Source of the DNA: Alphaproteobacteria bacterium
GTDB taxonomy: Bacteria > Pseudomonadota > Alphaproteobacteria > UBA9219 > RFNS01
DNA length: 64,000 nucleotides
Assembly (NCBI GenBank): GCA_037200005.1
Contig: JBBCGY010000001.1
Coordinates: forward strand, 1,077,812 to 1,141,811
Direction: 5' to 3'
Below, piece after piece: positions 1-64,000 of this stretch (the stretch's first letter is position 1; every line of letters begins with the position of its first letter). The notes beneath the pieces were generated by a model, which saw nothing but the letters and a program-made list of their open reading frames with translations, made no database searches and was not told the DNA's origin. A program made the translations under genes and the position numbers.

Positions 1-462
1 ATGGCTTATAGCTCCGAGCGTTTCGACATGGATGCGTTTCCGGTCGGCACGCAGGTATGCCTGCTTCAGTCCTTTACTCAAGAGCGCACCAACGACGCCT
101 TGCTGGCCGAAAATCTCGTGGCTGCATCCAAAAAGCATCGCGTGGCGTTCATCTACGGCTCCGACCATCTGCAAAAGCGAACGCCGAACAATCTTATCGA
201 TCTTCTGGGAAGAAAAAACATCTTTAGCATCGGCTTGTTTCCCAACCAACAGGATATCGTGAAGTCATACGATCCGAACAGTATCTGGTCCGGCGCGCGT
301 GAACGGCCTTTCGATCTCGCCTGGAATGTCAGGGAAGCGGAAAGTTTCAAGGAACCGCCGCCGCGCCCGCAGCCCATGGAAGATTACTGCGCGCCATACC
401 GTATGGAGCCTTCCCTCCCCGCCTTTATCGTACCGGCTCTTGCGCGCCCGAGCGCTGGATAA
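1..462 (+). CDS. Hypothetical protein, possibly 5'-truncated
   Basis: The reading frame is open from the first base of the window to a TAA at 460-462. The ATG at position 1 may be an internal methionine, so the true start could lie upstream. The 153 residues have no clear signal peptide or membrane span. The middle, around residues 45-80, alternates short hydrophobic strands (VAFIYGSDHL, NIFSIGLFP) and looks like a small alpha/beta fold; a GSDH segment loosely recalls ChaN/TraB-like proteins, but I do not consider that an identification. The tail is proline-rich. It converges on the DUF1328 gene. Confidence 0.5.
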   Translation: MAYSSERFDMDAFPVGTQVCLLQSFTQERTNDALLAENLVAASKKHRVAFIYGSDHLQKRTPNNLIDLLGRKNIFSIGLFPNQQDIVKSYDPNSIWSGARERPFDLAWNVREAESFKEPPPRPQPMEDYCAPYRMEPSLPAFIVPALARPSAG

Positions 463-489
463 AGGCGTGAGGAAAACCGCGGGCGCTGC

Positions 490-678
490 TTAGACAGCGG
501 GCGGTAGCGTCGGCCTGCGCCCAGTGACGGCGGCATAAATCAGGCTGGCGATGAATAAAATAATGAATACCCCGGCGAGAAACTTGGCGATCTCGACGAA
601 CGTTCCCGCCAATCCGCCAAAGCCAAGCAAGGCCGCGGCAACGGCCAACAGGAAGAAAGTTATAACCCAGCTCATCAT
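490..678 (-). CDS. DUF1328 (YtjA-like) small membrane protein
   Basis: This 62-residue protein is almost entirely two hydrophobic helices (about residues 4-22 and 30-52) joined by a short Gly-rich turn, ending in a basic/proline tail. Length and pattern match the DUF1328/UPF0391 inner-membrane family, whose biochemical role is unknown and which often accompanies stress genes. An AAAGGAG ribosome-binding site lies just upstream of the ATG on the minus strand. It sits downstream of the CsbD gene with a strong hairpin in between. Confidence 0.85.
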   Translation of the reverse strand: MMSWVITFFLLAVAAALLGFGGLAGTFVEIAKFLAGVFIILFIASLIYAAVTGRRPTLPPAV

Positions 679-708
679 GGTGCTCTCCTTTAGAAAACAT
701 TTCCTCTG

Positions 709-735
709 CCGCCCGGCGAAAAAGGCGCCGGGCGG
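709..735 (-). terminator. GC-rich hairpin between csbD-like and DUF1328 genes
   Basis: A perfect 10-bp inverted repeat (CCGCCCGGCG at 709-718, CGCCGGGCGG at 726-735) encloses a 7-nt loop. On the minus strand no long U-run follows, so it may be a partial terminator or an RNA-stabilising hairpin that sets the ratio between the two stress genes rather than a full stop. Confidence 0.5.
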
Positions 736-755
736 ATTTATTCAGGCGAATTTAT

Positions 756-983
756 TTAGGCGGCTTTGCTGCTCTTGCTGCTGCAGCCGCAGGATTTCTC
801 GAAATCCTTGACCATGCGCTCGCCTTCTTCGCGAGCAACGCCATGCGCTTCCTGGAGCCTGCCGAAGAACTTGTCGCGCTTGCCTTCCAGCAACGCGATA
901 TCGTCATCCGTCAATTTTCCCCAGGTCTCTTTGACCTTGCCTTTGAATTGATTCCAGTTGCCTTCGGCTTGTTCGCGGTTCAT
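756..983 (-). CDS. CsbD family stress-response protein
   Basis: The 75-residue hydrophilic protein opens with the CsbD pattern: MNREQAEGNW, a QFKGKVKE stretch, and a WGKLTDDD segment followed by a helical region rich in Lys and Glu. CsbD proteins are general-stress proteins of unknown mechanism. The C-terminus carries an unusual CGCSS tail with two cysteines, not typical of the family and possibly metal- or redox-related. A good AAGGAG site precedes the ATG. It lies between the DUF1328 and YciF-like genes on the same strand, and is separated from the latter by a terminator. Confidence 0.9.
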   Translation of the reverse strand: MNREQAEGNWNQFKGKVKETWGKLTDDDIALLEGKRDKFFGRLQEAHGVAREEGERMVKDFEKSCGCSSKSSKAA

Positions 984-1087
984 GTCGCACTCCTTGTGAA
1001 TGGTGATACGGGAAAAGGAATCTCCCGAAGTGTTAATGGTAAGAGCCTCAATGCAAGGAACCGATGTCGTAAAGCTGGTTTATGCAT

Positions 1088-1151
1088 AAAAAAGCCGGAG
1101 GGCCGCGCATCGAATGAAGTGTAACCCCCATTCGACATGCAACCCCCCGGC
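1088..1151 (-). terminator. Rho-independent terminator after the YciF-like gene
   Basis: Read on the minus strand, GCCGGGGGG (complement of 1143-1151) pairs with CCCTCCGGC (complement of 1094-1102) with one mismatch. An inner stem is formed by TCGAATG/CATTCGA, and a run of six T follows at 1088-1093. This is a classic bipartite terminator placed 15 bp beyond the ferritin-like gene. Confidence 0.7.
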
Positions 1152-1165
1152 ATTATGCGGCCAGG

Positions 1166-1666
1166 TTATGCAGCCACGGCTTGCGCGCGCTCATTGATAA
1201 AAGACAGCGCCATCTGATTCAGCTTCTTATCGGCTCCCTTTTCCTCCTTCAGAATTTCATCGAGCAGCCGCACCGATTTGTCGAGACCGAGCATGGCGGC
1301 ATAAGTGCGAAGCGCGCCATAACTCGCGATTTCATAATGCTCGATCTTCTGGCATGCCACGATCAAGGCGGCATCCAGCAATTCAGGCTCCATGTCGGCG
1401 TCGATAAGCTCCTTCGCTTCGGCGATTAATCCTTTCATCGCCTCGCACGTTTCACCGCCGGGCTTGACGCCGAGTTCTCTAAAGGCTTCCTCCAGCCTTA
1501 AAACTTGTTCCCTGGTCTCTTCGAGATGGCCGTCCAGCCCTTCGCGCAATTCCTCCGATGTCACGGCATCGGCAGTCTTGGGAAGCGCCTGCACCAGTTG
1601 TTTTTCGGCAGAGTACATGTCTTGCAGAAGATTGGTGTAGAGCTTCTGAAGCGAGGTTATTTTCAT
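1166..1666 (-). CDS. DUF892 / YciF-like ferritin-like protein
   Basis: The protein begins MKITSLQKLY and continues with the YciE/YciF hallmark segment in which Asp, Tyr and Glu (LLQDMYSAEKQLV) sit in the first helix of a four-helix bundle. Further helices carry Glu and His residues (EKIEHYEIASYG) expected to bind a di-metal centre. I chose the ATG at 1666 because TAAGGAG lies 8 nt upstream; an in-frame upstream ATG at 1717 has no such site. Family members are induced by stress. Followed by a terminator; CsbD and DUF1328 lie beyond. Confidence 0.88.
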   Translation of the reverse strand: MKITSLQKLYTNLLQDMYSAEKQLVQALPKTADAVTSEELREGLDGHLEETREQVLRLEEAFRELGVKPGGETCEAMKGLIAEAKELIDADMEPELLDAALIVACQKIEHYEIASYGALRTYAAMLGLDKSVRLLDEILKEEKGADKKLNQMALSFINERAQAVAA

Positions 1667-2096
1667 GGGACGTCTCCTTACAGTGATGCGTTGATCCAGC
1701 GCGGCCATCATTCGCACTCAATCCGTAAGAAACGCATTCCTAAGCCCCATGGAGGGCTAAAATGTTCGTATAATCGAAGAGATTTCCCAATCCGGCGAAC
1801 CGCATACGACGCCGCTCCTCATCGGGCCGGACTTCCTGAAAAGCGAATGATTTGACGATCCCGGGTGTGACTTATGCGACTCATGCAGGCGTCAAAGAAT
1901 ACCGGATTCAACATATCGTAATGGAAACCTTATCCTTTTAATCCCTTATCTCATATGTCGATGCGCGACTCCGGGATCGTCCACATCCGGCCTCAATCAA
2001 GACATCCAATGTGCACACCGGAAAATGCGGGCAAGAAAAACAAAAACCGAAAAGAGCTGAGATGTCGACCTCATCCTTATTAAAAGTTCGGCCATA
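1667..2096. other. Intergenic region between divergent genes
   Basis: About 430 bp separate the divergent YciF-like and hybrid-kinase genes. I see no gene, RNA or convincing promoter here. The only structure noticed is an 11-bp inverted repeat, GACGATCCCGG at 1854-1864 and its complement at 1971-1981, about 106 bp apart, which may be chance. No Shine-Dalgarno precedes the kinase ATG at 2097. Confidence 0.5.
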
Positions 2097-4655
2097 ATGA
2101 CAGCCAACGCAGTTCGCATAGATCAGCATACCCGTGAGGCGGCAGCCGGTGCCGTGTCGCCTCTGCGGCGGCCTCGCGTCCTGCTGGTGGACGACAACGC
2201 CGATACGCGGGAGAATATCGCCCAGCTTTTGAATACGCATTACCAGGTCGAAACGGCGACGGACGGCGAACAGGCGCTCGGCGCGCTTAGGGACGAGCCG
2301 TTCGATCTTGTCATCACCGACATCATGATGCCGAATTTCAGCGGTTTGAGTCTGCTGAAAGCCATGCGCGCGTCGCCGCATATGGCTGGAATTCCCGTCA
2401 TCGTTCTGTCGGCGCTCGGCGATGAAGATGCGGAAATCGAAAGCCTCGACGCCGGCGCCAGCGACTATCTTGTCAAGCCATTCAGTGGCCGCGAGCTATA
2501 TGCGCGCGTCAGGTCTCAGCTGGCCATGGAGGATTTCCGCCATCGCGCGGAAACGACATTGCGCGCAAGCGAGCAGCGTTACCGCCAGCTCGTCGAGGCT
2601 CTTCCCGTCGCCCTTTATACCTGCGACGCCCATGGCCGCATCACGCTCTATAACGACGCCGCCGCCTCCCTTTGGGGCCGCCATCCCGATCTCGGCCATG
2701 AACTATGGTGCGGCTCCCATCATATATATCGCCCCGACGGCGTCCCGTTGCCTGCGGATCAATGTCCGATGGCCATTGCGCTGCGGGAAGGCCGAAGCGT
2801 CCAGGGCGAGGAAATCATTATCGAACGCCCGGACGGAATACGCCGCCATGTCATACCCTATCCGCGCCCGCTGTTCGACGCCTCTGGCGCGGTCGTGGGC
2901 GCTATCAACATGCTGCTCGACATTACGGCGCGCAAGCAAGCCGAAATGGAGTATGCCGCGACCAGAGACGATCTGGCGCTGCAAGTCATCGCCCTCGCCA
3001 AACTGCACTGGCTTTCCATGCGTCTTTCGGACTCGGTCGAACTCGAACCGAGCCTGCATGACATTCTGCAAACCATCGTCGAACTTCATGGCGCCCAGTT
3101 CGGATGGTTGTCGCTCTACGATCCCTTGGAGAATATGCTGGTCGCGGGCGCCAGCATAGGATTTGACGACGCGGCGAAGGAAAAGCTTTCCTGCATCGCG
3201 CCGCTGTCCGAGGGGGGGGCCTGCGGCGCCGCCTTTACGACAAAAAAGCGCATCGTCGTAGAAGATACCGAGAGCGATCCGCGCTTTAAGATGCTTCGTT
3301 CCGTCGCCCGCGACATCGGTTTCCGCGCCGTGCATAGCACGCCCATCGTTACCCACGCCGGAGAAACGCTTGGGGTTCTTTCCGTGCATTTTGCGGAACC
3401 GCGGCAACCCACGTCGCGCGAAATGCAATTCGCCGATATGTGCGCCCGTCACGCCGCCGAGGCCATTGAAAGAATCAAGAACCAGCAAGCTTTGCGGGCG
3501 GCCAAAGAACAGGCGGAATCGGCCAATCACGCCAAGTCGGCCTTTCTCGCCAATATGAGTCATGAAATCCGCACGCCCATGAACGCCGTCGTGGGACTCT
3601 CCAACCTTCTCAGCGTCTCCCGCCCGCGAACGGAGAAGCAAGAAAAGCTTATCACCACGCTCAAGGACAGTTCGGATCATCTTCTGGAACTGATCAACGA
3701 CCTGCTCGACTTTGCCAAGCTTGAAGAAGGCGCGATTCATTTGGAACAGATCGGGTTCGATCTCAAGGAACTGGTCGAGCGAACCGTCGGCATGATGTCG
3801 ATCAAGGCCCAGGAAAAGAATCTGACCTTGAGCGCTTCTTATGATCCCCGATTGCCGAGCCGGATGATCGGCGATCCGTTGAGATTGCAGCAGATTTTGA
3901 CCAACCTTTTCAGCAACGCGATCAAATTCACCCAGCGGGGCGGAATCACCGCCAGCATTACCGGTACCGAGCATGCAAAAACCCTCGACATCGCTATAGC
4001 GATCTCCGACACGGGCATCGGGATCGATGCCGACAAGATTCAGCTCATCTTCGAGAAATTTACCCAGGCCGATCCTTCGACGACGCGCAAATTCGGCGGA
4101 TCTGGGCTGGGGCTTTCCATATGCAAATCCCTGGTGGACCTCATGCATGGGCGTATCGAGGTGCAAAGCAAGCCTGGGGAAGGCTCGACCTTCACGATCC
4201 ATCTGTCGCTGCGCAAGGCCATGAACGGCGAACGGCGCGATCAAGCCCTCATGCCAGCGCCGGCGGCGTCCACTCCGCCCGTCCAGCGCATTCTCCTGGT
4301 CGAAGATTATGAACCCAATATCCTCGTCGCTTCGACGCTGATCGAACACATAGGTTACAGCTATGACGTGGCCCGCGACGGCTTCGAAGCTCTCGAAAAA
4401 TTGTCGGACAAAAACTACGCCTTGATCTTGATGGATGTGCAGATGCAAGGCCTGGACGGGCTTGAAACCACCCATCGGATACGCACCAGAGAAAGCGCGG
4501 AACACACCGCTCGCACGCCCATCATCGCCATGACCGCCCATGTTACCGAAGAGTACCGGGAAAAATGCCGGAAAGCGGGCATGGATGATTATATTCCCAA
4601 GCCATTTCGCAAGGAAGAGTTCGAAACCAAACTGAAATATTATCTCAAGGCTTGA
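2097..4655 (+). CDS. Hybrid sensor kinase, REC-PAS-GAF-HisKA-HATPase-REC
   Basis: The 852-residue cytosolic protein has no membrane span. Domains in order: receiver (about 25-145; LLVDDN, acceptor Asp75 in ITDIMMP, Lys in LVKPF), PAS (about 158-285), GAF (about 315-465), HisKA with [11 protein letters not shown] (His489), HATPase_c with DTGIGI and GGSGLGLSI glycine boxes (about 595-705), and a second receiver (about 730-850; Asp780 in LMDVQMQG). A receiver in front of the sensor modules suggests input from another kinase. The ligand is unknown. It converges on the KdpE-like regulator with a 12-bp gap; the orientations argue against the two being an operonic pair. Confidence 0.93.
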
Positions 4656-4667
4656 GAAATGCCGCGG

Positions 4668-5369
4668 TCAAGCGGCGACGAGGGAATTCTCGACCACTTC
4701 CATGCGGTATCCGACCCCCGGAACCTCGGTCAGTTCCGGCATGTTCGCATCATGATCTATTTTGCGGCGCAATTGATGAACCCGCATGCGCAAATGCTCT
4801 ATCGAAAGCCCCAGGCATTCTATGCCTTTGAGAATTTGCCTATAGGTCACGATCCGTCCGTGATGAACGACCAGATAACGCAACAGGCGATATTCATCGG
4901 GCATCAACTCTATCGTCCGTTTGCCGACGTAAACTTTGTGCCGGATCGGGTCGAGACGCATCCAGCCATTGCGAATTTCCCATTTCCAGTTATCGCCATG
5001 CGCTTTCTTGCGCGTATGGGCGCGAATGCGCGCCGCAAGAATATCGGCATCGAAGGGTTTGAGGACATAATCGTCGGCGCCCGCATCGAAGACCCCGGCG
5101 ATCTTGTTATTGGCATCGGATTCCACGAGGACGATCAACGCCGCTTCCGTCCATTCGCGAACGGCGGCGATAATATCCCCATCGTCACCGTCAGGCAGCG
5201 TGGAATCGAGAAGAATAAGATGAGGCCGCAGGGAAACGGTCATGCGCACCGCCTGAACGCCGCAATTCGCTTCAGCCACCCGGTAATCGGCGGAGTCGAA
5301 AAAGACACGCAAACCATCGCGAATTTGCGGTTCATCATCCACAATCAGGACGGTTTTTCTTTTAATCAT
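4668..5369 (-). CDS. OmpR/KdpE-type response regulator
   Basis: The receiver (about residues 5-118) has the acidic pocket LIVDDEP, acceptor Asp in LLDSTLPDGD, a Ser at the switch position and the Lys of VLKPFD. The C-terminal winged helix (about 135-230) ends in the typical VPGVGYRME wing. It resembles KdpE, but no kdpFABC genes are present here. I prefer the ATG at 5369; a TTG at 5378 gives three more residues. The likely partner is the KdpD-like kinase at 6994-7758, same strand but separated by two plus-strand genes. Confidence 0.9.
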   Translation of the reverse strand: MIKRKTVLIVDDEPQIRDGLRVFFDSADYRVAEANCGVQAVRMTVSLRPHLILLDSTLPDGDDGDIIAAVREWTEAALIVLVESDANNKIAGVFDAGADDYVLKPFDADILAARIRAHTRKKAHGDNWKWEIRNGWMRLDPIRHKVYVGKRTIELMPDEYRLLRYLVVHHGRIVTYRQILKGIECLGLSIEHLRMRVHQLRRKIDHDANMPELTEVPGVGYRMEVVENSLVAA

Positions 5370-5614
5370 TTTCGTCAACTTTTTTATCCGGCAGGCAGCA
5401 ATACAATATCAAAGAAGTATAAAAGACACATATGAATGTCGGCGGCAATACATAAAAATGTCATTAGCGGGGAAAAATTCACGGAAATCATGGAACTTAC
5501 CCTCTCCTTATCTTTTCGGCTCCGTTGCCCATCGTGGACTAAGACACCTTCACCTAACAATCGAAGCCCTGTCTGGAAAACCTCCGGATATCCAACTCCA
5601 AGCTGGAGATCACC

Positions 5615-6259
5615 ATGAAAAAATATGCGAAAATTTTTCTGACCGTCGCCGGAATCGCGGCCCTGCTGCCTGGGCTCGCCCACGCCGATGTCGATGCGGT
5701 CAAGAAGCAGGAAAGCGGAACCGCCATCACCATCGAGGGCAACGTCGAAAAAGTCAGCGGTGAGCGCAAATTCGTTCTCCGCGACAAAAGCGGCCTTATC
5801 GATGTCGAAATCGAGAACAACCAGTCCTCCGTCATGAAGCAAGGTGACTCGGTGACCGTAACCGGCATGGTCCATAAAGGGATGCTGGGCACGACCATCC
5901 AGGCCAGCCGCGTCGACGTTAAGCAAGGCATGGCGCAAGGCTTGAGCGACGCCATCGACAGCGCGACCGACGGCGCGACCACCAAGGCCCAGACCGTGAC
6001 CGTCCAAACCCTGCCCCGGACCGGCATGGTACGCCTGCTGGGAACAGTCGATAGCGTGGGCAACGAGAAAAACTTCACGCTGAAAGATCAAACCGGAAGG
6101 GTTAATGTTAAAATCACGTCTGAGGAAGCTGCCGTGTTGACTCAGGGAGCCGAGGTCACGGTCATCGGTTATGTCGACACCGGACTATTCAGCAAAAACA
6201 TCAATGCCACTCACGTTATCACGCGCGCGGACGCTGCTTTATCGGCAGGCGCCCGCTAA
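5615..6259 (+). CDS. Periplasmic protein with two OB-fold (YgiW/BOF-like) domains
   Basis: A signal peptide (MKKYAKIFLTVAGIAALLPGLAHA) is followed by two repeats with the same pattern, about residues 38-100 and 138-200: a VEKVSGERKFVLRD / VDSVGNEKNFTLKD strand pair, then a Gly-hydrophobic strand (DSVTVTG / AEVTVIG). This is the bacterial OB-fold arrangement of YgiW/NirD-type periplasmic proteins, which bind cationic ligands or small molecules and often respond to envelope stress. A TGGAG site lies 7 nt before the ATG. It lies between the KdpE-like and KdpD-like genes, on the opposite strand. Confidence 0.75.
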   Translation: MKKYAKIFLTVAGIAALLPGLAHADVDAVKKQESGTAITIEGNVEKVSGERKFVLRDKSGLIDVEIENNQSSVMKQGDSVTVTGMVHKGMLGTTIQASRVDVKQGMAQGLSDAIDSATDGATTKAQTVTVQTLPRTGMVRLLGTVDSVGNEKNFTLKDQTGRVNVKITSEEAAVLTQGAEVTVIGYVDTGLFSKNINATHVITRADAALSAGAR

Positions 6260-6276
6260 CGATCACATGATCGTTA
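6258..6276 (+). repeat. Short inverted repeat after the OB-fold gene
   Basis: TAACGATCA and TGATCGTTA form a 9-nt inverted repeat with almost no loop directly at the stop codon of the OB-fold gene. No U-run follows, so it is at best a weak pause or an operator-like palindrome ahead of the MlaC gene. Confidence 0.3.
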
Positions 6277-6352
6277 GATGATTTATGCGGAGCGGCGAAG
6301 TTTTCCAGCAGGGAGGACTTCGCCTCTTTCGCGCTACCGGAGGAGACTATCA

Positions 6353-6997
6353 ATGGGCGCAATATTCCGTTTACTCGTTTCCGGCATTTTGCTGTCCGGC
6401 ATATCCGGATTGATATTTCCGAGCGCCGTTCTAGCGCAACAAAAACCGGCTGAAAAATTTATTCAAGATCTCGGCGATCACGCGGTCGCCGTCATTGCCG
6501 ACAAAAGCCTCACCGAAGAGCAGCGCTCGAATCAATATCATCGGATACTGCAGGACTCGTTCGATATGCCCGCCATCGGACGTTTTGCGCTTGGGCGTTA
6601 TTGGAATACCGCTACCCCCGAACAGCAGCAGGAATATTCAAAGCTCTTCGATGACATGACCGTCAAAATCTATGGCGATCGCCTCGATTTCTATAAGGGC
6701 GAGCGCTTTCGCGTCAAGAGCATGCGCCAGGAGGGAGATAATGATTATATCGTTTCCAGCGAAGTCGTTCACCCCGCCGGCTCGCCGCCGACCGCGATCG
6801 ACTGGCGGGTGCGGAATCGCAATAACAAGCTGCTCGTTATCGATGTTCTCATCGAAAATGTCAGCCAGAGCTTAACGCAGCGCCAGGAATACGCCTCGGT
6901 TATCGAGCGTCACGAAGGCAGCATCGAAAGCCTGCTGGATGTCATGCGCCAAAGGCTGCAGCGCACATCCACGGCAGATGCCGGCCGCTCTAATTAG
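6353..6997 (+). CDS. mlaC: MlaC/Ttg2D-family phospholipid-binding protein
   Basis: After a signal peptide ending at VLAQQ, the protein shows the MlaC pattern: FIQDLGDHAVAVIADKSL, then YHRILQDSFDMPAIGRFALGRYW, then the EYSKLFDDM segment and a VSSEV...WRVRN beta region. MlaC carries phospholipid across the periplasm between outer- and inner-membrane complexes. The start at 6353 is supported by an AGGAG site just upstream; a longer frame from 6278 lacks one. An mlaD gene lies far away, at 39.8 kb. The remaining Mla transporter genes are not in this window. Confidence 0.88.
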   Translation: MGAIFRLLVSGILLSGISGLIFPSAVLAQQKPAEKFIQDLGDHAVAVIADKSLTEEQRSNQYHRILQDSFDMPAIGRFALGRYWNTATPEQQQEYSKLFDDMTVKIYGDRLDFYKGERFRVKSMRQEGDNDYIVSSEVVHPAGSPPTAIDWRVRNRNNKLLVIDVLIENVSQSLTQRQEYASVIERHEGSIESLLDVMRQRLQRTSTADAGRSN

Positions 6998-7758
6998 GGC
7001 GATGGCGGCGATCCGACAGGGATATCGAGCGTGAAAATCGCGCCGCCTTCCGGCCGGTTGCCCGCGAATAGCTTGCCTCCCAGCAGACCGGCTATTTGCC
7101 TGCCGATGGAAAGGCCGAGGCCGGTTCCGGCGTTCTGATGATCCTGGCGCGTGATCCGCGTATATTTGAAGAAAATCTCTTCGATGCGGTCCGGGGGGAT
7201 GCCCGGCCCATCATCCATGACCTGAATGATGATCCGTTCATCCTTGACCTCAACCGCCACCCGAATGACGGGCGCCGGGCCGCTGTGCTTGATGGCATTG
7301 TCGAGCATGAGGCCGATGACGCGGGAGAAGAGTCCCGGATCGGTTTCGAATTCCATTCCAGTGGCGGGGCAAGAGAGCTTCACATCCGCCACCTGGGAAT
7401 AATGGCCGGATTTTATGATGCAGTCCCGCAACAGGCTGTCGAAATGACAAATTTCTTTCCTGAATTTGACCAGCCCGTTTTCCAGCCGCGCCATGTCCAG
7501 AATGTTGGTGACGAAACTATCGAGGCGATAAGCCTCCTGAAGCGCGGTGGTAAGGAGTTCCGCATTGCGCGCCGGGCTTAACACTCCCTTCATGCGCTCG
7601 CATATTTCCAGGGAGCCGATAATGGCCGCCAAAGGCGTTTTCAGGTCGTGGGAAACCGCCGATAGAATCTGGCGATGAATGTTTTCGCGCTCATGTTCGA
7701 AAAAGCTGTCGTTCTTCAGCGCGCTTCGTTTTTTGGAAGGCATCTCTTCTTTGGACAT
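6994..7758 (-). CDS. Soluble KdpD-like sensor histidine kinase
   Basis: The 254-residue protein consists only of a kinase core. HisKA (about 25-95) carries SAVSHDLKTPLAAIIGS, the KdpD-type H-box, and HATPase_c (about 135-248) has LDNAIKHS, DDGPGIP and GTGLGLSI. There is no sensor domain and no transmembrane helix, so the signal must come from a partner protein or cytosolic ligand. The closest candidate partner is the KdpE-like regulator at 4668-5369. It overlaps the stop codon of mlaC by four bases on the opposite strand. Confidence 0.9.
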   Translation of the reverse strand: MSKEEMPSKKRSALKNDSFFEHERENIHRQILSAVSHDLKTPLAAIIGSLEICERMKGVLSPARNAELLTTALQEAYRLDSFVTNILDMARLENGLVKFRKEICHFDSLLRDCIIKSGHYSQVADVKLSCPATGMEFETDPGLFSRVIGLMLDNAIKHSGPAPVIRVAVEVKDERIIIQVMDDGPGIPPDRIEEIFFKYTRITRQDHQNAGTGLGLSIGRQIAGLLGGKLFAGNRPEGGAIFTLDIPVGSPPSP

Positions 7759-8011
7759 TTCAATGGCACATCTCTTAAATCCGGATCAGGTAAAATCAAA
7801 TCACAGCACTTTGGCCGCAAACGCAATGATTCATTCCAGCTATCCTATGATCCTTCGCTCATGACATGAGTTATATAAAAAAACCATAAGAAATAGGAAA
7901 ATGATGGGCAAACTGTCGCCCCGTAGCCGCAAAAGCGATTTCCTTTCCCTGAATAACGCTCTAACCTCGATTTTCTTGGAATTCCCGCCTCTGACATACA
8001 GGTCCCCAAAG

Positions 8012-8653
8012 ATGCGTTCATTTTGGTTGTGGTTCGAATTGATCGCCATATACACGGGCGTGCCGCTCGCGCTCGCGGCGTGGCAGCCGCCGCGCCCCCT
8101 GCTATACATATTGCTGTGGCTGATGGTGGCTTATGGCATACTCATCCTGCGCCGGAATCCGGAATTTTCCTGGCGGCGGATATGGCACGGCGTTGAATGG
8201 CCGCTTTATGAAAAACGCCAGGCGCTGCTGCGGCATTTGATCATCAGCCTGACGGCCATCGGAGCCATCGCGGTCTTCGCCCAGCCGCTGCTGTTCAGTT
8301 TTCCGCTACAACGTCCCGGCCTCTGGCTCATGGTGATGCTGCTATATCCAATCCTCTCCGCGTTGCCGCAGGAAATCGTATTCCGGGTCTTTTTCCTGGA
8401 GCGATACCGCCCGCTTTTCAAAAACGAACGATTGCTGATGATCTATAACGTCTTATGTTTCAGCGCGCTGCACGTCATGTTCAATAACTGGGTGGCACCG
8501 CTGCTTTCCGCCATTGGAGGGATGATCTTCCTGGACAGCTATCGCCAGCACCGCGCATTGAAATGGATTGCGCTCGAGCATGCCGCTTACGGCTGCATGA
8601 TTTTCACCGTCGGCCTTGGCCGGTACTTCTTTTTCAATTCCGCCCATCCCTGA
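8012..8653 (+). CDS. CPBP-family intramembrane protease-like protein
   Basis: A membrane protein with about six to eight hydrophobic segments. Motif 1 of the CAAX-protease/bacteriocin-processing (Abi) family, normally EExxxR, appears as PQEIVFR, so the first Glu is replaced by Gln. Motif 2 FxxxH is present as FSALH, and a further His lies in LEHAAYG. The frame opens at 7901, but the first 37 residues are not hydrophobic and I favour the ATG at 8012. The next gene, rsmE, starts 34 bp downstream of the stop. Confidence 0.72.
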   Translation: MRSFWLWFELIAIYTGVPLALAAWQPPRPLLYILLWLMVAYGILILRRNPEFSWRRIWHGVEWPLYEKRQALLRHLIISLTAIGAIAVFAQPLLFSFPLQRPGLWLMVMLLYPILSALPQEIVFRVFFLERYRPLFKNERLLMIYNVLCFSALHVMFNNWVAPLLSAIGGMIFLDSYRQHRALKWIALEHAAYGCMIFTVGLGRYFFFNSAHP

Positions 8654-8687
8654 ACGACGCATTGTCCTGCAATGGCGATTTGTTTCC

Positions 8688-9431
8688 ATGCCCCGTGACG
8701 ACTGGAAAAAACTTCCCCGGCTTTACGTAACCGATCCGCTCCTGCCGGATGGCGCCGTATCGTTGACCGACGCGCAACAGCACTATTTGCAGCATGTCAT
8801 GCGGCGAGCCGCGGATGATCGCATCCTTCTTTTCAACGGAACGGATGGCGAGTGGCTGGCGTCTCTGGTCGCCAAGGGCAAAAAGAATATCTCGGCCCGA
8901 TGCCTTGAACGAACGCGGGCGCAAGCAGAAGAATCCGAACTATGGCTGCTATTCGCGCCCTTAAAGCGAGATCATCTCGACTACCTGGTGCAGAAAGCGA
9001 GCGAACTCGGCGTCACGCATTTGATGCCCGTCGCCACGCAGCATACGGTTGCCGAGCGGGTCAATCTCGTCCGCCTGCGCGCCATCGCCATGGAGGCCGC
9101 CGAACAATGCGAACGGCTGAGTCTGCCGGAAATCCTCGCCCCCCTGCCCCTGCCGAAAGCCCTGGAAAATATCAAGACGCAACGCTTATTCGCATGCGTC
9201 GAAGGCGGCACGGCTTTGCCGGTCGCCGAAGCTTTCTCCCAATACCGGCAGGATCGCCAAGCCGCCTTTCTGGTCGGGCCCGAGGGCGGATTCAGCAAAG
9301 AAGAAATGGAAATCATACGCAAACATGCTAAATCTGTTCCCATTCATCTTGGTCCGCGCATTCTGCGCGCCGATACCGCTGCGCTTGCCGCTTTAGCCTG
9401 CTGGCAGGCCGTTTGCGGCGATTGGCGGTAA
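8688..9431 (+). CDS. rsmE: 16S rRNA (uracil1498-N3)-methyltransferase RsmE
   Basis: This SPOUT-class methyltransferase modifies U1498 in the ribosomal decoding region. An N-terminal PUA-like part (RLYV...QHYLQHVMRR) precedes the knotted domain with the diagnostic VGPEGGFSKEE and LGPRILRADTA motifs that bind S-adenosylmethionine. Length (about 247 aa) is normal. The ATG at 8688 (MPRDDWKKLPRLYV) is chosen because the family starts near the RxYV segment; the open frame runs further upstream. gshA begins a few bases past the stop. Confidence 0.95.
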   Translation: MPRDDWKKLPRLYVTDPLLPDGAVSLTDAQQHYLQHVMRRAADDRILLFNGTDGEWLASLVAKGKKNISARCLERTRAQAEESELWLLFAPLKRDHLDYLVQKASELGVTHLMPVATQHTVAERVNLVRLRAIAMEAAEQCERLSLPEILAPLPLPKALENIKTQRLFACVEGGTALPVAEAFSQYRQDRQAAFLVGPEGGFSKEEMEIIRKHAKSVPIHLGPRILRADTAALAALACWQAVCGDWR

Positions 9432-9436
9432 AGACA

Positions 9437-10801
9437 ATGGGATTCTCAATGCCTGAAGCTGACGCCGTTATCACCGATGCCCGGCAACTGGTCGAGTATT
9501 TTGCCGCCGGGAGCAAGGCCAAAGCCGATTGGCTGATCGGCACCGAACACGAGAAATTCGCTTTTCGCATCTCGACATTGCGCCCGGTCGCGTATGACGA
9601 GCCGAAAGGGCTGCGCGATTTGTTCCAGGTTCTGAAAATCTTCGGATGGCGGGAAATCATGGAAGCGGGCCATGTGATCGCGCTCCAGCGCGGCGGCGCG
9701 CAAATTTCGCTCGAGCCCGGCGGCCAGACCGAGCTTGCGGGCGCGCCGGTCAGGAACCTGCACGAAACGGCGGCGGAGATCGACCAGCATCTCGAAGAGC
9801 TGCGCGAAGTATCCACTCTCCTCGATATCGGCTTTATGGGAATCGGCTTCCATCCCGCATGGAAGCGCGAGGACGTTCCCTGGATGCCCAAGCAACGCTA
9901 CGACATCATGCGTGCCTATATGCCGAAACGCGGCAAACTCGGCCATGACATGATGCAGCGCACCTGCACCACGCAGGTCAATCTGGATTATGCCGACGAA
10001 GCCGATATGGTCAAAAAAATGCGCGTCGCCATGGCGCTGCAGCCGATCGCGACGGCGCTGTTCGCGGCCTCCCCTTTCCTGGAAGGCCGGCCGGCGGGAT
10101 ATCAGTCATACAGGATGCAGGTATGGCAGGATACCGACCCCGACCGCTCCGGTTTTCTTCCTTTCGTTTTCGACGATGGCTTCGGATTCGAGCGTTATAG
10201 AGACTACGCGCTCGATGTCCCGATGTATTTCGTCCGGCGCGACGATAAATATATCGACGCTTCGGGGCAAAGTTTCCGGGACTTCATGAAGGGCAAGCTT
10301 CCGGCGCTGCCCGGCGAAATGCCGACGATAACCGACTGGCAAGATCATCTGAGCACCCTGTTCCCCGACGTGCGGCTTAAACAGTATCTGGAAATGCGCG
10401 GCGCCGACTGCGGAACTGCGGAATCCATCCTGGCGCTGCCCAGTTTCTGGACCGGCATCTTGTATGACGAGACGGCTTGCGACACCGCGTGGCAGTTGGT
10501 CCAGGAGTGGACGATCGAGGAGCGCCTGACGCTGCAGCGCGACGTGCCGAAGCAGGGTCTAAAGCTGGAATTCCGCGGCCAGCCACTCAGCGCCATAGCT
10601 CACCAGGCGGTGAAACTGGCGCAACAAGGGCTGCGGCGGCGGGCGATGCGTCTGCATGGCGGCGCGGACGAAACCCGCTATCTGGACGGCTTATTTATGA
10701 TGACCGAATCGGCCACCAGCTACGCTGACGAGCTGTTGATGAGATTCGAACATCAATGGAGCGGCGACATCAAGGGCGCATTTACCGATTGCAGATTATG
10801 A
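9437..10801 (+). CDS. gshA: Glutamate-cysteine ligase (plant/alphaproteobacterial type)
   Basis: It catalyses ATP-dependent joining of glutamate and cysteine, the first step of glutathione synthesis. GCS2-type features are visible: GTEHEKFAF near residue 35, ALQRGGAQISLEPGGQTELAG, GIGFHPAW and the MMQRTCTTQVNLDY segment. The length of about 454 aa fits the family found in alphaproteobacteria and plants. Starts at 9437 or 9449 are both possible. It follows rsmE by five bases, an arrangement common in alphaproteobacteria. Confidence 0.95.
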   Translation: MGFSMPEADAVITDARQLVEYFAAGSKAKADWLIGTEHEKFAFRISTLRPVAYDEPKGLRDLFQVLKIFGWREIMEAGHVIALQRGGAQISLEPGGQTELAGAPVRNLHETAAEIDQHLEELREVSTLLDIGFMGIGFHPAWKREDVPWMPKQRYDIMRAYMPKRGKLGHDMMQRTCTTQVNLDYADEADMVKKMRVAMALQPIATALFAASPFLEGRPAGYQSYRMQVWQDTDPDRSGFLPFVFDDGFGFERYRDYALDVPMYFVRRDDKYIDASGQSFRDFMKGKLPALPGEMPTITDWQDHLSTLFPDVRLKQYLEMRGADCGTAESILALPSFWTGILYDETACDTAWQLVQEWTIEERLTLQRDVPKQGLKLEFRGQPLSAIAHQAVKLAQQGLRRRAMRLHGGADETRYLDGLFMMTESATSYADELLMRFEHQWSGDIKGAFTDCRL

Positions 10802-10852
10802 TAGAACGTAACTTATTGATTTCTTAATAACTTCGACATTGCGCTTCATTAG

Positions 10853-10890
10853 CCCAATTTTAGTAATTCTCCTTTTATAGTCGCTATATG
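10853..10890 (+). promoter_or_regulatory. Leaderless-type promoter of the first small-protein gene
   Basis: TATAGT at 10876-10881 lies exactly six bases before the ATG at 10888, so transcription would begin at or next to the A of the start codon. An AATTTTAG block at 10856-10863 is shared, at the identical distance, with the promoter of the second gene. No Shine-Dalgarno is present. The -35 position (10853-10858) is a poor match. Confidence 0.5.
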
Positions 10891-11250
10891 TCCTTGATCA
10901 TGCATTCTTCCATGAGCAAATCTTCGACGCCGCACAAGAGCAATATGGCGGCGCTCATGGGCTGCGTGGAATCGGTATGGAGAGACCCCTCCAAGAGGGT
11001 GCAGGAAGGCATCAGTTATCTGAGCCATCACGTCTTCGACGAAATGAGTCATAAAGTCGCGGTCGTCGCGCCCAGCATGATCCGGAATCCCGTCGCCAGG
11101 GACCCGGAAATGGTCCGCCGGGTCAACGCTGAAAAAGCCGATTTGCTGCAGGATATTCGCTCCGGCAACCCTCATAACCGTATGATCTGGGAAGAGCTGG
11201 CGCAAATGAACAAAATGCTCGGCCTGCCCTCAACGCACACTAATTTCTGA
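10888..11250 (+). CDS. Unknown small protein, paralog family member 1
   Basis: The 120-residue soluble protein belongs to a family I do not recognise. Its central part (NMAALMGCVESVWRDPSKR) and C-terminus (RSGNPHNRMIW...LGLPSTHT) are closely matched by the next gene, and the C-terminal SGNP motif also occurs in the following two genes. An internal ATG at 10912 aligns better with the start of the paralog, but the promoter geometry supports 10888. There is no signal peptide or membrane span, and predicted content is mostly helical. It follows gshA on the same strand with its own promoter. Confidence 0.8.
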   Translation: MSLIMHSSMSKSSTPHKSNMAALMGCVESVWRDPSKRVQEGISYLSHHVFDEMSHKVAVVAPSMIRNPVARDPEMVRRVNAEKADLLQDIRSGNPHNRMIWEELAQMNKMLGLPSTHTNF

Positions 11251-11267
11251 ATAAAATTCCTGAACAT

Positions 11268-11305
11268 TTGAATTTTAGCGGCCTTTCTCCTATGGTCGCC
11301 CTATG
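11268..11305 (+). promoter_or_regulatory. Leaderless-type promoter of the second small-protein gene
   Basis: TTGAAT (11268-11273), a 17-bp spacer and TATGGT (11291-11296) end six bases before the ATG at 11303. The AATTTTAG block at 11271-11278 and the GTCGC after the -10 repeat the layout of the upstream promoter. No Shine-Dalgarno is visible. Confidence 0.6.
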
Positions 11306-11656
11306 TCCGATAAAAACGCTCCGCCCAAAACCAGCGCTAAAGGCAATATGGCGGCCCTGATGGGCTGCATCGAATCCATTTGGCGGGATCCCGCCAAAAC
11401 GGCACGCGATATGCTGCATCACCAGTCCTTGGAGGATATGGGCCATAAACTAGAAGCTTTGGTGATTCCGTCGACCCTCAACCGTAACTCCGGCAATAAC
11501 GATTACAAGGAAGTAGCGCGAAAGCTGGCCAGGGAAAAGAAAGCCGGCCTCCTGCAGGATATGCGGTCGGGCAATCCTCATAACCGTCAAGTGTGGAGCG
11601 AACTAGCTGAAATCAATAAGATTCTCGATTTGCCTTCCACGCATACCGGCCATTGA
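11303..11656 (+). CDS. Unknown small protein, paralog family member 2
   Basis: The 117-residue protein is a clear tandem paralog of its upstream neighbour: NMAALMGCIESIWRDPAK and LLQDMRSGNPHNRQVW...LDLPSTHT align with few changes, while the middle has diverged. It is hydrophilic and probably cytosolic. I know no characterised relative. It has its own sigma70-like promoter whose predicted start coincides with the ATG. Confidence 0.8.
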   Translation: MSDKNAPPKTSAKGNMAALMGCIESIWRDPAKTARDMLHHQSLEDMGHKLEALVIPSTLNRNSGNNDYKEVARKLAREKKAGLLQDMRSGNPHNRQVWSELAEINKILDLPSTHTGH

Positions 11657-11700
11657 TGGCGTTCAGGCAAGTTTCTTAATTAACTTTTACTTCTGCACCG

Positions 11701-11740
11701 TTGAAATTGCACCATCTTTCCTTTATAATTCGGTTTTATG
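11701..11740 (+). promoter_or_regulatory. Sigma70-like promoter, third small-protein gene
   Basis: TTGAAA at 11701-11706, a 17-bp spacer and a perfect TATAAT at 11724-11729 form a near-consensus promoter. The ATG at 11738 is only eight bases past the -10, leaving room for a leader of at most one or two bases. Confidence 0.7.
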
Positions 11741-12328
11741 GCTGCCGATAGTTTTGTACCAACCGCTGCTCCCGCCGCGCCGTCTCCTAAGACGGCGGCG
11801 CCTGTCGTTGCCGAATCGACAAAAGCGCCCGCGACCATTGATGCGGTCAAGCAGACTTCGGCCCAACAGCCTGAAGCCAAAAAACCCGCGACCATTGACG
11901 ACGTCAAGCAACAGCGCGGGGTGAGCAACGATAGCAACAACGCAGCGCTATTCGACGGCAAGGGCGAATACAGGGATCACAAGCCGAAGAAAAATATCGA
12001 TGCGGATCAATTCCTCTATGACGCCGAAGGCAATGTCGTGGGCAAGCTGGAAGCCCTGACGGATGATAGCGGCGGGAAGAAAGCCAGAAGCAGCGACGAC
12101 CCGTATTCCAAGGAAGCCATCGCCGAACGCGCCGCGAAAAGGCAGGCCGAAGAAGCCGAGGCCCAAAAAACCTACAGGCTCAATCAGCTGGAAGAACAGA
12201 AAAAAATGGCGGCCGACATGATTAATTCCGGCAAGGATGACGGCACCGGTCAAGCGCTGCTGGAAGGCGCAAACAAAGGACTCATAGATTTGGGTGTAAC
12301 GGGGATTCACTTAACGCATATGCGGTAG
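11738..12328 (+). CDS. Unknown Ala/Pro-rich protein, cluster member 3
   Basis: The 196-residue protein has a low-complexity Ala/Pro/Lys N-terminus (to about residue 60) with a repeated PATID(A/D)VKQ unit, then NNAALFDGKGEYRDHK, which recurs almost unchanged in the next gene (NNTALFDGKGSYYDHK). A charged coiled-coil-like helix (about 125-165) leads into a C-terminal INSGKDDGTG...LIDLGV segment that resembles the SGNP motif of the other three proteins. No signal peptide. The next gene follows 24 bp downstream and is probably co-transcribed. Confidence 0.75.
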   Translation: MAADSFVPTAAPAAPSPKTAAPVVAESTKAPATIDAVKQTSAQQPEAKKPATIDDVKQQRGVSNDSNNAALFDGKGEYRDHKPKKNIDADQFLYDAEGNVVGKLEALTDDSGGKKARSSDDPYSKEAIAERAAKRQAEEAEAQKTYRLNQLEEQKKMAADMINSGKDDGTGQALLEGANKGLIDLGVTGIHLTHMR

Positions 12329-12352
12329 ACGACGGCATCGGCTGGGGAGCGC

Positions 12353-13261
12353 ATGACGACTGAAATTCTCATCGCCGCCGTAGTCGCCCTATTTATCGTC
12401 GTGCTTATTTTTGTTCGCCCCGGAGAAGCCGTCGACGAGCGCCAAAAAGACACGTCATCCGACGAGACGGAACGCGGGCTTCTGTCAGTCGATATCATCA
12501 ACAGCAGCATACAACAGGAAGAAAACGCGCGGGCGGCTTCCGCCGAAGCCAACGCCGAGACGCCCAAGTCTTCTCAGCCTGCCGTGGCGGCCGCTGCTTC
12601 CGCGCCCACTACGCCTGCCACGCCCGGCGCACCTTCCGCGCCGGACGGTTCCGCAGCTCCCCCAGCAGCGGCTGCCCCCGCTGCGGCGGCGGCTTCCGCT
12701 GCCGTATCCGCGCCCGCAACCGAGAAGACGGAACCGCCGCAAGAAAACGCCCAGTCCGCTGCAGCCCAACAATCTTCCCAACAATCTCCCCAGACCGTCG
12801 CGCCTGAAGCGCCTTCGACGCCGCAGACCATGAGCGATTTCAAGAAAAGGCGATCGCAGGACGGCCAATTCTCGGACGTCAATAATACCGCGCTGTTCGA
12901 CGGCAAGGGGTCGTATTACGATCACAAATCGGCAGGCAAGCCCCAAGCCCGCGGCGATAACGGCCAATATAGCTCTGATTCGAGCGCGTCCGGCGGCATA
13001 TTCGTCATCGGCGGACAGCAGCAAGGCGGCTCGGGCAAGAATGAATCGTCCTATGAAAAATTATCGCGGGATCTGTCGGAAAAAAGAAAGATGGAGGAAG
13101 AGACGAGCGCGCGCGAAGGGCATAAGAACCAGCTGATGCAGCAGCGCGCCTACGTCATTAAGCAGATCAATTCCGGAAATCCCGACAATATCAACACCAG
13201 CGTCATCAAGGGATTGAACGAAGCACTCGGCCTCGACGGCAACAACACCGAGGATTATTGA
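12353..13261 (+). CDS. Unknown membrane-anchored protein, cluster member 4
   Basis: The 302-residue protein starts with one N-terminal transmembrane helix (about residues 4-23, ending before RPGEA), then a long Ala/Pro/Ser/Gln-rich linker (about 60-160). Next come the NNTALFDGKGSYYDHK block shared with the upstream gene, a glycine-rich patch, a charged helix, and the INSGNPDNINTS...ALGL C-terminal motif common to all four genes. A GGGGAG ribosome-binding site precedes the ATG, unlike the first three genes. A membrane anchor with a flexible linker would display the conserved C-terminus away from the membrane. Function unknown. Confidence 0.75.
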   Translation: MTTEILIAAVVALFIVVLIFVRPGEAVDERQKDTSSDETERGLLSVDIINSSIQQEENARAASAEANAETPKSSQPAVAAAASAPTTPATPGAPSAPDGSAAPPAAAAPAAAAASAAVSAPATEKTEPPQENAQSAAAQQSSQQSPQTVAPEAPSTPQTMSDFKKRRSQDGQFSDVNNTALFDGKGSYYDHKSAGKPQARGDNGQYSSDSSASGGIFVIGGQQQGGSGKNESSYEKLSRDLSEKRKMEEETSAREGHKNQLMQQRAYVIKQINSGNPDNINTSVIKGLNEALGLDGNNTEDY

Positions 13262-13282
13262 CCCCGGAGGAATTTCGCCCGC

Positions 13283-14719
13283 TTAACCCGCCCCGCCAAC
13301 CGTCATGCCGTCCAGTTTGATCGTCGGCTGGCCTACGCCGACCGGCACGCTTTGACCGTCCTTGCCGCAGGTGCCGACGCCGGCATCCATCCGGCTGTCA
13401 TTGCCGACCATGCTGATTCTCTTCAGCGCTTCGAAGCCGGTGCCGATCAGCGTTGCGCCCTTGACCGGGCGGGCGAGCTTGCCGTTCTCGATCATGTAGG
13501 CCTCGGACAAGGAGAACACGAATTTGCCGTTGGTGATATCCACCTGCCCGCCGCCGAAATTCGCCGCATAGAGGCCGTTCTTCACCGAGGCGATGATTTC
13601 TTCCGGCGCGTGAGTTCCCGAAAGCATGATCGTATTCGTCATGCGCGGCATCGGTTTATGCGCGAAGCTTTCGCGCCTGCCGTTGCCGGTCGAACGCTTG
13701 CCCGTCAATCTCGCATTCAGGCGGTCATAGATGTAGCCGGTCAGAACGCCGTCTTCGATCAATGTCGTGCTTTGCGTCGGCGTGCCTTCATCGTCGATGG
13801 TCAGCGATCCGCGCCGCCGGTCGAGCGTGCCGTCGTCCACGATGGTGACGCCGGGCGCCGCGATGCGCTGCCCCATCAGCTTGGAGAAGGCGGACGTGCC
13901 CTTGCGGTTGAAATCGCCTTCCAGCCCATGCCCGATGGCTTCGTGGAGCAAAATGCCGGCCCAGCCGCCGCCCATGACCACGGTCATTTCTCCGGCAGGG
14001 GCTTCGATGGACTCCATATTGACTATAGCCTGCCGCAGCGCTTCATCGACCTGCTTTTTCCATTGGGCCGGATCGAAATAGGCGTCATAGCCGGTGCGCC
14101 CTCCCGCGCCGTCATACCCAGCCTCCATCCGGTCGCCCTGCTTGGTGACGATCGAAACATTGAGCCTCACGAGCGGGCGGACATCGGCGACGCGATGGCC
14201 GCCGGGGCGGATGATCTGCACCGCCTGCCAGACGCCTTGCAGCGATACGCTCACTTGCTGCACGCGCGGATCGGCGGCGCGGGCATAAGCGTCGATTTCC
14301 TGCAATAGAGCGATCTTGGCGCTAAAATCCTTGCTGAGAAGCGGATTATCCGGATCGTAAAGCTGCCGGTTGGTGTTTGGCGGCGGCGCGGACAAATCGC
14401 CGCTATAGCCTCCGCGCACGGCGGCGACGGCCTCGCCCGCGCGCTTGAGCGCCGCGAGGTCGAGCGACGACGCATGAGCATAGCCCGCGGCTTCGCCCGC
14501 CACGGCGCGCAGGCCGAAACCCTGCGTCGTGTCGAACCCCGCGCTTTTCAGCTTGCCGTCGTCCCAGACGAAACTTTCGCTCTGCTGGTATTCGAGAAAT
14601 AATTCGCCGTCGTCGGCGCCATTCAGCGCCGAGGCCACGATTTTTTCCGCGGCTTCCAGATCGAGGAGGCCGTCGCGGAAAAACATGTCGTCGGTGATGC
14701 GTAAAAACTCGCCGCTCAC
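13283..14719 (-). CDS. tldD: Metalloprotease subunit TldD
   Basis: The zinc-binding HExxxH motif (HEAIGHGLEGD) sits at about residue 260, which identifies TldD rather than its inactive-site partner TldE/PmbA. The TldD/TldE heterodimer degrades unfolded peptides and matures some peptide natural products. The length of 478 aa is normal, and the C-terminal G(T/N)CGKDGQSVPVGVGQP segment is typical. It is the last gene of a minus-strand run purC-purS-YceI-like-tldD. tldE is not in the window. Confidence 0.95.
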   Translation of the reverse strand: MSGEFLRITDDMFFRDGLLDLEAAEKIVASALNGADDGELFLEYQQSESFVWDDGKLKSAGFDTTQGFGLRAVAGEAAGYAHASSLDLAALKRAGEAVAAVRGGYSGDLSAPPPNTNRQLYDPDNPLLSKDFSAKIALLQEIDAYARAADPRVQQVSVSLQGVWQAVQIIRPGGHRVADVRPLVRLNVSIVTKQGDRMEAGYDGAGGRTGYDAYFDPAQWKKQVDEALRQAIVNMESIEAPAGEMTVVMGGGWAGILLHEAIGHGLEGDFNRKGTSAFSKLMGQRIAAPGVTIVDDGTLDRRRGSLTIDDEGTPTQSTTLIEDGVLTGYIYDRLNARLTGKRSTGNGRRESFAHKPMPRMTNTIMLSGTHAPEEIIASVKNGLYAANFGGGQVDITNGKFVFSLSEAYMIENGKLARPVKGATLIGTGFEALKRISMVGNDSRMDAGVGTCGKDGQSVPVGVGQPTIKLDGMTVGGAG

Positions 14720-14735
14720 AGCTTACCCTCTGGCA

Positions 14736-15371
14736 TTACTGCCGCGTTGCGAACATATCGAACGTCAATGTCATCTTATCGCCAAGCACGTTGGCATTGT
14801 CGTCTTTGACGACGATGCCGAAGTCGGAGCATTCAAATTCAGTGCGGAACGAAATCCCTATCGTTCTGCCCTTGCTGCCGAAAATGCCCACGCCGAGCGG
14901 GCTATCTTCGATATGGCGCAATTTGGCTTCAAGCTTGAACGGCAACGCCAGACCGCGGATGATCAGCTGCCCGTCGATCGTGGCCGCCCCGTTCACGAAG
15001 GGCGCGGCCTTGTCGCTCCGGAAGGCGATTTCCTCGTAATTGCTGATATCGAAAACGGCGGGGCCAAGAAGCAGCCATGTGTAATCCTTGTCGGGCGTCG
15101 CAATGCCGCCGGAAGCAATCGTAATCCTCAGGTTCGAGAGCGTCAGCGCATCCACGTCAAAGTGGAAGCCCGCGGTCGCATTGGTAAAACGAGCCGCGGG
15201 GGGCTGTTTGTCTTCAGGCAACAGGTCGCGCGTCTTCACCAGCTGCATCCCGACTCGGATTTGCGGCGCGGGCGCGAAATAAGAGACTTCCTTGGCAGAA
15301 GCCGGCGCCGCGAGCAGGAGCAAGAAAACCGAAGCCAGAAGTGTTTTGATTGCCGTGCGCATGCCCTTCAT
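14736..15371 (-). CDS. YceI-like periplasmic protein
   Basis: A signal peptide ending at APASA is followed by about 185 residues of alternating beta-strands. They include the GATIDGQLIIRGLALPFKLEAKL and IGISFRTEFECSDFGI stretches that resemble the lipocalin-like YceI barrel, which binds isoprenoid or amide lipids. The match is by pattern only and the early part diverges. Starts at 15371 and 15362 are equally plausible. It lies 16 bp before tldD and 21 bp after purS on the same strand. Confidence 0.65.
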   Translation of the reverse strand: MKGMRTAIKTLLASVFLLLLAAPASAKEVSYFAPAPQIRVGMQLVKTRDLLPEDKQPPAARFTNATAGFHFDVDALTLSNLRITIASGGIATPDKDYTWLLLGPAVFDISNYEEIAFRSDKAAPFVNGAATIDGQLIIRGLALPFKLEAKLRHIEDSPLGVGIFGSKGRTIGISFRTEFECSDFGIVVKDDNANVLGDKMTLTFDMFATRQ

Positions 15372-15392
15372 CCCGTCTAAATTACCGTTTCA

Positions 15393-15632
15393 TTACGCTA
15401 CGCTGATTCGATAATCCTCGATAACAAGGTTGGCAAGAAGCTTTTGGGCCATGGCTTCCGCCTTAACGACGGCAGATGCCGGATCGGCGTCCTCGACATC
15501 GAGTTCGATGACCTTTCCGGCGCGGGCGTCCGTGACTCCGTCAAAGCCCATAGCCTGCAAGGCATGGGCAATAGCCTTGCCCTGGGGATCGAGAACACCT
15601 TGCTTTAACATGACGTCAACGCGAATTTTCAT
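15393..15632 (-). CDS. purS: Phosphoribosylformylglycinamidine synthase subunit PurS
   Basis: A 79-residue small subunit of FGAM synthase, needed to couple PurQ glutaminase to PurL. The opening [21 protein letters not shown] and the KVIELDVED strand are diagnostic. Its ATG overlaps the TGA of purC (ATGA), so translation is probably coupled. purQ and purL, which usually follow, are replaced here by the YceI-like gene and tldD. Confidence 0.95.
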
Positions 15633-16417
15633 GATGCTGGCGAATCCGGTTTTTCGGGAACGGGGGGCATGGCCTGGCCTTGCTCCGGCATGATGCCGAG
15701 ACGCTTGGCGACTTCCTGGTAGGCTTCCTCGACCTTGCCCAAATCCTGGCGGAAGCGATCCTTGTCGAGCTTCTCGTTCGTTTTCACGTCCCACAGGCGG
15801 CAGTTATCGGGACTGATTTCGTCGGCAAGGATAATACGCATATCCTCCCCTTCCCAAATCCGGCCGAACTCGACCTTGAAATCGACAAGGCGCAAGCCGA
15901 TGCCGAGGAACAGGCCGGACAGATAATCGTTGATTCGCAGCGAAAGCGCCATCATCTCATCGAGTTCCGGCGGCGACGCCCAGCCGAAAGCGGTGATATG
16001 CTCTTCCGACACCATGGGATCGCCAAGCTTGTCCGACTTGTAATAAAATTCGACGATGGAACGGGGCAGAGCCGTACCCTCGGCAATGCCGAAACGCTTG
16101 GCCAGCGAGCCGGCGGCCACGTTGCGAACCACGACCTCGATGGGAATGATTTCGACCTGGCGCACGAGTTGCTCGCGCATATTCAGGCGGCGCATGAAGT
16201 GCGTCGGCACGCCGATCTCGCCCAGCTTGACCATCAGATATTCGGAGATACGGTTGTTCAGGACGCCCTTGCCGGTAATCGTGCCGCGCTTCTGGTTGTT
16301 GAACGCGGTGGCGTCATCCTTGAAATATTGCACGAGGGTGCCGGGTTCCGGCCCTTCAAACAAAACTTTGGCCTTGCCTTCGTAGATACGGCGGCGGCGC
16401 ATGAGGCGAAAATTCAT
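15629..16417 (-). CDS. purC: SAICAR synthetase PurC
   Basis: It ligates aspartate to CAIR in purine synthesis. The visible signature elements are [12 protein letters not shown] at the N-terminus, [12 protein letters not shown], the [14 protein letters not shown] stretch, and [13 protein letters not shown] near residue 200. The family length is about 240-260 aa; this protein has a short C-terminal Pro-rich extension. It is divergent from the DUF1476 gene, with a 171-bp gap likely holding both promoters. Confidence 0.96.
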
Positions 16418-16588
16418 CGTTTTTTCGGGCGTTTACGGCGCGGCTAATTCCACGCTACGATTAAGCTATAGCAGGGCATATATAGTAGCGCAACAATGGT
16501 AAAAAATCTTCCTTTTTCAACCGGTTGTAGTTGCCTTTTGAGTGAATTTTTGCATTAACTTTCACGGAATTATTAACGGAGTCGGGCT

Positions 16589-16909
16589 ATGACCATGTTT
16601 GACGAGCGCGAAAGCGGCTTTGAAGCCAAATTCGCTCATGATGAAGAACTTAAATTCAAGGTCGATGCGCGCCGCTGCAAATTGCTCGGTTTATGGGCCG
16701 CGGGGGTGATGGGATTGATCGACGCCGAAGCGGAAACTTATGCCCGCGAATTGCTTGGCACCGATCTCCAGGAGCATGGCAGCGCCGATATCCTAGGCAA
16801 ACTGACGTCCGATTTGACGGCGAAAGGCATCGACCCTCAGCAAGTCAGGCTTCACGAAAAAATGGTAGAGTTTCACGAGATCGCCAAAAAGCAGATCATG
16901 ACGGGGTAA
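16589..16909 (+). CDS. DUF1476 protein, F1-ATPase inhibitor zeta subunit
   Basis: The 106-residue helical protein begins MTMFDERESGFEAKFAHDEELKFKVDARRCKLLGLWAA, the signature of the alphaproteobacterial zeta subunit, which inhibits ATP hydrolysis by F1Fo-ATP synthase through its N-terminal segment. The remainder forms the expected four-helix domain. Placement opposite purC is common in this class. It ends ten bases from the antitoxin stop, tail to tail. Confidence 0.93.
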   Translation: MTMFDERESGFEAKFAHDEELKFKVDARRCKLLGLWAAGVMGLIDAEAETYARELLGTDLQEHGSADILGKLTSDLTAKGIDPQQVRLHEKMVEFHEIAKKQIMTG

Positions 16910-16919
16910 GCAGCCGTTA

Positions 16920-17282
16920 TCAAATGAAGTGCCGATAATCTGATTTCAAGACTTCGGCCAGCCGCTTTGCCATCTGCTTGCCGATTGGCCGTTTTCCGTT
17001 TTCCATTTCGGAAAGATGGTGCTGACGGATGCCAAGCCGCGCGGCCAGTTCCTTCTGGGTCAATTCGGCCTTATACCGCGAACCGCGCAAGACCGCCGCG
17101 GGGCCAAGCACAGGATCCGCGAGTTCAGGAAGAACCTGCTCTGCGGGAATAAATCCTTCGTCCTCCAGATGGGTGGCGATAAAATTCTCTAGCTTCTTTC
17201 CAAAAGCCTTAGGAACGTGGAAAACATGGGGCTTCTCGCTGAAGCCTGACATAGTCACGGTGATGTTATCAGTACGGCGCAT
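16920..17282 (-). CDS. Xre-family antitoxin (HigA-like)
   Basis: A helix-turn-helix (about residues 70-118; LTQKELAARLGIRQHHLSEMENGKRPIG) occupies the C-terminal half, preceded by an N-terminal part of about 65 residues that probably wraps the toxin. It overlaps the toxin gene by 14 bases, toxin first, as in higBA modules. It probably represses its own operon through the palindrome at 17547-17567. An ATG at 17252 would give a shorter protein. Confidence 0.85.
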   Translation of the reverse strand: MRRTDNITVTMSGFSEKPHVFHVPKAFGKKLENFIATHLEDEGFIPAEQVLPELADPVLGPAAVLRGSRYKAELTQKELAARLGIRQHHLSEMENGKRPIGKQMAKRLAEVLKSDYRHFI

Positions 17283-17529
17283 TTTCCCGACTCCCTACAT
17301 AATAGATGACGATCTCTTCGCTATTGGCTCGCCAGCATGCCACCCATTTGTATGACAGGTGGCAATGATGAAGGTTCGGCCCAAGCTTGGAATAATTACG
17401 CCAGTCCGGCAAAATCGCCCCTCGCCATATCAGGTCCTTTACCAAAGCATCCAGCAAATCCCGCTCGCGTCGAGGCAGTTTTCCGACTTGCTTATCCGCC
17501 TTGTTGGTAAAACCGACAGTCCAACTCAT
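17269..17529 (-). CDS. RelE/HigB-like toxin
   Basis: The 86-residue basic protein has the RelE/ParE superfamily pattern: TNKADKQVGKLPRRERDLLDALVKDL helices, the NYSKLGPNLHHCHL beta-strands and a WVACWRANSEEIVIYYVGSRE end. Such toxins cleave ribosome-bound mRNA or, for ParE, poison gyrase; the sequence alone does not decide. It precedes and overlaps its antitoxin. Confidence 0.82.
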   Translation of the reverse strand: MSWTVGFTNKADKQVGKLPRRERDLLDALVKDLIWRGAILPDWRNYSKLGPNLHHCHLSYKWVACWRANSEEIVIYYVGSRENAPY

Positions 17530-17546
17530 GTTCTTGCCCTCACCAT

Positions 17547-17567
17547 ATATACCATTTATTGGTATAT
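17547..17567. promoter_or_regulatory. Palindromic operator of the toxin-antitoxin operon
   Basis: ATATACCA at 17547-17554 and TGGTATAT at 17560-17567 form a perfect 8-bp inverted repeat with a 5-bp spacer, 18 bp upstream of the toxin start codon. Position and symmetry fit a dimeric Xre repressor site overlapping the promoter. Confidence 0.65.
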
Positions 17568-17580
17568 TGCAAGTTAAATT

Positions 17581-18456
17581 TCAAGGCTGGTACGGCTTAG
17601 CGATGCGATAAAACGCGCCGGGATATTTTTCGTATTTCCGAATGATGGCTTCGATTTCGCCGTTATTCGCCATGTCCTGGATAATGCTGGAAAAGGTGTC
17701 TTTCAGGCCGGTCTCGCCTTTGCGAACGAGAAACACATTCGGAAAAGTCCGAACAGGGCTAGCCGCCGCGATATTCTTTATGCTGCCGGGGTTGCTCTCC
17801 AAGAACGAAAGCCCCTGGTAATTCTCCACAAAGGTTACATCCGCTTTGCCATCCTTCACATTCAGAAGGTTGAGCGTGTAATCCGACGCTTGCGGCAAGC
17901 TCAATAGCTTGGCTTGCGGAAAATCAACGGCGGCGATGCGCCCTGGAATAGTGCCGTCGATGCTGGAGATCGTCACACCAGGATCGTTGATGGCGGCGAA
18001 GTTCCCCGCGAAGCGATTATCGTCCCGCCGCACCCACACGCCGATGCCGGAATAGAACAGCGGGCCTATCGCCTCGGCCTCGCGCCATTCAGCCGCGTTA
18101 TTGTTCCATGCCGCCGCGCAGATCATGTCGGCATGATCGTAAGCGAGCGCGGTCATGTAATTGCCCCAATTCAATTCTTCCGCCCATTCGACTTTCAAGT
18201 CGATCTTCGCGGCTGCGGATTCGATAATGTCGTGCATGATACCCGACATCGCCCCGCTATTGTCATCTTTGATGACGGTCGGAGGATAGACCACATAACC
18301 GCAACGAAGAGTTTTCGTGCGCATAACGCGGTCGAAAGAAGATTCTTTCGCGACAGTCTGCTGCGATGCTTGCTCCATGGATTTGGGAGCAGCGATATAA
18401 CCCGCAAGCGCTCCGGCCATCAGTGCGGCAATCACGGTGGCGATGATATTTTTCAT
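17581..18456 (-). CDS. Family 3 solute-binding protein (amino-acid type)
   Basis: A hydrophobic N-terminus (about residues 3-22) acts as signal or anchor; the mature part has the SBP_bac_3 architecture with RTKTLRCGYVVYPPTVIKDD, SGIMHDIIESAAAKIDLKVEW and WNNNAAEWREAEAIGPLFYSG. These proteins bind amino acids or small acids for ABC importers or signal domains. No permease or ATPase gene is adjacent, so it may work with a distant transporter or as a sensor. A GGAG site precedes the ATG. It follows nfeD on the same strand. Confidence 0.85.
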   Translation of the reverse strand: MKNIIATVIAALMAGALAGYIAAPKSMEQASQQTVAKESSFDRVMRTKTLRCGYVVYPPTVIKDDNSGAMSGIMHDIIESAAAKIDLKVEWAEELNWGNYMTALAYDHADMICAAAWNNNAAEWREAEAIGPLFYSGIGVWVRRDDNRFAGNFAAINDPGVTISSIDGTIPGRIAAVDFPQAKLLSLPQASDYTLNLLNVKDGKADVTFVENYQGLSFLESNPGSIKNIAAASPVRTFPNVFLVRKGETGLKDTFSSIIQDMANNGEIEAIIRKYEKYPGAFYRIAKPYQP

Positions 18457-18480
18457 CGGATCAAGCTCCGTAACAGAGAT

Positions 18481-18930
18481 TTACTCGTAAAACTTCTCCG
18501 CCCGTAGCACCATGCCGTCGAAGCTGACGATCCTGACTTTTGTGCCGGCCGCCATATCATCGCCGATAACGACCCAACTGGTGTCGTTGATCTTGGCACG
18601 GCCGCCCTGCCCTTTTTCGATGGCGGTTTCCAGAAAAGTAATCTGGCCGACAAGGCTGTCGGCGCGCTGATTGAGCGTAGGCTCGTCGCTGCTGATATGC
18701 GTGGAGCCGAGAAACTTCCTGGCGACGAACATGGCGGCGATCGTCAGCATGCCGAAGGCGAAGGTTTGCTCTTGCCATCCCATATCCGGAAACAGCCACG
18801 CGATAACGCCCGTCGTGATGGCGGCGCTGCCGATCCACATCAGAAACGCGCCGGGCACGACGATTTCAAGCCCCACGAAAAGAAGGCCGCCGACCAGCCA
18901 CACCCAATACGCGATCTCGAAGGACTTCAT
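18481..18930 (-). CDS. NfeD family membrane protein
   Basis: The 149-residue protein has an N-terminal membrane region of three hydrophobic segments (about residues 6-65) and a C-terminal OB-fold domain (about 85-148; GQGGRAKINDTSWVVIGDD). This is the short NfeD form that partners SPFH/stomatin proteins. It starts 14 bp after the qmcA stop, so the two are surely one operon acting in membrane microdomain quality control. Confidence 0.92.
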   Translation of the reverse strand: MKSFEIAYWVWLVGGLLFVGLEIVVPGAFLMWIGSAAITTGVIAWLFPDMGWQEQTFAFGMLTIAAMFVARKFLGSTHISSDEPTLNQRADSLVGQITFLETAIEKGQGGRAKINDTSWVVIGDDMAAGTKVRIVSFDGMVLRAEKFYE

Positions 18931-18944
18931 CGCCGTTCCCGTCC

Positions 18945-19910
18945 CTATGCGCTCGGCGGAATGCGCGTGCCACCCGCATAGAGCGGCTTGTCGCCCGCAG
19001 GCGCGTTCTTATTGCCGAAGGCGTCCCTGGCGATTTCGGCGATGCCGCCGAGAGCGCCGATCACGCTCGCCGCTTCGACCGGCAGCATGAGAATCTTCTG
19101 GTTGGGCGAATTGGCGAAAGCCCGCAGCGCGGCGACATATTGCTGCGCGACGAAATAGTTGATCGCTTTGCCGTCGCCGCCGGCGATGGCGGCCGATACG
19201 ACCTGCGTCGCCTTGCCTTCGGCTTCCGCCGTGCGCTCGCGCGCTTCGGCATCGCGGAATGCCGCCTCTTTCCGCCCCTCCGACGCCAGGATCGCGGCCT
19301 GCTTCTCGCCTTCCGCCTTCTTGATCGCGGCTTCGCGGAAACCCTCGGCTTCGGTAACGACCGCGCGCCGCTGGCGTTCGGCGGTCATGACCCGCGCCAT
19401 GCTGTTGAGCATTTCCTGCGGCGGCTGAATGTCCTTGATCTCGATGCGGTTGACCTTGATGCCCCAGGGCTGCGTGGCGAGATCGAGCACGCGAAGCAGC
19501 TGGACGTTGATCTTGTCGCGCTGCGACAGCAGCTCGTCCAGATCCATCGAACCGACGACGGTGCGCAGATTGGTCATGGTCAAGTTCAGGATCGCCTGCT
19601 TCATGTTGGTGATTTCATAAGCGGCCTTGGCGGCGTTCAGCACCTGGTAAAACAGCACCCCGTCCACGGACACCATGGCATTATCCTTGGTGATGACTTC
19701 CTGCGTCGGAACGTCCAGCACCTGCTCCTTGATGTTGATCCTCACGCCGATCTTGTCCACCAGCGGCATGATGAAATGCAGTCCCGGCCCCAGCGTGCGC
19801 GTATATTGCCCGAAACGCTCGACGGTGCATTCCGATCCCTGATTGACGGTGCGGACAGCGAACCCCGCTATGACAACGGCCAAAATTCCGAGAGCGACGA
19901 AAACTTCCAT
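18945..19910 (-). CDS. qmcA: SPFH/Band 7 paraslipin QmcA
   Basis: One N-terminal membrane helix (about 4-20) precedes the SPFH domain (VERFGQYTRTLGPGLHFIMPLVD) and a long coiled-coil rich in Ala, Glu and Arg (about 165-245). The C-terminal segment has the paraslipin YVAALRAF...NQKILMLPVEAA motif. These proteins form large rings or cages in the inner membrane. The downstream nfeD gene is the usual partner. The gene is divergent from the lipoprotein at 20143. Confidence 0.94.
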   Translation of the reverse strand: MEVFVALGILAVVIAGFAVRTVNQGSECTVERFGQYTRTLGPGLHFIMPLVDKIGVRINIKEQVLDVPTQEVITKDNAMVSVDGVLFYQVLNAAKAAYEITNMKQAILNLTMTNLRTVVGSMDLDELLSQRDKINVQLLRVLDLATQPWGIKVNRIEIKDIQPPQEMLNSMARVMTAERQRRAVVTEAEGFREAAIKKAEGEKQAAILASEGRKEAAFRDAEARERTAEAEGKATQVVSAAIAGGDGKAINYFVAQQYVAALRAFANSPNQKILMLPVEAASVIGALGGIAEIARDAFGNKNAPAGDKPLYAGGTRIPPSA

Positions 19911-20029
19911 GGGCGACTCCCCTCAATAGCGTGAACGCCGGGATGATACCGTTATAAAATCCGGAAAGCTAGGGGTTGGCTCGCAGGATCGGAAATGACA
20001 TAAAAAAGGCAAAATGCGCTGCGAAGCTA

Positions 20030-20083
20030 GGGGGTGTCATCAATTCAATCATCGAGCACGCTGATTGAATTGATGACGCCTCC
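20030..20083. repeat. 22-bp-stem inverted repeat in a divergent intergenic region
   Basis: The left arm at 20030-20051 pairs with the right arm at 20062-20083 along all 22 positions (20 Watson-Crick pairs, two G-T wobbles), leaving a 10-nt loop (TCGAGCACGC). It lies between the divergent starts of qmcA and the lipoprotein gene, so it is not an ordinary terminator. No U-run follows on either strand. Confidence 0.8.
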
Positions 20084-20142
20084 TATATCGACACAAACCG
20101 CGCTCCATTCTATGATGCCCGACACCCTGACACGAGGACGCC

Positions 20143-20652
20143 ATGTTCAAGCCCGCCGCCACTGCTCTTCTCCTTGCCTCGATTTTCGCTCTCGGCGGAT
20201 GCGGCGCGAGTTATGGCAATATGGGAATATGGGGCGGCGTGGAACACACCAAACTGACCGAGGACACCTACGCGATACGCGCCAAGGTGAGCAGCGTCAA
20301 CGACGCGACCACGGTCGACGATTTCATCCTGCTGCGCGCGGCGGAGGTGACCCTGGCGGACGGGCGCCCCTATTTCGTCATTACCAAAACTGAGGATTTG
20401 AGCCAAGTCTACACCAACTACGTTCCCGGCTCGGTGCAGCAAAATTATGACCGGGAAACCTATAGGGACGGCAACGGCAAAGGCTACAGCACCACCGCGA
20501 CGACCTATTACACCCCGCCTTACGAAGTCTCGAGCGTGGTTCCGCAGCGCCGCGTGATGATCAAGACCCTGATGGACAAAAAAGGCGTGCCGGGCATGGT
20601 CTATGAAGCGGCCCAGATCAAGGGCAGCCTGGGACCGAGATATCTGAATTGA
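20143..20652 (+). CDS. CC0125/CC1285-type lipoprotein
   Basis: A lipoprotein signal peptide with lipobox LGGC (Cys about residue 20) leads into a 150-residue beta-rich domain: GGVEHTKLTEDTYAIRAKVSSVN, then a LLRAAEVTLADGRPYFVI helix-strand pair. This pattern is that of the alphaproteobacterial CC0125/CC1285 lipoprotein family, function unknown. The central Tyr/Thr-rich stretch (about 105-125) is probably disordered. GAGG precedes the ATG. It ends four bases from the convergent gene. Confidence 0.8.
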   Translation: MFKPAATALLLASIFALGGCGASYGNMGIWGGVEHTKLTEDTYAIRAKVSSVNDATTVDDFILLRAAEVTLADGRPYFVITKTEDLSQVYTNYVPGSVQQNYDRETYRDGNGKGYSTTATTYYTPPYEVSSVVPQRRVMIKTLMDKKGVPGMVYEAAQIKGSLGPRYLN

Positions 20653-20656
20653 TCCG

Positions 20657-21337
20657 TTACATCCCGCATTGCCGATAGTTCAATGCCGGGATGCGCTGTA
20701 GCGGCAGAGATGGCGCGGGCGCGAACCCCGCCGCCTCGCTTTTCGCTTCATCCTTCACGATTTCCGGCGGCGAGGTTTGGATCGTCCATTCGCGCTTGCG
20801 CAGTTTATTGCTGGCATGCCCGTACCACGCCCCTTTTACGAAACCGGAAAGCATCGTCATCGCACCCATGGCCATTATGGCCGCCGGTGCCCGCATATCC
20901 GCACTCGTCGAGAGGTACCAGAGTCCGTCAAAGGCCGGCCAGAAAAAAGTCGTTTCAAGAAGGGTCCGGCTCGTACGATGATACAAATGCCCCATCAAAA
21001 GCGTCGCCGACGAATTATCCTCGCGACGGCCAAGCTTATCGATCACGGCATTTTCCAAGCCGTCCTTGGCAATCATTTTGTTAGTAGCGCGTCCCTGCGC
21101 TATCTGCACGCCGATGTGGGAGATTGCGTTGATGACGGCATAAGGCAGCAATTTGGCCAGTTTCTCCTTGCCTGTTCCCGGCGACAGCATCGCTTCGGCA
21201 GCCGCGGCGAAAGCGGCGGCCGCCCCACCCCATTTTACCGACGGCGTGGAGACGAAGCGCCTCAGCCCTTTCGTGCCGAAAGGCGAGCCGTCGAGATTGG
21301 CGAAGCGCTCGCGCGCATGGGATTCCCGCATTTTCAT
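20657..21337 (-). CDS. Hypothetical protein with hydrophobic segments
   Basis: The frame is open far upstream over prfB, but the credible start is the ATG at 21337 (MKMRESHARERF), giving 226 residues. Three or four moderately hydrophobic stretches (about 38-52, 62-78, 128-145, 150-168) suggest a membrane-associated protein, followed by a charged, Pro-rich C-terminus. I recognise no family. It lies 49 bp downstream of prfB on the same strand. Confidence 0.6.
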   Translation of the reverse strand: MKMRESHARERFANLDGSPFGTKGLRRFVSTPSVKWGGAAAAFAAAAEAMLSPGTGKEKLAKLLPYAVINAISHIGVQIAQGRATNKMIAKDGLENAVIDKLGRREDNSSATLLMGHLYHRTSRTLLETTFFWPAFDGLWYLSTSADMRAPAAIMAMGAMTMLSGFVKGAWYGHASNKLRKREWTIQTSPPEIVKDEAKSEAAGFAPAPSLPLQRIPALNYRQCGM

Positions 21338-21386
21338 GATGCGGACTTTACCATGCGGAACATGAAAGTATTTCGGGGTTTTATGG

Positions 21387-22503
21387 TTAAGAGGCTTCTT
21401 CCTGCCCCTTGATCCGCGACGCCAGCGAAGCCTGCAGAAACATATCGATGTCGCCGTCGAGCACGGCGGCGGACTGGCTGGTTTCCACGTCGGTACGCAA
21501 GTCTTTGACCAGCTGATAGGGCTGCAAGACATAGGAGCGTATCTGGTGGCCCCAGCCGATATCGGTCTTCTGGTCCTCGAGCGCCGAAGCCACGGCCTCG
21601 CGCTTGCGCAGTTCCGCTTCATACATGCGGGCGCGCAGCATTTCCATCGCCTTGGCGCGGTTTTTGTGCTGCGAGCGTTCCTGCTGGCAGGCGGCGACGA
21701 TGCCGGTTGGAATATGCGTGATGCGCACGGCGCTTTCGGTCTTGTTGACATGCTGCCCGCCAGCGCCGGACGAGCGGTAGGTGTCGATCTTCAAATCCTT
21801 CTCGTCGATCTGGATGTCGATGGAATCATCGACGACCGGCGATACCGCGACGCTGGCGAAGCTGGTATGGCGGCGGGCGTTGGAATCGAACGGGCTGATC
21901 CGCACCAGGCGATGCACGCCTGACTCGGTCTTGAGCCAGCCATAGGCATTGAGGCCGGTTATCTGAATGGTCGAGGATTTGATCCCGGCGCCTTCGCCCG
22001 GATTCTCGTCGAGCAGCGCGATCTTGTAGCCGTGCTTTTCCGCCCAGCGCGCGTACATGCGCATCAGCATTTCCGACCAGTCTTGCGCTTCCGTGCCCCC
22101 TGCCCCGGCATTGACTTCGAGATAGCAGTCATTCTTGTCGGCCTCTCCCGACAACAGGCTTTCAAGCTCGCGCTGCGCCGCTTTTTTCTTGAGCGATTCC
22201 AGCGCGCGTTCGGCTTCGGCGACCATGGCCTGATCGTTTTCGGATTCGGCCATGTCGAGCAGTCCGACGGCATCGTCAAGCTCGCCCTTGATCGCGCGGT
22301 ACGAGCCTATGGCTTGATCGAGATGGGTGCGCTCGCGCATGACATCCTGGGCTTTCTTGGAATCGTCCCAGAGAGCCGGGTTTTCGGCCAGCGCGTTCAG
22401 TTCATCGAGGCGGATAACGGACTTGTCGTAGTCAAAGATGCCTCCTCAGCAGGTTCAGCGATTTTTCAATCGCCGCAACAACCGCTTGAATTTCCGCGCG
22501 CAT
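21387..22503 (-). CDS. prfB: Peptide chain release factor 2 with +1 programmed frameshift
   Basis: RF2 releases peptides at UGA and UAA codons. The ATG at 22503 opens a 23-codon frame ([15 protein letters not shown]...) that stops at an in-frame TGA (22432-22434). Skipping one base continues into the main frame ([11 protein letters not shown]...) through the SPF anticodon-like motif and the catalytic GGQ ([15 protein letters not shown]). Total about 371 aa, normal for RF2. Automated callers would start too late, at 22340, and lose the N-terminal domain. See the separate frameshift site. Confidence 0.95.
22431..22446 (-). promoter_or_regulatory. prfB programmed +1 frameshift site
   Basis: On the minus strand the order is AGGAGG (complement of 22441-22446), CAT, CTT, TGA, C. 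This is the canonical RF2 autoregulation site: an internal Shine-Dalgarno three bases before the slippery CUU, then the UGA that RF2 itself reads. Low RF2 slows termination and favours the +1 slip. Confidence 0.95.
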
Positions 22504-22649
22504 GATTTTGATCCTATTGGTAAACTCCGCGCGATTTATCGCCCAAAGAGCCGGATTTGACAAGCCCGACGCGATGAAAGTATTTCCGTCCTATACGAGC
22601 CGCCCGACGGCGGTTTATAGTGCGCCCTTATTTATTATGAGAAATCGAT

Positions 22650-23570
22650 ATGGACGACGCTTTTAACAAGAAAATTTCCACGCTGAGCCAATATTTCCTT
22701 GAGCAGGCTCAAGAGGCTTTTGTCGAAATCGGGGGGCGGCGCGTCGTCAGTCCCAAACAATATGATCCGCCGCAATGGAAAAAATTGCCCGGCGCGGCGA
22801 TTACCGCCGCCTTCAAAGACAGCGAGGAATGGCATACGGTGCCGTCTGGAGCCCTTGGATCAATACGGCGAGATCGCCCCAGATTTACCCGCCAGTTCAA
22901 AAACTGGCTGACGACGCGAGATATCACCGAACTGGCCTTTCTGGCGCGCGGGACTACCGCTGTTGTTTTCCGGGCCAAGCATGCCGACGACGTGGCAAGC
23001 GGCTCTCCCGTGCAGGATACGGTCGTCCGCCTCGGGCCGACATCCAAACATTACACGATAGAATTCGATCGGGCGTGGTGCCCGCTCGTCACGCAGGCCG
23101 ACGCTCAGGGCATATTCTCTAGTCGGTACGACACCGACAAAGTGCGAGGGGAAGACCTGCCCTTCCTTCCGCTCGATTATGGCTACAACGCCACGATGCG
23201 CGGCTTCCCTTCCGTCGTGAGGCGCATTCTGCAAGACACGCCTTATGAATTAAGCAAAGGCGACGATGACCTGGCGATTTTCTCCGACGGCACGCCGGTT
23301 TACGTCGATCCCGACTGCCTGAACTTCAGGGACACGGAAACGGCGCGGCAGCATGCGCGGCTTCAATTCGATCCGCAATGGCAACAATCCATCATGGCGA
23401 CCATCGACAAAAATTGCCGCGAAATCGGCTGGCCGGAAGCATTGAGCTGGGTCGTGAAAGGCGAAGGCGGCCTCTATCGCACGAAACAAGATGTTTTATA
23501 CAAGCCGCCAGGGATGCCTTCGCGCCCGAATCCTGCGCCGCTTCACGCCGCTCAAAAGCACGTTCTGTAA
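22650..23570 (+). CDS. Unknown protein with kinase-like N-lobe pattern
   Basis: The 306-residue soluble protein matches no family I know. Around residues 94-128 it shows a hydrophobic-ARGTTAVVFRAK stretch followed about 20 residues later by TVVRLGP, which resembles the glycine loop and beta-3 strand of protein kinases with Arg in place of the usual Lys. A later FSDGTPVYVDPDCLNF could stand where kinase-like folds have a catalytic/metal loop. This is a pattern guess. The C-terminus is basic and Pro-rich. It is divergent from prfB, and lemA follows. Confidence 0.7.
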   Translation: MDDAFNKKISTLSQYFLEQAQEAFVEIGGRRVVSPKQYDPPQWKKLPGAAITAAFKDSEEWHTVPSGALGSIRRDRPRFTRQFKNWLTTRDITELAFLARGTTAVVFRAKHADDVASGSPVQDTVVRLGPTSKHYTIEFDRAWCPLVTQADAQGIFSSRYDTDKVRGEDLPFLPLDYGYNATMRGFPSVVRRILQDTPYELSKGDDDLAIFSDGTPVYVDPDCLNFRDTETARQHARLQFDPQWQQSIMATIDKNCREIGWPEALSWVVKGEGGLYRTKQDVLYKPPGMPSRPNPAPLHAAQKHVL

Positions 23571-23636
23571 ATTCAGGTGACAAAGCGGCGATAAGGCTGC
23601 AAAATCCTTCCCGTACCTACGGAAGGGGAAAGTTCC

Positions 23637-24197
23637 ATGGAAGTTCTGCTTGGCATCGTCGTCGTCGCGGCAATCGCGATGGCGGTCATCTATAACCGCC
23701 TGGTCGCGCTGCGCCAGGAATACAAGAACGCCTATGCCGACATCGACGTGCAATTGAAGTTGCGCTGCGATCTGATTCCCAATCTGGTCGAAGCCGTGAA
23801 AGGCTATGCGGCGCACGAAAAAGATGTTCTGACGCATGTATCCGAAGCGCGCGCGACGGCGATGCGCGGCGGCGGCATGGCCCAGCGCGGCGCGGCGGAA
23901 GCGCAGCTTTCGGGAGCGCTGACCCAACTGATGGCCGTGGCCGAAAATTATCCTCAACTGAAAGCCGACCAGAACTTTTTGCAATTGCAGTCGGAGCTTG
24001 CCGACATCGAGAACAAGATCGCGGCGGCCCGCCGCTTCCTGAACAACAGCGTCGCGGAATACAATACCGCCATCGAGCAGTTCCCCGCCGGGCTGTTCGC
24101 GCGCAATTTCGGATTTGCGCCCGCGCCGATGTTCGAACTCGACGAAACCGAACGCGCCGCGACGAAAGAGCCTCCCAAAGTCTCGTTCGGCGGCTGA
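23637..24197 (+). CDS. lemA: LemA family protein
   Basis: An N-terminal membrane helix (about 2-20) is followed by the LemA signature YNRLVALRQEYKNAYADIDVQLKLRCDLIPNLVEAVKGYA and a long helical bundle ending in FPAGLFARNFGF. LemA proteins are membrane-anchored, with the helical domain outside the cytosol, and are often paired with an HtpX-like protease, as here: the next gene begins two bases after the stop. Confidence 0.94.
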   Translation: MEVLLGIVVVAAIAMAVIYNRLVALRQEYKNAYADIDVQLKLRCDLIPNLVEAVKGYAAHEKDVLTHVSEARATAMRGGGMAQRGAAEAQLSGALTQLMAVAENYPQLKADQNFLQLQSELADIENKIAAARRFLNNSVAEYNTAIEQFPAGLFARNFGFAPAPMFELDETERAATKEPPKVSFGG

Positions 24198-24199
24198 AG

Positions 24200-25279
24200 A
24201 TGCTCCTCGGCACCGTCGGCCTTTCCACATGGCGATGGAACAACAATCTCAAATCGCTCCTGCTGCTGGCGATGTTTCCGGCGATGCTGGTGCTTTTGCT
24301 TTGGGGCATCGTTTTTGTCTCCGGCGAAATTCTCGTCAATTTTTCCACGGACGAGATCGTCAGCGACGGGCAGCTTTTTCTTCCCCCTCGTTTCCTGGGT
24401 CTCGACATGCCCGGCGGCGGCGTAACGCCGCTCCAGCTGGCCAATCTGATCGTCATCGGATCGTGGCCGTGGGTCGTCGGGATTTCCGTGGCATGGACCG
24501 CGCTCGGCTATTTCTTCCATGGCGCTTTGCTGCGGGCCTCGACCGGCGCGCGGCCCGTATCGCGCCAGGAAGCGCCGGGCCTGTATAATATTCTCGAGAA
24601 TCTCTGCATCTCGCGCGGCATGCAAATGCCCAAGCTCTATATCATCGAAACGCCGGCCTTGAACGCCTTCGCAACCGGCATCGATCGAAGAAGTTATGCG
24701 ATCACCGTCACGTCCGGAATTCTCCAGGCGCTGGACGAACGGGAACTGTCCGCCGTCCTCGCGCATGAACTGACCCATATCATCAATCGCGACGTGCGGC
24801 TGCTGGTCGTGACCATCGTCTTCGCGGGCATGATCTCATTCCTCTCCCATATGCTGTGGCGGAGCATGCGCTTCAACCGCCCTCGCGGCAATGGAAAGCG
24901 CGGCGGCGGGGTGCTCGTCATCATACTCGTCGCGGGCGTCTTCTTGCTCATCGGCAATCTTCTTGCCCTGCTGCTGCGTCTGGCGCTTTCAAGGCGGCGG
25001 GAATACATGGCCGATGCGGGCTCGGTCGATCTCACGCATGATCCCGAAGCCATGATCGGCGCGCTGCGTAAAATCTCCGGCAATGCCGCGATGCCGCAAG
25101 TCGCCGCCGACGTGCGCCAGATGTTCATCGAGAATCCTCCCACTTTTGCCGGATTCTTCGGCCTTTTCTCCACGCATCCCTCTATCGACGACAGGATCGC
25201 CGTTCTCGAAAAACTGACCGGCCTGACGCCGGTCGCCCGCGGCCATACGCATATTCCCCCGGTAAGCACGCAGGATTGA
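24200..25279 (+). CDS. M48-family membrane metalloprotease (HtpX-like)
   Basis: The 359-residue protein has two membrane segments at the N-terminus (about 15-42 and 80-103) and two more around residues 205-260. The zinc motif HELTHIINRD (about residue 190) is followed by an R(R/E)YMADAGSV segment containing the third-ligand Glu. The IIETPALNAFATG stretch is typical of HtpX/Ste24 peptidases that degrade misfolded membrane proteins. Coupled to lemA. Confidence 0.93.
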   Translation: MLLGTVGLSTWRWNNNLKSLLLLAMFPAMLVLLLWGIVFVSGEILVNFSTDEIVSDGQLFLPPRFLGLDMPGGGVTPLQLANLIVIGSWPWVVGISVAWTALGYFFHGALLRASTGARPVSRQEAPGLYNILENLCISRGMQMPKLYIIETPALNAFATGIDRRSYAITVTSGILQALDERELSAVLAHELTHIINRDVRLLVVTIVFAGMISFLSHMLWRSMRFNRPRGNGKRGGGVLVIILVAGVFLLIGNLLALLLRLALSRRREYMADAGSVDLTHDPEAMIGALRKISGNAAMPQVAADVRQMFIENPPTFAGFFGLFSTHPSIDDRIAVLEKLTGLTPVARGHTHIPPVSTQD

Positions 25280-25334
25280 TTTTATCGGCAACTTGGCTTA
25301 GGTTTTCGCTCCCGCCCAAGCAAAGGATAGCGCC

Positions 25335-26003
25335 ATGACCACAGACATCTTCGCCGCCCAGCTCGACGCCCTTCACCTCTTGAAGCATCCGTTTTATCGC
25401 GACTGGATGGAAGGCAAGATCACGCAGGATCAGCTCAAGGATTACGCCTGCCAGTATTACAAGCATGTCGACGCGTTTCCGCGCTATCTGGGCGCGATCC
25501 ATTCCAACTGCGAGAATGCGCAGCACCGCCGCGAGATTCTGGAAAACCTGAATGACGAAGAAGGCGTGACCTACGGCACGTCGCATCCCGATCTCTGGCT
25601 ACAATTCGCCGAAGGCATGGGCGCGTCGCGCGAGGACGCCGAAAGCGCCGAGGCGCGCCCCGCGATCAAGAACGTCATGGACACATTTTTCCGTCATGCG
25701 CGCTCCTCGTTCCACGAAGGCCTTGGCGCGCTGTACGCCTATGAAGCGCAAGTGCCGGAAGTCGCGGAATCCAAGATCAAGGGCTTGCAGGAGCAGTACG
25801 GCGTTACCGACGAAAAGACGCTGCAGTTCTTCGAGGTTCACAAGACCGCCGACGTGCATCACCGCCATGTCCTGAAAAATATCCTGGACAGCCTGCCCGA
25901 AAAGCAGAAGCAGGAAGCCGCCAGCGCCGCCAAGGAAGCCGCCACGGCCTTGTGGGATTTCCTGAGCGACGTGCATGGCGACCGGCAGATGGCCGCCGCT
26001 TAA
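25335..26003 (+). CDS. CADD-type protein, probable p-aminobenzoate synthase
   Basis: The 222-residue helical protein has the heme-oxygenase-like fold of the PqqC/TenA/CADD group. Candidate di-metal ligands are visible: Glu75/Glu76 and His84, Glu137 (YAYEAQVPE), and the HxxxDxxH block His169-Asp173-His176. Tyrosines at 21, 37 and 136 lie near positions where chlamydial CADD uses its own tyrosine as source of p-aminobenzoate (family knowledge, recalled from memory). The folK-folP fusion starts six bases after the stop, which strongly supports a folate role. The C-terminus has an extra Ala/Glu-rich helix. Confidence 0.85.
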   Translation: MTTDIFAAQLDALHLLKHPFYRDWMEGKITQDQLKDYACQYYKHVDAFPRYLGAIHSNCENAQHRREILENLNDEEGVTYGTSHPDLWLQFAEGMGASREDAESAEARPAIKNVMDTFFRHARSSFHEGLGALYAYEAQVPEVAESKIKGLQEQYGVTDEKTLQFFEVHKTADVHHRHVLKNILDSLPEKQKQEAASAAKEAATALWDFLSDVHGDRQMAAA

Positions 26004-26008
26004 TCGCT

Positions 26009-27289
26009 GTGAAATGCACGATCGGCCTCGGCACCAATCTGGGAGATCGCAAAGGCAATCTGGAAAGCGCCGCGCAGGCGCTTCGAGCCTTGCCGCGCGC
26101 AGCAAATTTTCGCGCGTCGCCGGTATTCGAGACGCCTGCCATGGTGCCGGAAGACGCGCCTGATGGCTGGAGAATTCCCTATCTCAATGCCGTCGCCGCC
26201 ATGGACTGGGCGGGAAGCCCCCAGGAACTTCTGCAATCGCTCCAGCATATCGAAACCGGGCTTGGCCGCGCCGCAGCGCTCCGATGGGCGCCGCGTATTA
26301 TCGACCTCGATCTTCTGGTTTTCGGCGATCAGACCATCGGCGATCCTCATCTAGTCGTTCCTCATGCCGGAATTTGGGGACGAAGTTTCGTTCTCGATCC
26401 GCTTAAGCATCTCGCGCCCGGACTGCGATTGCCGGGACACGCCGAGACCGTTCTCAAGCGCGCGCGCGAATTGCCCGGCCATGCGCCGCTGTGGATGGGC
26501 ATTCTCAACCTGACACCGGATTCTTTTTCGGATGGCGGCGAATTGGCGGACGAGGCCGAGCTGCGCCAAAGAATAGCCGCATGGGATAGCGCCGGGGTGC
26601 AGATTTTCGATCTCGGCGGCGAGTCCACGCGGCCCGGCGCGCGGCACATTGCGCCGGACGAGGAATGGTCGCGGCTGGAACCCGCGCTTCACCTGCTGCG
26701 CGACCGCTATGCGGGCCGCCTGTTCCGCCCATGGATCAGCGTCGATACGCGCCACGCGGCGACGGCGGCGCGGGCGCTCGCCATGGGAGCGGATATCATC
26801 AACGATGTCGGCGGCCTCAGCGATCCCGCCATGGGCAAAATTCTCCAGGGAGGTTCGTGCCAATATGTCCTCATGCACAGCCTTTCGATTCCTGCCGATA
26901 AGAATCAGGTGCTGGACGAGAACCGAGATCCCGTCGAAGCGGTGCGTGTCTGGGCGCTGGAAAAGCTGGAAAGCCTTTCGCGGCTCGGCATAGGCCTTGA
27001 CCGCATCATCTTCGATCCGGGCATCGGCTTCGGCAAAACACCCAGCCAATCGCTTGCCTTGCTGCAAGGGATCGAAAGCTTCCTCGATCTTCCCGTGAGG
27101 ATTCTCGCCGGGCATTCGCGCAAATCTTTCATGATCTTATGGAATAATCTTAAAGCGGAACAACGCGATCCGGAAAGCATCGGACTGTCGCTGCGGCTGG
27201 CAGATAAAGGCGTCGATATCCTGCGCGTTCACGAGCCACAGCTTCACATACGGGCTTTCAGGGCGTTTCAGGAGGCCGCCGGGGCCTGA
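26009..27289 (+). CDS. folKP: Fused HPPK-DHPS folate enzyme (FolK-FolP)
   Basis: Residues about 1-155 are 6-hydroxymethyl-dihydropterin pyrophosphokinase (GLGTNLGDRKGNL, PRIIDLDLLVFGD); residues about 165-420 are dihydropteroate synthase (MGILNLTPDSFSDGG, DLGGESTRPGA, DPGIGFGKT, GHSRKSF). The fusion carries out two successive steps, ending with the joining of p-aminobenzoate to the pterin. I use the GTG at 26009 (VKCTIGLGTN), which matches the family N-terminus and lies just after the CADD stop. The 3' end overlaps the convergent acyltransferase by 32 bp. Confidence 0.94.
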   Translation: MKCTIGLGTNLGDRKGNLESAAQALRALPRAANFRASPVFETPAMVPEDAPDGWRIPYLNAVAAMDWAGSPQELLQSLQHIETGLGRAAALRWAPRIIDLDLLVFGDQTIGDPHLVVPHAGIWGRSFVLDPLKHLAPGLRLPGHAETVLKRARELPGHAPLWMGILNLTPDSFSDGGELADEAELRQRIAAWDSAGVQIFDLGGESTRPGARHIAPDEEWSRLEPALHLLRDRYAGRLFRPWISVDTRHAATAARALAMGADIINDVGGLSDPAMGKILQGGSCQYVLMHSLSIPADKNQVLDENRDPVEAVRVWALEKLESLSRLGIGLDRIIFDPGIGFGKTPSQSLALLQGIESFLDLPVRILAGHSRKSFMILWNNLKAEQRDPESIGLSLRLADKGVDILRVHEPQLHIRAFRAFQEAAGA

Positions 27290-28454
27290 TCCCGCCGAGC
27301 CCCGTCAATTTCTTGCCCAGCCGGATGGAGGGAACCTCCACCAGAGCGCACATCGCCGTCGCCGCCAGCAAGGACCCGGCGCATCCGATCGTCAGCACGA
27401 TCCCCCACGGCAAATATGCATGCAAAATATGAATGGCGGCGAAGAGCACCGGAATGTGAAGCAGATAGAGGCTATAGGATATCCGTCCCAGCCATTGAAA
27501 AACTCGCCGCCGCAGCACTGACGACGCCGTGGGCGAGGATAACGTCAGCGCGATCAGCATTGTTGCAGCCAGAGAAAGAAGCGTCCTTTTATCATGAGTG
27601 TTATACAGAAAGAAAATAACCGCGACGACTGTCCACAATAAGGTCAGTTTGGCATGAGAGAGCCGCGCCAGGATTGACGCGATATGGCGGCGATGTTTCG
27701 CCAGCAATATTCCCCAGAGAAAATATGGAAGACAAAAGGCTGTCGCGAAAGCCGATGAAAAGACGGTCAGCGGATCGGTCGGAAAAACGATGAACTCGTC
27801 GATTTGCCGCCAATCGATGGATGATGTTACGACCGTCAGGCCCGCGACCAGCGCAAATCCCAGCCATCGATGGCGGCAAGCCATGACCAGCAAAGGCAGG
27901 ATCAAAGAAATCCTCACTTCATGAATCAGGGACCACATCGGCACATCCAGCACCACATCCATGGAATACCCGATCATCAATAAATGCCGGATAACCATCT
28001 CCGGCGTTACCGCGAAAGAAGGCGGAATATAAAGCGCGGGAAAATCGCCGTTCAGCCAGATTGCTCCTTGGGGAAAATTCCGGTCGACGACCGCATAGAC
28101 GCAGATCGCGAAAAAAATGGCGGCGGCGAAAGGGAAATAGATACGGCAAAATCTTCGGATAAGGAAATGGCGATACAGGGGAGGCCTGCCCTCGAAATAC
28201 GGCAATGACAGTACAAAACCGCTCAGCACGAAAAACACGACGACCGCGGCGGTCCCATCCACCAGAATGCGCAAAGGGCTCATCAGCACGAGCACCCCTT
28301 GCCACATCTGGTCGTAGCAGACGGAATTAAAACAGTGCCACAGCATCACGATAAAAGCGGCGATGCCGCGTATTGAATCCAGCGCGTGGATTCTTCCCGC
28401 GGCTTCCGCAATTCCGGCATTGCCGATAACTGAAGACCGGTCCTCTACGCTCAA
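27258..28454 (-). CDS. Acyltransferase 3 (OafA-like) membrane protein
   Basis: About ten membrane helices and the AT3 landmarks are present: LDSIRGIAAFIVMLWHCFNS with the catalytic-type His in helix 1, VVVFFVLSGFVLS, and an R-F-x-R-I-Y-F-P segment. Such proteins O-acetylate sugars of lipopolysaccharide, peptidoglycan or polysaccharides. The ATG overlaps the PBP1A stop (ATGA), suggesting translational coupling and perhaps peptidoglycan as substrate, which is inference. Confidence 0.9.
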   Translation of the reverse strand: MSVEDRSSVIGNAGIAEAAGRIHALDSIRGIAAFIVMLWHCFNSVCYDQMWQGVLVLMSPLRILVDGTAAVVVFFVLSGFVLSLPYFEGRPPLYRHFLIRRFCRIYFPFAAAIFFAICVYAVVDRNFPQGAIWLNGDFPALYIPPSFAVTPEMVIRHLLMIGYSMDVVLDVPMWSLIHEVRISLILPLLVMACRHRWLGFALVAGLTVVTSSIDWRQIDEFIVFPTDPLTVFSSAFATAFCLPYFLWGILLAKHRRHIASILARLSHAKLTLLWTVVAVIFFLYNTHDKRTLLSLAATMLIALTLSSPTASSVLRRRVFQWLGRISYSLYLLHIPVLFAAIHILHAYLPWGIVLTIGCAGSLLAATAMCALVEVPSIRLGKKLTGLGGIRPRRPPETP

Positions 28455-30985
28455 TACAGCCCCCCCGTGCCGGTCGTGACCGGCGGGTTATTGGAGGTCG
28501 GCGGCGGAACAGGAATAGCGACGGGAACAGGTGTCGGCGGCGGCATGACCGTCAAGATCGTTTCCGGCGGCATTCCATGCGAAATATCCGGCGGCGTATT
28601 CGCGCCGCTTGCCACATAACCTTCTTCATTCACGCTCCCGTCAAGAACCGGCGGCGGCTCGTCCGTAGGCTCGGTGCCGGGAATATAGGATTCCCAGATC
28701 GGCACCTTCGTATTGTCGTCGGCCAGCCTTCCGGTTTCGGCATCCACCTGAACCTGGCGCAAGCCCGGCGGAATCCGGAACGGCGTCGCCGGCTGATCCT
28801 TCAGCGCGTCGCGCATGAAATTCTCGAAGATCGGCACCGCGATGCTGGCGCCGGTTTCATGCGAGCCTAGCGGCTGGGGATCGTCGAAGCCGACGAACAC
28901 GCCCGCGACCAGATCGGGCGTAAAGCCGATAAACCAGACATCCTTGCTTTCGTTGGTCGTGCCGGTCTTGCCCGCAACGGGCTTTCCGAGCTCGCGCAGC
29001 TTGGCCGCCGTGCCACGCTGGCATACGCCCTCCAGCATGGAGACAACCTGATAGACAAGGCGCGTATCGGCAATTTGCTCGCGGGTGTCGGGAATTTCCG
29101 GAGGAACAAAGTCGCCATTCTGATCCCCGGCCTGGCAGCCGTCGCAAACCGCATTATCGCGCCGCCAGATAGTATGGCCGTCACGATCCTGCACGCGGTC
29201 GAGCAAAGTCGGCGCGATTTTCTTGCCGCCATTCACCAGCATGGCGTAAGCGGTCGTCAGGCGCATGAGCGTCGTTTCTTTCGCTCCCAAGGAAAATGAC
29301 AGCAAATCCGGCATGTCGTCGGCGATGCCGAATTTCTTCGCGTAATCGACGATGAGCGGCATGCCGATGCTGTTGGCCAGCCGCACCGTCATGACGTTGC
29401 GCGACTTCTCCAAACCCACCCGTAAGGGAGTCGGGCCATAGAATTGCTGCGAGTAATTCTCCGGCTTCCAAAGCGGCAGGCCCGGCCCCTGGTTATACGC
29501 GAAAGGCGCATCGAGAACGAGGCTCGACGGCGTGAACCCGCGATCGAGCGCCGCCAGATAGACGAACGGCTTGAAAGCCGATCCCGGCTGGCGATAGGCT
29601 TGCATCGCGCGATTGAACTGGCTGATGCCCGCGCTGAATCCGCCGGTCATGGCATAGACGCGCCCGGTATGCGGGTTCATGACGACGATAGCGCCTTGAA
29701 CCTTGGGCACCTGCCGCAGCGCATAGATGTTCTTTTTCTCATCGACGGCTTCCACCAACACGACATCGCCGGCCTTGAGCACGTCGCTGGGCTTTTTCAC
29801 CGGCGGGCCGAACTTGCCGTCCTCGATCTCGGCGCGCGCCCATTTCATCTCATCCCATGGAATAGTCGCGCCGGTTTTATTCTGCATGCCGAGTTCGGCT
29901 TTGTCCTTCGTAAGCGACAGCACCACGGCCAATTCCCAATCCTCGCTCCCCGGAGGCTGCGCGACCGTGACAAGCTGCTCGCCCCATGACTGCAAGGATT
30001 TGATCTGCCCGACCGGCCCGCGATAGCCGCGCTGCCGGCGGTCGAAATCCTGCAGCCCCTGCCTCAATGCCTTGGTGGCGAAGTCTTGAAATTCCGGATC
30101 GAGGCTCGCGCGCACGACCAGCCCGCCTTCGAGAACTCCCTTTTCGCCAAAACGCCCGACCAGTTCGCGGCGGGCCTCTTCGGCGAAATAATCCGCCGTC
30201 ACGACTTCTTCCTCATTGCGGCCGCGCATTTCCAGCGGCTCGGCCAGCGCCTGCCGGGCTTCGTCCTGGGTGATATGGCCATCCTCGAGCATCCGCCCGA
30301 TGACCCAATTGCGCCGCCCCAGCGCCGCTTCGTAATCGCGAACCGGGTGGTAATCGTTGGGCGCCTTGGGCAAAGCCGCCAGATAAGCGGCCTCGGCCAC
30401 GGTCAATTCGTCGAGCGAGCGGTTGAAATAATTCAGCGCGGCAGCGGCCACCCCATAAGAGCGGTTGCCGAGAAAAATCTCGTTCAGATAGAGTTCCAGA
30501 ATCCGGTCCTTGGATAGCGCGCCTTCGAGCCTTATCGCGAGGATCGCCTCCTTGATCTTGCGCTCGAAGGATAATTCATTGGTCAGCAGGAAGTTTTTCG
30601 TCACCTGCTGCGTGATCGTCGACGCGCCGCCCGGACGCTTCCCTTGCGCGACCTTGCCGAAATAATTCAGTCCCGCGCGCGCGACTCCCTGGAAGTCGAT
30701 GCCGTGATGATGATAGAAATCCTTGTCTTCCGCCGAGATGAACGCGTTGATGACGCGCTTCGGGATTGCGCCGATAGGAACGAAAATCCGCTGTTCGGCG
30801 GCGATCGTCGATAGCAGGCGGCCGTCTCCGGCATAGACGCGCGACAAAATCGGCGGCCGGTAATCCTTGAGAAAATTATAGTCCGGCAGATTATGGGCAT
30901 ACTGGCTGAACGTAAACCACATCGCTCCCAGGCCAATGACGCCCAGCAACAGTCCGACCGAAACAATGCGCAAAAAAAACTTCAT
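28451..30985 (-). CDS. mrcA: Penicillin-binding protein 1A
   Basis: The bifunctional class A enzyme builds peptidoglycan. A cytosolic start and one membrane helix (about 5-26) precede the GT51 glycosyltransferase (ISAEDKDFYHHHGID with the catalytic Glu; GGASTITQQVTKN). The transpeptidase follows with SxxK in SAFKPFVY, SxN in KSRNVM and KTG in GKTGTTNES. The C-terminus is a Pro/Val-rich tail (about 815-840). The length of 844 aa is normal. Upstream, an IS-like MITE lies between it and rne. Confidence 0.96.
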   Translation of the reverse strand: MKFFLRIVSVGLLLGVIGLGAMWFTFSQYAHNLPDYNFLKDYRPPILSRVYAGDGRLLSTIAAEQRIFVPIGAIPKRVINAFISAEDKDFYHHHGIDFQGVARAGLNYFGKVAQGKRPGGASTITQQVTKNFLLTNELSFERKIKEAILAIRLEGALSKDRILELYLNEIFLGNRSYGVAAAALNYFNRSLDELTVAEAAYLAALPKAPNDYHPVRDYEAALGRRNWVIGRMLEDGHITQDEARQALAEPLEMRGRNEEEVVTADYFAEEARRELVGRFGEKGVLEGGLVVRASLDPEFQDFATKALRQGLQDFDRRQRGYRGPVGQIKSLQSWGEQLVTVAQPPGSEDWELAVVLSLTKDKAELGMQNKTGATIPWDEMKWARAEIEDGKFGPPVKKPSDVLKAGDVVLVEAVDEKKNIYALRQVPKVQGAIVVMNPHTGRVYAMTGGFSAGISQFNRAMQAYRQPGSAFKPFVYLAALDRGFTPSSLVLDAPFAYNQGPGLPLWKPENYSQQFYGPTPLRVGLEKSRNVMTVRLANSIGMPLIVDYAKKFGIADDMPDLLSFSLGAKETTLMRLTTAYAMLVNGGKKIAPTLLDRVQDRDGHTIWRRDNAVCDGCQAGDQNGDFVPPEIPDTREQIADTRLVYQVVSMLEGVCQRGTAAKLRELGKPVAGKTGTTNESKDVWFIGFTPDLVAGVFVGFDDPQPLGSHETGASIAVPIFENFMRDALKDQPATPFRIPPGLRQVQVDAETGRLADDNTKVPIWESYIPGTEPTDEPPPVLDGSVNEEGYVASGANTPPDISHGMPPETILTVMPPPTPVPVAIPVPPPTSNNPPVTTGTGGLY

Positions 30986-31020
30986 GCCCCCGCCTTAGAC
31001 TCTCCTGGAGATATTCATTA

Positions 31021-31162
31021 GAGACCATCTGAAAAGCCATGATGCCGGGCTGCAAACCACGCTTTTCTGCGCTTCCGCTGCTCACGTATATTGAATACGC
31101 TGCGCGGCGGTTCTCGAAAAGCATAGTTTTCGCCGCGGCCTGATGACTTCTCAGACGGTCTC
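31021..31162. mobile_element. 142-bp IS5-like MITE with TTA target duplication
   Basis: The ends GAGACCATCTGAAAAG (31021-31036) and the complement of GAGACCGTCTGAGAAG (31147-31162) match at 14 of 16 positions and are flanked by TTA on both sides (31018-31020, 31163-31165). Inside, GCTTTTC/GAAAAGC (31061-31067, 31116-31122) encloses CGTAT/ATACG (31085-31089, 31095-31099). There is no transposase. End sequence and 3-bp TNA duplication suggest the IS5 family, from memory. Confidence 0.7.
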
Positions 31163-31252
31163 TTAGTATGTGGGGCGCGATTAGAAATAACCCAAACAAT
31201 CATTTGGCAAAAATAATTAACAAAATCAACGGCTCAAATCTTTAGTTGTAAC

Positions 31253-31318
31253 GGAGGGGGAAAACCGCTTATGATCCGTACCAGCATTTCAGGTGAAATG
31301 CCTTTTGCGCGACAATAA
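31253..31318 (+). CDS. Possible 15-codon leader peptide upstream of rne
   Basis: GGAGGGGG at 31253-31260 lies ten bases before an ATG at 31271 that opens a 15-residue frame (MIRTSISGEMPFARQ) ending at TAA 31316-31318. The ribosome-binding site is as strong as that of rne itself and has no other gene to serve. It could be a translated leader affecting rne expression; only comparison across relatives would tell. Confidence 0.3.
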   Translation, partial: GGGKPLMIRTSISGEMPFARQ

Positions 31319-31495
31319 AAGCCTTAAGCCATTGGCGAAGCAGGTAAATTTATTTGTCAGCGCTGAATTCGAGCCACAGATTCACGTGGCATCAACCAGC
31401 CGAATGAATTTTTTATTCGGCAACAGATTTGCCGGTTATGGCGCCAGACGTTCCCCAACGTCTCATGGCGACAGGCTGGCGGGAGAGATTAAGAC
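31319..31495 (+). other. Remaining rne 5' leader
   Basis: The 177 bases between the putative leader peptide and rne have no convincing gene. A frame from 31293 overlaps rne out of register and is not supported. Long leaders are usual for rne because RNase E controls its own mRNA, but I cannot assign a specific structure. Confidence 0.4.
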
Positions 31496-34015
31496 ATGGC
31501 GACGAAGCGTATGCTGGTGGATGCCACCCACCCTGAAGAAACCCGCGTAGCGATTGTAGACGGCCAGAAGCTCGACGATCTGGATTTCGAGCTTTCCAAC
31601 CGCAAAATGCTCAAAGGCAATATCTACCTCGCGAAGGTCATCCGTATCGAACCTTCGCTGCAGGCGGCTTTTGTCGAATATGGCGGCAACCGCCACGGCT
31701 TCCTGGCCTTCTCGGAAATTCATCCCGATTATTACCGCATTCCCGTCGGCGACCGCTCGGAAGACGAAGAAGAAGAAGACGATCTGGCCGACGCGCCGAT
31801 TATCACCGAAGGGCCGGGCAAGGCAGCTTTCGCCGATAACGGCGGCGGCGCCAACGAAACCGAAGCGGATCAGGCTCCGCAAGCGTCCATGAGTTGGGCC
31901 GAGGAAAGCGGAGCCCCGGAAACTTCCGATCCCCTTCCCGCTTTCGGCCCCACTTTCGGCGATGACAACACCAACAACTCGCTCATTCGCAATTTCTCGG
32001 ACGCGCCGCCGCCTCCGGCAGCCGACGCAGCCGAGAACGAAATCTCCTTGACCGTCCCGGACGAAAGCGTTGAAGTCGTCGGCGGGGAAGCCGCCGATCA
32101 AGCTCCCGAGCGTTTCGTCCGTCCGCGCCGTCCGAATTATAAAATCCAGGAGGTCATCAAGCGCCGCCAGGTCATGCTGATTCAGGTCGTCAAGGAAGAG
32201 CGTGGCAATAAAGGCGCGGCTCTCACGACTTATCTTTCTCTTGCCGGACGCTATTGCGTGCTGATGCCGAATACCGCTCATGGCGGCGGCGTATCGCGCA
32301 AGATCACCAATCATCAAGACCGCCGGCGGATGAAGGAAATCCTCGACCAGCTCGATGTCGCCGAGGGCATGGGGGTCATTCTGCGCACCGCGGGCATGGA
32401 GCAATCCATCGCGGATATTCAGCGCGATCTCGATTATTTGCTGCGGCTCTGGAACAGCATCCGCGAGCAGACCCTGCAATCGAGCGCGCCCGCGCTGATC
32501 TATGAAGAAGCCAATCTGATCAAGCGGTCGCTGCGTGATCTTTACGGCAACGACATAAGCGAAGTTCTGGTCGCGGGGACCGAAGGCTATAACCGCGCCC
32601 GCGAATTCATGCGCACCATGGTTCCCGACGCCGTCGACAACGTCAAATTATACGAAGATACCAGCGTCCCTCTTTTCTTCCGCTATCATGTCGAAAGCCA
32701 GATCGACGCGCTGCACAGCCCGGTCGTCCAGCTGCGTTCCGGCGGATATTTGGTCATCAATCCCACCGAAGCGCTGGTCTCGATCGACGTGAATTCGGGA
32801 CGCGCCACCCGCGAACGCCATATCGAGGAAACCGCGCTCAAGACCAATCTTGAGGCTGCCGAGGAATCGGCGCGGCAGTTGCGCTTGCGCGATCTCGCGG
32901 GCCTCGTCGTCATCGACTTCATCGATATGGAAGACGGACGCAACAATGCCGCTGTGGAGCGGCGGCTTAAAGAATCGATGCGCTCGGATCGCGCCCGGCT
33001 GCAGATCGGACGGATTTCGCATTTCGGCCTGATGGAACTGTCGCGCCAAAGGCTGCGCCCCAGCCTGCTCGAAACCAATTTCGAGAAATGCCCGCATTGC
33101 GCCGGCCTCGGCTATGTTCGCGCGACGGACTCCGCCGCGCTGTCCGTGCTGCGTGGCCTCGAGGAAGAAGGCATCAAGAATCGCGGCCAGGATTTCGCCG
33201 TGACGCTCGCGACCAAGGTCGCTGTCTATATTCTCAACCAGAAGCAGGAAATGCTGGCGGAAATCCAGACCCGCTATGGCATCCGCGCGCTGTTCAACTG
33301 CGACGAAAACCTGTCGCCGTCGACTTACACCATCGAACGCTCGAAAACCCGCCGCGACCAATCGGACGGGCCTGCGGTCAACACGGCCGACGTCATGGCC
33401 TCGGCCGAAGACCGTGACATCTCCGCGGATACGAGCGTCCCCGATTTCCGCGACGAATCGAGACCGGCGGATGAGTACAAGAAACCAGGCGGCAGGCGCG
33501 GCGGCCGTCCGCCGCGAGGCCCCCGTCCGCCTCACTCCAATAACGACAGGCCGCGCAGAGTGCATGCAGAAAGCGCGCCCGCGCCAAGCCCGGATAATAA
33601 CGAGACAAAAACTCCCGATATCCAGCCTCACGGTCCCGTTGGCGACGATCAGGCTGCAGATGGCGACAATGAAGGCGATCCGCGCCGCCGCCGCCGCGGA
33701 CGCCGCGGCGGACGCCGCCGCAGCCGTCATCATGGCGGGGATCGGTTTGAGGGACGCGAAGATCGTCCAGCAGGCTCCGGCAGCGATTGGCAGGAAGGAG
33801 CAGCGGCCCCGGCCGCCTCCCCGCACGAAATGCCATTTCAAGCAGCGCCGCGCGGTCCGTCACGCCCGATGCCGCCCGCTATCCCGCTCAGCATCCACGA
33901 GCTTGATACGACGCCGCGCGAAGCGAATACTTCTTCCCCGTCCTATGAAATGGTCAATCAGTTGCCGGATCAGCCCAAGGCAGGGTGGTGGCGGCGACTG
34001 ACCGGCAAACCATAA
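31496..34015 (+). CDS. rne: Ribonuclease E
   Basis: The central endoribonuclease of mRNA decay. The S1 domain (LKGNIYLAKVIRIEPSLQAAFVEYGGNRHGFL, about 35-75) is interrupted by an acidic, Pro-rich insertion (about 85-205), as in other alphaproteobacteria, and resumes before RYCVLMPN. The DNase I-like part carries SIDVNSGRATRE and VIDFIDM; the Zn-link is CPHCAG (about 530). A basic arm (RRRRGRRGGRRR, about 720-745) binds RNA, and the final KAGWWRRLTGKP resembles the GWW PNPase-binding motif known in Caulobacter. GGGAGAG precedes the ATG. Confidence 0.96.
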   Translation: MATKRMLVDATHPEETRVAIVDGQKLDDLDFELSNRKMLKGNIYLAKVIRIEPSLQAAFVEYGGNRHGFLAFSEIHPDYYRIPVGDRSEDEEEEDDLADAPIITEGPGKAAFADNGGGANETEADQAPQASMSWAEESGAPETSDPLPAFGPTFGDDNTNNSLIRNFSDAPPPPAADAAENEISLTVPDESVEVVGGEAADQAPERFVRPRRPNYKIQEVIKRRQVMLIQVVKEERGNKGAALTTYLSLAGRYCVLMPNTAHGGGVSRKITNHQDRRRMKEILDQLDVAEGMGVILRTAGMEQSIADIQRDLDYLLRLWNSIREQTLQSSAPALIYEEANLIKRSLRDLYGNDISEVLVAGTEGYNRAREFMRTMVPDAVDNVKLYEDTSVPLFFRYHVESQIDALHSPVVQLRSGGYLVINPTEALVSIDVNSGRATRERHIEETALKTNLEAAEESARQLRLRDLAGLVVIDFIDMEDGRNNAAVERRLKESMRSDRARLQIGRISHFGLMELSRQRLRPSLLETNFEKCPHCAGLGYVRATDSAALSVLRGLEEEGIKNRGQDFAVTLATKVAVYILNQKQEMLAEIQTRYGIRALFNCDENLSPSTYTIERSKTRRDQSDGPAVNTADVMASAEDRDISADTSVPDFRDESRPADEYKKPGGRRGGRPPRGPRPPHSNNDRPRRVHAESAPAPSPDNNETKTPDIQPHGPVGDDQAADGDNEGDPRRRRRGRRGGRRRSRHHGGDRFEGREDRPAGSGSDWQEGAAAPAASPHEMPFQAAPRGPSRPMPPAIPLSIHELDTTPREANTSSPSYEMVNQLPDQPKAGWWRRLTGKP

Positions 34016-34032
34016 ATAAATATGGACGCGCA

Positions 34033-35430
34033 ATGACGGCGCGACTCTCCCCACTTTCTCCACATGGAATCATGGCGCAACAACGCGGCCGGATTCTATT
34101 CGCTATCGTCGCGCTCATTGCCCTGCTTCTTCCCCCCTTGCCCGCCTGGGCCCAGCAAGCGCCGCAGCTTTCCTACATCCGCGACGCCGAGATCGAATAC
34201 GATATACGGACGATGGTGACGCCGCTGATGCGGGCGGCCTCGCTCGATCCCGACGCGGTCAATTTTGTTTTGATCCAAGATAACAACGTCAATGCCTTCG
34301 TCGCGGGCGGGATGAATCTGTTCATCTATACCGGACTTTTGCAATACACGGATAATCCCAGCCAATTGGTCGGCGTCATCGCGCACGAGCTTGGCCATAT
34401 CGCCGGAGGGCATCTGGTGCGCGGCACCGAGGCGATGCGTAACGCTTCCACCGGCGCTATTTTGGGGATGATCGCCGGATTGGCCGCCGGGATTCTATCC
34501 AAAAACGCCCAGGCGGGCATGGGGGCGCTGGGCGGCGCGCAGGAGCTTGCGGCCCGCAACTTCTTCAGCTTCAGCCGGGCGCAGGAAGGCACCGCCGACG
34601 CCGCCGGAATGCACTTCCTCGACGATGCCGGATTTTCATCGCGAGGCATGCTCGAATTCATGAGAAAGCTGAAAGGCCAAGAATACATGCCGAACGACCG
34701 GCAGGAAGAATTCGTCCGCACCCACCCTTTGACTCAGGACAGGGTCAATGCCATCGCGGAACATGTCGAGCATTCGCCGCTGACGAGCAAGAAGCTGCCC
34801 GCCGAATATGACGACATGCATGCGCGGATCAAGGCAAAGCTGCTGGGATTTCTTCAGCCGGAGAACGCGCTTTTGCGCTTCACCGACCGCGATCCGCGCC
34901 TGACCGCCCGCTATGCCCGCGCCATCGCCCTCTATCGCACCAACCGGCTGGACAAAGCCCTGGCGCTTACCGACACCCTGATCCGGGAAGAACCGGACAA
35001 TCCATTCTTCCATGAGTTGCGCGGCCAGATGCTTTACGAAAACAGCCGGATTCCGGAATCGATCGCGGCCTATAGGCGTTCCGTCACGCTGCTTCCCGCT
35101 TCGGCCCTGCTGCAAGCGGCCTTCGGTAACGCTTTATTGCAAAGCAACGCGGCGGCGGACCTCGATGAATCGGTGACTCACTTGCAGGAATCGGTGCGGA
35201 TCGAACCGCATACGCCTTCCACATGGCGTTCGCTTGCGACGGCATGGGGACGCAAAGCGGAAATCGGCGGCGACAAGATTTATCGCGGCATGGCAACCTA
35301 TGCGCTAGCCGAAGAGGCTTTGGCTCACGATGCGCCGGACGAAGCGCAAAAAACTGGCGGAACAAGCATCCAAATTGCTGCCGCCGAGCTCGCCTTACTG
35401 GGTGCGGGCGCAGGATATCCGCTTGGCTAA
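34033..35430 (+). CDS. BepA-like periplasmic M48 metalloprotease with TPR
   Basis: A signal peptide (core LFAIVALIALLLPPLPAWA) precedes the M48 domain with GVIAHELGHIAGGH and a later EGTADAAGMHFLDDAGF segment supplying the third ligand. The C-terminal half is made of TPR-like helix pairs (RYARAIALYRTNRLDKALAL, ESIAAYRRSVTLLP). BepA proteases act on outer-membrane protein assembly. The start is uncertain: 34033 or 34072, the latter giving a standard signal peptide. It follows rne closely. Confidence 0.9.
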   Translation: MTARLSPLSPHGIMAQQRGRILFAIVALIALLLPPLPAWAQQAPQLSYIRDAEIEYDIRTMVTPLMRAASLDPDAVNFVLIQDNNVNAFVAGGMNLFIYTGLLQYTDNPSQLVGVIAHELGHIAGGHLVRGTEAMRNASTGAILGMIAGLAAGILSKNAQAGMGALGGAQELAARNFFSFSRAQEGTADAAGMHFLDDAGFSSRGMLEFMRKLKGQEYMPNDRQEEFVRTHPLTQDRVNAIAEHVEHSPLTSKKLPAEYDDMHARIKAKLLGFLQPENALLRFTDRDPRLTARYARAIALYRTNRLDKALALTDTLIREEPDNPFFHELRGQMLYENSRIPESIAAYRRSVTLLPASALLQAAFGNALLQSNAAADLDESVTHLQESVRIEPHTPSTWRSLATAWGRKAEIGGDKIYRGMATYALAEEALAHDAPDEAQKTGGTSIQIAAAELALLGAGAGYPLG

Positions 35431-35520
35431 AGAAAAGAAGGATGATTGACTTGGTCTTGCAGCCCTGCTCTATTTCGCGTTAATCTCGATATGTTCCTCA
35501 TCAATTCCCGGAGTTCCGCC

Positions 35521-36333
35521 ATGCAAAAGATTCTTCTTGGTATCCTGTGCTTTGCCATGTTTTCGGCGCCGGCGGTGTATGCCGAAGAGCCGGCTGCGGC
35601 TGCTCCGGCTCCAGCAGCCGCTCCGGCGCAAGCCGCCGCCGCGCCGGCAGATGCGTTGTCCCCGGCGCAAGAGTCCGCTGTCGAGGATGTGGTGCGCAAA
35701 CTGCTGACGGAAAAAGAGCCCGATATTATCGTCAAGGCGTTCCAGACCGTCCAGCAGCGGGAACAATCCAAACAATTCCAGCAGTCGAAGACGGCCGTTT
35801 CCGAATCTAAAGACAGGATCTTCAATAATCCTGAAGACCCCATCCTCGGCAATCCCAAGGGCGACGTAACGATCGTCGAATTTTACGATTATCAATGCCA
35901 CTTCTGCAAACAGGCCCATGAGGCTGTCGTCAAGCTTTTGGCCCAGGACAAAAACATCCGCTTCATCGCCAAGGAATTTCCGATCTTGGGCGACGGCTCC
36001 GTTTTGGCCGCGCGGGCGGCGCTGGCCAGCATCAAGCAAAAGAAATTCGACAAGATGCATGATGCATTGATGAAGCAGCCCACTCAGTTCAACGAATCGG
36101 TCATCATGGATATCGCCAAGAAGAACGGGCTTGATGCCGTCATGCTGAAAAAGGACATGGCCGACAAGCATATCGATGAAATGATCGCCACCAACCGCCA
36201 GCTGGGCGTTGATCTCGGCGTGCGCGGAACTCCGATGTTCCTGATCGGCGAAGAAACCCGTCCGGGCGCTTTGCCGCTTGAAGACCTCAAAAAAATGGTG
36301 GCCGATATCCGCGCCAGCCAGGCCAAGAAATAA
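35521..36333 (+). CDS. DsbA-family thiol oxidoreductase
   Basis: A signal peptide (MQKILLGILCFAMFSAPAVYA) is followed by an Ala/Pro-rich linker (about 22-45), an alpha-helical part and a DsbA-type thioredoxin domain with VEFYDYQCHFCKQAHE. The active site is CHFC (about residue 124), and the cis-Pro is in GTPMFL. It belongs to the DsbA/Com1-like group that makes or isomerises periplasmic disulfides. I chose 35521 because the longer frame from 35446 lacks a signal peptide at its start. aroQ follows 27 bp later. Confidence 0.92.
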   Translation: MQKILLGILCFAMFSAPAVYAEEPAAAAPAPAAAPAQAAAAPADALSPAQESAVEDVVRKLLTEKEPDIIVKAFQTVQQREQSKQFQQSKTAVSESKDRIFNNPEDPILGNPKGDVTIVEFYDYQCHFCKQAHEAVVKLLAQDKNIRFIAKEFPILGDGSVLAARAALASIKQKKFDKMHDALMKQPTQFNESVIMDIAKKNGLDAVMLKKDMADKHIDEMIATNRQLGVDLGVRGTPMFLIGEETRPGALPLEDLKKMVADIRASQAKK

Positions 36334-36360
36334 TACGCTCGCTTCGTTCGGGTTAGAATT

Positions 36361-36825
36361 ATGAGCAAAAAGCAGCGCGGCGCCGTTTCGGTACTTGTAC
36401 TGAACGGCCCCAATCTCAACCTGCTCGGCCAGCGCGAACCGGAGATATACGGCACCGCGACGCTTGCCGATATTGCCGTGCTTTGCGCGAAGACCGCCAA
36501 GGAGCTGGGCGCAAGCGCCGACTTCCGCCAGAGCAATCACGAAGGCGAACTGATCGACTGGATTCAGGGTGCGGCGAAAAAGCACCAAGCCGTTGTCATC
36601 AACGCCGCCGGCTACAGCCATACGTCGATCGCGCTCATGGACGCGCTGGGCTCATGCGGGCTGCCGGTTATCGAGGTTCACCTCAGCAACATATATCGCC
36701 GCGAAGAATTCCGGCACTCGAGTTATATTTCACGGGCGGCGCGCGGAGTTATTTGCGGTTTAGGCGCGGAAGGCTATAGTCTGGCGATACGCGCCGCCGT
36801 GCATTGCTTAAAGAACGGGACTTGA
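36361..36825 (+). CDS. aroQ: Type II 3-dehydroquinate dehydratase AroQ
   Basis: The third shikimate-pathway enzyme, dodecameric type. [20 protein letters not shown] contains the flexible-lid Arg and catalytic Tyr, [17 protein letters not shown] the conserved Asn and phosphate-binding residues, and [20 protein letters not shown] the catalytic His. Length 154 aa is normal. It precedes accB by four bases, the usual aroQ-accB-accC order of proteobacteria. Confidence 0.97.
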
Positions 36826-36829
36826 ATTA

Positions 36830-37282
36830 ATGACCAAATTTGACGTTGACGCGGACATGGTCCGCAAACTCGCCGGACTCCTGAAGGAAACCGGCATGAA
36901 CGAGATCGAGTATGCCGAAGGAGAACAGCGCATCCGGCTGATGCGTTCTCCCCCGGTTATGCAAGGCGTCGCCGGCGGCCCTGCCATCCAAGTCCCGGCT
37001 GGCGAAACCGTATCGTCGCCTCCCGCGCCCACCGCACCATCGGGCCATGCCAACGCCGTCACCTCGCCGATGGTAGGCACGGTCTATCTCTCTCCCGATC
37101 CCGGCGGCCCGCCTTTCGTGAAAGTCGGCGACCGGGTCAAGCCGGGCGACACGCTGCTGATCGTCGAGGCGATGAAAGTCATGAATCCGATCAAGGCCAC
37201 GATCACGGGCATAGTCAAAGAAATTTTCGTGGGCGACGCCATGCCGGTGGAATTCGGCGAAGCCTTAATGATTATTGCTTAG
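36830..37282 (+). CDS. accB: Biotin carboxyl carrier protein AccB
   Basis: Carries biotin for acetyl-CoA carboxylase. The N-terminal helix binds AccC, a Pro/Ala linker (about 55-72) follows, and the C-terminal biotinyl domain has the modified Lys in EAMKVMN (about residue 116) and the typical SPMVGTVY start. At 150 aa its size is normal. It is followed by accC after nine bases. Confidence 0.97.
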   Translation: MTKFDVDADMVRKLAGLLKETGMNEIEYAEGEQRIRLMRSPPVMQGVAGGPAIQVPAGETVSSPPAPTAPSGHANAVTSPMVGTVYLSPDPGGPPFVKVGDRVKPGDTLLIVEAMKVMNPIKATITGIVKEIFVGDAMPVEFGEALMIIA

Positions 37283-37291
37283 GAACAACGA

Positions 37292-38632
37292 GTGTTCGAA
37301 AAAATCCTGATCGCCAATCGCGGAGAAGTCGCGCTGCGCATCGTGCGCGCCTGCCGCGAGATGGGAATCCGCACCGTGGCCGTGCATTCCACCGCCGACG
37401 AAAGCGCGATGCATGTCCGCTTCGCCGACGAAAGCGTCTGCATCGGCCCGCCCAGCGCCAAGGAAAGCTATCTCAACATTCCGGCGATCCTCACCGCCGC
37501 CTCCATTACCGGCGCGGACGCCGTTCATCCCGGCATCGGCTTCATGTCGGAGAACGCGCAATTCGCCGAAATGGTCGAAGAGCATGGCTTCGCCTTCATC
37601 GGCCCGACTCCCGAACATATTCGCATGATGGGCGACAAGGTGACGGCGAAGAAGACCGTCATGGAACTCGGCCTGCCCACGGTGCCGGGATCGGCGGGCT
37701 CTCTGTCCAGCCTGGAAGACGCCAGCGCGACGGCACGGAAGATCGGCTATCCGGTTCTGATCAAGGCGGCGGCCGGCGGTGGCGGCAAGGGCATGAAGGT
37801 TGCCTTCAACGACATGGAGTTGAAGGAATCCTATCAATTGGCGCGGAGCGAAGCGCGCGCCGCCTTCGGCAACGACGAAGTCTATATGGAAAAATACCTG
37901 GTGCATCCGCGCCATATCGAGGTGCAATTGCTGGGCGACACGCACGGCAATGCCGTGCATTTCTACGAACGCGATTGCTCGATCCAGCGCAAGCACCAGA
38001 AAGTCGTCGAGGAAGCCCCCTCGCCCGGACTCAACGCCGATCAGCGCCAATATATCGGCGAACTGGCCGCGAGCGTCGTCGCCAGGCTAGGCTATCGCGG
38101 CGTCGGCACGATGGAATTCCTGTTCGAGAACGGTAAATTCTATTTCATCGAAATGAATACGCGGCTGCAGATCGAGCATACCATCACCGAAATGGTGACC
38201 GGCGTCGACCTCGTGCGCGAGCAGATCCGCGTCGCCGCCGGCATGCCGATCAGCGTCAAGCAAAGCGACATCAAGATCAACGGCCACTCCATCGAATGCC
38301 GGATCAACGCCGAGAACCCGAAGACCTTCCTCCCCTCGCCCGGCAAGATCGCGGGCTATCACGCGCCCGGAGGACTAGGCGTTCGCGTCGACAGCGCCAT
38401 TTACGACGGCTATAAAATCCCGCCTTATTACGACAGCATGATCGCCAAGCTGATCGTGCATGGCTCGACGCGCAACGAATGCCTGCTGCGCCTCAAGCGC
38501 TGCCTCGAGGAGTTCGTCATCGGCGGAATCGAAACCACGCTTCCGCTGCATCAAAGCATCATCGCCCAGGCGGATTTCATCAATGGCGATTACGACATTC
38601 ATTGGCTGGAGAAGTTTCTGGCGAAGCAGTAA
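37292..38632 (+). CDS. accC: Biotin carboxylase AccC
   Basis: The ATP-grasp subunit that carboxylates biotin on AccB. Seen: MFEKILIANRGEVALRIVRAC, the glycine-rich ATP loop AAAGGGGKGMKV, HIEVQLLGD, EMNTRLQIEHTITEMVTG. The start is GTG at 37292 with AGGAA just upstream. Length 446 aa is typical. aat follows within three bases, so aroQ-accB-accC-aat is one transcription unit. Confidence 0.97.
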   Translation: MFEKILIANRGEVALRIVRACREMGIRTVAVHSTADESAMHVRFADESVCIGPPSAKESYLNIPAILTAASITGADAVHPGIGFMSENAQFAEMVEEHGFAFIGPTPEHIRMMGDKVTAKKTVMELGLPTVPGSAGSLSSLEDASATARKIGYPVLIKAAAGGGGKGMKVAFNDMELKESYQLARSEARAAFGNDEVYMEKYLVHPRHIEVQLLGDTHGNAVHFYERDCSIQRKHQKVVEEAPSPGLNADQRQYIGELAASVVARLGYRGVGTMEFLFENGKFYFIEMNTRLQIEHTITEMVTGVDLVREQIRVAAGMPISVKQSDIKINGHSIECRINAENPKTFLPSPGKIAGYHAPGGLGVRVDSAIYDGYKIPPYYDSMIAKLIVHGSTRNECLLRLKRCLEEFVIGGIETTLPLHQSIIAQADFINGDYDIHWLEKFLAKQ

Positions 38633-38635
38633 AGT

Positions 38636-39349
38636 ATGACTGCCATCACCCCGGAAATTCTTCTCCGCGCCTATCGGGCCGGGATTTTTCCGATGGCGGA
38701 GGATGCGTCGGCCACGGAACTCTTCTGGTACGATCCGCCTGAACGCGCCGTCCTGCCGCTCGATCGATTCCATGTGCCGGGCCGCCTGGCGCGAACGATC
38801 CGCAAGCGCCCGTACCGCATAACCGCCGACCGCGATTTCTCCGCCGTGATCGCCGCCTGCGCCGCCCCGAACGCGGCGATGAAACGCGGGCGAACCTGGA
38901 TCAATGAGGAGATCGCCGGACTTTATACCGCGCTTCACCGGCAAGGCCATGCCCACAGCCTCGAAGCCTGGCGGGACGGACGGCTGGCAGGCGGCATCTA
39001 TGGCGTCAGCATCGGCGGCGCGTTCTTCGGCGAAAGCATGTTCAGCACTGCGACCGACGCCAGCAAAATCTGCCTCGTCTATCTGGCCGCGCTGCTGCGG
39101 CGGCAGGGCTATGCGTTATTCGACGCTCAATTCATGACGCCGCATCTGCGCCAATTCGGCGCGACGGAAATCAGCCGCGCCGACTATCATGAGCGGCTGC
39201 GGAATGCTTTATCGCTTCAGTGTGAGTTTTTGGGCGAGTTTTCCGGAGATTTTTCGGGCGGCATATCCGGCACGGGCACCGACGGCGCGGGCGGCGTGCT
39301 CGACGAAGCCGCGATGGCATTCTTGCACGATATGACCCAGACATCGTAA
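38636..39349 (+). CDS. aat: Leucyl/phenylalanyl-tRNA-protein transferase Aat
   Basis: It adds Leu or Phe to N-terminal Arg/Lys of proteins, making them ClpS/ClpAP substrates. Visible: LLRAYRAGIFPMAED, FWYDPPERAVLP, IGGAFFGESMFS (catalytic region), FDAQFMTPHLRQFGA. After the normal C-terminus the protein continues with a Gly/Asp/Phe-rich tail of about 40 residues that runs antisense into the DUF2155 gene for 133 bp. That tail is probably a by-product of the overlap. Confidence 0.95.
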   Translation: MTAITPEILLRAYRAGIFPMAEDASATELFWYDPPERAVLPLDRFHVPGRLARTIRKRPYRITADRDFSAVIAACAAPNAAMKRGRTWINEEIAGLYTALHRQGHAHSLEAWRDGRLAGGIYGVSIGGAFFGESMFSTATDASKICLVYLAALLRRQGYALFDAQFMTPHLRQFGATEISRADYHERLRNALSLQCEFLGEFSGDFSGGISGTGTDGAGGVLDEAAMAFLHDMTQTS

Positions 39350-39810
39350 AGCGGATGCTCGAGCGCGCTGAGCGCCGGGTTGGACGCGAACATCCAGCCG
39401 CGAAACAGCATGATTTCCGGCTCGCCGGGCTTGATCTCGCTGATGACCATGAATACGGCGGATTCCGGTGTTTCTTCCGGCGGCGCGGTCTGGCAGCTGC
39501 GCACTTCGATCTGCATCCGGCCGAAACTATACGGCTTGCCGACCGGTAATTCGATCTGCTCCACCCGCGCCGTGACCTTGTCGAGCAAGCGCAGCACCGC
39601 AGTATCGTATGGCTCCATCGTCCGCGCCGACGCGGGCGCGGCGACACTCAACAAAATGGCAGCGATAATGCTTAGAGCAGATCGCGACAAGCTTGGCGCC
39701 TTTTTACCGCCAACCGTTCGCGTGAATCTGCTCGACAAACCAATACGTAGAGCATTCCCCGGCCTCAAAGCCTGCTCCAACCTAATCGGGGAATGCTCTA
39801 CACGGATCAC
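39217..39810 (-). CDS. DUF2155 periplasmic protein
   Basis: The C-terminal 110 residues carry the DUF2155 pattern: LRLLDKVTARVEQIELPVGKPYSFGRMQIEVRSCQTAPPEETPESAVFMVISE, then a LFRGWMFASNPALSALEHPLYDVWVISC end, usually periplasmic. The start is unclear. GTG at 39810 overlaps the mlaD stop (GTGA) but yields about 40 extra residues coded by two palindromic repeats; TTG at 39690 begins just before a standard signal peptide (LSIIAAILLSVAAPASA). The neighbourhood (mlaD, NDUFA12, aat) is typical for alphaproteobacteria. Confidence 0.85.
   Translation of the reverse strand: MIRVEHSPIRLEQALRPGNALRIGLSSRFTRTVGGKKAPSLSRSALSIIAAILLSVAAPASARTMEPYDTAVLRLLDKVTARVEQIELPVGKPYSFGRMQIEVRSCQTAPPEETPESAVFMVISEIKPGEPEIMLFRGWMFASNPALSALEHPLYDVWVISCKNAIAASSSTPPAPSVPVPDMPPEKSPENSPKNSH
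39673..39735. repeat. Nested palindromic element in the DUF2155 5' region
   Basis: GAGCAGAT-CGCG (39675-39686) pairs with CGCG-TGA-ATCTGCTC (39719-39733) around an inner TTGGCG/CGCCAA stem (39693-39698, 39708-39713). The design matches small dispersed palindromes of alphaproteobacterial genomes. Confidence 0.6.
39747..39801. repeat. Palindromic element with 15-bp arms
   Basis: GTAGAGCATTCCCCG (39747-39761) and its exact complement (39787-39801) flank a 25-bp centre. It adjoins the mlaD stop codon and, with the element at 39673-39735, makes up most of the region between mlaD and the DUF2155 signal peptide. Confidence 0.65.
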
Positions 39811-40373
39811 GGATGTTCCGGCAGATCGATTTTAGCCGCCGCGTCATTCGGCGGCGGAGGAACATCAGACGATGTAGAAGCGGGGTTACCGGCAGGTGCA
39901 GATTTCTTATCGCCGCCCTTGCCGCCAAAGACCAATTGCCCAATGAGATCGTCGAGCCTGATGGGGGGCTGAGTATGCGTAATGCGTCCGGTGCCGTCGG
40001 TCTTGATATTGTCTTCCTCGACGCCGATTTCCAGCGACAGATAACGTCCGCCCAGCAGGCTTTCGTTGGCGATCACGCCCACCGTATCGGTGGGGAGAAG
40101 AACATTATCGGCGATGGACATGGTGACCTTGACCATGAATTGATTCCGGCCCGGCTCGGTCATCAATTCCTGCCCCATGATCGTGCCGACCTTGACGCCG
40201 TTGATCATGACGTCCCCGCCGGTTTTAAGGCCGTCGGCGCGCGGGAAATTGGCGGTGACGGTATAGCCTTTCACCTTGTTGAGATCCGCGCTCTTGAACG
40301 CAAAGGTCAGAAAAAATCCCGCCGCCAGCAACACCACGGCGCCAAGCACGGTTTCGATAATATTGCGGCCCAT
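39807..40373 (-). CDS. mlaD: MlaD-family phospholipid transport protein
   Basis: A single N-terminal membrane helix (about 5-24) is followed by an MCE domain: YTVTANFPRADGLKTGGDVMINGVKVGTI and LLGGRYLSLEIG. MlaD forms the hexameric periplasmic ring of the Mla phospholipid transporter. The tail is Pro/Ser-rich. mlaE and mlaF are absent nearby; an mlaC gene lies at 6.4 kb. The NDUFA12 gene lies upstream and DUF2155 downstream on the same strand. Confidence 0.93.
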   Translation of the reverse strand: MGRNIIETVLGAVVLLAAGFFLTFAFKSADLNKVKGYTVTANFPRADGLKTGGDVMINGVKVGTIMGQELMTEPGRNQFMVKVTMSIADNVLLPTDTVGVIANESLLGGRYLSLEIGVEEDNIKTDGTGRITHTQPPIRLDDLIGQLVFGGKGGDKKSAPAGNPASTSSDVPPPPNDAAAKIDLPEHP

Positions 40374-40498
40374 AAGTTGAACTCCGTCCTCTAAGTCTTT
40401 TTACCGTTTTATCATTCCGTCACGCCCTCTTCAGGCGCGAACCCGGAACGACAACTTATAATTCAAACCGGTGCATGACAACCATCTTCCGCCGGCAA

Positions 40499-40903
40499 TT
40501 ATTCTTCCGGCTTCCACGCCTCGTAATCGCCCGTCGCGGCAGCGCGGCGGCTTCCTTGCGAAGGATGACCGGGAGGAAAATAAGCGCCCGCCGTGCCGGT
40601 CAAATTTGGCTCGTGGGGCTTTTGCCAGGGCTTGTGGAACGGGCTTGTGTCCAATATCGGCTCCTGCATCGTGTGATGCAGCCAGCCATGCCATTCCGGC
40701 GGCACTTTGCTGGCCTCCGGCTCTCCGGCATAGATCACCCAGCGCCGTTCGCGCCTGCCCGGCTCCTTGCGCCGGGAGCGGTAGTAAACATTGCCGAACT
40801 TGTCCGATCCCACTTTGACGCCGCCCGACCATGTGCCGAGCAGCGTCCCGATCTGGGACAGACGGCGGATAAAGGATAATTTCTGCGGCTGAGACATAGC
40901 CAT
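40499..40903 (-). CDS. NDUFA12-like complex I assembly/accessory protein
   Basis: The 134-residue protein shows the NDUFA12/B17.2 pattern: GTWSGGVKVGSDKFGNVYYRSRR, then RRWVIYAGEPEASKVPPEWHGWLHHTMQEP, and a C-terminal PHEPNLTGTAGAYFPPGHP. This supernumerary subunit of NADH dehydrogenase is restricted to alphaproteobacteria and mitochondria, which supports the taxonomic call. Starts at 40903 and 40897 are both possible. Confidence 0.95.
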   Translation of the reverse strand: MAMSQPQKLSFIRRLSQIGTLLGTWSGGVKVGSDKFGNVYYRSRRKEPGRRERRWVIYAGEPEASKVPPEWHGWLHHTMQEPILDTSPFHKPWQKPHEPNLTGTAGAYFPPGHPSQGSRRAAATGDYEAWKPEE

Positions 40904-41020
40904 GGAAAATCAAGCAAATCATGATCTTAGTCAAGGTGATTTCGACGGCGCGGAAACCCCTTGCCCTCTTGGTGAAAGACGGGCAACAACAGGGCATGAC
41001 AATCCATTTGCGAGATAATA

Positions 41021-42046
41021 GTGACCCCTTTTCGCAATACGCCGCCGGAGCGGGCAACACCCGCGTCCCAGCGCGCGCCGGTTTTGGCCGCGCTGGACCT
41101 CGGCACCAACAATTGCCGCCTGCTGATCGCCACCCCCGCGCCGAACGAGCCGCAGGGTTTTAGGGTTATCGATGCGTTCTCGCGCATCGTGCGCCTCGGC
41201 GAAGGGTTGAGCCGGCATTCGCAGCTTCAGGAGAGCGCCATCGGCCGCACCCTGGAGGCGCTTGGCGTCTGCCAGAGAAAACTGCAGCGCCATGCCGTGA
41301 CTCACGCCCGCGCCGTGGCGACCGAAGCCTGCCGCCGCGCCGGAAACGGCGCCGCGTTCCTGGCCAAAGGCAGCAAGCTGCTGGGCCTGGAAATCGAAGT
41401 CATCGAAAGCGGCGAAGAAGCCCGGCTCGCCATGCTCGGCTGCGCTCCGTTGCTTGCCCCCGTGACTCCGCATGCGATTATGTTCGATATCGGCGGCGGT
41501 TCCACCGAATTGATCTGGCTCCAGCTTAACGGCGATGGGCGTCCCGCGCTGATCGACCACATATCCGTGCCCTGCGGCGTCGTCAGCCTGACCGAGGAAT
41601 ATGGCGGCGATCTCGTCAGCGACGACGCCTACGCCGCGATGGTCGAGCGGGTGCGCGGCCAGCTGCTGGATTTCGACCGGAAGCATGGGATTTCCGCCGC
41701 GCTGAAATCCGGGCAGGTGCAGATGGTCGGCTCCAGTGGCACGGTCACGACGCTGGCGGGCGTACTGCACGGGCTGGTGCGCTATCAGCGTTCGCTGATC
41801 GACGGCTGCACGATGCAGGTCGCCGAAGCGCGGCAGGTTACCGAAAGAATTCGCGTGCTGGACTTCAAGGGACGCTCCGCCATCCCCTGCATCGGACAGG
41901 AACGCGCCGATCTGGTCGTCGCGGGCTGCGCCATTCTGCAGGCGATCTACGAAACCTGGCCCGTGATCCAGTTCCGCGTCGGCGATCGCGGCCTGCGCGA
42001 GGGAATTCTGACTGATCTGCTGGATGAAATCGCGGGCGCCGTATGA
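41021..42046 (+). CDS. Ppx/GppA family phosphatase
   Basis: The actin-like ATPase fold has LAALDLGTNNCRLLIA (phosphate 1), FDIGGGSTELIW (phosphate 2) and SSGTVTTLAG. The length of 341 aa is the short form without the C-terminal HD domain. Such enzymes hydrolyse polyphosphate or pppGpp. The start is GTG at 41021, without a clear Shine-Dalgarno. The last codon overlaps the rlmE start (ATGA). Confidence 0.93.
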   Translation: MTPFRNTPPERATPASQRAPVLAALDLGTNNCRLLIATPAPNEPQGFRVIDAFSRIVRLGEGLSRHSQLQESAIGRTLEALGVCQRKLQRHAVTHARAVATEACRRAGNGAAFLAKGSKLLGLEIEVIESGEEARLAMLGCAPLLAPVTPHAIMFDIGGGSTELIWLQLNGDGRPALIDHISVPCGVVSLTEEYGGDLVSDDAYAAMVERVRGQLLDFDRKHGISAALKSGQVQMVGSSGTVTTLAGVLHGLVRYQRSLIDGCTMQVAEARQVTERIRVLDFKGRSAIPCIGQERADLVVAGCAILQAIYETWPVIQFRVGDRGLREGILTDLLDEIAGAV

Positions 42047-42729
42047 CCGGGGGCACGAAAAAATCCGGGCCGCCGTCAGGACGCAATTTGACCGTCCGGG
42101 TCAAATCCAAAGCCAGCCGCTCCATATCCTCGACAAAATGGCTGAACCGCCAGCTCAACGATCCCTATGTCGCGGCGGCCAAGCGCGATGGCTATCGCTC
42201 GCGCGCGGCCTATAAAATCATTCAGCTCGACGAGAGATTCAAATTGCTGCGTCCGGGCATGCGGATCGTGGATTTAGGCGCTGCCCCCGGCGGCTGGTCG
42301 CAGGTCATGGCCAAGCGGATCGGCGGCAAAGGGCAGCTGGTCGCGCTCGACATCCTGCCGATGCCGCCCATCGACGGCGTCACTTTCTTCGAGGCCGATT
42401 TCACCGCCAACGACAGCCCGGCGAAGCTGATCGCGGCGCTGAAGGGCAAGGCCGATCTCGTCCTGTCCGACATGGCCGCGCCCACGATGGGACATGGCAA
42501 GACCGACCATATCCGCATCATGGCGCTGGCGGAGATGGCTTACGATTTCGCCGCGCAGGTTCTCGCGCCGGGAGGTGCGTTCGTCTGTAAATTATTCCAG
42601 GGCGGCGCGGAAAAGGAGTTCCTCGCGCTCCTGAAGAAGGATTTCACCTCCGTCCGCCACGCCAAGCCCGAAGCCAGCCGCCAGGAATCCGCCGAGACCT
42701 ATATCGTGGCGCTGGGGTTTAGGATATAA
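42043..42729 (+). CDS. rlmE: 23S rRNA (uridine2552-2'-O)-methyltransferase RlmE
   Basis: The FtsJ/RrmJ enzyme methylates U2552 in the ribosomal A-loop during late 50S assembly. The Ser/Lys-rich N-terminus is followed by YRSRAAYKIIQLDERFKLL (first catalytic Lys), VDLGAAPGGWSQV (AdoMet site), LVLSDMAAPTMG (catalytic Asp) and CKLFQGG (Lys), with ESAETYIVALGF at the end. It is translationally coupled to the Ppx/GppA gene, a common alphaproteobacterial pairing. Confidence 0.97.
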   Translation: MTGGTKKSGPPSGRNLTVRVKSKASRSISSTKWLNRQLNDPYVAAAKRDGYRSRAAYKIIQLDERFKLLRPGMRIVDLGAAPGGWSQVMAKRIGGKGQLVALDILPMPPIDGVTFFEADFTANDSPAKLIAALKGKADLVLSDMAAPTMGHGKTDHIRIMALAEMAYDFAAQVLAPGGAFVCKLFQGGAEKEFLALLKKDFTSVRHAKPEASRQESAETYIVALGFRI

Positions 42730-42743
42730 GCCAACACAGCGTC

Positions 42744-43382
42744 TTACGATATGGCGCAGTCGGGCGTGCCCAGCCGCAAGGTCTTTTCGTTCGAATCTGC
42801 GCCGGGCCTTTGAGGCGCGGGCAAGGCAGGCACGATTTCTGAAGCGCCGGGTTGCTTCATCGCGGCCAGCAATTCACGGCCCGTCTTGAAATCGCCATGC
42901 ACATAGCTGGAGATGATGGCGCGGCCCTTGCGATAGTCTTCGGGACTGACGTCCCACTCGACATAGTGCGTCGAGCCGGTATTGCCGGCTTTAGAGGACT
43001 GGACGCTGATGCCTTCGCTCGCAAGAACGATATGCATCGATTGCATAAGGCCGAACGTATGAAAGCCTGGCCCAAGGCCAGGTTTTGACGCGTCCTCGCT
43101 AAACGGCCATTCGCGCGGCACGAAGCTCGGAACACTGATCGAAAGCAGGTGCTTCGGCTCGCCTTTGGGCGTTTGCCGGTAAGAAGCATCCAGAATCGCG
43201 GGCCGGTGCGGATCGCCATGCACGGGTTTGAGATCGCCTGAATGAGGAGCCTGCTGATAGTCCGCGGGCGCCGGATAAAGACTGACATATCTGCGCGCGC
43301 CGACCAGATAGTCCAGCGCGCCGGACAAGTCTTCGCCGGGCTGCAACGTAAAAGTGGGCATTCCGTCGTTTATTTGCGCCAT
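42744..43382 (-). CDS. Hypothetical protein downstream of the RNR-like gene
   Basis: The 212-residue hydrophilic protein has no signal peptide and no motif I know. The middle (about 78-140) alternates beta-strands and includes FHTFGLMQSMHIVLASEG, and the C-terminus is Pro-rich. It lies 75 bp downstream of the NrdJ-like gene on the same strand; a TACAAT nine bases before the ATG might be a private promoter. Whether it shares the NrdR control of its neighbour is open. Confidence 0.7.
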   Translation of the reverse strand: MAQINDGMPTFTLQPGEDLSGALDYLVGARRYVSLYPAPADYQQAPHSGDLKPVHGDPHRPAILDASYRQTPKGEPKHLLSISVPSFVPREWPFSEDASKPGLGPGFHTFGLMQSMHIVLASEGISVQSSKAGNTGSTHYVEWDVSPEDYRKGRAIISSYVHGDFKTGRELLAAMKQPGASEIVPALPAPQRPGADSNEKTLRLGTPDCAIS

Positions 43383-43457
43383 ATCCGCATTATTGTACGG
43401 ATAAGACGATTTCCAAAATCTTAATAGTTGCGCCGGTCACGCTCACTATTTTGGACG

Positions 43458-46082
43458 CTAACTCACATTATCGGCAGCTACCGTCCCCGCCCCGCTGACC
43501 CGGACGCGCAAGCGGGCGGCGGGATCGCTATCGGTGATAATGCGAAGACCGGCGCGGCGGCGCGCGGGATGAAGAGGCTTCGCATGGCTCCAGTCGAACT
43601 CGCCCAAACCATTGCCGCGTCCCTCCGCGCCGGGAGGCAAGGGCGTGGCGACCTCGATCAGCGAAGCCAGAAGAGCATCGAAAGCGTCGTCCTGCATGAA
43701 TTCCCTTACATCCTCAAAAACCGCAAGCGGCGGCATGAAACGCAGGCTCTTCAGGCCGCTCTGTTCCGCGAGGCGCGCCAGCCGCGCCGTCTCTCCGGCC
43801 GCCATATCGCGCAGGGGCAGTGGGAACGCGATATTGCCCGAGATGAAGCATTGCATCGCTCCCGCCATGCGGATAACGGCATCGGCGGCCAGTCCGCCCT
43901 CCCCTGCCGCGTCGAGGCAAGCGAATATCTGCCGATGCTCCGGCTTGAGTTCGGGAATATCTTCGAGATTGCCGATGCCGCAGCAATAAAGATTGGCAAC
44001 CTCGATTTCCTCCGCCGTGAACCCGACAGCCGCCAGCAGATCGAAATGCGGGTCGTCGCATTCCATCGCCGTCAGCCCGAATTTATCCATGCAGAAATCG
44101 CGCCCGATGACCCAGGGATGAAATGCCTGGCGGATATGCACCGCCGACGCCAGGGCGGCATCGGCTTTCTCTATCGCCGCATCGTCGAAACCGAGCGCGG
44201 CCAGACTGGCCTCATTGATGACGGGCGCGCCGCTCAGGCCGCGCCAGCCGCCATAGCCCATGACGATAGCCTGCTGCTCCATCGGTTCATAGCCAAGCGC
44301 GTCCAGAACTTCGGCAAAAGCCGGATGAAGCTGCCTGACGAATTCCTCTTCGCCAGTTTGATATTCCTGCCATAGGCCGGGAAGCGGCATGATGCCGGCG
44401 CTGTCCGCGCCGAGAAGATCGCGTATGATCCATGCCGAGTCGATGCCCGTCAGATGCAGATTGCGCAATCCCACGGTGTGAGCGGCTTCGACCGCGCGAT
44501 CCCATACGCGGCGTACGGCGGCGACAAGCGCCAGATCGGGGCTGCTATCAAGCAGCAAGGACGGCGGCGCGATCGAGACGGATTCATAGCCGTCGGTCTC
44601 GCCATAGGCGGCGCGGCGCTGGTTGCGCATCAGGCGCAGCGTCTCGTCGCGATGTTCCGGGAATCCTCCCGCCATGCCGAGCGAAGCGGCAAGATCGCCC
44701 GACGCCGCCAGCGCCGCGCCGGTCATCAGGGCGGCAATCGCTCCCGCCATCGAGCGGCCATGCGGCGTATCGTAGCCATGGCCCAGCGCCATCAGCAGCG
44801 GTGCGAGATTGGCAAGGCCGAGGGACAGCGGGCGATCCTCCTGCGCGCGGCGGGCGGCATTCTCGTCGTCATAGGAGGATAGTTGCAGCGTAAGGTCGAG
44901 CGCGATCGTCGCGAGACTGCACGCGTGAGCGAAACCGACATTGTCGAACCCGCCTTCGTCGCGCAGGAACGCTTCCAGATTGATCGCGCCGCGGCTGACG
45001 ACGCCGCCCGCTTCGAGCAGCGCCCCGCCGTCTTCGCTGATGCCAAGATGGCGGCGAGGCGAATGCAGCCCCATCCAGTCTTCGATCTGGCGCGCGAACA
45101 GGATGCCGGGATCGCCATGCTGTCCCATCGCATTGGTAAGATCGCGCCATAGGAAAGAATCTTTGGCGTCTTTGAGCAGCACATGACGGCCGGAGCCGGA
45201 CTCAGTCTGTGCGTCCGGCGCTTGATCGAAACGCGGCAGCGGCTGCATCGGCTCTCCGGCGCGTCCGCGCTCGATGACGGTTTGCAGCAGTTTCTCGCTT
45301 ATTCCCAGCGCATGCGCGGCATTGACCAGCGGCTCAAGCTCGTCCGGATTTAATGACGCCGCGTAAATCCGTTCCAATTGCCGCTCTACCAGCCTGCCGC
45401 CGACGGCGCGCGCCGATAATTCGGCTTCGGCGAAATATTTGCGGTTGATGTAATCCCGCAGATCGGGGCCGTCCGCCGCCATGATCCCGGCATTGCCGAC
45501 CGGTTCGAGAAGATCGGGATGCATGCGATCCAGCGCCCGCGTCCGCAAGCGGTTGCTGCGCGGATCGATCCAGACGCGCTCCCGCGCCTCGCCCTCGAGG
45601 CCATAGGCCCAGTAAAGCCCCGTCAGCCGGTAATGCGCGGGCGCCAGCGCCAGCCGCTGCGTCGCGAGCAAATAGCGCATCTCGTCGTAAAAGGCGTGGG
45701 CGTCGGCTTCGGCGGTAAAATAACCGGCCTTCCAGCCGGTATAGGCCAGCGCTCCGGCGATGCGGTCGAAAACCTGCTTGAAGCTGGTTTCATAGCCGTC
45801 CTCGGCGATGCCGTTGCGGTCATAGGGCTCGCAGCGCCACAGCCAGCTCGGCACACCATGCTCCTCGACCTGCCGGAGCTTCTGGGGCACGTCCTGCTTT
45901 TTCAGGCCGAGATCAAGCAGCGCCGCGACGGACTGGTATGGCCAGTCGGCCGGGATTTCGACCTGCGGAAAGCGCGCTTCCGCCCTGCCGTTCTCGCCCG
46001 TCAGCTCCAGATCGGCGCGCGCGAACGGAACGCCCGCATAAGCATCCTCGCCATTGACAGTAAATAGCCGCCGTATCCGCAA
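43458..46082 (-). CDS. NrdJ-like class II ribonucleotide reductase homolog, apparently inactive
   Basis: The N-terminus follows alphaproteobacterial NrdJ closely: RRLFTVNGEDAYAGVPF, VEEHGVPSWLWR, KQVFDRIAGALAYTGWKAGYF, FYDEMRYLLATQR, GLYWAYG. Matches continue at RPLSLGLANLAPLLM, LMRNQRRAAYG and IRMAGAMQCFISGNI. Key residues are lost. The block with the first active-site Cys (after residue 180) is deleted, the Asn-Pro-Cys-Ser-Glu loop reads LGISED (346-351), and the second redox Cys position reads VVSRGAINL (361-369). NrdJ is usually about 1,200 aa; this is 874. Probably a pseudoenzyme with a structural or regulatory role. NrdR boxes lie upstream. Confidence 0.8.
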   Translation of the reverse strand: MRIRRLFTVNGEDAYAGVPFARADLELTGENGRAEARFPQVEIPADWPYQSVAALLDLGLKKQDVPQKLRQVEEHGVPSWLWRCEPYDRNGIAEDGYETSFKQVFDRIAGALAYTGWKAGYFTAEADAHAFYDEMRYLLATQRLALAPAHYRLTGLYWAYGLEGEARERVWIDPRSNRLRTRALDRMHPDLLEPVGNAGIMAADGPDLRDYINRKYFAEAELSARAVGGRLVERQLERIYAASLNPDELEPLVNAAHALGISEKLLQTVIERGRAGEPMQPLPRFDQAPDAQTESGSGRHVLLKDAKDSFLWRDLTNAMGQHGDPGILFARQIEDWMGLHSPRRHLGISEDGGALLEAGGVVSRGAINLEAFLRDEGGFDNVGFAHACSLATIALDLTLQLSSYDDENAARRAQEDRPLSLGLANLAPLLMALGHGYDTPHGRSMAGAIAALMTGAALAASGDLAASLGMAGGFPEHRDETLRLMRNQRRAAYGETDGYESVSIAPPSLLLDSSPDLALVAAVRRVWDRAVEAAHTVGLRNLHLTGIDSAWIIRDLLGADSAGIMPLPGLWQEYQTGEEEFVRQLHPAFAEVLDALGYEPMEQQAIVMGYGGWRGLSGAPVINEASLAALGFDDAAIEKADAALASAVHIRQAFHPWVIGRDFCMDKFGLTAMECDDPHFDLLAAVGFTAEEIEVANLYCCGIGNLEDIPELKPEHRQIFACLDAAGEGGLAADAVIRMAGAMQCFISGNIAFPLPLRDMAAGETARLARLAEQSGLKSLRFMPPLAVFEDVREFMQDDAFDALLASLIEVATPLPPGAEGRGNGLGEFDWSHAKPLHPARRRAGLRIITDSDPAARLRVRVSGAGTVAADNVS

Positions 46083-46106
46083 TCCAGCCTCCCGCGAATC
46101 TAAAAA

Positions 46107-46154
46107 TCACGGCATATAGTGGTGCTTGTGGATAATTTATACAATATGTGGTGT
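46107..46154 (-). promoter_or_regulatory. Tandem NrdR boxes
   Basis: On the minus strand, ACACCACATATTGTAT (46139-46154) and CCACTATATGCCGTGA (46107-46122) match the NrdR consensus (about ACACWATATATWGTGT) at roughly 13 and 11 of 16 positions. Their centres are 32 bp apart, three helical turns, as NrdR requires. They lie 25-72 bp before the RNR-like ATG. Confidence 0.7.
46126..46135 (-). promoter_or_regulatory. Perfect DnaA box between the NrdR boxes
   Basis: TTATCCACAA on the minus strand is the canonical DnaA 9-mer plus one base and sits inside the 16-bp spacer between the two NrdR boxes. A weaker TTACCCACA occurs at 46170-46178 on the plus strand. DnaA control of nrd genes is known in other bacteria. 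Confidence 0.55.
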
Positions 46155-46222
46155 TGGAAGGATGATGAGTTACCCACAGGAAATTTGCGGACACTAGCGC
46201 ATGGCGGGGGATAAACAGAGCC

Positions 46223-46260
46223 GTCATTCCCGCTCGCTGCTCCGCAGCGTCGGGAATGAC
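46223..46260. repeat. GTCATTCCCG-type palindromic repeat
   Basis: GTCATTCCCG (46223-46232) and CGGGAATGAC (46251-46260) enclose an inner CGCTGC/GCAGCG stem (46235-46240, 46244-46249) with loop TCC. This is a widespread bacterial extragenic palindrome. It lies between the RNR-like promoter and tRNA-Gln. Confidence 0.7.
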
Positions 46261-46378
46261 GCAAACTGCATGAGACTGGCGTAATTCCGATGGAATGGCT
46301 TGCCTCTCGAAACCAAACTTGAATTGCCGGTCTTATTCAATGTAGTGTCGCGGCTTCTTGCTATGCTGGTTCCGATGT

Positions 46379-46452
46379 TGGGGGATCGTCTAGTGGTAGG
46401 ACAACAGACTCTGACTCTGTTTACCTTGGTTCGAATCCAAGTCCCCCAGCCA
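46379..46452 (+). tRNA. tRNA-Gln (anticodon CTG)
   Basis: The 74-nt cloverleaf: acceptor TGGGGGA/TCCCCCA, D-arm GTCT-loop-GGAC, anticodon stem ACAGA/TCTGT with loop CTCTGAC (anticodon CTG), T-arm CTTGG-TTCGAAT-CCAAG, discriminator G and encoded CCA. The U-A first pair is usual for glutamine tRNA. Confidence 0.96.
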
Positions 46453-46456
46453 CCAA

Positions 46457-46972
46457 TTAATAACGGAATTTGACAGGCAGCTTGTGGTTCTCAACAATTT
46501 TCTGAAGTGCTGTATAGTTCCATTCGATATGGGTGAGCTTACTATCGGGGGGCGAATATGGCTTCAGTTCCGCACATGAGCATTGAAAGCAAACTTTGAG
46601 ATGTCCTAGATACTGCCCATCCTTATCGTAAAACAAAAAAGCATGCCGAGGAATGCAACATGCAGCCGACCATGTCGGCATCGGAGCATAAAAAACAGAG
46701 TGACGCAGGACTTCAATCTCATAGGGAGTTAACGACCCACCCTCCATAGGAGGCAAATCATTTTTAGGTTTCTCCTTGTCCGTTAATGCGGCCTTTAAAA
46801 CAGTGCCATCCTTTAGAACATAGATAGATAATTCGCCAGCATACAGCTTCACATCGACTGTCCCAACAGGCAATTCCGCGATGACCTTCTGTTCATCTTT
46901 GGGTAACGGCGCACTGCAGCACGTCAAGGCGACTAGACAAACCGCGAGCATAAATTTCATTTTCAAATGCAT
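46457..46972 (-). CDS. Hypothetical exported (lipo)protein
   Basis: The frame runs upstream into the epimerase, but the ATG at 46972 has a GAGGGGG site and starts a signal peptide (MHLKMKFMLAVCLVALTCCS). The LTCC position could be a poor lipobox. The mature 150 residues contain four further cysteines (ACC, CFQCSC) and a FLFYDKDGQYLGHLKVCF strand pair. No family recognised. It ends four bases from the tRNA-Gln gene on the other strand. Confidence 0.7.
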   Translation of the reverse strand: MHLKMKFMLAVCLVALTCCSAPLPKDEQKVIAELPVGTVDVKLYAGELSIYVLKDGTVLKAALTDKEKPKNDLPPMEGGSLTPYEIEVLRHSVFYAPMPTWSAACCIPRHAFLFYDKDGQYLGHLKVCFQCSCAELKPYSPPDSKLTHIEWNYTALQKIVENHKLPVKFRY

Positions 46973-47004
46973 AACTGCCCCCTCGTTACAGATCGGTAAG
47001 CCTC

Positions 47005-48027
47005 TCAAATAATCCGGCCGTTCAGCTGAATCCGGTCGATCACCTGGCCCCATTCCATCAGTGATTGATACCAGCCAAGCGTAACGGTCGTAAGATCGTC
47101 CGCCGATACGCTGCCCGTCTCCAGCGCGCCGATAATTTCCTCTATGCCCGCCGGCACGTCGCGACCGGCGGCAAAGCCCAGCACGCGCTTGATTTTCCGG
47201 CAATCGAGCCGGTAACTGCGGTCGTCGCTGTCATTGGCGACCTGATGCTGTATCGTGCCGGGCAAAGCGGCCGCGACCATATCGGCCAGCTGGCCAATGC
47301 TGAAATTCATTCCGTCGTCGCCGAGGTTGAAGGTCTCGCCCGCTACGATCGAAGCAGGCGCATCCAGCGCCAGCAGCAAAGCCTGAACGCCATCCTGCAC
47401 ATGGATGAAGGGCCGCCACTGCTGCCCGCCATGCACGAAAATTTCGCCGTCGCGCCAAGCGTGCATCGTCATCACATTCACCGCCAGATCGAAACGCATG
47501 CGCGGCGCCAGCCCGAAAATAGTGGCGCTGCGCATAACGACGATCTCGAAATCCGGCGCCTGCAATTCGAGCAGCGCTTGCTCGACCTGCAGTTTGGAGC
47601 GCGCATATTCCGTAAGCGGCGCGCAAGCCGCGTCCTCGGCCATCGGCACGCCGCCGCTGCTGCCATATACGGCGGCCGAGCTGACGAAAATATACCGCCG
47701 CACGCCCTGCTTTCTCGCGGCGCGCACGACACGAAGGCATCCGTCGACATTGATTTGACGCGTCAAGTCGGCATCGATGGCGGCGCACGGATCATTGCTG
47801 AGGCCGGCCAAGTCTATGACCGCCTCGACGCCGTCCAAAGCCCCCGGGTCGAAATCGCGGACATCGTCGGTCAACACCGTGAATCGCGGATGCCGCGCCA
47901 GCGCTCCGAGCTTCTCCACCCCGAAATAATAACGGTCCAGTCCGATGACGCGATGGCCTTGCGTCACGAGCGCCTGGCATAGCGGGATGCCGACATATCC
48001 CCCGGCGCCGGTCACTAAAATATTCAT
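47005..48027 (-). CDS. NAD-dependent sugar epimerase/dehydratase (extended SDR)
   Basis: Rossmann motif MNILVTGAGGYVGIPL (GxxGxxG), an early LDRYYFG loop, SSAAVYG and the catalytic YxxxK as YARSK (about 137-141). The C-terminal substrate part has the GGQQWRPFIHVQD region typical of nucleotide-sugar enzymes. With the aminotransferase upstream it could make a modified sugar for lipopolysaccharide or glycan; the exact product cannot be read from sequence. Confidence 0.9.
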   Translation of the reverse strand: MNILVTGAGGYVGIPLCQALVTQGHRVIGLDRYYFGVEKLGALARHPRFTVLTDDVRDFDPGALDGVEAVIDLAGLSNDPCAAIDADLTRQINVDGCLRVVRAARKQGVRRYIFVSSAAVYGSSGGVPMAEDAACAPLTEYARSKLQVEQALLELQAPDFEIVVMRSATIFGLAPRMRFDLAVNVMTMHAWRDGEIFVHGGQQWRPFIHVQDGVQALLLALDAPASIVAGETFNLGDDGMNFSIGQLADMVAAALPGTIQHQVANDSDDRSYRLDCRKIKRVLGFAAGRDVPAGIEEIIGALETGSVSADDLTTVTLGWYQSLMEWGQVIDRIQLNGRII

Positions 48028-48062
48028 GATCTTTCATTACTCCATGGCTTATAAGGGCAGCA

Positions 48063-49241
48063 TTATTTTTCTTGCAGTTTCATGCGCAGTTGCGCCGCGT
48101 ATTCATGAAAACCGCGGATCGCGCCGGTAATCGCGGCGATTTCAGCATCGGTCTGATCGCCATAGACCGGCAGGCTGATGACATGCGCGGCGATGCTCTC
48201 GGTAACCGGCAATGATTGCTTATGATGCGGCTGGTAACACGTCATATGATGACACGGCAGTTCAAAGTACTTGCGCGCCGCGATGCCTTCCGCCGCGAGC
48301 GCCCGCGCAACTTCATCCCGGTCAAGGCCAAAGAGTTCGGCGTCGAAAACCAGCGGATAATATAGCCAGATAGGCTCCTGTCCCGCGGGCGGTATGAGGA
48401 ACCGCACACCCGGAAGATCGCTTAAGGCTGCATGATAGGCGGCCGCCACGGCCAGCCTGCGCCGGCGAATGCTCTCGAAGCGCTCGAGTTGCAGCAAGCC
48501 GATCATGGCGCATACTTCCATCATCTTGCCGTTGAAGCCCGGCCATGGACAGTCAGGCCCGTTATGCTGGCCGAAATTGCGCAGCATGCGCGCGCGGTTA
48601 AGCAGCTCGTCATCATGGCTGGAGAGCGCTCCGCCTTCCATCGTGCTGAATGCCTTGGTGGCGTGGAAACTGAAGATTTGCCCGCGCCCTGCTCCGCCTA
48701 CGGGCTTGCCGTTCACCCTGGAGCCAAAAGCGGGGGCGCTATCGTATAATACAGGCAGGCCGTGGCGCACGCCCAGCGCGTCCAGCGCGGCGTAATCGCA
48801 AGCAATGCCATAACTGCACATCGGCAGGATCGCCTTGGTGCGCGGCGTGATGCGCCGCGCCACGTCATCAACATCAAGCGTCATGCTGTCCGGCAAGATA
48901 TCGGCGAAAACCGGCTGCGCGCCGGCCCAGACGACCGCATGCGGCGTGGCGGCGAACGTATAGCTCGGCACGATGACTTCGCCCCCCGCGATATCGGCAG
49001 CCGCCAGCATGGCCATGAGCGCTGCCTGGCCGCTCGAAAAAACAATCGCCGGCACATTCAAATACTCGCTCAGCGCCGCTTCAAAGCGTTGGACGAAAGG
49101 GCCGTTATTGGTCAGCTGCCCATGCGCCAGCGCTTCAGAAAAGGGCGCGGCGAACGCCTCCAGCGGCGGCATGACGGGCCGGACAATTTCGAGCGGCGAG
49201 GCGCAGCGCGGCGTGCCGCCGAGAATGGCAGGAAGCATCAA
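48063..49241 (-). CDS. DegT/DnrJ/EryC1-family aminotransferase
   Basis: A PLP-dependent sugar aminotransferase of 392 aa: FSSGQAALMAMLAAADI near the N-terminus, EVIVPSYTFAATPHAV, the PLP Lys in FSFHATKAFSTMEGG (about 195), and RMLRNFGQHNG. It converts keto-sugars attached to nucleotides into amino sugars. The epimerase gene follows 35 bp downstream on the same strand. The 163 bases upstream (to 49404) hold no gene. Confidence 0.92.
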   Translation of the reverse strand: MMLPAILGGTPRCASPLEIVRPVMPPLEAFAAPFSEALAHGQLTNNGPFVQRFEAALSEYLNVPAIVFSSGQAALMAMLAAADIAGGEVIVPSYTFAATPHAVVWAGAQPVFADILPDSMTLDVDDVARRITPRTKAILPMCSYGIACDYAALDALGVRHGLPVLYDSAPAFGSRVNGKPVGGAGRGQIFSFHATKAFSTMEGGALSSHDDELLNRARMLRNFGQHNGPDCPWPGFNGKMMEVCAMIGLLQLERFESIRRRRLAVAAAYHAALSDLPGVRFLIPPAGQEPIWLYYPLVFDAELFGLDRDEVARALAAEGIAARKYFELPCHHMTCYQPHHKQSLPVTESIAAHVISLPVYGDQTDAEIAAITGAIRGFHEYAAQLRMKLQEK

Positions 49242-49404
49242 AACTCCGGAATGGGGGAGAGGCAGTCGGCACTTTCACCACAAAATGCTGCATTGCACAA
49301 GCCTGTATCGCGGCTGGAGCATAATGCACTGAAAAACCAATAAGATTCCTCTGCTTAATTATGATAAAAAGGATTCGATCTCTATCAAGAATGCCATTGT
49401 TCGC

Positions 49405-50133
49405 ATGATCTATACCGAAACCGGAACTCTTGCCGTCGGCGGCACGGAAATCCCCTATACCATTCGCCGCAGCAAACGGCGGAGGCGAAGCATTGGCTTG
49501 CTGGTGGAGTCCGAAAAGAACCTGCGGATAACGGCGCCTCTTAAAACCAGCCTTTTTTATATCGAAACCGTTATCCATCGCCGCGCGCATTGGATCATCC
49601 GCAAAATGGGCGAGATCAAGGCGCGCCCGCCGGCGAATGACGAAACCGCGATGGTCTATCTCGGCCATGCCTGCGCGCTGCATGTCAGCTATGATCCGCA
49701 TATTCCGCAGGGCTGCCGGTTGAAGCCGGGGCGCCTGCATGTCAACATTCACGGACGGCATTTGTCGGAAAAAGACCGGCGGGAAGAAATCAGGCTTGAA
49801 ACCATGCTCTGGTGCAAGAAACGCGCCCGTGTGAAATTCCAGAAACGCCTCGATTTCTGGGCTGAAAGATTAGGCGTCCGCTATAATCGGCTTGTCGTCA
49901 GCAGCCCGCAGAAACTATGGGGCAGTTGCAGCGCGGATAATACGATACGCCTGAACTGGCAGCTTGTGATGGCGCCGCTGCCCCTGCTCGATTATGTCGT
50001 CGCGCATGAACTCGCGCATGTCGTTCACAAGAACCACTCGCAGCGATTCTGGGGATTCCTTGCCAAGACCATGCCGGATTATAAGGCGCGGCGGAAAGAA
50101 CTCCGAAAATTCGGCCCAAGACTGGCGCTATGA
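49405..50133 (+). CDS. YgjP-like (DUF45) metallopeptidase
   Basis: IRRSKRRRRSIGLLVESEKNLRITAP at the start and YVVAHELAHVVHKNHSQRFW near the C-terminus, containing HExxH plus a distal His, identify the YgjP/WLM-type zinc peptidase family. KLWGSCSADNTIRLNWQLVMAP is the usual preceding block. The physiological substrate is not known. No signal peptide, so cytosolic. The gene converges on the next one with a three-base gap. Confidence 0.92.
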   Translation: MIYTETGTLAVGGTEIPYTIRRSKRRRRSIGLLVESEKNLRITAPLKTSLFYIETVIHRRAHWIIRKMGEIKARPPANDETAMVYLGHACALHVSYDPHIPQGCRLKPGRLHVNIHGRHLSEKDRREEIRLETMLWCKKRARVKFQKRLDFWAERLGVRYNRLVVSSPQKLWGSCSADNTIRLNWQLVMAPLPLLDYVVAHELAHVVHKNHSQRFWGFLAKTMPDYKARRKELRKFGPRLAL

Positions 50134-50136
50134 AGC

Positions 50137-50541
50137 CTATTCCCACGTCAAATGAAGATTGGCCGTTTTCCCCTTGGAAATCTGGACATTTTTCTTCTGA
50201 TGCTCGCCGCCGACCGAAGCCTCGATCTTGTATGAGCCTGGCGGAAGCTTGACGTATATCCACGGCCCGGCGTCGGCGATATTGAGCAATTCCTGTCCCT
50301 TGCCGGATCGGATCATAAAATGGTCGGCGGCCAAGAATTCACCATTCTTGCTGGTGTTTAGGATCAGCAGATTATAATCCTTCCGAACCGCGCCCAAAGC
50401 ATCGCGCTCCTCGAGGCTGACGCCGCCGTCGATATAGGCGATGTCTCCCTGCACCACCGGCTGAGGCTCCTGCGCCCATGCGGGAGACGCAATGGCGACG
50501 GCCATCAGAAATATCTGAAAGATTTTGCAGCCCATGCGCAT
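50137..50541 (-). CDS. Hypothetical exported protein
   Basis: A signal peptide (MRMGCKIFQIFLMAVAIASPAWA) precedes about 110 residues of beta-rich sequence ending in PPGSYKIEASVGGEHQKKNVQISKGKTANLHLTW, the shape of a carboxypeptidase-regulatory or Ig-like repeat. An AGAGGA site supports the ATG at 50541 rather than the longer frame from 50592. Probably periplasmic; function unknown. Confidence 0.75.
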   Translation of the reverse strand: MRMGCKIFQIFLMAVAIASPAWAQEPQPVVQGDIAYIDGGVSLEERDALGAVRKDYNLLILNTSKNGEFLAADHFMIRSGKGQELLNIADAGPWIYVKLPPGSYKIEASVGGEHQKKNVQISKGKTANLHLTWE

Positions 50542-50699
50542 CGTTGATCCTCTTATTTGTCTTCCCGCATTAGGCTTTTGCAGCATTAACACAAATTTTC
50601 CATATGTGTTTTACTAGATGGGCAGCGCGGGAGCCTATCGCCTTCCGCCGGGTTAAGAGTTATGATAGAAATGCTTGATTCCATTATTTTCATGCTGAC

Positions 50700-50984
50700 A
50701 TGAACGAAGCTGAAGTTATCGAAGTCTGCCGCGAGGCCATATGGGTCATGGTCAAGCTTGGCGGGCCTATCATGATGGCCGCGCTTGTCGTCGGCGTCAC
50801 CATTTCGCTGGTGCAAGCCGTCACGCAAATCCAGGAAGCGACGGTGGCTTTCGTGCCGAAAATCCTCGTCGTCTTCATCATGGGCCTGTGGCTTCTGCCC
50901 TTGATGATGAGCACCCTCATCACCTTCACCAATACCATAGCGGCGCGGATCGTTCAGATCGGCACGAGCGATAGCAGCCGATGA
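50700..50984 (+). CDS. fliQ: Flagellar export protein FliQ
   Basis: The 94-residue protein with two membrane helices (about 18-42 and 52-76) carries the FliQ pattern VCREAIWVMVKLGGPIMMAALVVGVTISLVQAVTQIQE. It is part of the FliPQR export gate of the flagellar type III apparatus. Its TGA overlaps the fliR ATG. A promoter is not clear upstream. Confidence 0.96.
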   Translation: MNEAEVIEVCREAIWVMVKLGGPIMMAALVVGVTISLVQAVTQIQEATVAFVPKILVVFIMGLWLLPLMMSTLITFTNTIAARIVQIGTSDSSR

Positions 50985-51751
50985 CCGTCGATTTGGAAGC
51001 CCTCCTGTCCGGCCAGGTCTTCGCGTTCATGATGATTTTCGCCAGGATCGGCACGGCCTTCATGCTGGTGCCGGGCATAGGCGAGCCCTATGTGCCGATG
51101 CGGAGCCGGCTGTTGCTCGCTTTGGGAGTGACGCTGCTGCTCCTGCCGGTGCTGAGTCCTCAGATACCGCAACTGCCGGAGCAGATAGGCTCATTGGTGC
51201 GGTTGCTATTCATCGAAATTACCATTGGCCTGTTCTTCGGCACGATCCTGCGCTTTTTGCTGAGCGCCCTGGAATTGGCGGGAACGTTCGTTTCCTTTCA
51301 GATCGGCTTGTCCAACGCGACCTTATTCAATCCGGCCTTCGCCACGCAGGGCACGCTGCCCGGCGCCCTATTGAGCAGCGTTGGCGTCCTGCTGCTGTTC
51401 TATTCGGGATTTGGGGACATGATCCTCGGCGGCATGGTCGGCACCTACGACGTCTTTAAGCCGGGCGTCATGCCCGTGTTCGAAGACATGTCGGATACGA
51501 TAGCGCATTTGCTGCCCAAAGCCTTCGCCATCGGCACCCAAATGGCGATACCGTTTTTTCTGATCGGCATCTTGATGTATGTGCCCATCGGGATCATGAA
51601 CCGCCTGATGCCGCAATTGCAGGTGCTGTTCGTGGCCATGCCGCTTCAGATCGGGGTCGGCCTTGCGCTGTTCGGGATGACGATCAGCACCATGATGCTT
51701 TTCTGGCTGCAGCAATTCGGCGAAAGCCTGCACGGCCTCACGCAACGATAG
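50981..51751 (+). CDS. fliR: Flagellar export protein FliR
   Basis: A 256-residue membrane protein with about six helices. FMMIFARIGTAFMLVPGIGE at the start, the ITIGLFFGTILRFLLSALELAGTFVSFQIGLSNATLFNP block and the NRLMPQLQVLFVAMPLQIGVGLAL end are typical. FliR closes the export gate with FliP and FliQ. It overlaps fliQ by four bases and is followed 19 bases later by flhB. Confidence 0.96.
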   Translation: MTVDLEALLSGQVFAFMMIFARIGTAFMLVPGIGEPYVPMRSRLLLALGVTLLLLPVLSPQIPQLPEQIGSLVRLLFIEITIGLFFGTILRFLLSALELAGTFVSFQIGLSNATLFNPAFATQGTLPGALLSSVGVLLLFYSGFGDMILGGMVGTYDVFKPGVMPVFEDMSDTIAHLLPKAFAIGTQMAIPFFLIGILMYVPIGIMNRLMPQLQVLFVAMPLQIGVGLALFGMTISTMMLFWLQQFGESLHGLTQR

Positions 51752-51770
51752 TCAGGGCTAGGCTCCCCCC

Positions 51771-52844
51771 ATGATGGAAGACCAGGACCAGGAACAGAAA
51801 ACCGAAGAAGCGACCGGCAAAAAGCTCGACGAAGCGCGCGACAGCGGCCAATTGCCGATCAGCCGCGAAGTCGGCAACTGGTTTTTGTTCGCCGGGATTC
51901 TCGCGACGCTCGGCATCATGGCGCCGATCCTGGGCGAAACGCTCATGAGCCATCTGCGCGTGTTTTTCGAAATGCCGCATCAGCTGCAGATCGGCGATCA
52001 CAGCCTGCAAAGAGTTCTCGCCAATACTCTGCTCGGCATCGGCTTGCCGGTCTTGCTGATCTTCTTCATCCTTATGGTAGCCGTTATCGCCGGAACCATG
52101 GTGCAAACCGGCTTTTTCGCCTCGACCGCGCCGCTGAAACTCCATTGGGATAGACTCAATCCGGCCATCGGACTGAACAGCTTGCTTTCCAAAAATTCCC
52201 TGGTCGAAATGGGCAAGGGATTCCTGAAGATCGTGGTTGTCGGCTATGTCGCCTACACGTTGCTGCGCCCTTATGTCGATAAGGTCGAGCCGATGATCGG
52301 GCGCGACATCAACGGAATCGGCGGCGCGCTCCAGGAAGAGGCATTCAGCCTCATGCTGTCCTTGATGTTCGTTATCAGCATCATAGCCTTGATCGATCTT
52401 GTCTACCGCCGCCATGTGTATTTCAAGGGCCTGCGCATGACCAAGCAGGAAGTTAAGGACGAAAGGAAGCAGTCGGAAGGCGATCCGATGATCAAAATGC
52501 GGATTCGCCAGATTCGGATGGAAAAAGCCCGCAAGCGCATGATGTCGAATGTGCCGAAAGCCGACGTCGTGCTGACCAACCCGACCCATTACGCGGTGGC
52601 GCTGCGCTACGATACCGCCAAAATGAACGCGCCGACGGTCGTCGCCAAGGGGGCGGACCTGGTTGCGCTGCGCATCCGCGAGCTTGCCGAGAAAAGCAAC
52701 GTGCCGCTCGTCGCCAATCCGCCGCTGGCCAGGGCGCTATACCAAAGCGCCGAGGTTGACGAGGAAATCTCGCCGCAGCACTACCGCGCCGTCGCCGAGG
52801 TGATTTCGTATGTTTACAAGCTTAAGAAGAAGCATTTGCATTAA
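51771..52844 (+). CDS. flhB: Flagellar export switch protein FlhB
   Basis: The N-terminus has QDQEQKTEEATGKKLDEARDSGQLP; four membrane helices follow, then the cytosolic domain with the autocleavage site NPTH (in VLTNPTHYAVALRYD, about residue 268). FlhB cleavage switches export from rod/hook to filament substrates. At 357 aa it is normal. It is the last flagellar gene here; cckA follows after 94 bp, a widespread alphaproteobacterial arrangement. Confidence 0.97.
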   Translation: MMEDQDQEQKTEEATGKKLDEARDSGQLPISREVGNWFLFAGILATLGIMAPILGETLMSHLRVFFEMPHQLQIGDHSLQRVLANTLLGIGLPVLLIFFILMVAVIAGTMVQTGFFASTAPLKLHWDRLNPAIGLNSLLSKNSLVEMGKGFLKIVVVGYVAYTLLRPYVDKVEPMIGRDINGIGGALQEEAFSLMLSLMFVISIIALIDLVYRRHVYFKGLRMTKQEVKDERKQSEGDPMIKMRIRQIRMEKARKRMMSNVPKADVVLTNPTHYAVALRYDTAKMNAPTVVAKGADLVALRIRELAEKSNVPLVANPPLARALYQSAEVDEEISPQHYRAVAEVISYVYKLKKKHLH

Positions 52845-52938
52845 AAAAGCGGGCCAAAGGCCAAAGCCTGATTAACTCTATATAAAGAGAGAACGAAAAT
52901 AACTGGTTTAACATTCCCCGTCTGTTATCATTTATCCA

Positions 52939-55515
52939 ATGCTGAAGCCCGTCAAACCGATCCATTCCCGCCAGGAGGCCGACACGTCGCAACGCGACAT
53001 GTCGGCGGGAAGCCTGCCCGTCGTGCGCTGGCTGACGCGAAGCCAGTGGAGCGTGGCCATTCTGGCGATCATCGCGGCATTCGGTTGCGCCCTGCTGCCC
53101 ATGCTCGCGCCCGAAGCGCATAGCACCGTCGTTTCCCTGGCACTGGTGGCACTGCTTTCCATAGCCGCGGGAGCGACGTTTTGGCTGCTCGGCAAGGCCC
53201 GCGAATATGCAAGCCAGGAGATTCTTCTCCGCGAGGCCTTCCATAGCGTCCTGACGCCGCAGGTCATCACCGACGCGCAAGGCATGGCGGTATTGAGCAA
53301 CCGGGCCTTCGTCGGCTGGATCGACACGACCAACCAAAGCGCCGAAGCCGCGCTCGCGGCCCGCTTCGCCGACAACCAGGCCGCGGCCAACGAATTCACC
53401 CAATTATGCAAGACCGCGCGCAACGGCCAGGTGGCCGTGGCCGAACTGCCCATCATGCGCGGCGACAAGATCGTCGAATGGCGGCGCATCACCACGCGGC
53501 AATTGAGCGGCTGGCACGGCTATCTGCAATGGCGCTTCGAGGATGTCAGCGAGCGCCGCCGCATGGAACGCGCCATGCGCGAGGAGCAGGCCAAGCTGGT
53601 CGATTTCATGACCAACGCCCCGGTCGGCATTTATTCGATCGACCAGCACGGCAGGTTCCGCTTCGTCAACCGTACGCTCGGCGAATGGCTGGGCTGCGCC
53701 CCGGAAGAACTCATCAATAACGGCGTCCGCCTGCATGAAGTGATATGTTCGCCGCCGAAGAACGCCCAGCCCTACGCCTTCGCCGCCGGGCCGCACGGCG
53801 AGCAGAACGGCGAAGCCGTCATGCGGAATCGGGACGGCGTGCAGTTTCCCGTGGCGATCACGCAAACCGTGGTCGTCGGCGACGATGGCAAAACGCTGCG
53901 CACGCGCTCAGTCGTCCGCGATTTGCGTCCCGAACGCGAATGGCAACAGGCGCTGAGCGCTTCCGAGCAGCGCTTTCAGCGGCTGTTCGCCGAAGCGCCT
54001 ATCGGGGTGGCGCTGCTCAACCCGAATTTGCGCATCACCGAATGCAATGAATCCCTGCAAAAACTGCTGCGGCGCGCGCGAACGACCCTGATCGACCTTC
54101 CGCTCGCCGATCTGCTCCAGGCCGACGCGCGCACGGCGACGATCGATCAGCTGCACGAAGCCCTGAGCGGCAAAGATGTCATGCGCCCGATCGAGGCTCA
54201 TATGATCGGCGGGCGTCACGTCATCACGCTGATTTACGTCAAGCAATTCGAGGCTCCCGCCCGCACGCCCGGCGGCGCCAGCGAAAAAGGCCTGGTGCTG
54301 TATTTCATCGACATCACCGACCAGAAGAAAATGGAGATGCAATTCTCCCAGTCGCAGAAAATGCAGGCCATCGGCCAGCTTGCGGGCGGCATCGCGCACG
54401 ATTTCAATAACCTGCTCACGGCGATGATCGGGTTCTGCGATTTGCTGCTGCAGCGTCACAAGCCCGGCGACCAAAGCTTTGCCGATATCATGCAGATCAA
54501 GCAAAACGGCAACCGCGCCGCCAATCTGGTGCGGCAGCTTCTGGCCTTCTCGCGGCAGCAGACCTTGCAGCCCAAGCTGCTCAACCTCGTCGATGTGCTC
54601 GCCGAGCTTTCCAACCTGCTGCGGCGGCTGATCGGGTCGGGGGTCTCGCTGCGGATGGTGCATGGCCGCGCCCTGCATCCCATCCTGGTCGATCAGGGGC
54701 AATTGGAGCAGGTGGTCATCAATCTGGTGGTCAACGCGCGCGATGCCATGCCCAAGGGCGGCACGGTCACGGTCAAGACGTTCAACCATCACCAGGATAT
54801 GCCGGTCGTGCGCGGCCAGGACGATATGCCGGCGGGAGATTACGTGGCGATCGAGGTCGCCGATATCGGCATCGGCATCCCGCCCCAGATCATGGAGCGG
54901 ATTTTCGAGCCGTTCTTCTCCACCAAGGAAGTGGGCCAAGGCACCGGCCTCGGCCTGTCCACGGTGTACGGCATCGTCCGCCAGACGGGAGGCTTCATCG
55001 ACGTGCAGACCCATCTGGGCCAGGGCACCAAATTCATCGTCTATCTTCCGACGCCCAAGGAAGGCGCCATGGCCAAAGCGGTCGCCGCGGCGGCGAACGA
55101 CAGCGAAGACAACAAGGAAAGAGCGGGCTCCGACCTCACCGGCGCGGGGACGATCCTGCTGGTCGAAGACGAGGACGCGGTGCGGATATTCTCGTCGCGG
55201 GCGCTGCGCAACAAAGGCTATATGGTGCTGGAAGCGCGCAACGGCGAGGAAGCCATCGCGGTCGTGGAGAAAGAAGGCGCTAAAATCGACCTGCTCATCA
55301 GCGACGTCGTCATGCCGCAGATGGACGGCCCGACCATGATCGCCATCGTCAGGGAGAAACGCCCCGATCTCAAGGTGATCTTTATTTCAGGCTATACGGA
55401 AGACAAATTCCGCGACCAGCTCAAGGAAGGCGAAGTCGTCCACTTCCTCGGCAAACCCTTCACGCTCAAACAACTTGCGAGCAAGGTAAAGGACGTGCTG
55501 TCGGGGGAGGCGTAG
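52939..55515 (+). CDS. cckA: Cell-cycle hybrid histidine kinase CckA
   Basis: Two N-terminal membrane helices (about 34-55 and 60-85), then PAS-like domains (about 100-200, 215-335, 340-465), HisKA with GGIAHDFNNLLTAMIGF (His487), HATPase_c (about 590-710; ADIGIGIP, GTGLGLST) and a C-terminal receiver (about 735-855; Asp789 in LISDVVMP). CckA feeds the ChpT-CtrA phosphorelay controlling division and motility. A TATCAT seven bases before the ATG and no Shine-Dalgarno hint at near-leaderless transcription. At 858 aa it is longer than Caulobacter CckA through an extra PAS. Confidence 0.94.
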   Translation: MLKPVKPIHSRQEADTSQRDMSAGSLPVVRWLTRSQWSVAILAIIAAFGCALLPMLAPEAHSTVVSLALVALLSIAAGATFWLLGKAREYASQEILLREAFHSVLTPQVITDAQGMAVLSNRAFVGWIDTTNQSAEAALAARFADNQAAANEFTQLCKTARNGQVAVAELPIMRGDKIVEWRRITTRQLSGWHGYLQWRFEDVSERRRMERAMREEQAKLVDFMTNAPVGIYSIDQHGRFRFVNRTLGEWLGCAPEELINNGVRLHEVICSPPKNAQPYAFAAGPHGEQNGEAVMRNRDGVQFPVAITQTVVVGDDGKTLRTRSVVRDLRPEREWQQALSASEQRFQRLFAEAPIGVALLNPNLRITECNESLQKLLRRARTTLIDLPLADLLQADARTATIDQLHEALSGKDVMRPIEAHMIGGRHVITLIYVKQFEAPARTPGGASEKGLVLYFIDITDQKKMEMQFSQSQKMQAIGQLAGGIAHDFNNLLTAMIGFCDLLLQRHKPGDQSFADIMQIKQNGNRAANLVRQLLAFSRQQTLQPKLLNLVDVLAELSNLLRRLIGSGVSLRMVHGRALHPILVDQGQLEQVVINLVVNARDAMPKGGTVTVKTFNHHQDMPVVRGQDDMPAGDYVAIEVADIGIGIPPQIMERIFEPFFSTKEVGQGTGLGLSTVYGIVRQTGGFIDVQTHLGQGTKFIVYLPTPKEGAMAKAVAAAANDSEDNKERAGSDLTGAGTILLVEDEDAVRIFSSRALRNKGYMVLEARNGEEAIAVVEKEGAKIDLLISDVVMPQMDGPTMIAIVREKRPDLKVIFISGYTEDKFRDQLKEGEVVHFLGKPFTLKQLASKVKDVLSGEA

Positions 55516-55537
55516 GAACGATCCTCAATTACGCGCC

Positions 55538-56824
55538 CTAATCTTCCTTCTTCCTCAACTTCTCCCAATAAGCCAGCCGCTTGCCGATCTCGCGCTCGAA
55601 GCCGCGTTCGACGGGGCGGTAATAGTTTTGGCGCTCCATGCCTTCGGGAAAATAATTCTGGCCGGAGAAAGCGTCCTCGGTGTCATGGTCGTACTCGTAG
55701 CCCGCGCCATATCCCTCGTTCTTCATCAGCTTGGTGGGCGCGTTCAGGATATGTTTGGGCGGCATCAGCGAGCCATACTCCCCGGCATCGCGCTTCGCCG
55801 CGTTATGCGCCACATAGGCCGCATTCGATTTCGGCGCGGTGGCGAGATAGATCACGGCTTGAGCGAGGCACAGCTCGCCTTCCGGGCTGCCGAGCCGCTC
55901 ATACGCCTCCCACGCCGCGAGCGTCTGCGGCAGCGCCTGAGGATCGGCCATGCCGATATCCTCGCTGGCGAAGCGCGTCATGCGGCGGGCGATGTAATTC
56001 GGGTCTTCGCCGCCCGCCAGCATCCGCGCCAGCCAATAGAGCGCCGCGTCGGCATCCGAGCCGCGCAGCGACTTATGCAGCGCGCTGATGAGGTTATAGT
56101 GGCTGTCCTGCGCCTTGTCGTATAGCGGCATGCGCTTTTGCACCAGCGAGGCCAGCGCCTCGGCGCCGACTGTCTGATCCGGCGGCAAGCCTGCCACCGC
56201 TTCGGCCATCATCAGCAGATAGCGCCCGTCGCCGTCGGCCATCGCGCGCAAGGCTTCGCGCGCCTCGGCGGTCAAGGGCAGCGAACGTCCGTAATGTTCC
56301 TCGGCGCGCTTCAACAATTGCTCCAGCGCGGCGTCGTCGAGCCGCCGCAGCACCAGCACTTGGCAGCGGGACAACAGCGCGCCATTGAGCGCGAAAGACG
56401 GATTTTCCGTCGTCGCGCCGACCAGCGTCACGGTGCCGTTCTCGACATAGGGGAGCAGCACGTCTTGCTGCCCGCGATTGAAACGGTGGATCTCGTCCAC
56501 GAACAGCAGAGTCCCCTGCCCGCTCTGGCGGCGGCTGTCGGCGGCCTCGAAGATTTTGCGCAAATCGGCAACGCCGCTCGCCACCGCCGAAACCGGCTGA
56601 AACAACAGGCCCGCAGCCTCGGCCAGCAGCCGGGCCAGCGTGGTCTTGCCCGTGCCGGGCGGTCCCCAGAAGATGATCGAAAATAAATGCTTCGCCACCA
56701 GCATGCGGCCCAGGGGCGCATCAAACGCGAGCAAATGATCCTGCCCCGCCACCTCGGCCAGGGATTTCGGACGCAAAATTTCCGGCAGCGGCGCGGCGGG
56801 CGCGAGTTTGGAGAACAGTTCCAT
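55538..56824 (-). CDS. rarA: Replication-associated recombination protein RarA (MgsA)
   Basis: An AAA+ ATPase of 428 aa that acts at stalled forks with the clamp loader and SSB. ILRPKSLAEVAGQDHLL, Walker A GPPGTGKTTLA, Walker B LLFVDEIHRFN, sensor GATTENPSFALNGALLSRC and the C-terminal tetramerisation region (SALHKSLRGSDADAALYWLARML) are all present. It is convergent with cckA, 22 bp apart. Confidence 0.96.
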   Translation of the reverse strand: MELFSKLAPAAPLPEILRPKSLAEVAGQDHLLAFDAPLGRMLVAKHLFSIIFWGPPGTGKTTLARLLAEAAGLLFQPVSAVASGVADLRKIFEAADSRRQSGQGTLLFVDEIHRFNRGQQDVLLPYVENGTVTLVGATTENPSFALNGALLSRCQVLVLRRLDDAALEQLLKRAEEHYGRSLPLTAEAREALRAMADGDGRYLLMMAEAVAGLPPDQTVGAEALASLVQKRMPLYDKAQDSHYNLISALHKSLRGSDADAALYWLARMLAGGEDPNYIARRMTRFASEDIGMADPQALPQTLAAWEAYERLGSPEGELCLAQAVIYLATAPKSNAAYVAHNAAKRDAGEYGSLMPPKHILNAPTKLMKNEGYGAGYEYDHDTEDAFSGQNYFPEGMERQNYYRPVERGFEREIGKRLAYWEKLRKKED

Positions 56825-56936
56825 GCACGGATATTAGGACGAATGAGGCGACCGCCTCAATCCCCCCCCCTGCTCCAAGCTCCTTAATCCAGGCCGGACG
56901 CAAAGCTTCGCGCTCATACCGGTCGCCATCAAGCAG

Positions 56937-57380
56937 CTACCCCGGCGTCGGCGCTTTTTTATCCGGATAATCGAACAATTTTCCCCGGTAAAGCCGGGCT
57001 ATCTGGCGCGGCCCCAGTTCGGACGACGCACTCAAAACGGCGGTCATGATGCCTTCGCCGAACGCGATGCCGAGATGTTCGCGCGAAACCTTACCGGTAA
57101 TGGCATGCATGGTTGTCGCCGCGGCAGCGCTCGCGAGAAACGTCAGGCCCGCCGCGCTCGTTTCCCGACCAAGCCCCGAGTCCCGGAACCAGGAAACGGT
57201 TCTGATCCCTTCTCTGAGCGTCACGGCAAGCGCCATATATTGAGGCGCCATGCCGGGATGATGGGTCGCCGCCGCAAGGACGGCCGCGCCCGTCGCCGAG
57301 AGAGAATAATAAACCGTGTCGCGCCTGCGGTTGCACAGAGCGGCGGCGGCCTGCATGAGTTCAAATATGGAACCCTTCAT
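56937..57380 (-). CDS. Hypothetical membrane-associated protein, tandem paralog A
   Basis: The 147-residue protein begins with ELMQAAAALCNRRRDTVYYSLSATGAAVLAAA and ends KLFDYPDKKAPTPG. Both ends are matched by the next gene upstream (CNRKRDTLYYS, KLFDYPGK). Three hydrophobic helices in between suggest membrane insertion. I know no family. It lies between rarA and degP on the same strand. Confidence 0.7.
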   Translation of the reverse strand: MKGSIFELMQAAAALCNRRRDTVYYSLSATGAAVLAAATHHPGMAPQYMALAVTLREGIRTVSWFRDSGLGRETSAAGLTFLASAAAATTMHAITGKVSREHLGIAFGEGIMTAVLSASSELGPRQIARLYRGKLFDYPDKKAPTPG

Positions 57381-57488
57381 GCAATAATCTTTCTACACGA
57401 ACCAAAAATTCGCGACGGAATATATCAGAGATTCTCGGATAAGGTAAGGTTCTTGACGATGGTTCCGCGCCCGGCGGCGTGATCCGCT

Positions 57489-57959
57489 CTATACCGGCTC
57501 GGGGGAAAGAGTCCGGGTTTTCTCTCGTTTTCCGGAAGGCGGTTCGGGCGGTTCTTGCTTGCCGGGATAATCGAACAACTTATCGGCGTAGAGTTTATAG
57601 ATTTGGCGGAACCCGAGCCCATTGAGCTTGATCGAACCACAGACCAAAGGAAGCCCGACAAGAAAACCCTTATTGATGGGATCGGGAGCGCACAACCCAA
57701 CCGTTATCATCGAGGTCGCCATGAAGGCAGAAGTAGCAGCGCGCGACTCTTGACTAAGCTCGGTATTAACCATCCATGACGCCGCCCTTGCGCCTTCTCT
57801 CACGGAAATGCCCAGCGTCAGGGCCTGCAAAGCCTCATGCGGATTGCCGGATATGACTGCCGCAGCCGCCGCGCCTGCCGTCAACGTGGAATAATAGAGC
57901 GTGTCGCGTTTGCGATTACAGAAATCGGCGGCCGCTTCGATGAATTCAAAAATATCCAC
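57489..57959 (-). CDS. Hypothetical membrane-associated protein, tandem paralog B
   Basis: Paralog of its downstream neighbour, with the same CNR(K/R)RDT(L/V)YYS start, EGARAASW middle and (Y/R)(A/R)(D/G)KLFDYP end. I use the GTG at 57959 (VDIFEFIEAAADFCN) because GGAG lies upstream and the start then aligns with paralog A; a longer frame runs to 58004. About three hydrophobic helices. The 108 bp between the two genes hold nothing obvious. Confidence 0.65.
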   Translation of the reverse strand: MDIFEFIEAAADFCNRKRDTLYYSTLTAGAAAAAVISGNPHEALQALTLGISVREGARAASWMVNTELSQESRAATSAFMATSMITVGLCAPDPINKGFLVGLPLVCGSIKLNGLGFRQIYKLYADKLFDYPGKQEPPEPPSGKREKTRTLSPEPV

Positions 57960-58020
57960 AGAATTAATACTCCGTCCTGACAACCATAGCCCAGAACTTA
58001 ACAAACGCTTTGCCGCATGG

Positions 58021-59502
58021 CTATCGCGGTTTTAGTTTCAGCGCATTTCGCCGATTTCCTAAAATGATGTCGAAAAGCTGATTGGCGCGCCGGACCTGGA
58101 TTTGCCAGCCTTCATATTCTTGACTCAGCAAGCTTTTCAAATCTCGACTCAATGCCACTGGCGTCCCGTTGATCGAAATAATCCGATCGCCCCGCTGCAG
58201 CCCTAAAGCATTGGCAGGACTGCGCGGAGCAACCGAAAGAATGACGACCCCTATTTCATCGATTTCATGCTCTTCCATTTCTTCCAGCAAGGCTGGCGAA
58301 ATATTGGCAATCCTAGCACCTCTTAGCGGATTTTCCCCAGATAGCAGAATCTCATCACGGGGCGGAATTTCCGGCGGCCCCGCAAGGTCGAAGACAATCT
58401 CCTGTTTGGCATTCTTGCGTAATATTCCGAACGTCGCCGTCCCGCCGACCGGCATGGTGGCGATACGGAAACGCATGGCCTTCTCGTCCTCGAGGTCGCG
58501 CCCGTTGAGCGTCAGGATGATATCGCCGACCCGCAATCCGGCTTTAGCCGCAGGGCTTTGCGGATGCAGCCGGTTGACGAGGATGCCGATGGGACGTTCC
58601 AGCCCCAGCGATGATGAAAGCTCCGGCGTCATGTCCTGGCCGCCTATTCCCAGCCATGGACGCGCGACACGCGTCTGCCCATGTTCCACGGCGTCGATAA
58701 CGGCGCGCACCATGTTGGACGGCACGGCAAAGCCGATGCCGAGACTGCCGCCGCTCCGCGAAAAAATCACCGCATTGATGCCGACCACGCGCCCATCCAT
58801 GCCCACCAGCGCGCCGCCGGAATTGCCGGGATTGATCGCCGCGTCGGTCTGCAGGAAATAATTGAGATCGCTGGCGCCGACTCCCGTGCGGGCGACGGCG
58901 GATATAATGCCGCTTGTCACCGTCTGACCGACGCCGAAGGGATTGCCGATGGCGATGACAAGATCGCCGACCTCGATCGCATCTGAATCCGCCAGTTGCA
59001 GATAAGGGAAATTTTTATCTTTGCTGTCGACCTTCATGACAGCCAGATCGGTCTGCTTGTCGATCGTCAGCAATTTGGCTTCAAATTCGCGGCGATCGGC
59101 AAGAACGATCCGGATTTCGTCCGCGCCTTCGATGACATGCGCGCTGGTAACGACCAAACCGTTGCCGCTCAGAATGACTCCCGAGCCAAGGGAATTCTCC
59201 GCCCGCTCTTTCGGCAATCCCTCGGACAGCATGTTGCCGAAGAAATGCTGGAAGATCGGGTCGTCAAACAGCAGCGCCATTTCCCGCTGCCGCACCAGTT
59301 TCCGGGCATAAATATTGACGACCGCGGGCGCCGTCCGGTTGACCAGCGGCGCGAAACTCAGGCGGATTTGTTCTTTGGATTCAGGAATAATAGCGGCCGG
59401 AGTCGCTTGGGCCTGACAAGGCGCGGAGGGCGGGAAACAGAAGGCGGCGATCAGGATGGTGGCTAAAAACAGCCTGCTATGCAGGATTGCGTGGATAGAC
59501 AT
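58021..59502 (-). CDS. Periplasmic serine protease DegP/Do family
   Basis: After a signal peptide (to about residue 31), the trypsin-like domain has His in VTSAHVIEG, Asp in KQTDLAVMKVD and Ser in INPGNSGGALVG. Two PDZ domains follow (about 270-360 and 390-480). The family degrades or refolds damaged envelope proteins. The C-terminus lacks the usual extra extension. It closes the ribosomal operon region, 31 bp after the small lipoprotein. Confidence 0.94.
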   Translation of the reverse strand: MSIHAILHSRLFLATILIAAFCFPPSAPCQAQATPAAIIPESKEQIRLSFAPLVNRTAPAVVNIYARKLVRQREMALLFDDPIFQHFFGNMLSEGLPKERAENSLGSGVILSGNGLVVTSAHVIEGADEIRIVLADRREFEAKLLTIDKQTDLAVMKVDSKDKNFPYLQLADSDAIEVGDLVIAIGNPFGVGQTVTSGIISAVARTGVGASDLNYFLQTDAAINPGNSGGALVGMDGRVVGINAVIFSRSGGSLGIGFAVPSNMVRAVIDAVEHGQTRVARPWLGIGGQDMTPELSSSLGLERPIGILVNRLHPQSPAAKAGLRVGDIILTLNGRDLEDEKAMRFRIATMPVGGTATFGILRKNAKQEIVFDLAGPPEIPPRDEILLSGENPLRGARIANISPALLEEMEEHEIDEIGVVILSVAPRSPANALGLQRGDRIISINGTPVALSRDLKSLLSQEYEGWQIQVRRANQLFDIILGNRRNALKLKPR

Positions 59503-59533
59503 TGCTTGCCTGTCCTCCGTCGCCCGTTCTCCG

Positions 59534-59821
59534 TCACCGCGCCTGGCATTTCGGCAGGCATGACTTCAGCTCGGTATCGCATTCGGCGCCCGCGCCGAAA
59601 ACCGACGTGACGTCATCCGACTGCGACACGCGCTGCGCCGCCGAGCTATCCATGCAGCGCGCATGGGCGCTATCGCAGGATTGGACGCATGAATCCACGC
59701 CCGACTGGGCGGGGCCTTCGCGCGAAACGGAAGAACCGGAAGTGACGCCGCGATAGGCCGGCGAGCAGGCGCCAAGCCCGATCAGTAATGCTGCGGTCAG
59801 GATGATGGAGCCGCAGCGCAT
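59534..59821 (-). CDS. Cysteine-rich small lipoprotein
   Basis: The 95-residue precursor has a lipobox LGAC (Cys19) and six further cysteines in two clusters, CVQSC...RC and CDTELKSCLPKC, separated by about 27 residues. The spacing suggests two helical hairpins linked by disulfides. No known family. It begins three bases after the rplQ stop, so it is probably co-transcribed with ribosomal genes and degP. Confidence 0.75.
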   Translation of the reverse strand: MRCGSIILTAALLIGLGACSPAYRGVTSGSSVSREGPAQSGVDSCVQSCDSAHARCMDSSAAQRVSQSDDVTSVFGAGAECDTELKSCLPKCQAR

Positions 59822-59824
59822 GGT

Positions 59825-60265
59825 TTATACCTTCGCCGCGGCCATTTCGGCTTCGGTCTGCGCCTCGGCGACTTGCACCGGGCCGCTATCCTTGCCCTTG
59901 GCTTCTGGATCGCGATCGACCAGTTCGATGATCGCGACGCTGGCGGCATCACCATACCGAATGCCTGCCTTCAGCACGCGCGTATATCCGCCCGGACGGC
60001 CCTTGTAACGCTCGGCCAGAGGCCCGAACAGCTTGGCGACCATATCCTCGCTGCGCAGCGTGGAGAAAGCGCGGCGGCGATTGGCCAGCCCGCCCTTTTT
60101 GCCGAGCGTGATCAGCCTCTCGACTTCGCCGCGCAAGTCTTTCGCCTTGGCCAGAGTCGTCTTGATCTGCTCATGCTTGATGAGCGCGACAGCCATATTG
60201 GCGAACATCGCCTTACGGTGCGATGAAGTGACGCCGAGTTTCCGGCCTGACATTCCGTGACGCAT
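59825..60265 (-). CDS. rplQ: 50S ribosomal protein L17
   Basis: Starts [37 protein letters not shown], the L17 signature, followed by [16 protein letters not shown] and [28 protein letters not shown]. The C-terminal extension (about 120-146) is Ala/Glu-rich, common in alphaproteobacteria. It lies 99 bp downstream of rpoA. Confidence 0.97.
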
Positions 60266-60364
60266 GACTGCTGCTCCTCATATTTTCCTGGACGCACGGC
60301 GTGCGTCCGATTGCACATTCCACCGCCTGAACATTCGTCACAGAACGGCAGATTTTCCTTAGTT

Positions 60365-61381
60365 TCAGAACGGGTCTTCCAGCCTCTTCGCCAGCTCTTC
60401 GATATTTTCCGGCGGCCAGTTGGTGACTTCCATGCCGAGATTCAGCCCCATCTGGGATAGGACTTCCTTGATCTCGTTAAGGCTCTTGCGCCCGAAATTA
60501 GGGGTGCGCAGCATTTCCGCTTCCGACTTCTGCACCAGATCGCCGATATAGACGATGTTGTCGTTCTTGAGGCAGTTCGCCGACCGGACGGAAAGCTCCA
60601 GCTCGTCGACCTTGCGGAGAAGATTGCGGTTGAACGGCAGAATGCTGTCGACCTGATCTTCCTTGGCGTGCGCCGTCGGCTCCTCGAAGTGGATGAACAT
60701 CTGCAATTGATCCTGAAGAATGCGGGCGGCGATCGCCACGGCGTCTTCGGGCGTGATCGCGCCGTTGGTCTGCACTTCCAGCGACAATTTGTCATAGTCG
60801 GTCACTTGGCCGACGCGGCTGTTCTCGACCTTGAAACCGACTTTCTTTACCGGGCTGTATAAGGCGTCCACGGGGATCAGGCCGATCGGCTGATCTTCCT
60901 TGCGCGAGGCCGAAGCCGGAACATAGCCCTTCCCGTTTTCGACGGTCAGTTCCATGTTCAAATTCGCGCCCTTGTCGAGCGTGCAGATGACGAGATCGGG
61001 ATTCAGGATTTCGATGTCGGAGCTAAGCTCGATCTGCTTCGCGGTAACTTCGCCCGGGCCTTGGGCGCGCAGGCGAATCCGCCGCGGGCCGTCATGATGC
61101 ATTTTGATCGCGAGCGACTTGATGTTGAGGATGATATCCGTCACATCCTCGCGCACGCTGGGGATCGAGGAGAATTCATGCAGCACGCCATCGATCTGCA
61201 CCGAGGTCACGGCAGCACCCTGCAGCGAGGACAGCAGAACCCGGCGCAAGGCGTTGCCCATCGTCATGCCATAGCCGCGCTCCAGCGGTTCGACCACGAT
61301 CGTCGCCTTGCGGTGCGAGTCGGCTCCGGCGAACAGCGCTTTATTGCCTTGAATGAGCGATTTCCAATTCTTCTGCAGCAT
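60365..61381 (-). CDS. rpoA: RNA polymerase alpha subunit
   Basis: The N-terminal domain (about 1-235) with [29 protein letters not shown] assembles the enzyme; the C-terminal domain (about 255-325) with [47 protein letters not shown] contacts UP elements and activators. The 338-aa size is normal. It lies 48 bp after rpsK. Confidence 0.98.
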
Positions 61382-61429
61382 GGGATCGTAAACTCCTGAT
61401 GATATTCTGACGAATATGTTGAACCTGGG

Positions 61430-61837
61430 TTACACGCGGCGCTTCTTGGGCGGACGCACGCCGTTATGCGGAATGCCGGTCACATCGCGGATGGAAGAAA
61501 TCTGGAAGCCGACCGACTGCAAGGCCCGCAGCGCCGATTCACGGCCCGACCCCGGTCCCTTGACCTGCACTTCGACGGTGCGGACGCCATGTTCCATGGC
61601 TCTGCGTCCCGCGTCTTCCGCGGCCATCTGCGCGGCGTAAGGCGTGGATTTGCGCGATCCCTTGAACCCGACCATGCCGGTGGAAGCCCAGGCGATGGTG
61701 TTGCCCTGCGAATCCGCGATGGTGACAATCGTGTTGTTGAATGTCGCATTGACGTGCGCGATCGCGGCGACAATGTTTTTGCGTTCCTTGCGCTTGGGGC
61801 GGGGCGCAGCGGCCTTGGCGCTTTCCTGTTTAGCCAT
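61430..61837 (-). CDS. rpsK: 30S ribosomal protein S11
   Basis: The S11 core is clear: [50 protein letters not shown], and [41 protein letters not shown] at the end. A short basic N-terminal extension (about 20 residues) is typical. Second gene of the operon, 99 bp after rpsM. Confidence 0.98.
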
Positions 61838-61936
61838 GTCCTAGTATCCTCTAACCTTAATCTATTTTTGTGACGGTCTCCCGCTTTTACCGGGAGCAAC
61901 CTATGCGCATCGCGAATAAGCTTAGTTGTTGTCAGC

Positions 61937-62317
61937 CTATTTCTTGGTTGCCATCTTTTTGCCGGCGATGGGTTTCGCGGGACCTTTGCGCGTGCGGGCA
62001 TTGGTATGCGTCCGCTGGCCGCGCACGGGCAGCCCCTTGCGATGACGCAGACCGCGATAGCAGCCGAGGTCCATCAGCCGCTTGATGTTCATGGAGACTT
62101 CGCGGCGCAAATCGCCTTCGACGCGATAATGAGCGTCGATATATTCGCGAATTCTCAGGACTTCCGCGTCCAGCAGCTGATTGACGCGCTTGGCAGCCGG
62201 AATATTCAGGCTTTCGCATATCGTGCTGGCGAATTTGGGGCCGATACCATGGATATATTGGAGCGCGATGACCACGCGCTTCTGAGTCGGGATGTTAACA
62301 CCTGCTATACGCGCCAC
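61937..62317 (-). CDS. rpsM: 30S ribosomal protein S13
   Basis: The start is GTG at 62317 ([15 protein letters not shown]) with AAGGAGA upstream; longer frames to 62407 are not real. The rest, [18 protein letters not shown]...[28 protein letters not shown], is a complete S13 of 126 aa. First gene of the rpsM-rpsK-rpoA-rplQ run visible here; the upstream part of the ribosomal cluster (adk, secY) is not adjacent. Confidence 0.97.
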
Positions 62318-62511
62318 GCGCTGTCTCCTTACAAAGATCAAACGGCAAAAACCCGTCAGCCCCGATCCCCACGATCGGAAGAATGGCCACGAGCTTGCTT
62401 TTGGCAAATTTTCGGCAGCTTTTCTGCTGCGTCAGGGGGCGGAGTATAAGGATTGGCGCAGGGAAGTCAAGACGACATATAGTCTATTAATATCAATACA
62501 TTACCGGATTG

Positions 62512-63996
62512 CTACACATCCATTACATAGGGCAGACGGATCGTAAATTTGGTGCCGCGATAAATTTCGGAAGTGACAGATATGTTGCCGCCGAGTTTTT
62601 TGACTTCCTGCATGACGGCTTCCAGCCCCACGCCGTGGCCTGAAATTTCGCTGATGCCGTCGCGCGTGGAAATCCCCCAGACGAAGATGCGCTGAATGAC
62701 CTTTTGGTCGTCGTCGAAACGCCAGCTGCCCTCAGGGTCGATGGCCGCCAATTTCTGGCGCACGCGGTTGGGATCGATGCCGGCGCCGTCGTCGCCGATC
62801 TCTATGACCGCCCATTGCTGTCCCGATGCATCGGTTTGCTGCTCGACATGGACGCCGATTTGTCCGGCGGCATCCTTGCCGCGCGCCATGCGGGTCACCG
62901 GCGGCTCGATGCCGTGGTCGATGATATTCCGGCTCATATGCGTCAGCGAGAAGAAAAAAGGCTGCCACGGAAGAGCAAGTACGCGAAGATTGTCGCCGGT
63001 ATAGATGACCGGCTTCAAATTCTTGTCCATCTGCTGCGCCAATTCGATCAGTTCGCGCTCGAAGCTCAGGAAGCAGCTGCGGATCGGCAAAGCGGCGATC
63101 TCGGCGAGGTATTTCTGCAGGCTCGGCCCGACGCCGTATTTCGACTTGAGATAATCGGCGTAGGTGTAAATCGATTCCTCGCTGATTTCATACAGGGTGC
63201 CGCGCTGCTCGTCCTCCACCGCGATCATGCCGCGAACTTGCAGCAGCACGTTGCTGAATTCCATCTCGATGACTTTGTGCGCGGCCAGCGCCAATTGCCG
63301 GAAATCGTCCTCGGTGTCAATCTTCGAGTTCCGCATTTGGGTTTCGATCTCGTGAATCAGTTCGCCGAATTTCATCAAACTGAAATGACGGACGGCCGCC
63401 TTCAAGGTATGCAATTGCCGCAACATCGTGGGGATATCCCTGAGCGACAGGTTGGGCTTGACCGTAAAGGCGATGAATTCCCGGATATGGTTGACGGTAG
63501 AAACGAATTGATTGCGCTCCTTGAATATCTTGCAGATCATATTGGCGAAGTGCTGCTGCTGCTCGGCAAGAGACTGCGCCGCCGTTTCCTCGGTGCGGTC
63601 GGTCGCGATCAGGACGACATGGGTCAGAACATTATGCTCGTTCCTGATCGGCTTATAAGCCAACGCGATATTGCGCTTGGCCGAATGAGGAAAAGTCTGC
63701 GGCAGGAAACGCACCGCGTCGTCGAATCCCAGCGCATGAGTCGGATCGAACAGAACCTCGATCCAGGCAAGAAAATCGTCGCGCGACACCGCCGGCACAT
63801 GCAGCATATCCGCAAGATGCATGCCTGCCGGGGTCTGTTCCAGCATTTCGATGCAAGCCTGGGAATACATCGAGCCGCATTGCGCCTTGCGATCGAAGGT
63901 CAGAAACCCTTGCCCGAGGGAATTGACCAGAACTTCGGTAAGGCGCGCCTGGCTCGTCACATTCTTATGCACGCGGAAATTCATGACGTAGAGCAC
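62512..63996 (-). CDS. CheA-like histidine kinase, probably 5'-truncated
   Basis: The frame is open to the window edge, so the GTG at 63996 may not be the true start. A PAS-like part (about 15-135) is followed by an HPt-type helix with QLHTLKAAVRHFSL (His196 as probable phosphorylation site). After a helical linker comes a CheA-type ATPase: SRNIIDHGIEPP, EIGDDGAGID and GHGVGLEAV. The CheA response-regulator-binding (P2) and CheW-like (P5) domains are missing. The kinase may phosphorylate a free receiver protein; no chemotaxis genes are close. It lies downstream of nothing seen; rpsM precedes it in coordinates. Confidence 0.85.
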   Translation of the reverse strand: MLYVMNFRVHKNVTSQARLTEVLVNSLGQGFLTFDRKAQCGSMYSQACIEMLEQTPAGMHLADMLHVPAVSRDDFLAWIEVLFDPTHALGFDDAVRFLPQTFPHSAKRNIALAYKPIRNEHNVLTHVVLIATDRTEETAAQSLAEQQQHFANMICKIFKERNQFVSTVNHIREFIAFTVKPNLSLRDIPTMLRQLHTLKAAVRHFSLMKFGELIHEIETQMRNSKIDTEDDFRQLALAAHKVIEMEFSNVLLQVRGMIAVEDEQRGTLYEISEESIYTYADYLKSKYGVGPSLQKYLAEIAALPIRSCFLSFERELIELAQQMDKNLKPVIYTGDNLRVLALPWQPFFFSLTHMSRNIIDHGIEPPVTRMARGKDAAGQIGVHVEQQTDASGQQWAVIEIGDDGAGIDPNRVRQKLAAIDPEGSWRFDDDQKVIQRIFVWGISTRDGISEISGHGVGLEAVMQEVKKLGGNISVTSEIYRGTKFTIRLPYVMDV

Positions 63997-64000
63997 GACC

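Follow-up and report, generated by a model that had tools for sequence, protein, structure and literature searches.

Background

Why should a bacterium hold on to a ribonucleotide reductase (RNR) gene that seems no longer to encode a ribonucleotide reductase? The question is posed by a long open reading frame in a window of 64,000 nucleotides, the whole stretch of DNA analysed here, from the genome of an alphaproteobacterium. A sequence-only reading had described its product as a homologue of the class II enzyme NrdJ, aligned with it along its full length and stripped of all active-site cysteines, and had pictured the gene as controlled by NrdR and maintained for a non-catalytic role, for instance as a partner that assists the true NrdJ allosterically or during assembly. 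The answer that we favour, as reasonably probable, is that the gene encodes an NrdR-controlled pseudoenzyme which would preserve a non-catalytic role of NrdJ itself.

Large-subunit RNR homologues without catalysis, kept for other roles, are known from viruses: the betaherpesvirus R1 homologues M45 (MCMV) and UL45 (HCMV) have no catalytic function and are retained for other purposes (PMC3497035). Those proteins are viral and derived from class I, whereas the one described here is bacterial, derived from class II and order-wide, with NrdR-type boxes and no known effector domain. Parts of class II RNRs also exist apart from the catalytic domain, as in nrdJb (PMC5704485) and in stand-alone TSCPD or Cys-rich-domain proteins; NrdJb, however, pairs with a catalytic NrdJa, while the genome considered here is without a catalytic NrdJ and the Cys-rich tail of its protein is gone. 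The literature searched yielded no cellular RNR that is catalytically dead and yet retained by selection, the known precedent being the herpesviral R1. A search outside the subscription literature for 'NrdJ' together with 'pseudoenzyme' returned no paper, and in term searches of three RNR surveys (PMC9531940, PMC2795772, PMC3019208) neither inactive RNRs nor RNR pseudogenes came up.

Results and discussion

A class II reductase homologue stripped of its active site

The open reading frame of 874 codons begins with TTG, ahead of which stands GGGAGG, and this start agrees with the MRIxR start of its relatives. The gene and the parts of its product are laid out as follows.

43458..46082, minus strand: NrdJ-derived, apparently non-catalytic protein of 874 aa, with a predicted TTG start
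45516..46082, minus strand: N-terminal domain, PF08471-like, aa 1-189, ~39% identity to canonical NrdJ
45174..45515, minus strand: what is left of the barrel's first half, aa 190-303, after deletion of the first redox Cys and of the specificity-loop region
44988..45050, minus strand: region that the NrdJ alignment places at the NPCSE thiyl loop and partner Cys, aa 345-365, HLGISEDGGALLEAGGVVSRG
44217..44990, minus strand: latter half of the reductase barrel, matched by PF02867, aa 365-622, in which the APTGT phosphate loop reads DSAWI
43818..44348, minus strand: helical insert of this NrdJ type, aa 579-755, holding C664 and retained in all degenerate lineages
43458..43601, minus strand: C-terminal tail without the Cys-rich part, like the extreme C-terminus of relatives G002 and G003 after deletion of the TSCPD domain

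The homology to class II NrdJ first proposed exceeds what chance would give. NrdJ of R. sphaeroides (7b9p) matches the window protein in two stretches, residues 2-189 and 304-779, at E = 3e-112; PF08471 (5e-18; 65.5 bits, above its cut-off of 27) identifies the class II N-terminal domain; PF02867 matches at 6e-25; and the NCBIfam model PRK07562 matches at 1e-129, with 434 bits that fall far below its equivalog cut-off of 1737 bits. The supposed full-length alignment stands for the two stretches just given and fails elsewhere, as most of residues ~190-300 is missing or cannot be aligned, and the TSCPD domain at the C-terminus has been deleted. A complete PF02867 barrel is likewise absent, the best stretch covering profile positions 230-456 of 523 and the first half being deleted or unalignable. 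Residues 309-470 also show a weak profile match to PRK06948, a 'ribonucleotide reductase-like protein', but its score of 50 bits, where the cut-off is 906, leaves the window protein outside that family.

In the alignment, the NrdJ stretch GSNPCSEYMFLDDTACN pairs with LGISEDGGALLEAGGVVSR of the window protein, which is without the HACFIQ segment that holds the first redox Cys and without the Cys-rich tail. The alignment columns extend these losses to the aligned members of the order: the first redox Cys and the thiyl Cys of the NPCSE loop are each found in 0/23 order members versus 15/15 canonical NrdJ, the tail Cys in 0/23 versus 13/15 (2 of the 15 canonical sequences are cut at contig ends), and the partner Cys, missing from the window protein, in one of the 23 (G002, the least eroded) versus 15/15. 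The claim that all active-site cysteines are gone is thus upheld, the first redox Cys having disappeared with its segment and the thiyl loop and partner Cys having been replaced. Judged by alignment, the window protein is devoid of every residue required for ribonucleotide reduction, and RNR activity has presumably been lost.

That the protein remains an enzyme, working through another active site or by another reaction, is very improbable. The C-terminal half of the barrel is in large part preserved and C664 is invariant in the family, but this residue, the only Cys conserved in 23/23 members, lies in the helical insert and also occurs in 12/15 canonical NrdJ. No alignment column places any other cysteine in an active-site role, no polar motif peculiar to the family has taken the place of the lost site (14 conserved positions are specific to the family, few of them polar), and two families of the order, f2 and f3, are without half of the barrel.

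The relic occupies the ancestral nrdJ locus

Most relics of the order lie divergent from an NDUFA12-MlaD-DUF2155-aat-accC cluster, and the intact nrdJ of several other orders sits at this same cluster. In the window, the ancestral neighbours have been displaced.

39217..40903, minus strand: genes for DUF2155, MlaD and NDUFA12, ancestrally adjacent to nrdJ and in the window ~2.6 kb downstream of the relic

Because the locus is common to the relic and to intact nrdJ elsewhere, gene order indicates decay in place: the relic is the lineage's own nrdJ, decayed at its ancestral locus, rather than a paralogue beside an active NrdJ. The open reading frames that flank it (42744-43382 and 46457-47203, both on the minus strand) have no Pfam match.

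No second or full nrdJ was found elsewhere in the window genome, whose RNR in use is the class I pair NrdA and NrdB, with the NrdA active-site motifs SCFL, NLCSE, AVCC and CLAC intact. The partnership with a true NrdJ that had been suggested is therefore excluded in a genome that has class I NrdA/NrdB only. The PF01923 adenosyltransferase was found in 0/33 genomes of the order versus 23/25 outside it, and none of the 33 had a PF02572 match above cut-off; a supply of adenosylcobalamin was accordingly not detected in the order, by searches that cover synthesis through PF01923 and PF02572 as distinct from uptake of ready-made AdoCbl.

The order makes its dNTPs with class I and/or class III RNR. 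The relic is kept both in class I-only genomes (G000, G002, G004, G013, G016) and in class III-only genomes (G007, G015, G017, G019, G022, G024), and a tie between its retention and class I RNR was rejected on account of the latter. Its presence in genomes of both kinds makes a dedicated RNR partner unlikely. Such a protein would be a subunit that regulates or assembles the RNR in use, NrdAB or NrdD, working for example in mixed oligomers formed through the old NrdJ surfaces; in favour of this reading, the NrdR-type boxes described below suggest that the relic is regulated together with nrdA and nrdD. However, the RNRs of the class I-only and class III-only genomes share little surface, and the relic has lost the specificity-site region on which class II allostery relies.

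Two further observations concern the RNR repertoire of the order. The class III NrdD is the only active RNR detected in the class III-only genomes listed above, which suggests that the order includes anaerobes, while other members use class I. Genome G020 carries extra class I RNR genes (G020:C173, C12, C192 and C31), including a 928-aa alpha subunit and several NrdB matches, for which contamination, phage or transfer are candidate sources.

NrdR-type boxes precede the relic

NrdR control of the gene had been claimed at the outset, and the boxes on which such control would depend are borne out by motif match.

46107..46154, minus strand: tandem NrdR-type boxes immediately ahead of the start codon, ACACCACATATTGTAT and CCACTATATGCCGTGA, with a start-to-start spacing of 32 bp

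Sites were scored against a published NrdR-box consensus (PMC4009431), with a tandem site defined by a score of >=23 of 32 and box starts 31-32 bp apart. The site above is the sole one to reach this score within the 64-kb window, and in 462 kb of related loci 20/20 tandem sites lie <=250 bases from the start of nrdJ or of a relic. Permuted palindromes gave a mean of 0.44 sites; one permutation in 100 reached 17, presumably being near the true motif. Similar boxes stand before the true nrdA in relatives G004, G005, G013 and G016, and before the true nrdD in relatives G007, G015, G017 and G026; none was found in 6.2 kb before the window organism's own nrdA, using a crude score. The genome of the window organism has an NrdR gene, and NrdR is present in all 21 of the good genomes. 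From the tandem boxes and the presence of NrdR in the genome we strongly infer that transcription of the relic still follows the dNTP pool via NrdR, as that of the true nrdA and nrdD of its relatives would.

Graded erosion across the order

A substantial NrdJ-derived protein occurs in 29 of the 33 sampled order genomes, distributed over three families (f1, f2 and f3). Genome G029 holds only a 134-codon fragment, and the relic is absent from three genomes (G001, G009 and G026), so that it is not universally required in the order. The open frames range from 528 to 1089 codons, the shortest being cut by a contig end, and frames of 680-1089 codons contain no internal stop codons. In f1 the central part of the protein is mostly retained, and the relics of f2 and f3 are without nearly the entire first half of the barrel. 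Branch lengths in the NrdJ tree, roughly 0.3-0.9 for the relics versus about 0.2 for NrdJ, point to faster evolution.

The TSCPD domain (PF12637) is retained in f2 and in two f1 genomes and lost in the window protein and in f3; no TSCPD was found anywhere in the genomes of the window organism or f3 (~20 genomes). Relics of f3 carry in its place a basic tail with a net charge of +6 to +16. Such tails, for example those of L048 and L052, measure 33-59 aa, have a pI of 10-12 and may bind nucleic acid.

This pattern could mean that TSCPD is the selected part of the protein and that the TSCPD-less version in the window is on its way out. The TSCPD of f2 is 79% identical to that of canonical NrdJ while the remainder of the f2 relic falls below 40%, and G001 keeps a separate ~190-aa TSCPD protein and no relic. 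We nevertheless consider this account quite unlikely, for f3 and the window protein are without TSCPD, and yet f3 pairs show an omega of ~0.1 over what remains. The stand-alone protein of G001, of NrdJ origin, is encoded at a different place, G001:C104, L133:4268-4885, near ubiE, recN and ligA, in a genome of the same family as the window organism.

Purifying selection on a presumably non-catalytic protein

In its two closest pairs, omega values (Nei-Gojobori) for the relic were 0.037 in the pair G004/G008, compared with 0.038-0.073 for neighbour genes, and 0.114 in the pair G017/G022, compared with 0.116-0.274; in both pairs, omega is low along the entire gene. More distant relic pairs gave 0.07-0.31, with dS saturated. 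These figures (0.037-0.31, aligned pairs) derive from relatives within the order, the window species being without a close relative in the data. The family is under purifying selection as strong as that on its neighbouring genes. The view that the gene is maintained in a non-catalytic capacity therefore agrees with its relatives, in which omega is far below 1 and similar to that of neighbour genes. With frames open and no omega near 1 among the pairs, the signature that the sequence-only reading had named for a decaying pseudogene is missing.

Piecewise deletions and accelerated divergence, together with absence from three genomes and a split copy in another (G330, below), are features that a slowly decaying pseudogene might share. 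Such decay is nonetheless most improbable: frames are open in three families, omega matches that of the neighbours, the promoter boxes are retained, and 88 positions, common to NrdJ, are conserved in >=80% of the family.

Probable independent decay outside the order

Two families outside the order, f107 and f123, also carry NrdJ proteins devoid of the active site, again at the ancestral locus, with an omega of 0.16-0.21 where measurable. The NrdJ tree groups all degenerate lineages together, probably through long-branch attraction. A neighbour-gene tree rejects a single clade of the order, f107 and f123 (AU p = 0.005) and also a clade of the order with f123 (p = 0.013), while clades of the order with f107 (0.12) and of f107 with f123 (0.09) are not rejected. 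Since one clade for the three lineages is rejected, the trees indicate at least two independent decays of nrdJ, unless the locus has been transferred. Loss of B12 fits as a cause within the order but not in general, as f107 and f123 retain the adenosyltransferase; it was thus not required for the decay.

In G330, a one-contig genome of f107, the relic is split into an N-terminal piece (L104) and a C-terminal piece (L105). The pieces, at G330:C1:1516694 and G330:C1:3615924, are ~2.1 Mb apart, by rearrangement or misassembly.

A possible second function of NrdJ

Set beside class II NrdJ (R. sphaeroides 7b9p/7b9q; PRK07562; NrdJd-like, with a Cys-rich domain), the relic is alike in its N-terminal domain, the second half of its barrel, its helical insert, its locus and its NrdR-type boxes; it differs in having no redox or thiyl Cys, NPCSE, APTGT, specificity loops or Cys-rich tail, and in belonging to an order in which adenosylcobalamin supply was not detected. 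Among the parts that every degenerate lineage has kept are the N-terminal domain and the helical insert. A structure prediction for the whole protein, made with few homologues, reached a pLDDT of 40.6 and was set aside. The helical insert alone was predicted as a helical bundle (pLDDT 77.6) whose only match is R. sphaeroides NrdJ. A defence-system match was looked for and none was found.

Tentatively, and as something that may well be so but that we would stop short of calling probable, we propose that alphaproteobacterial NrdJ has a second, non-catalytic function in its N-terminal domain and helical insert, and that this mattered enough for the protein and its NrdR control to be kept in at least two independent lineages, while the active site was stripped once class I or class III enzymes had taken over dNTP synthesis. 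The gene would have outlived catalysis because the ancestral NrdJ probably had this second function already. With moderate confidence, the pseudoenzyme may be pictured as being made when dATP falls and NrdR leaves the promoter, and as acting by binding instead of catalysis. The N-terminal domain and helical insert (aa 579-755) would then be the scaffold that receives a partner present in class I-only as well as class III-only cells; nucleic acid would be one candidate, and the machinery of replication, of repair or of the nucleotide pool another.

Conclusions

Similarity-based naming could label these relics B12-dependent reductases and thereby attribute a false B12 dependence to an entire order. 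If the relic does keep an old second role of NrdJ, alphaproteobacterial RNR biology would have an unrecognised arm, and the intact NrdJ of model species would be a bifunctional protein.
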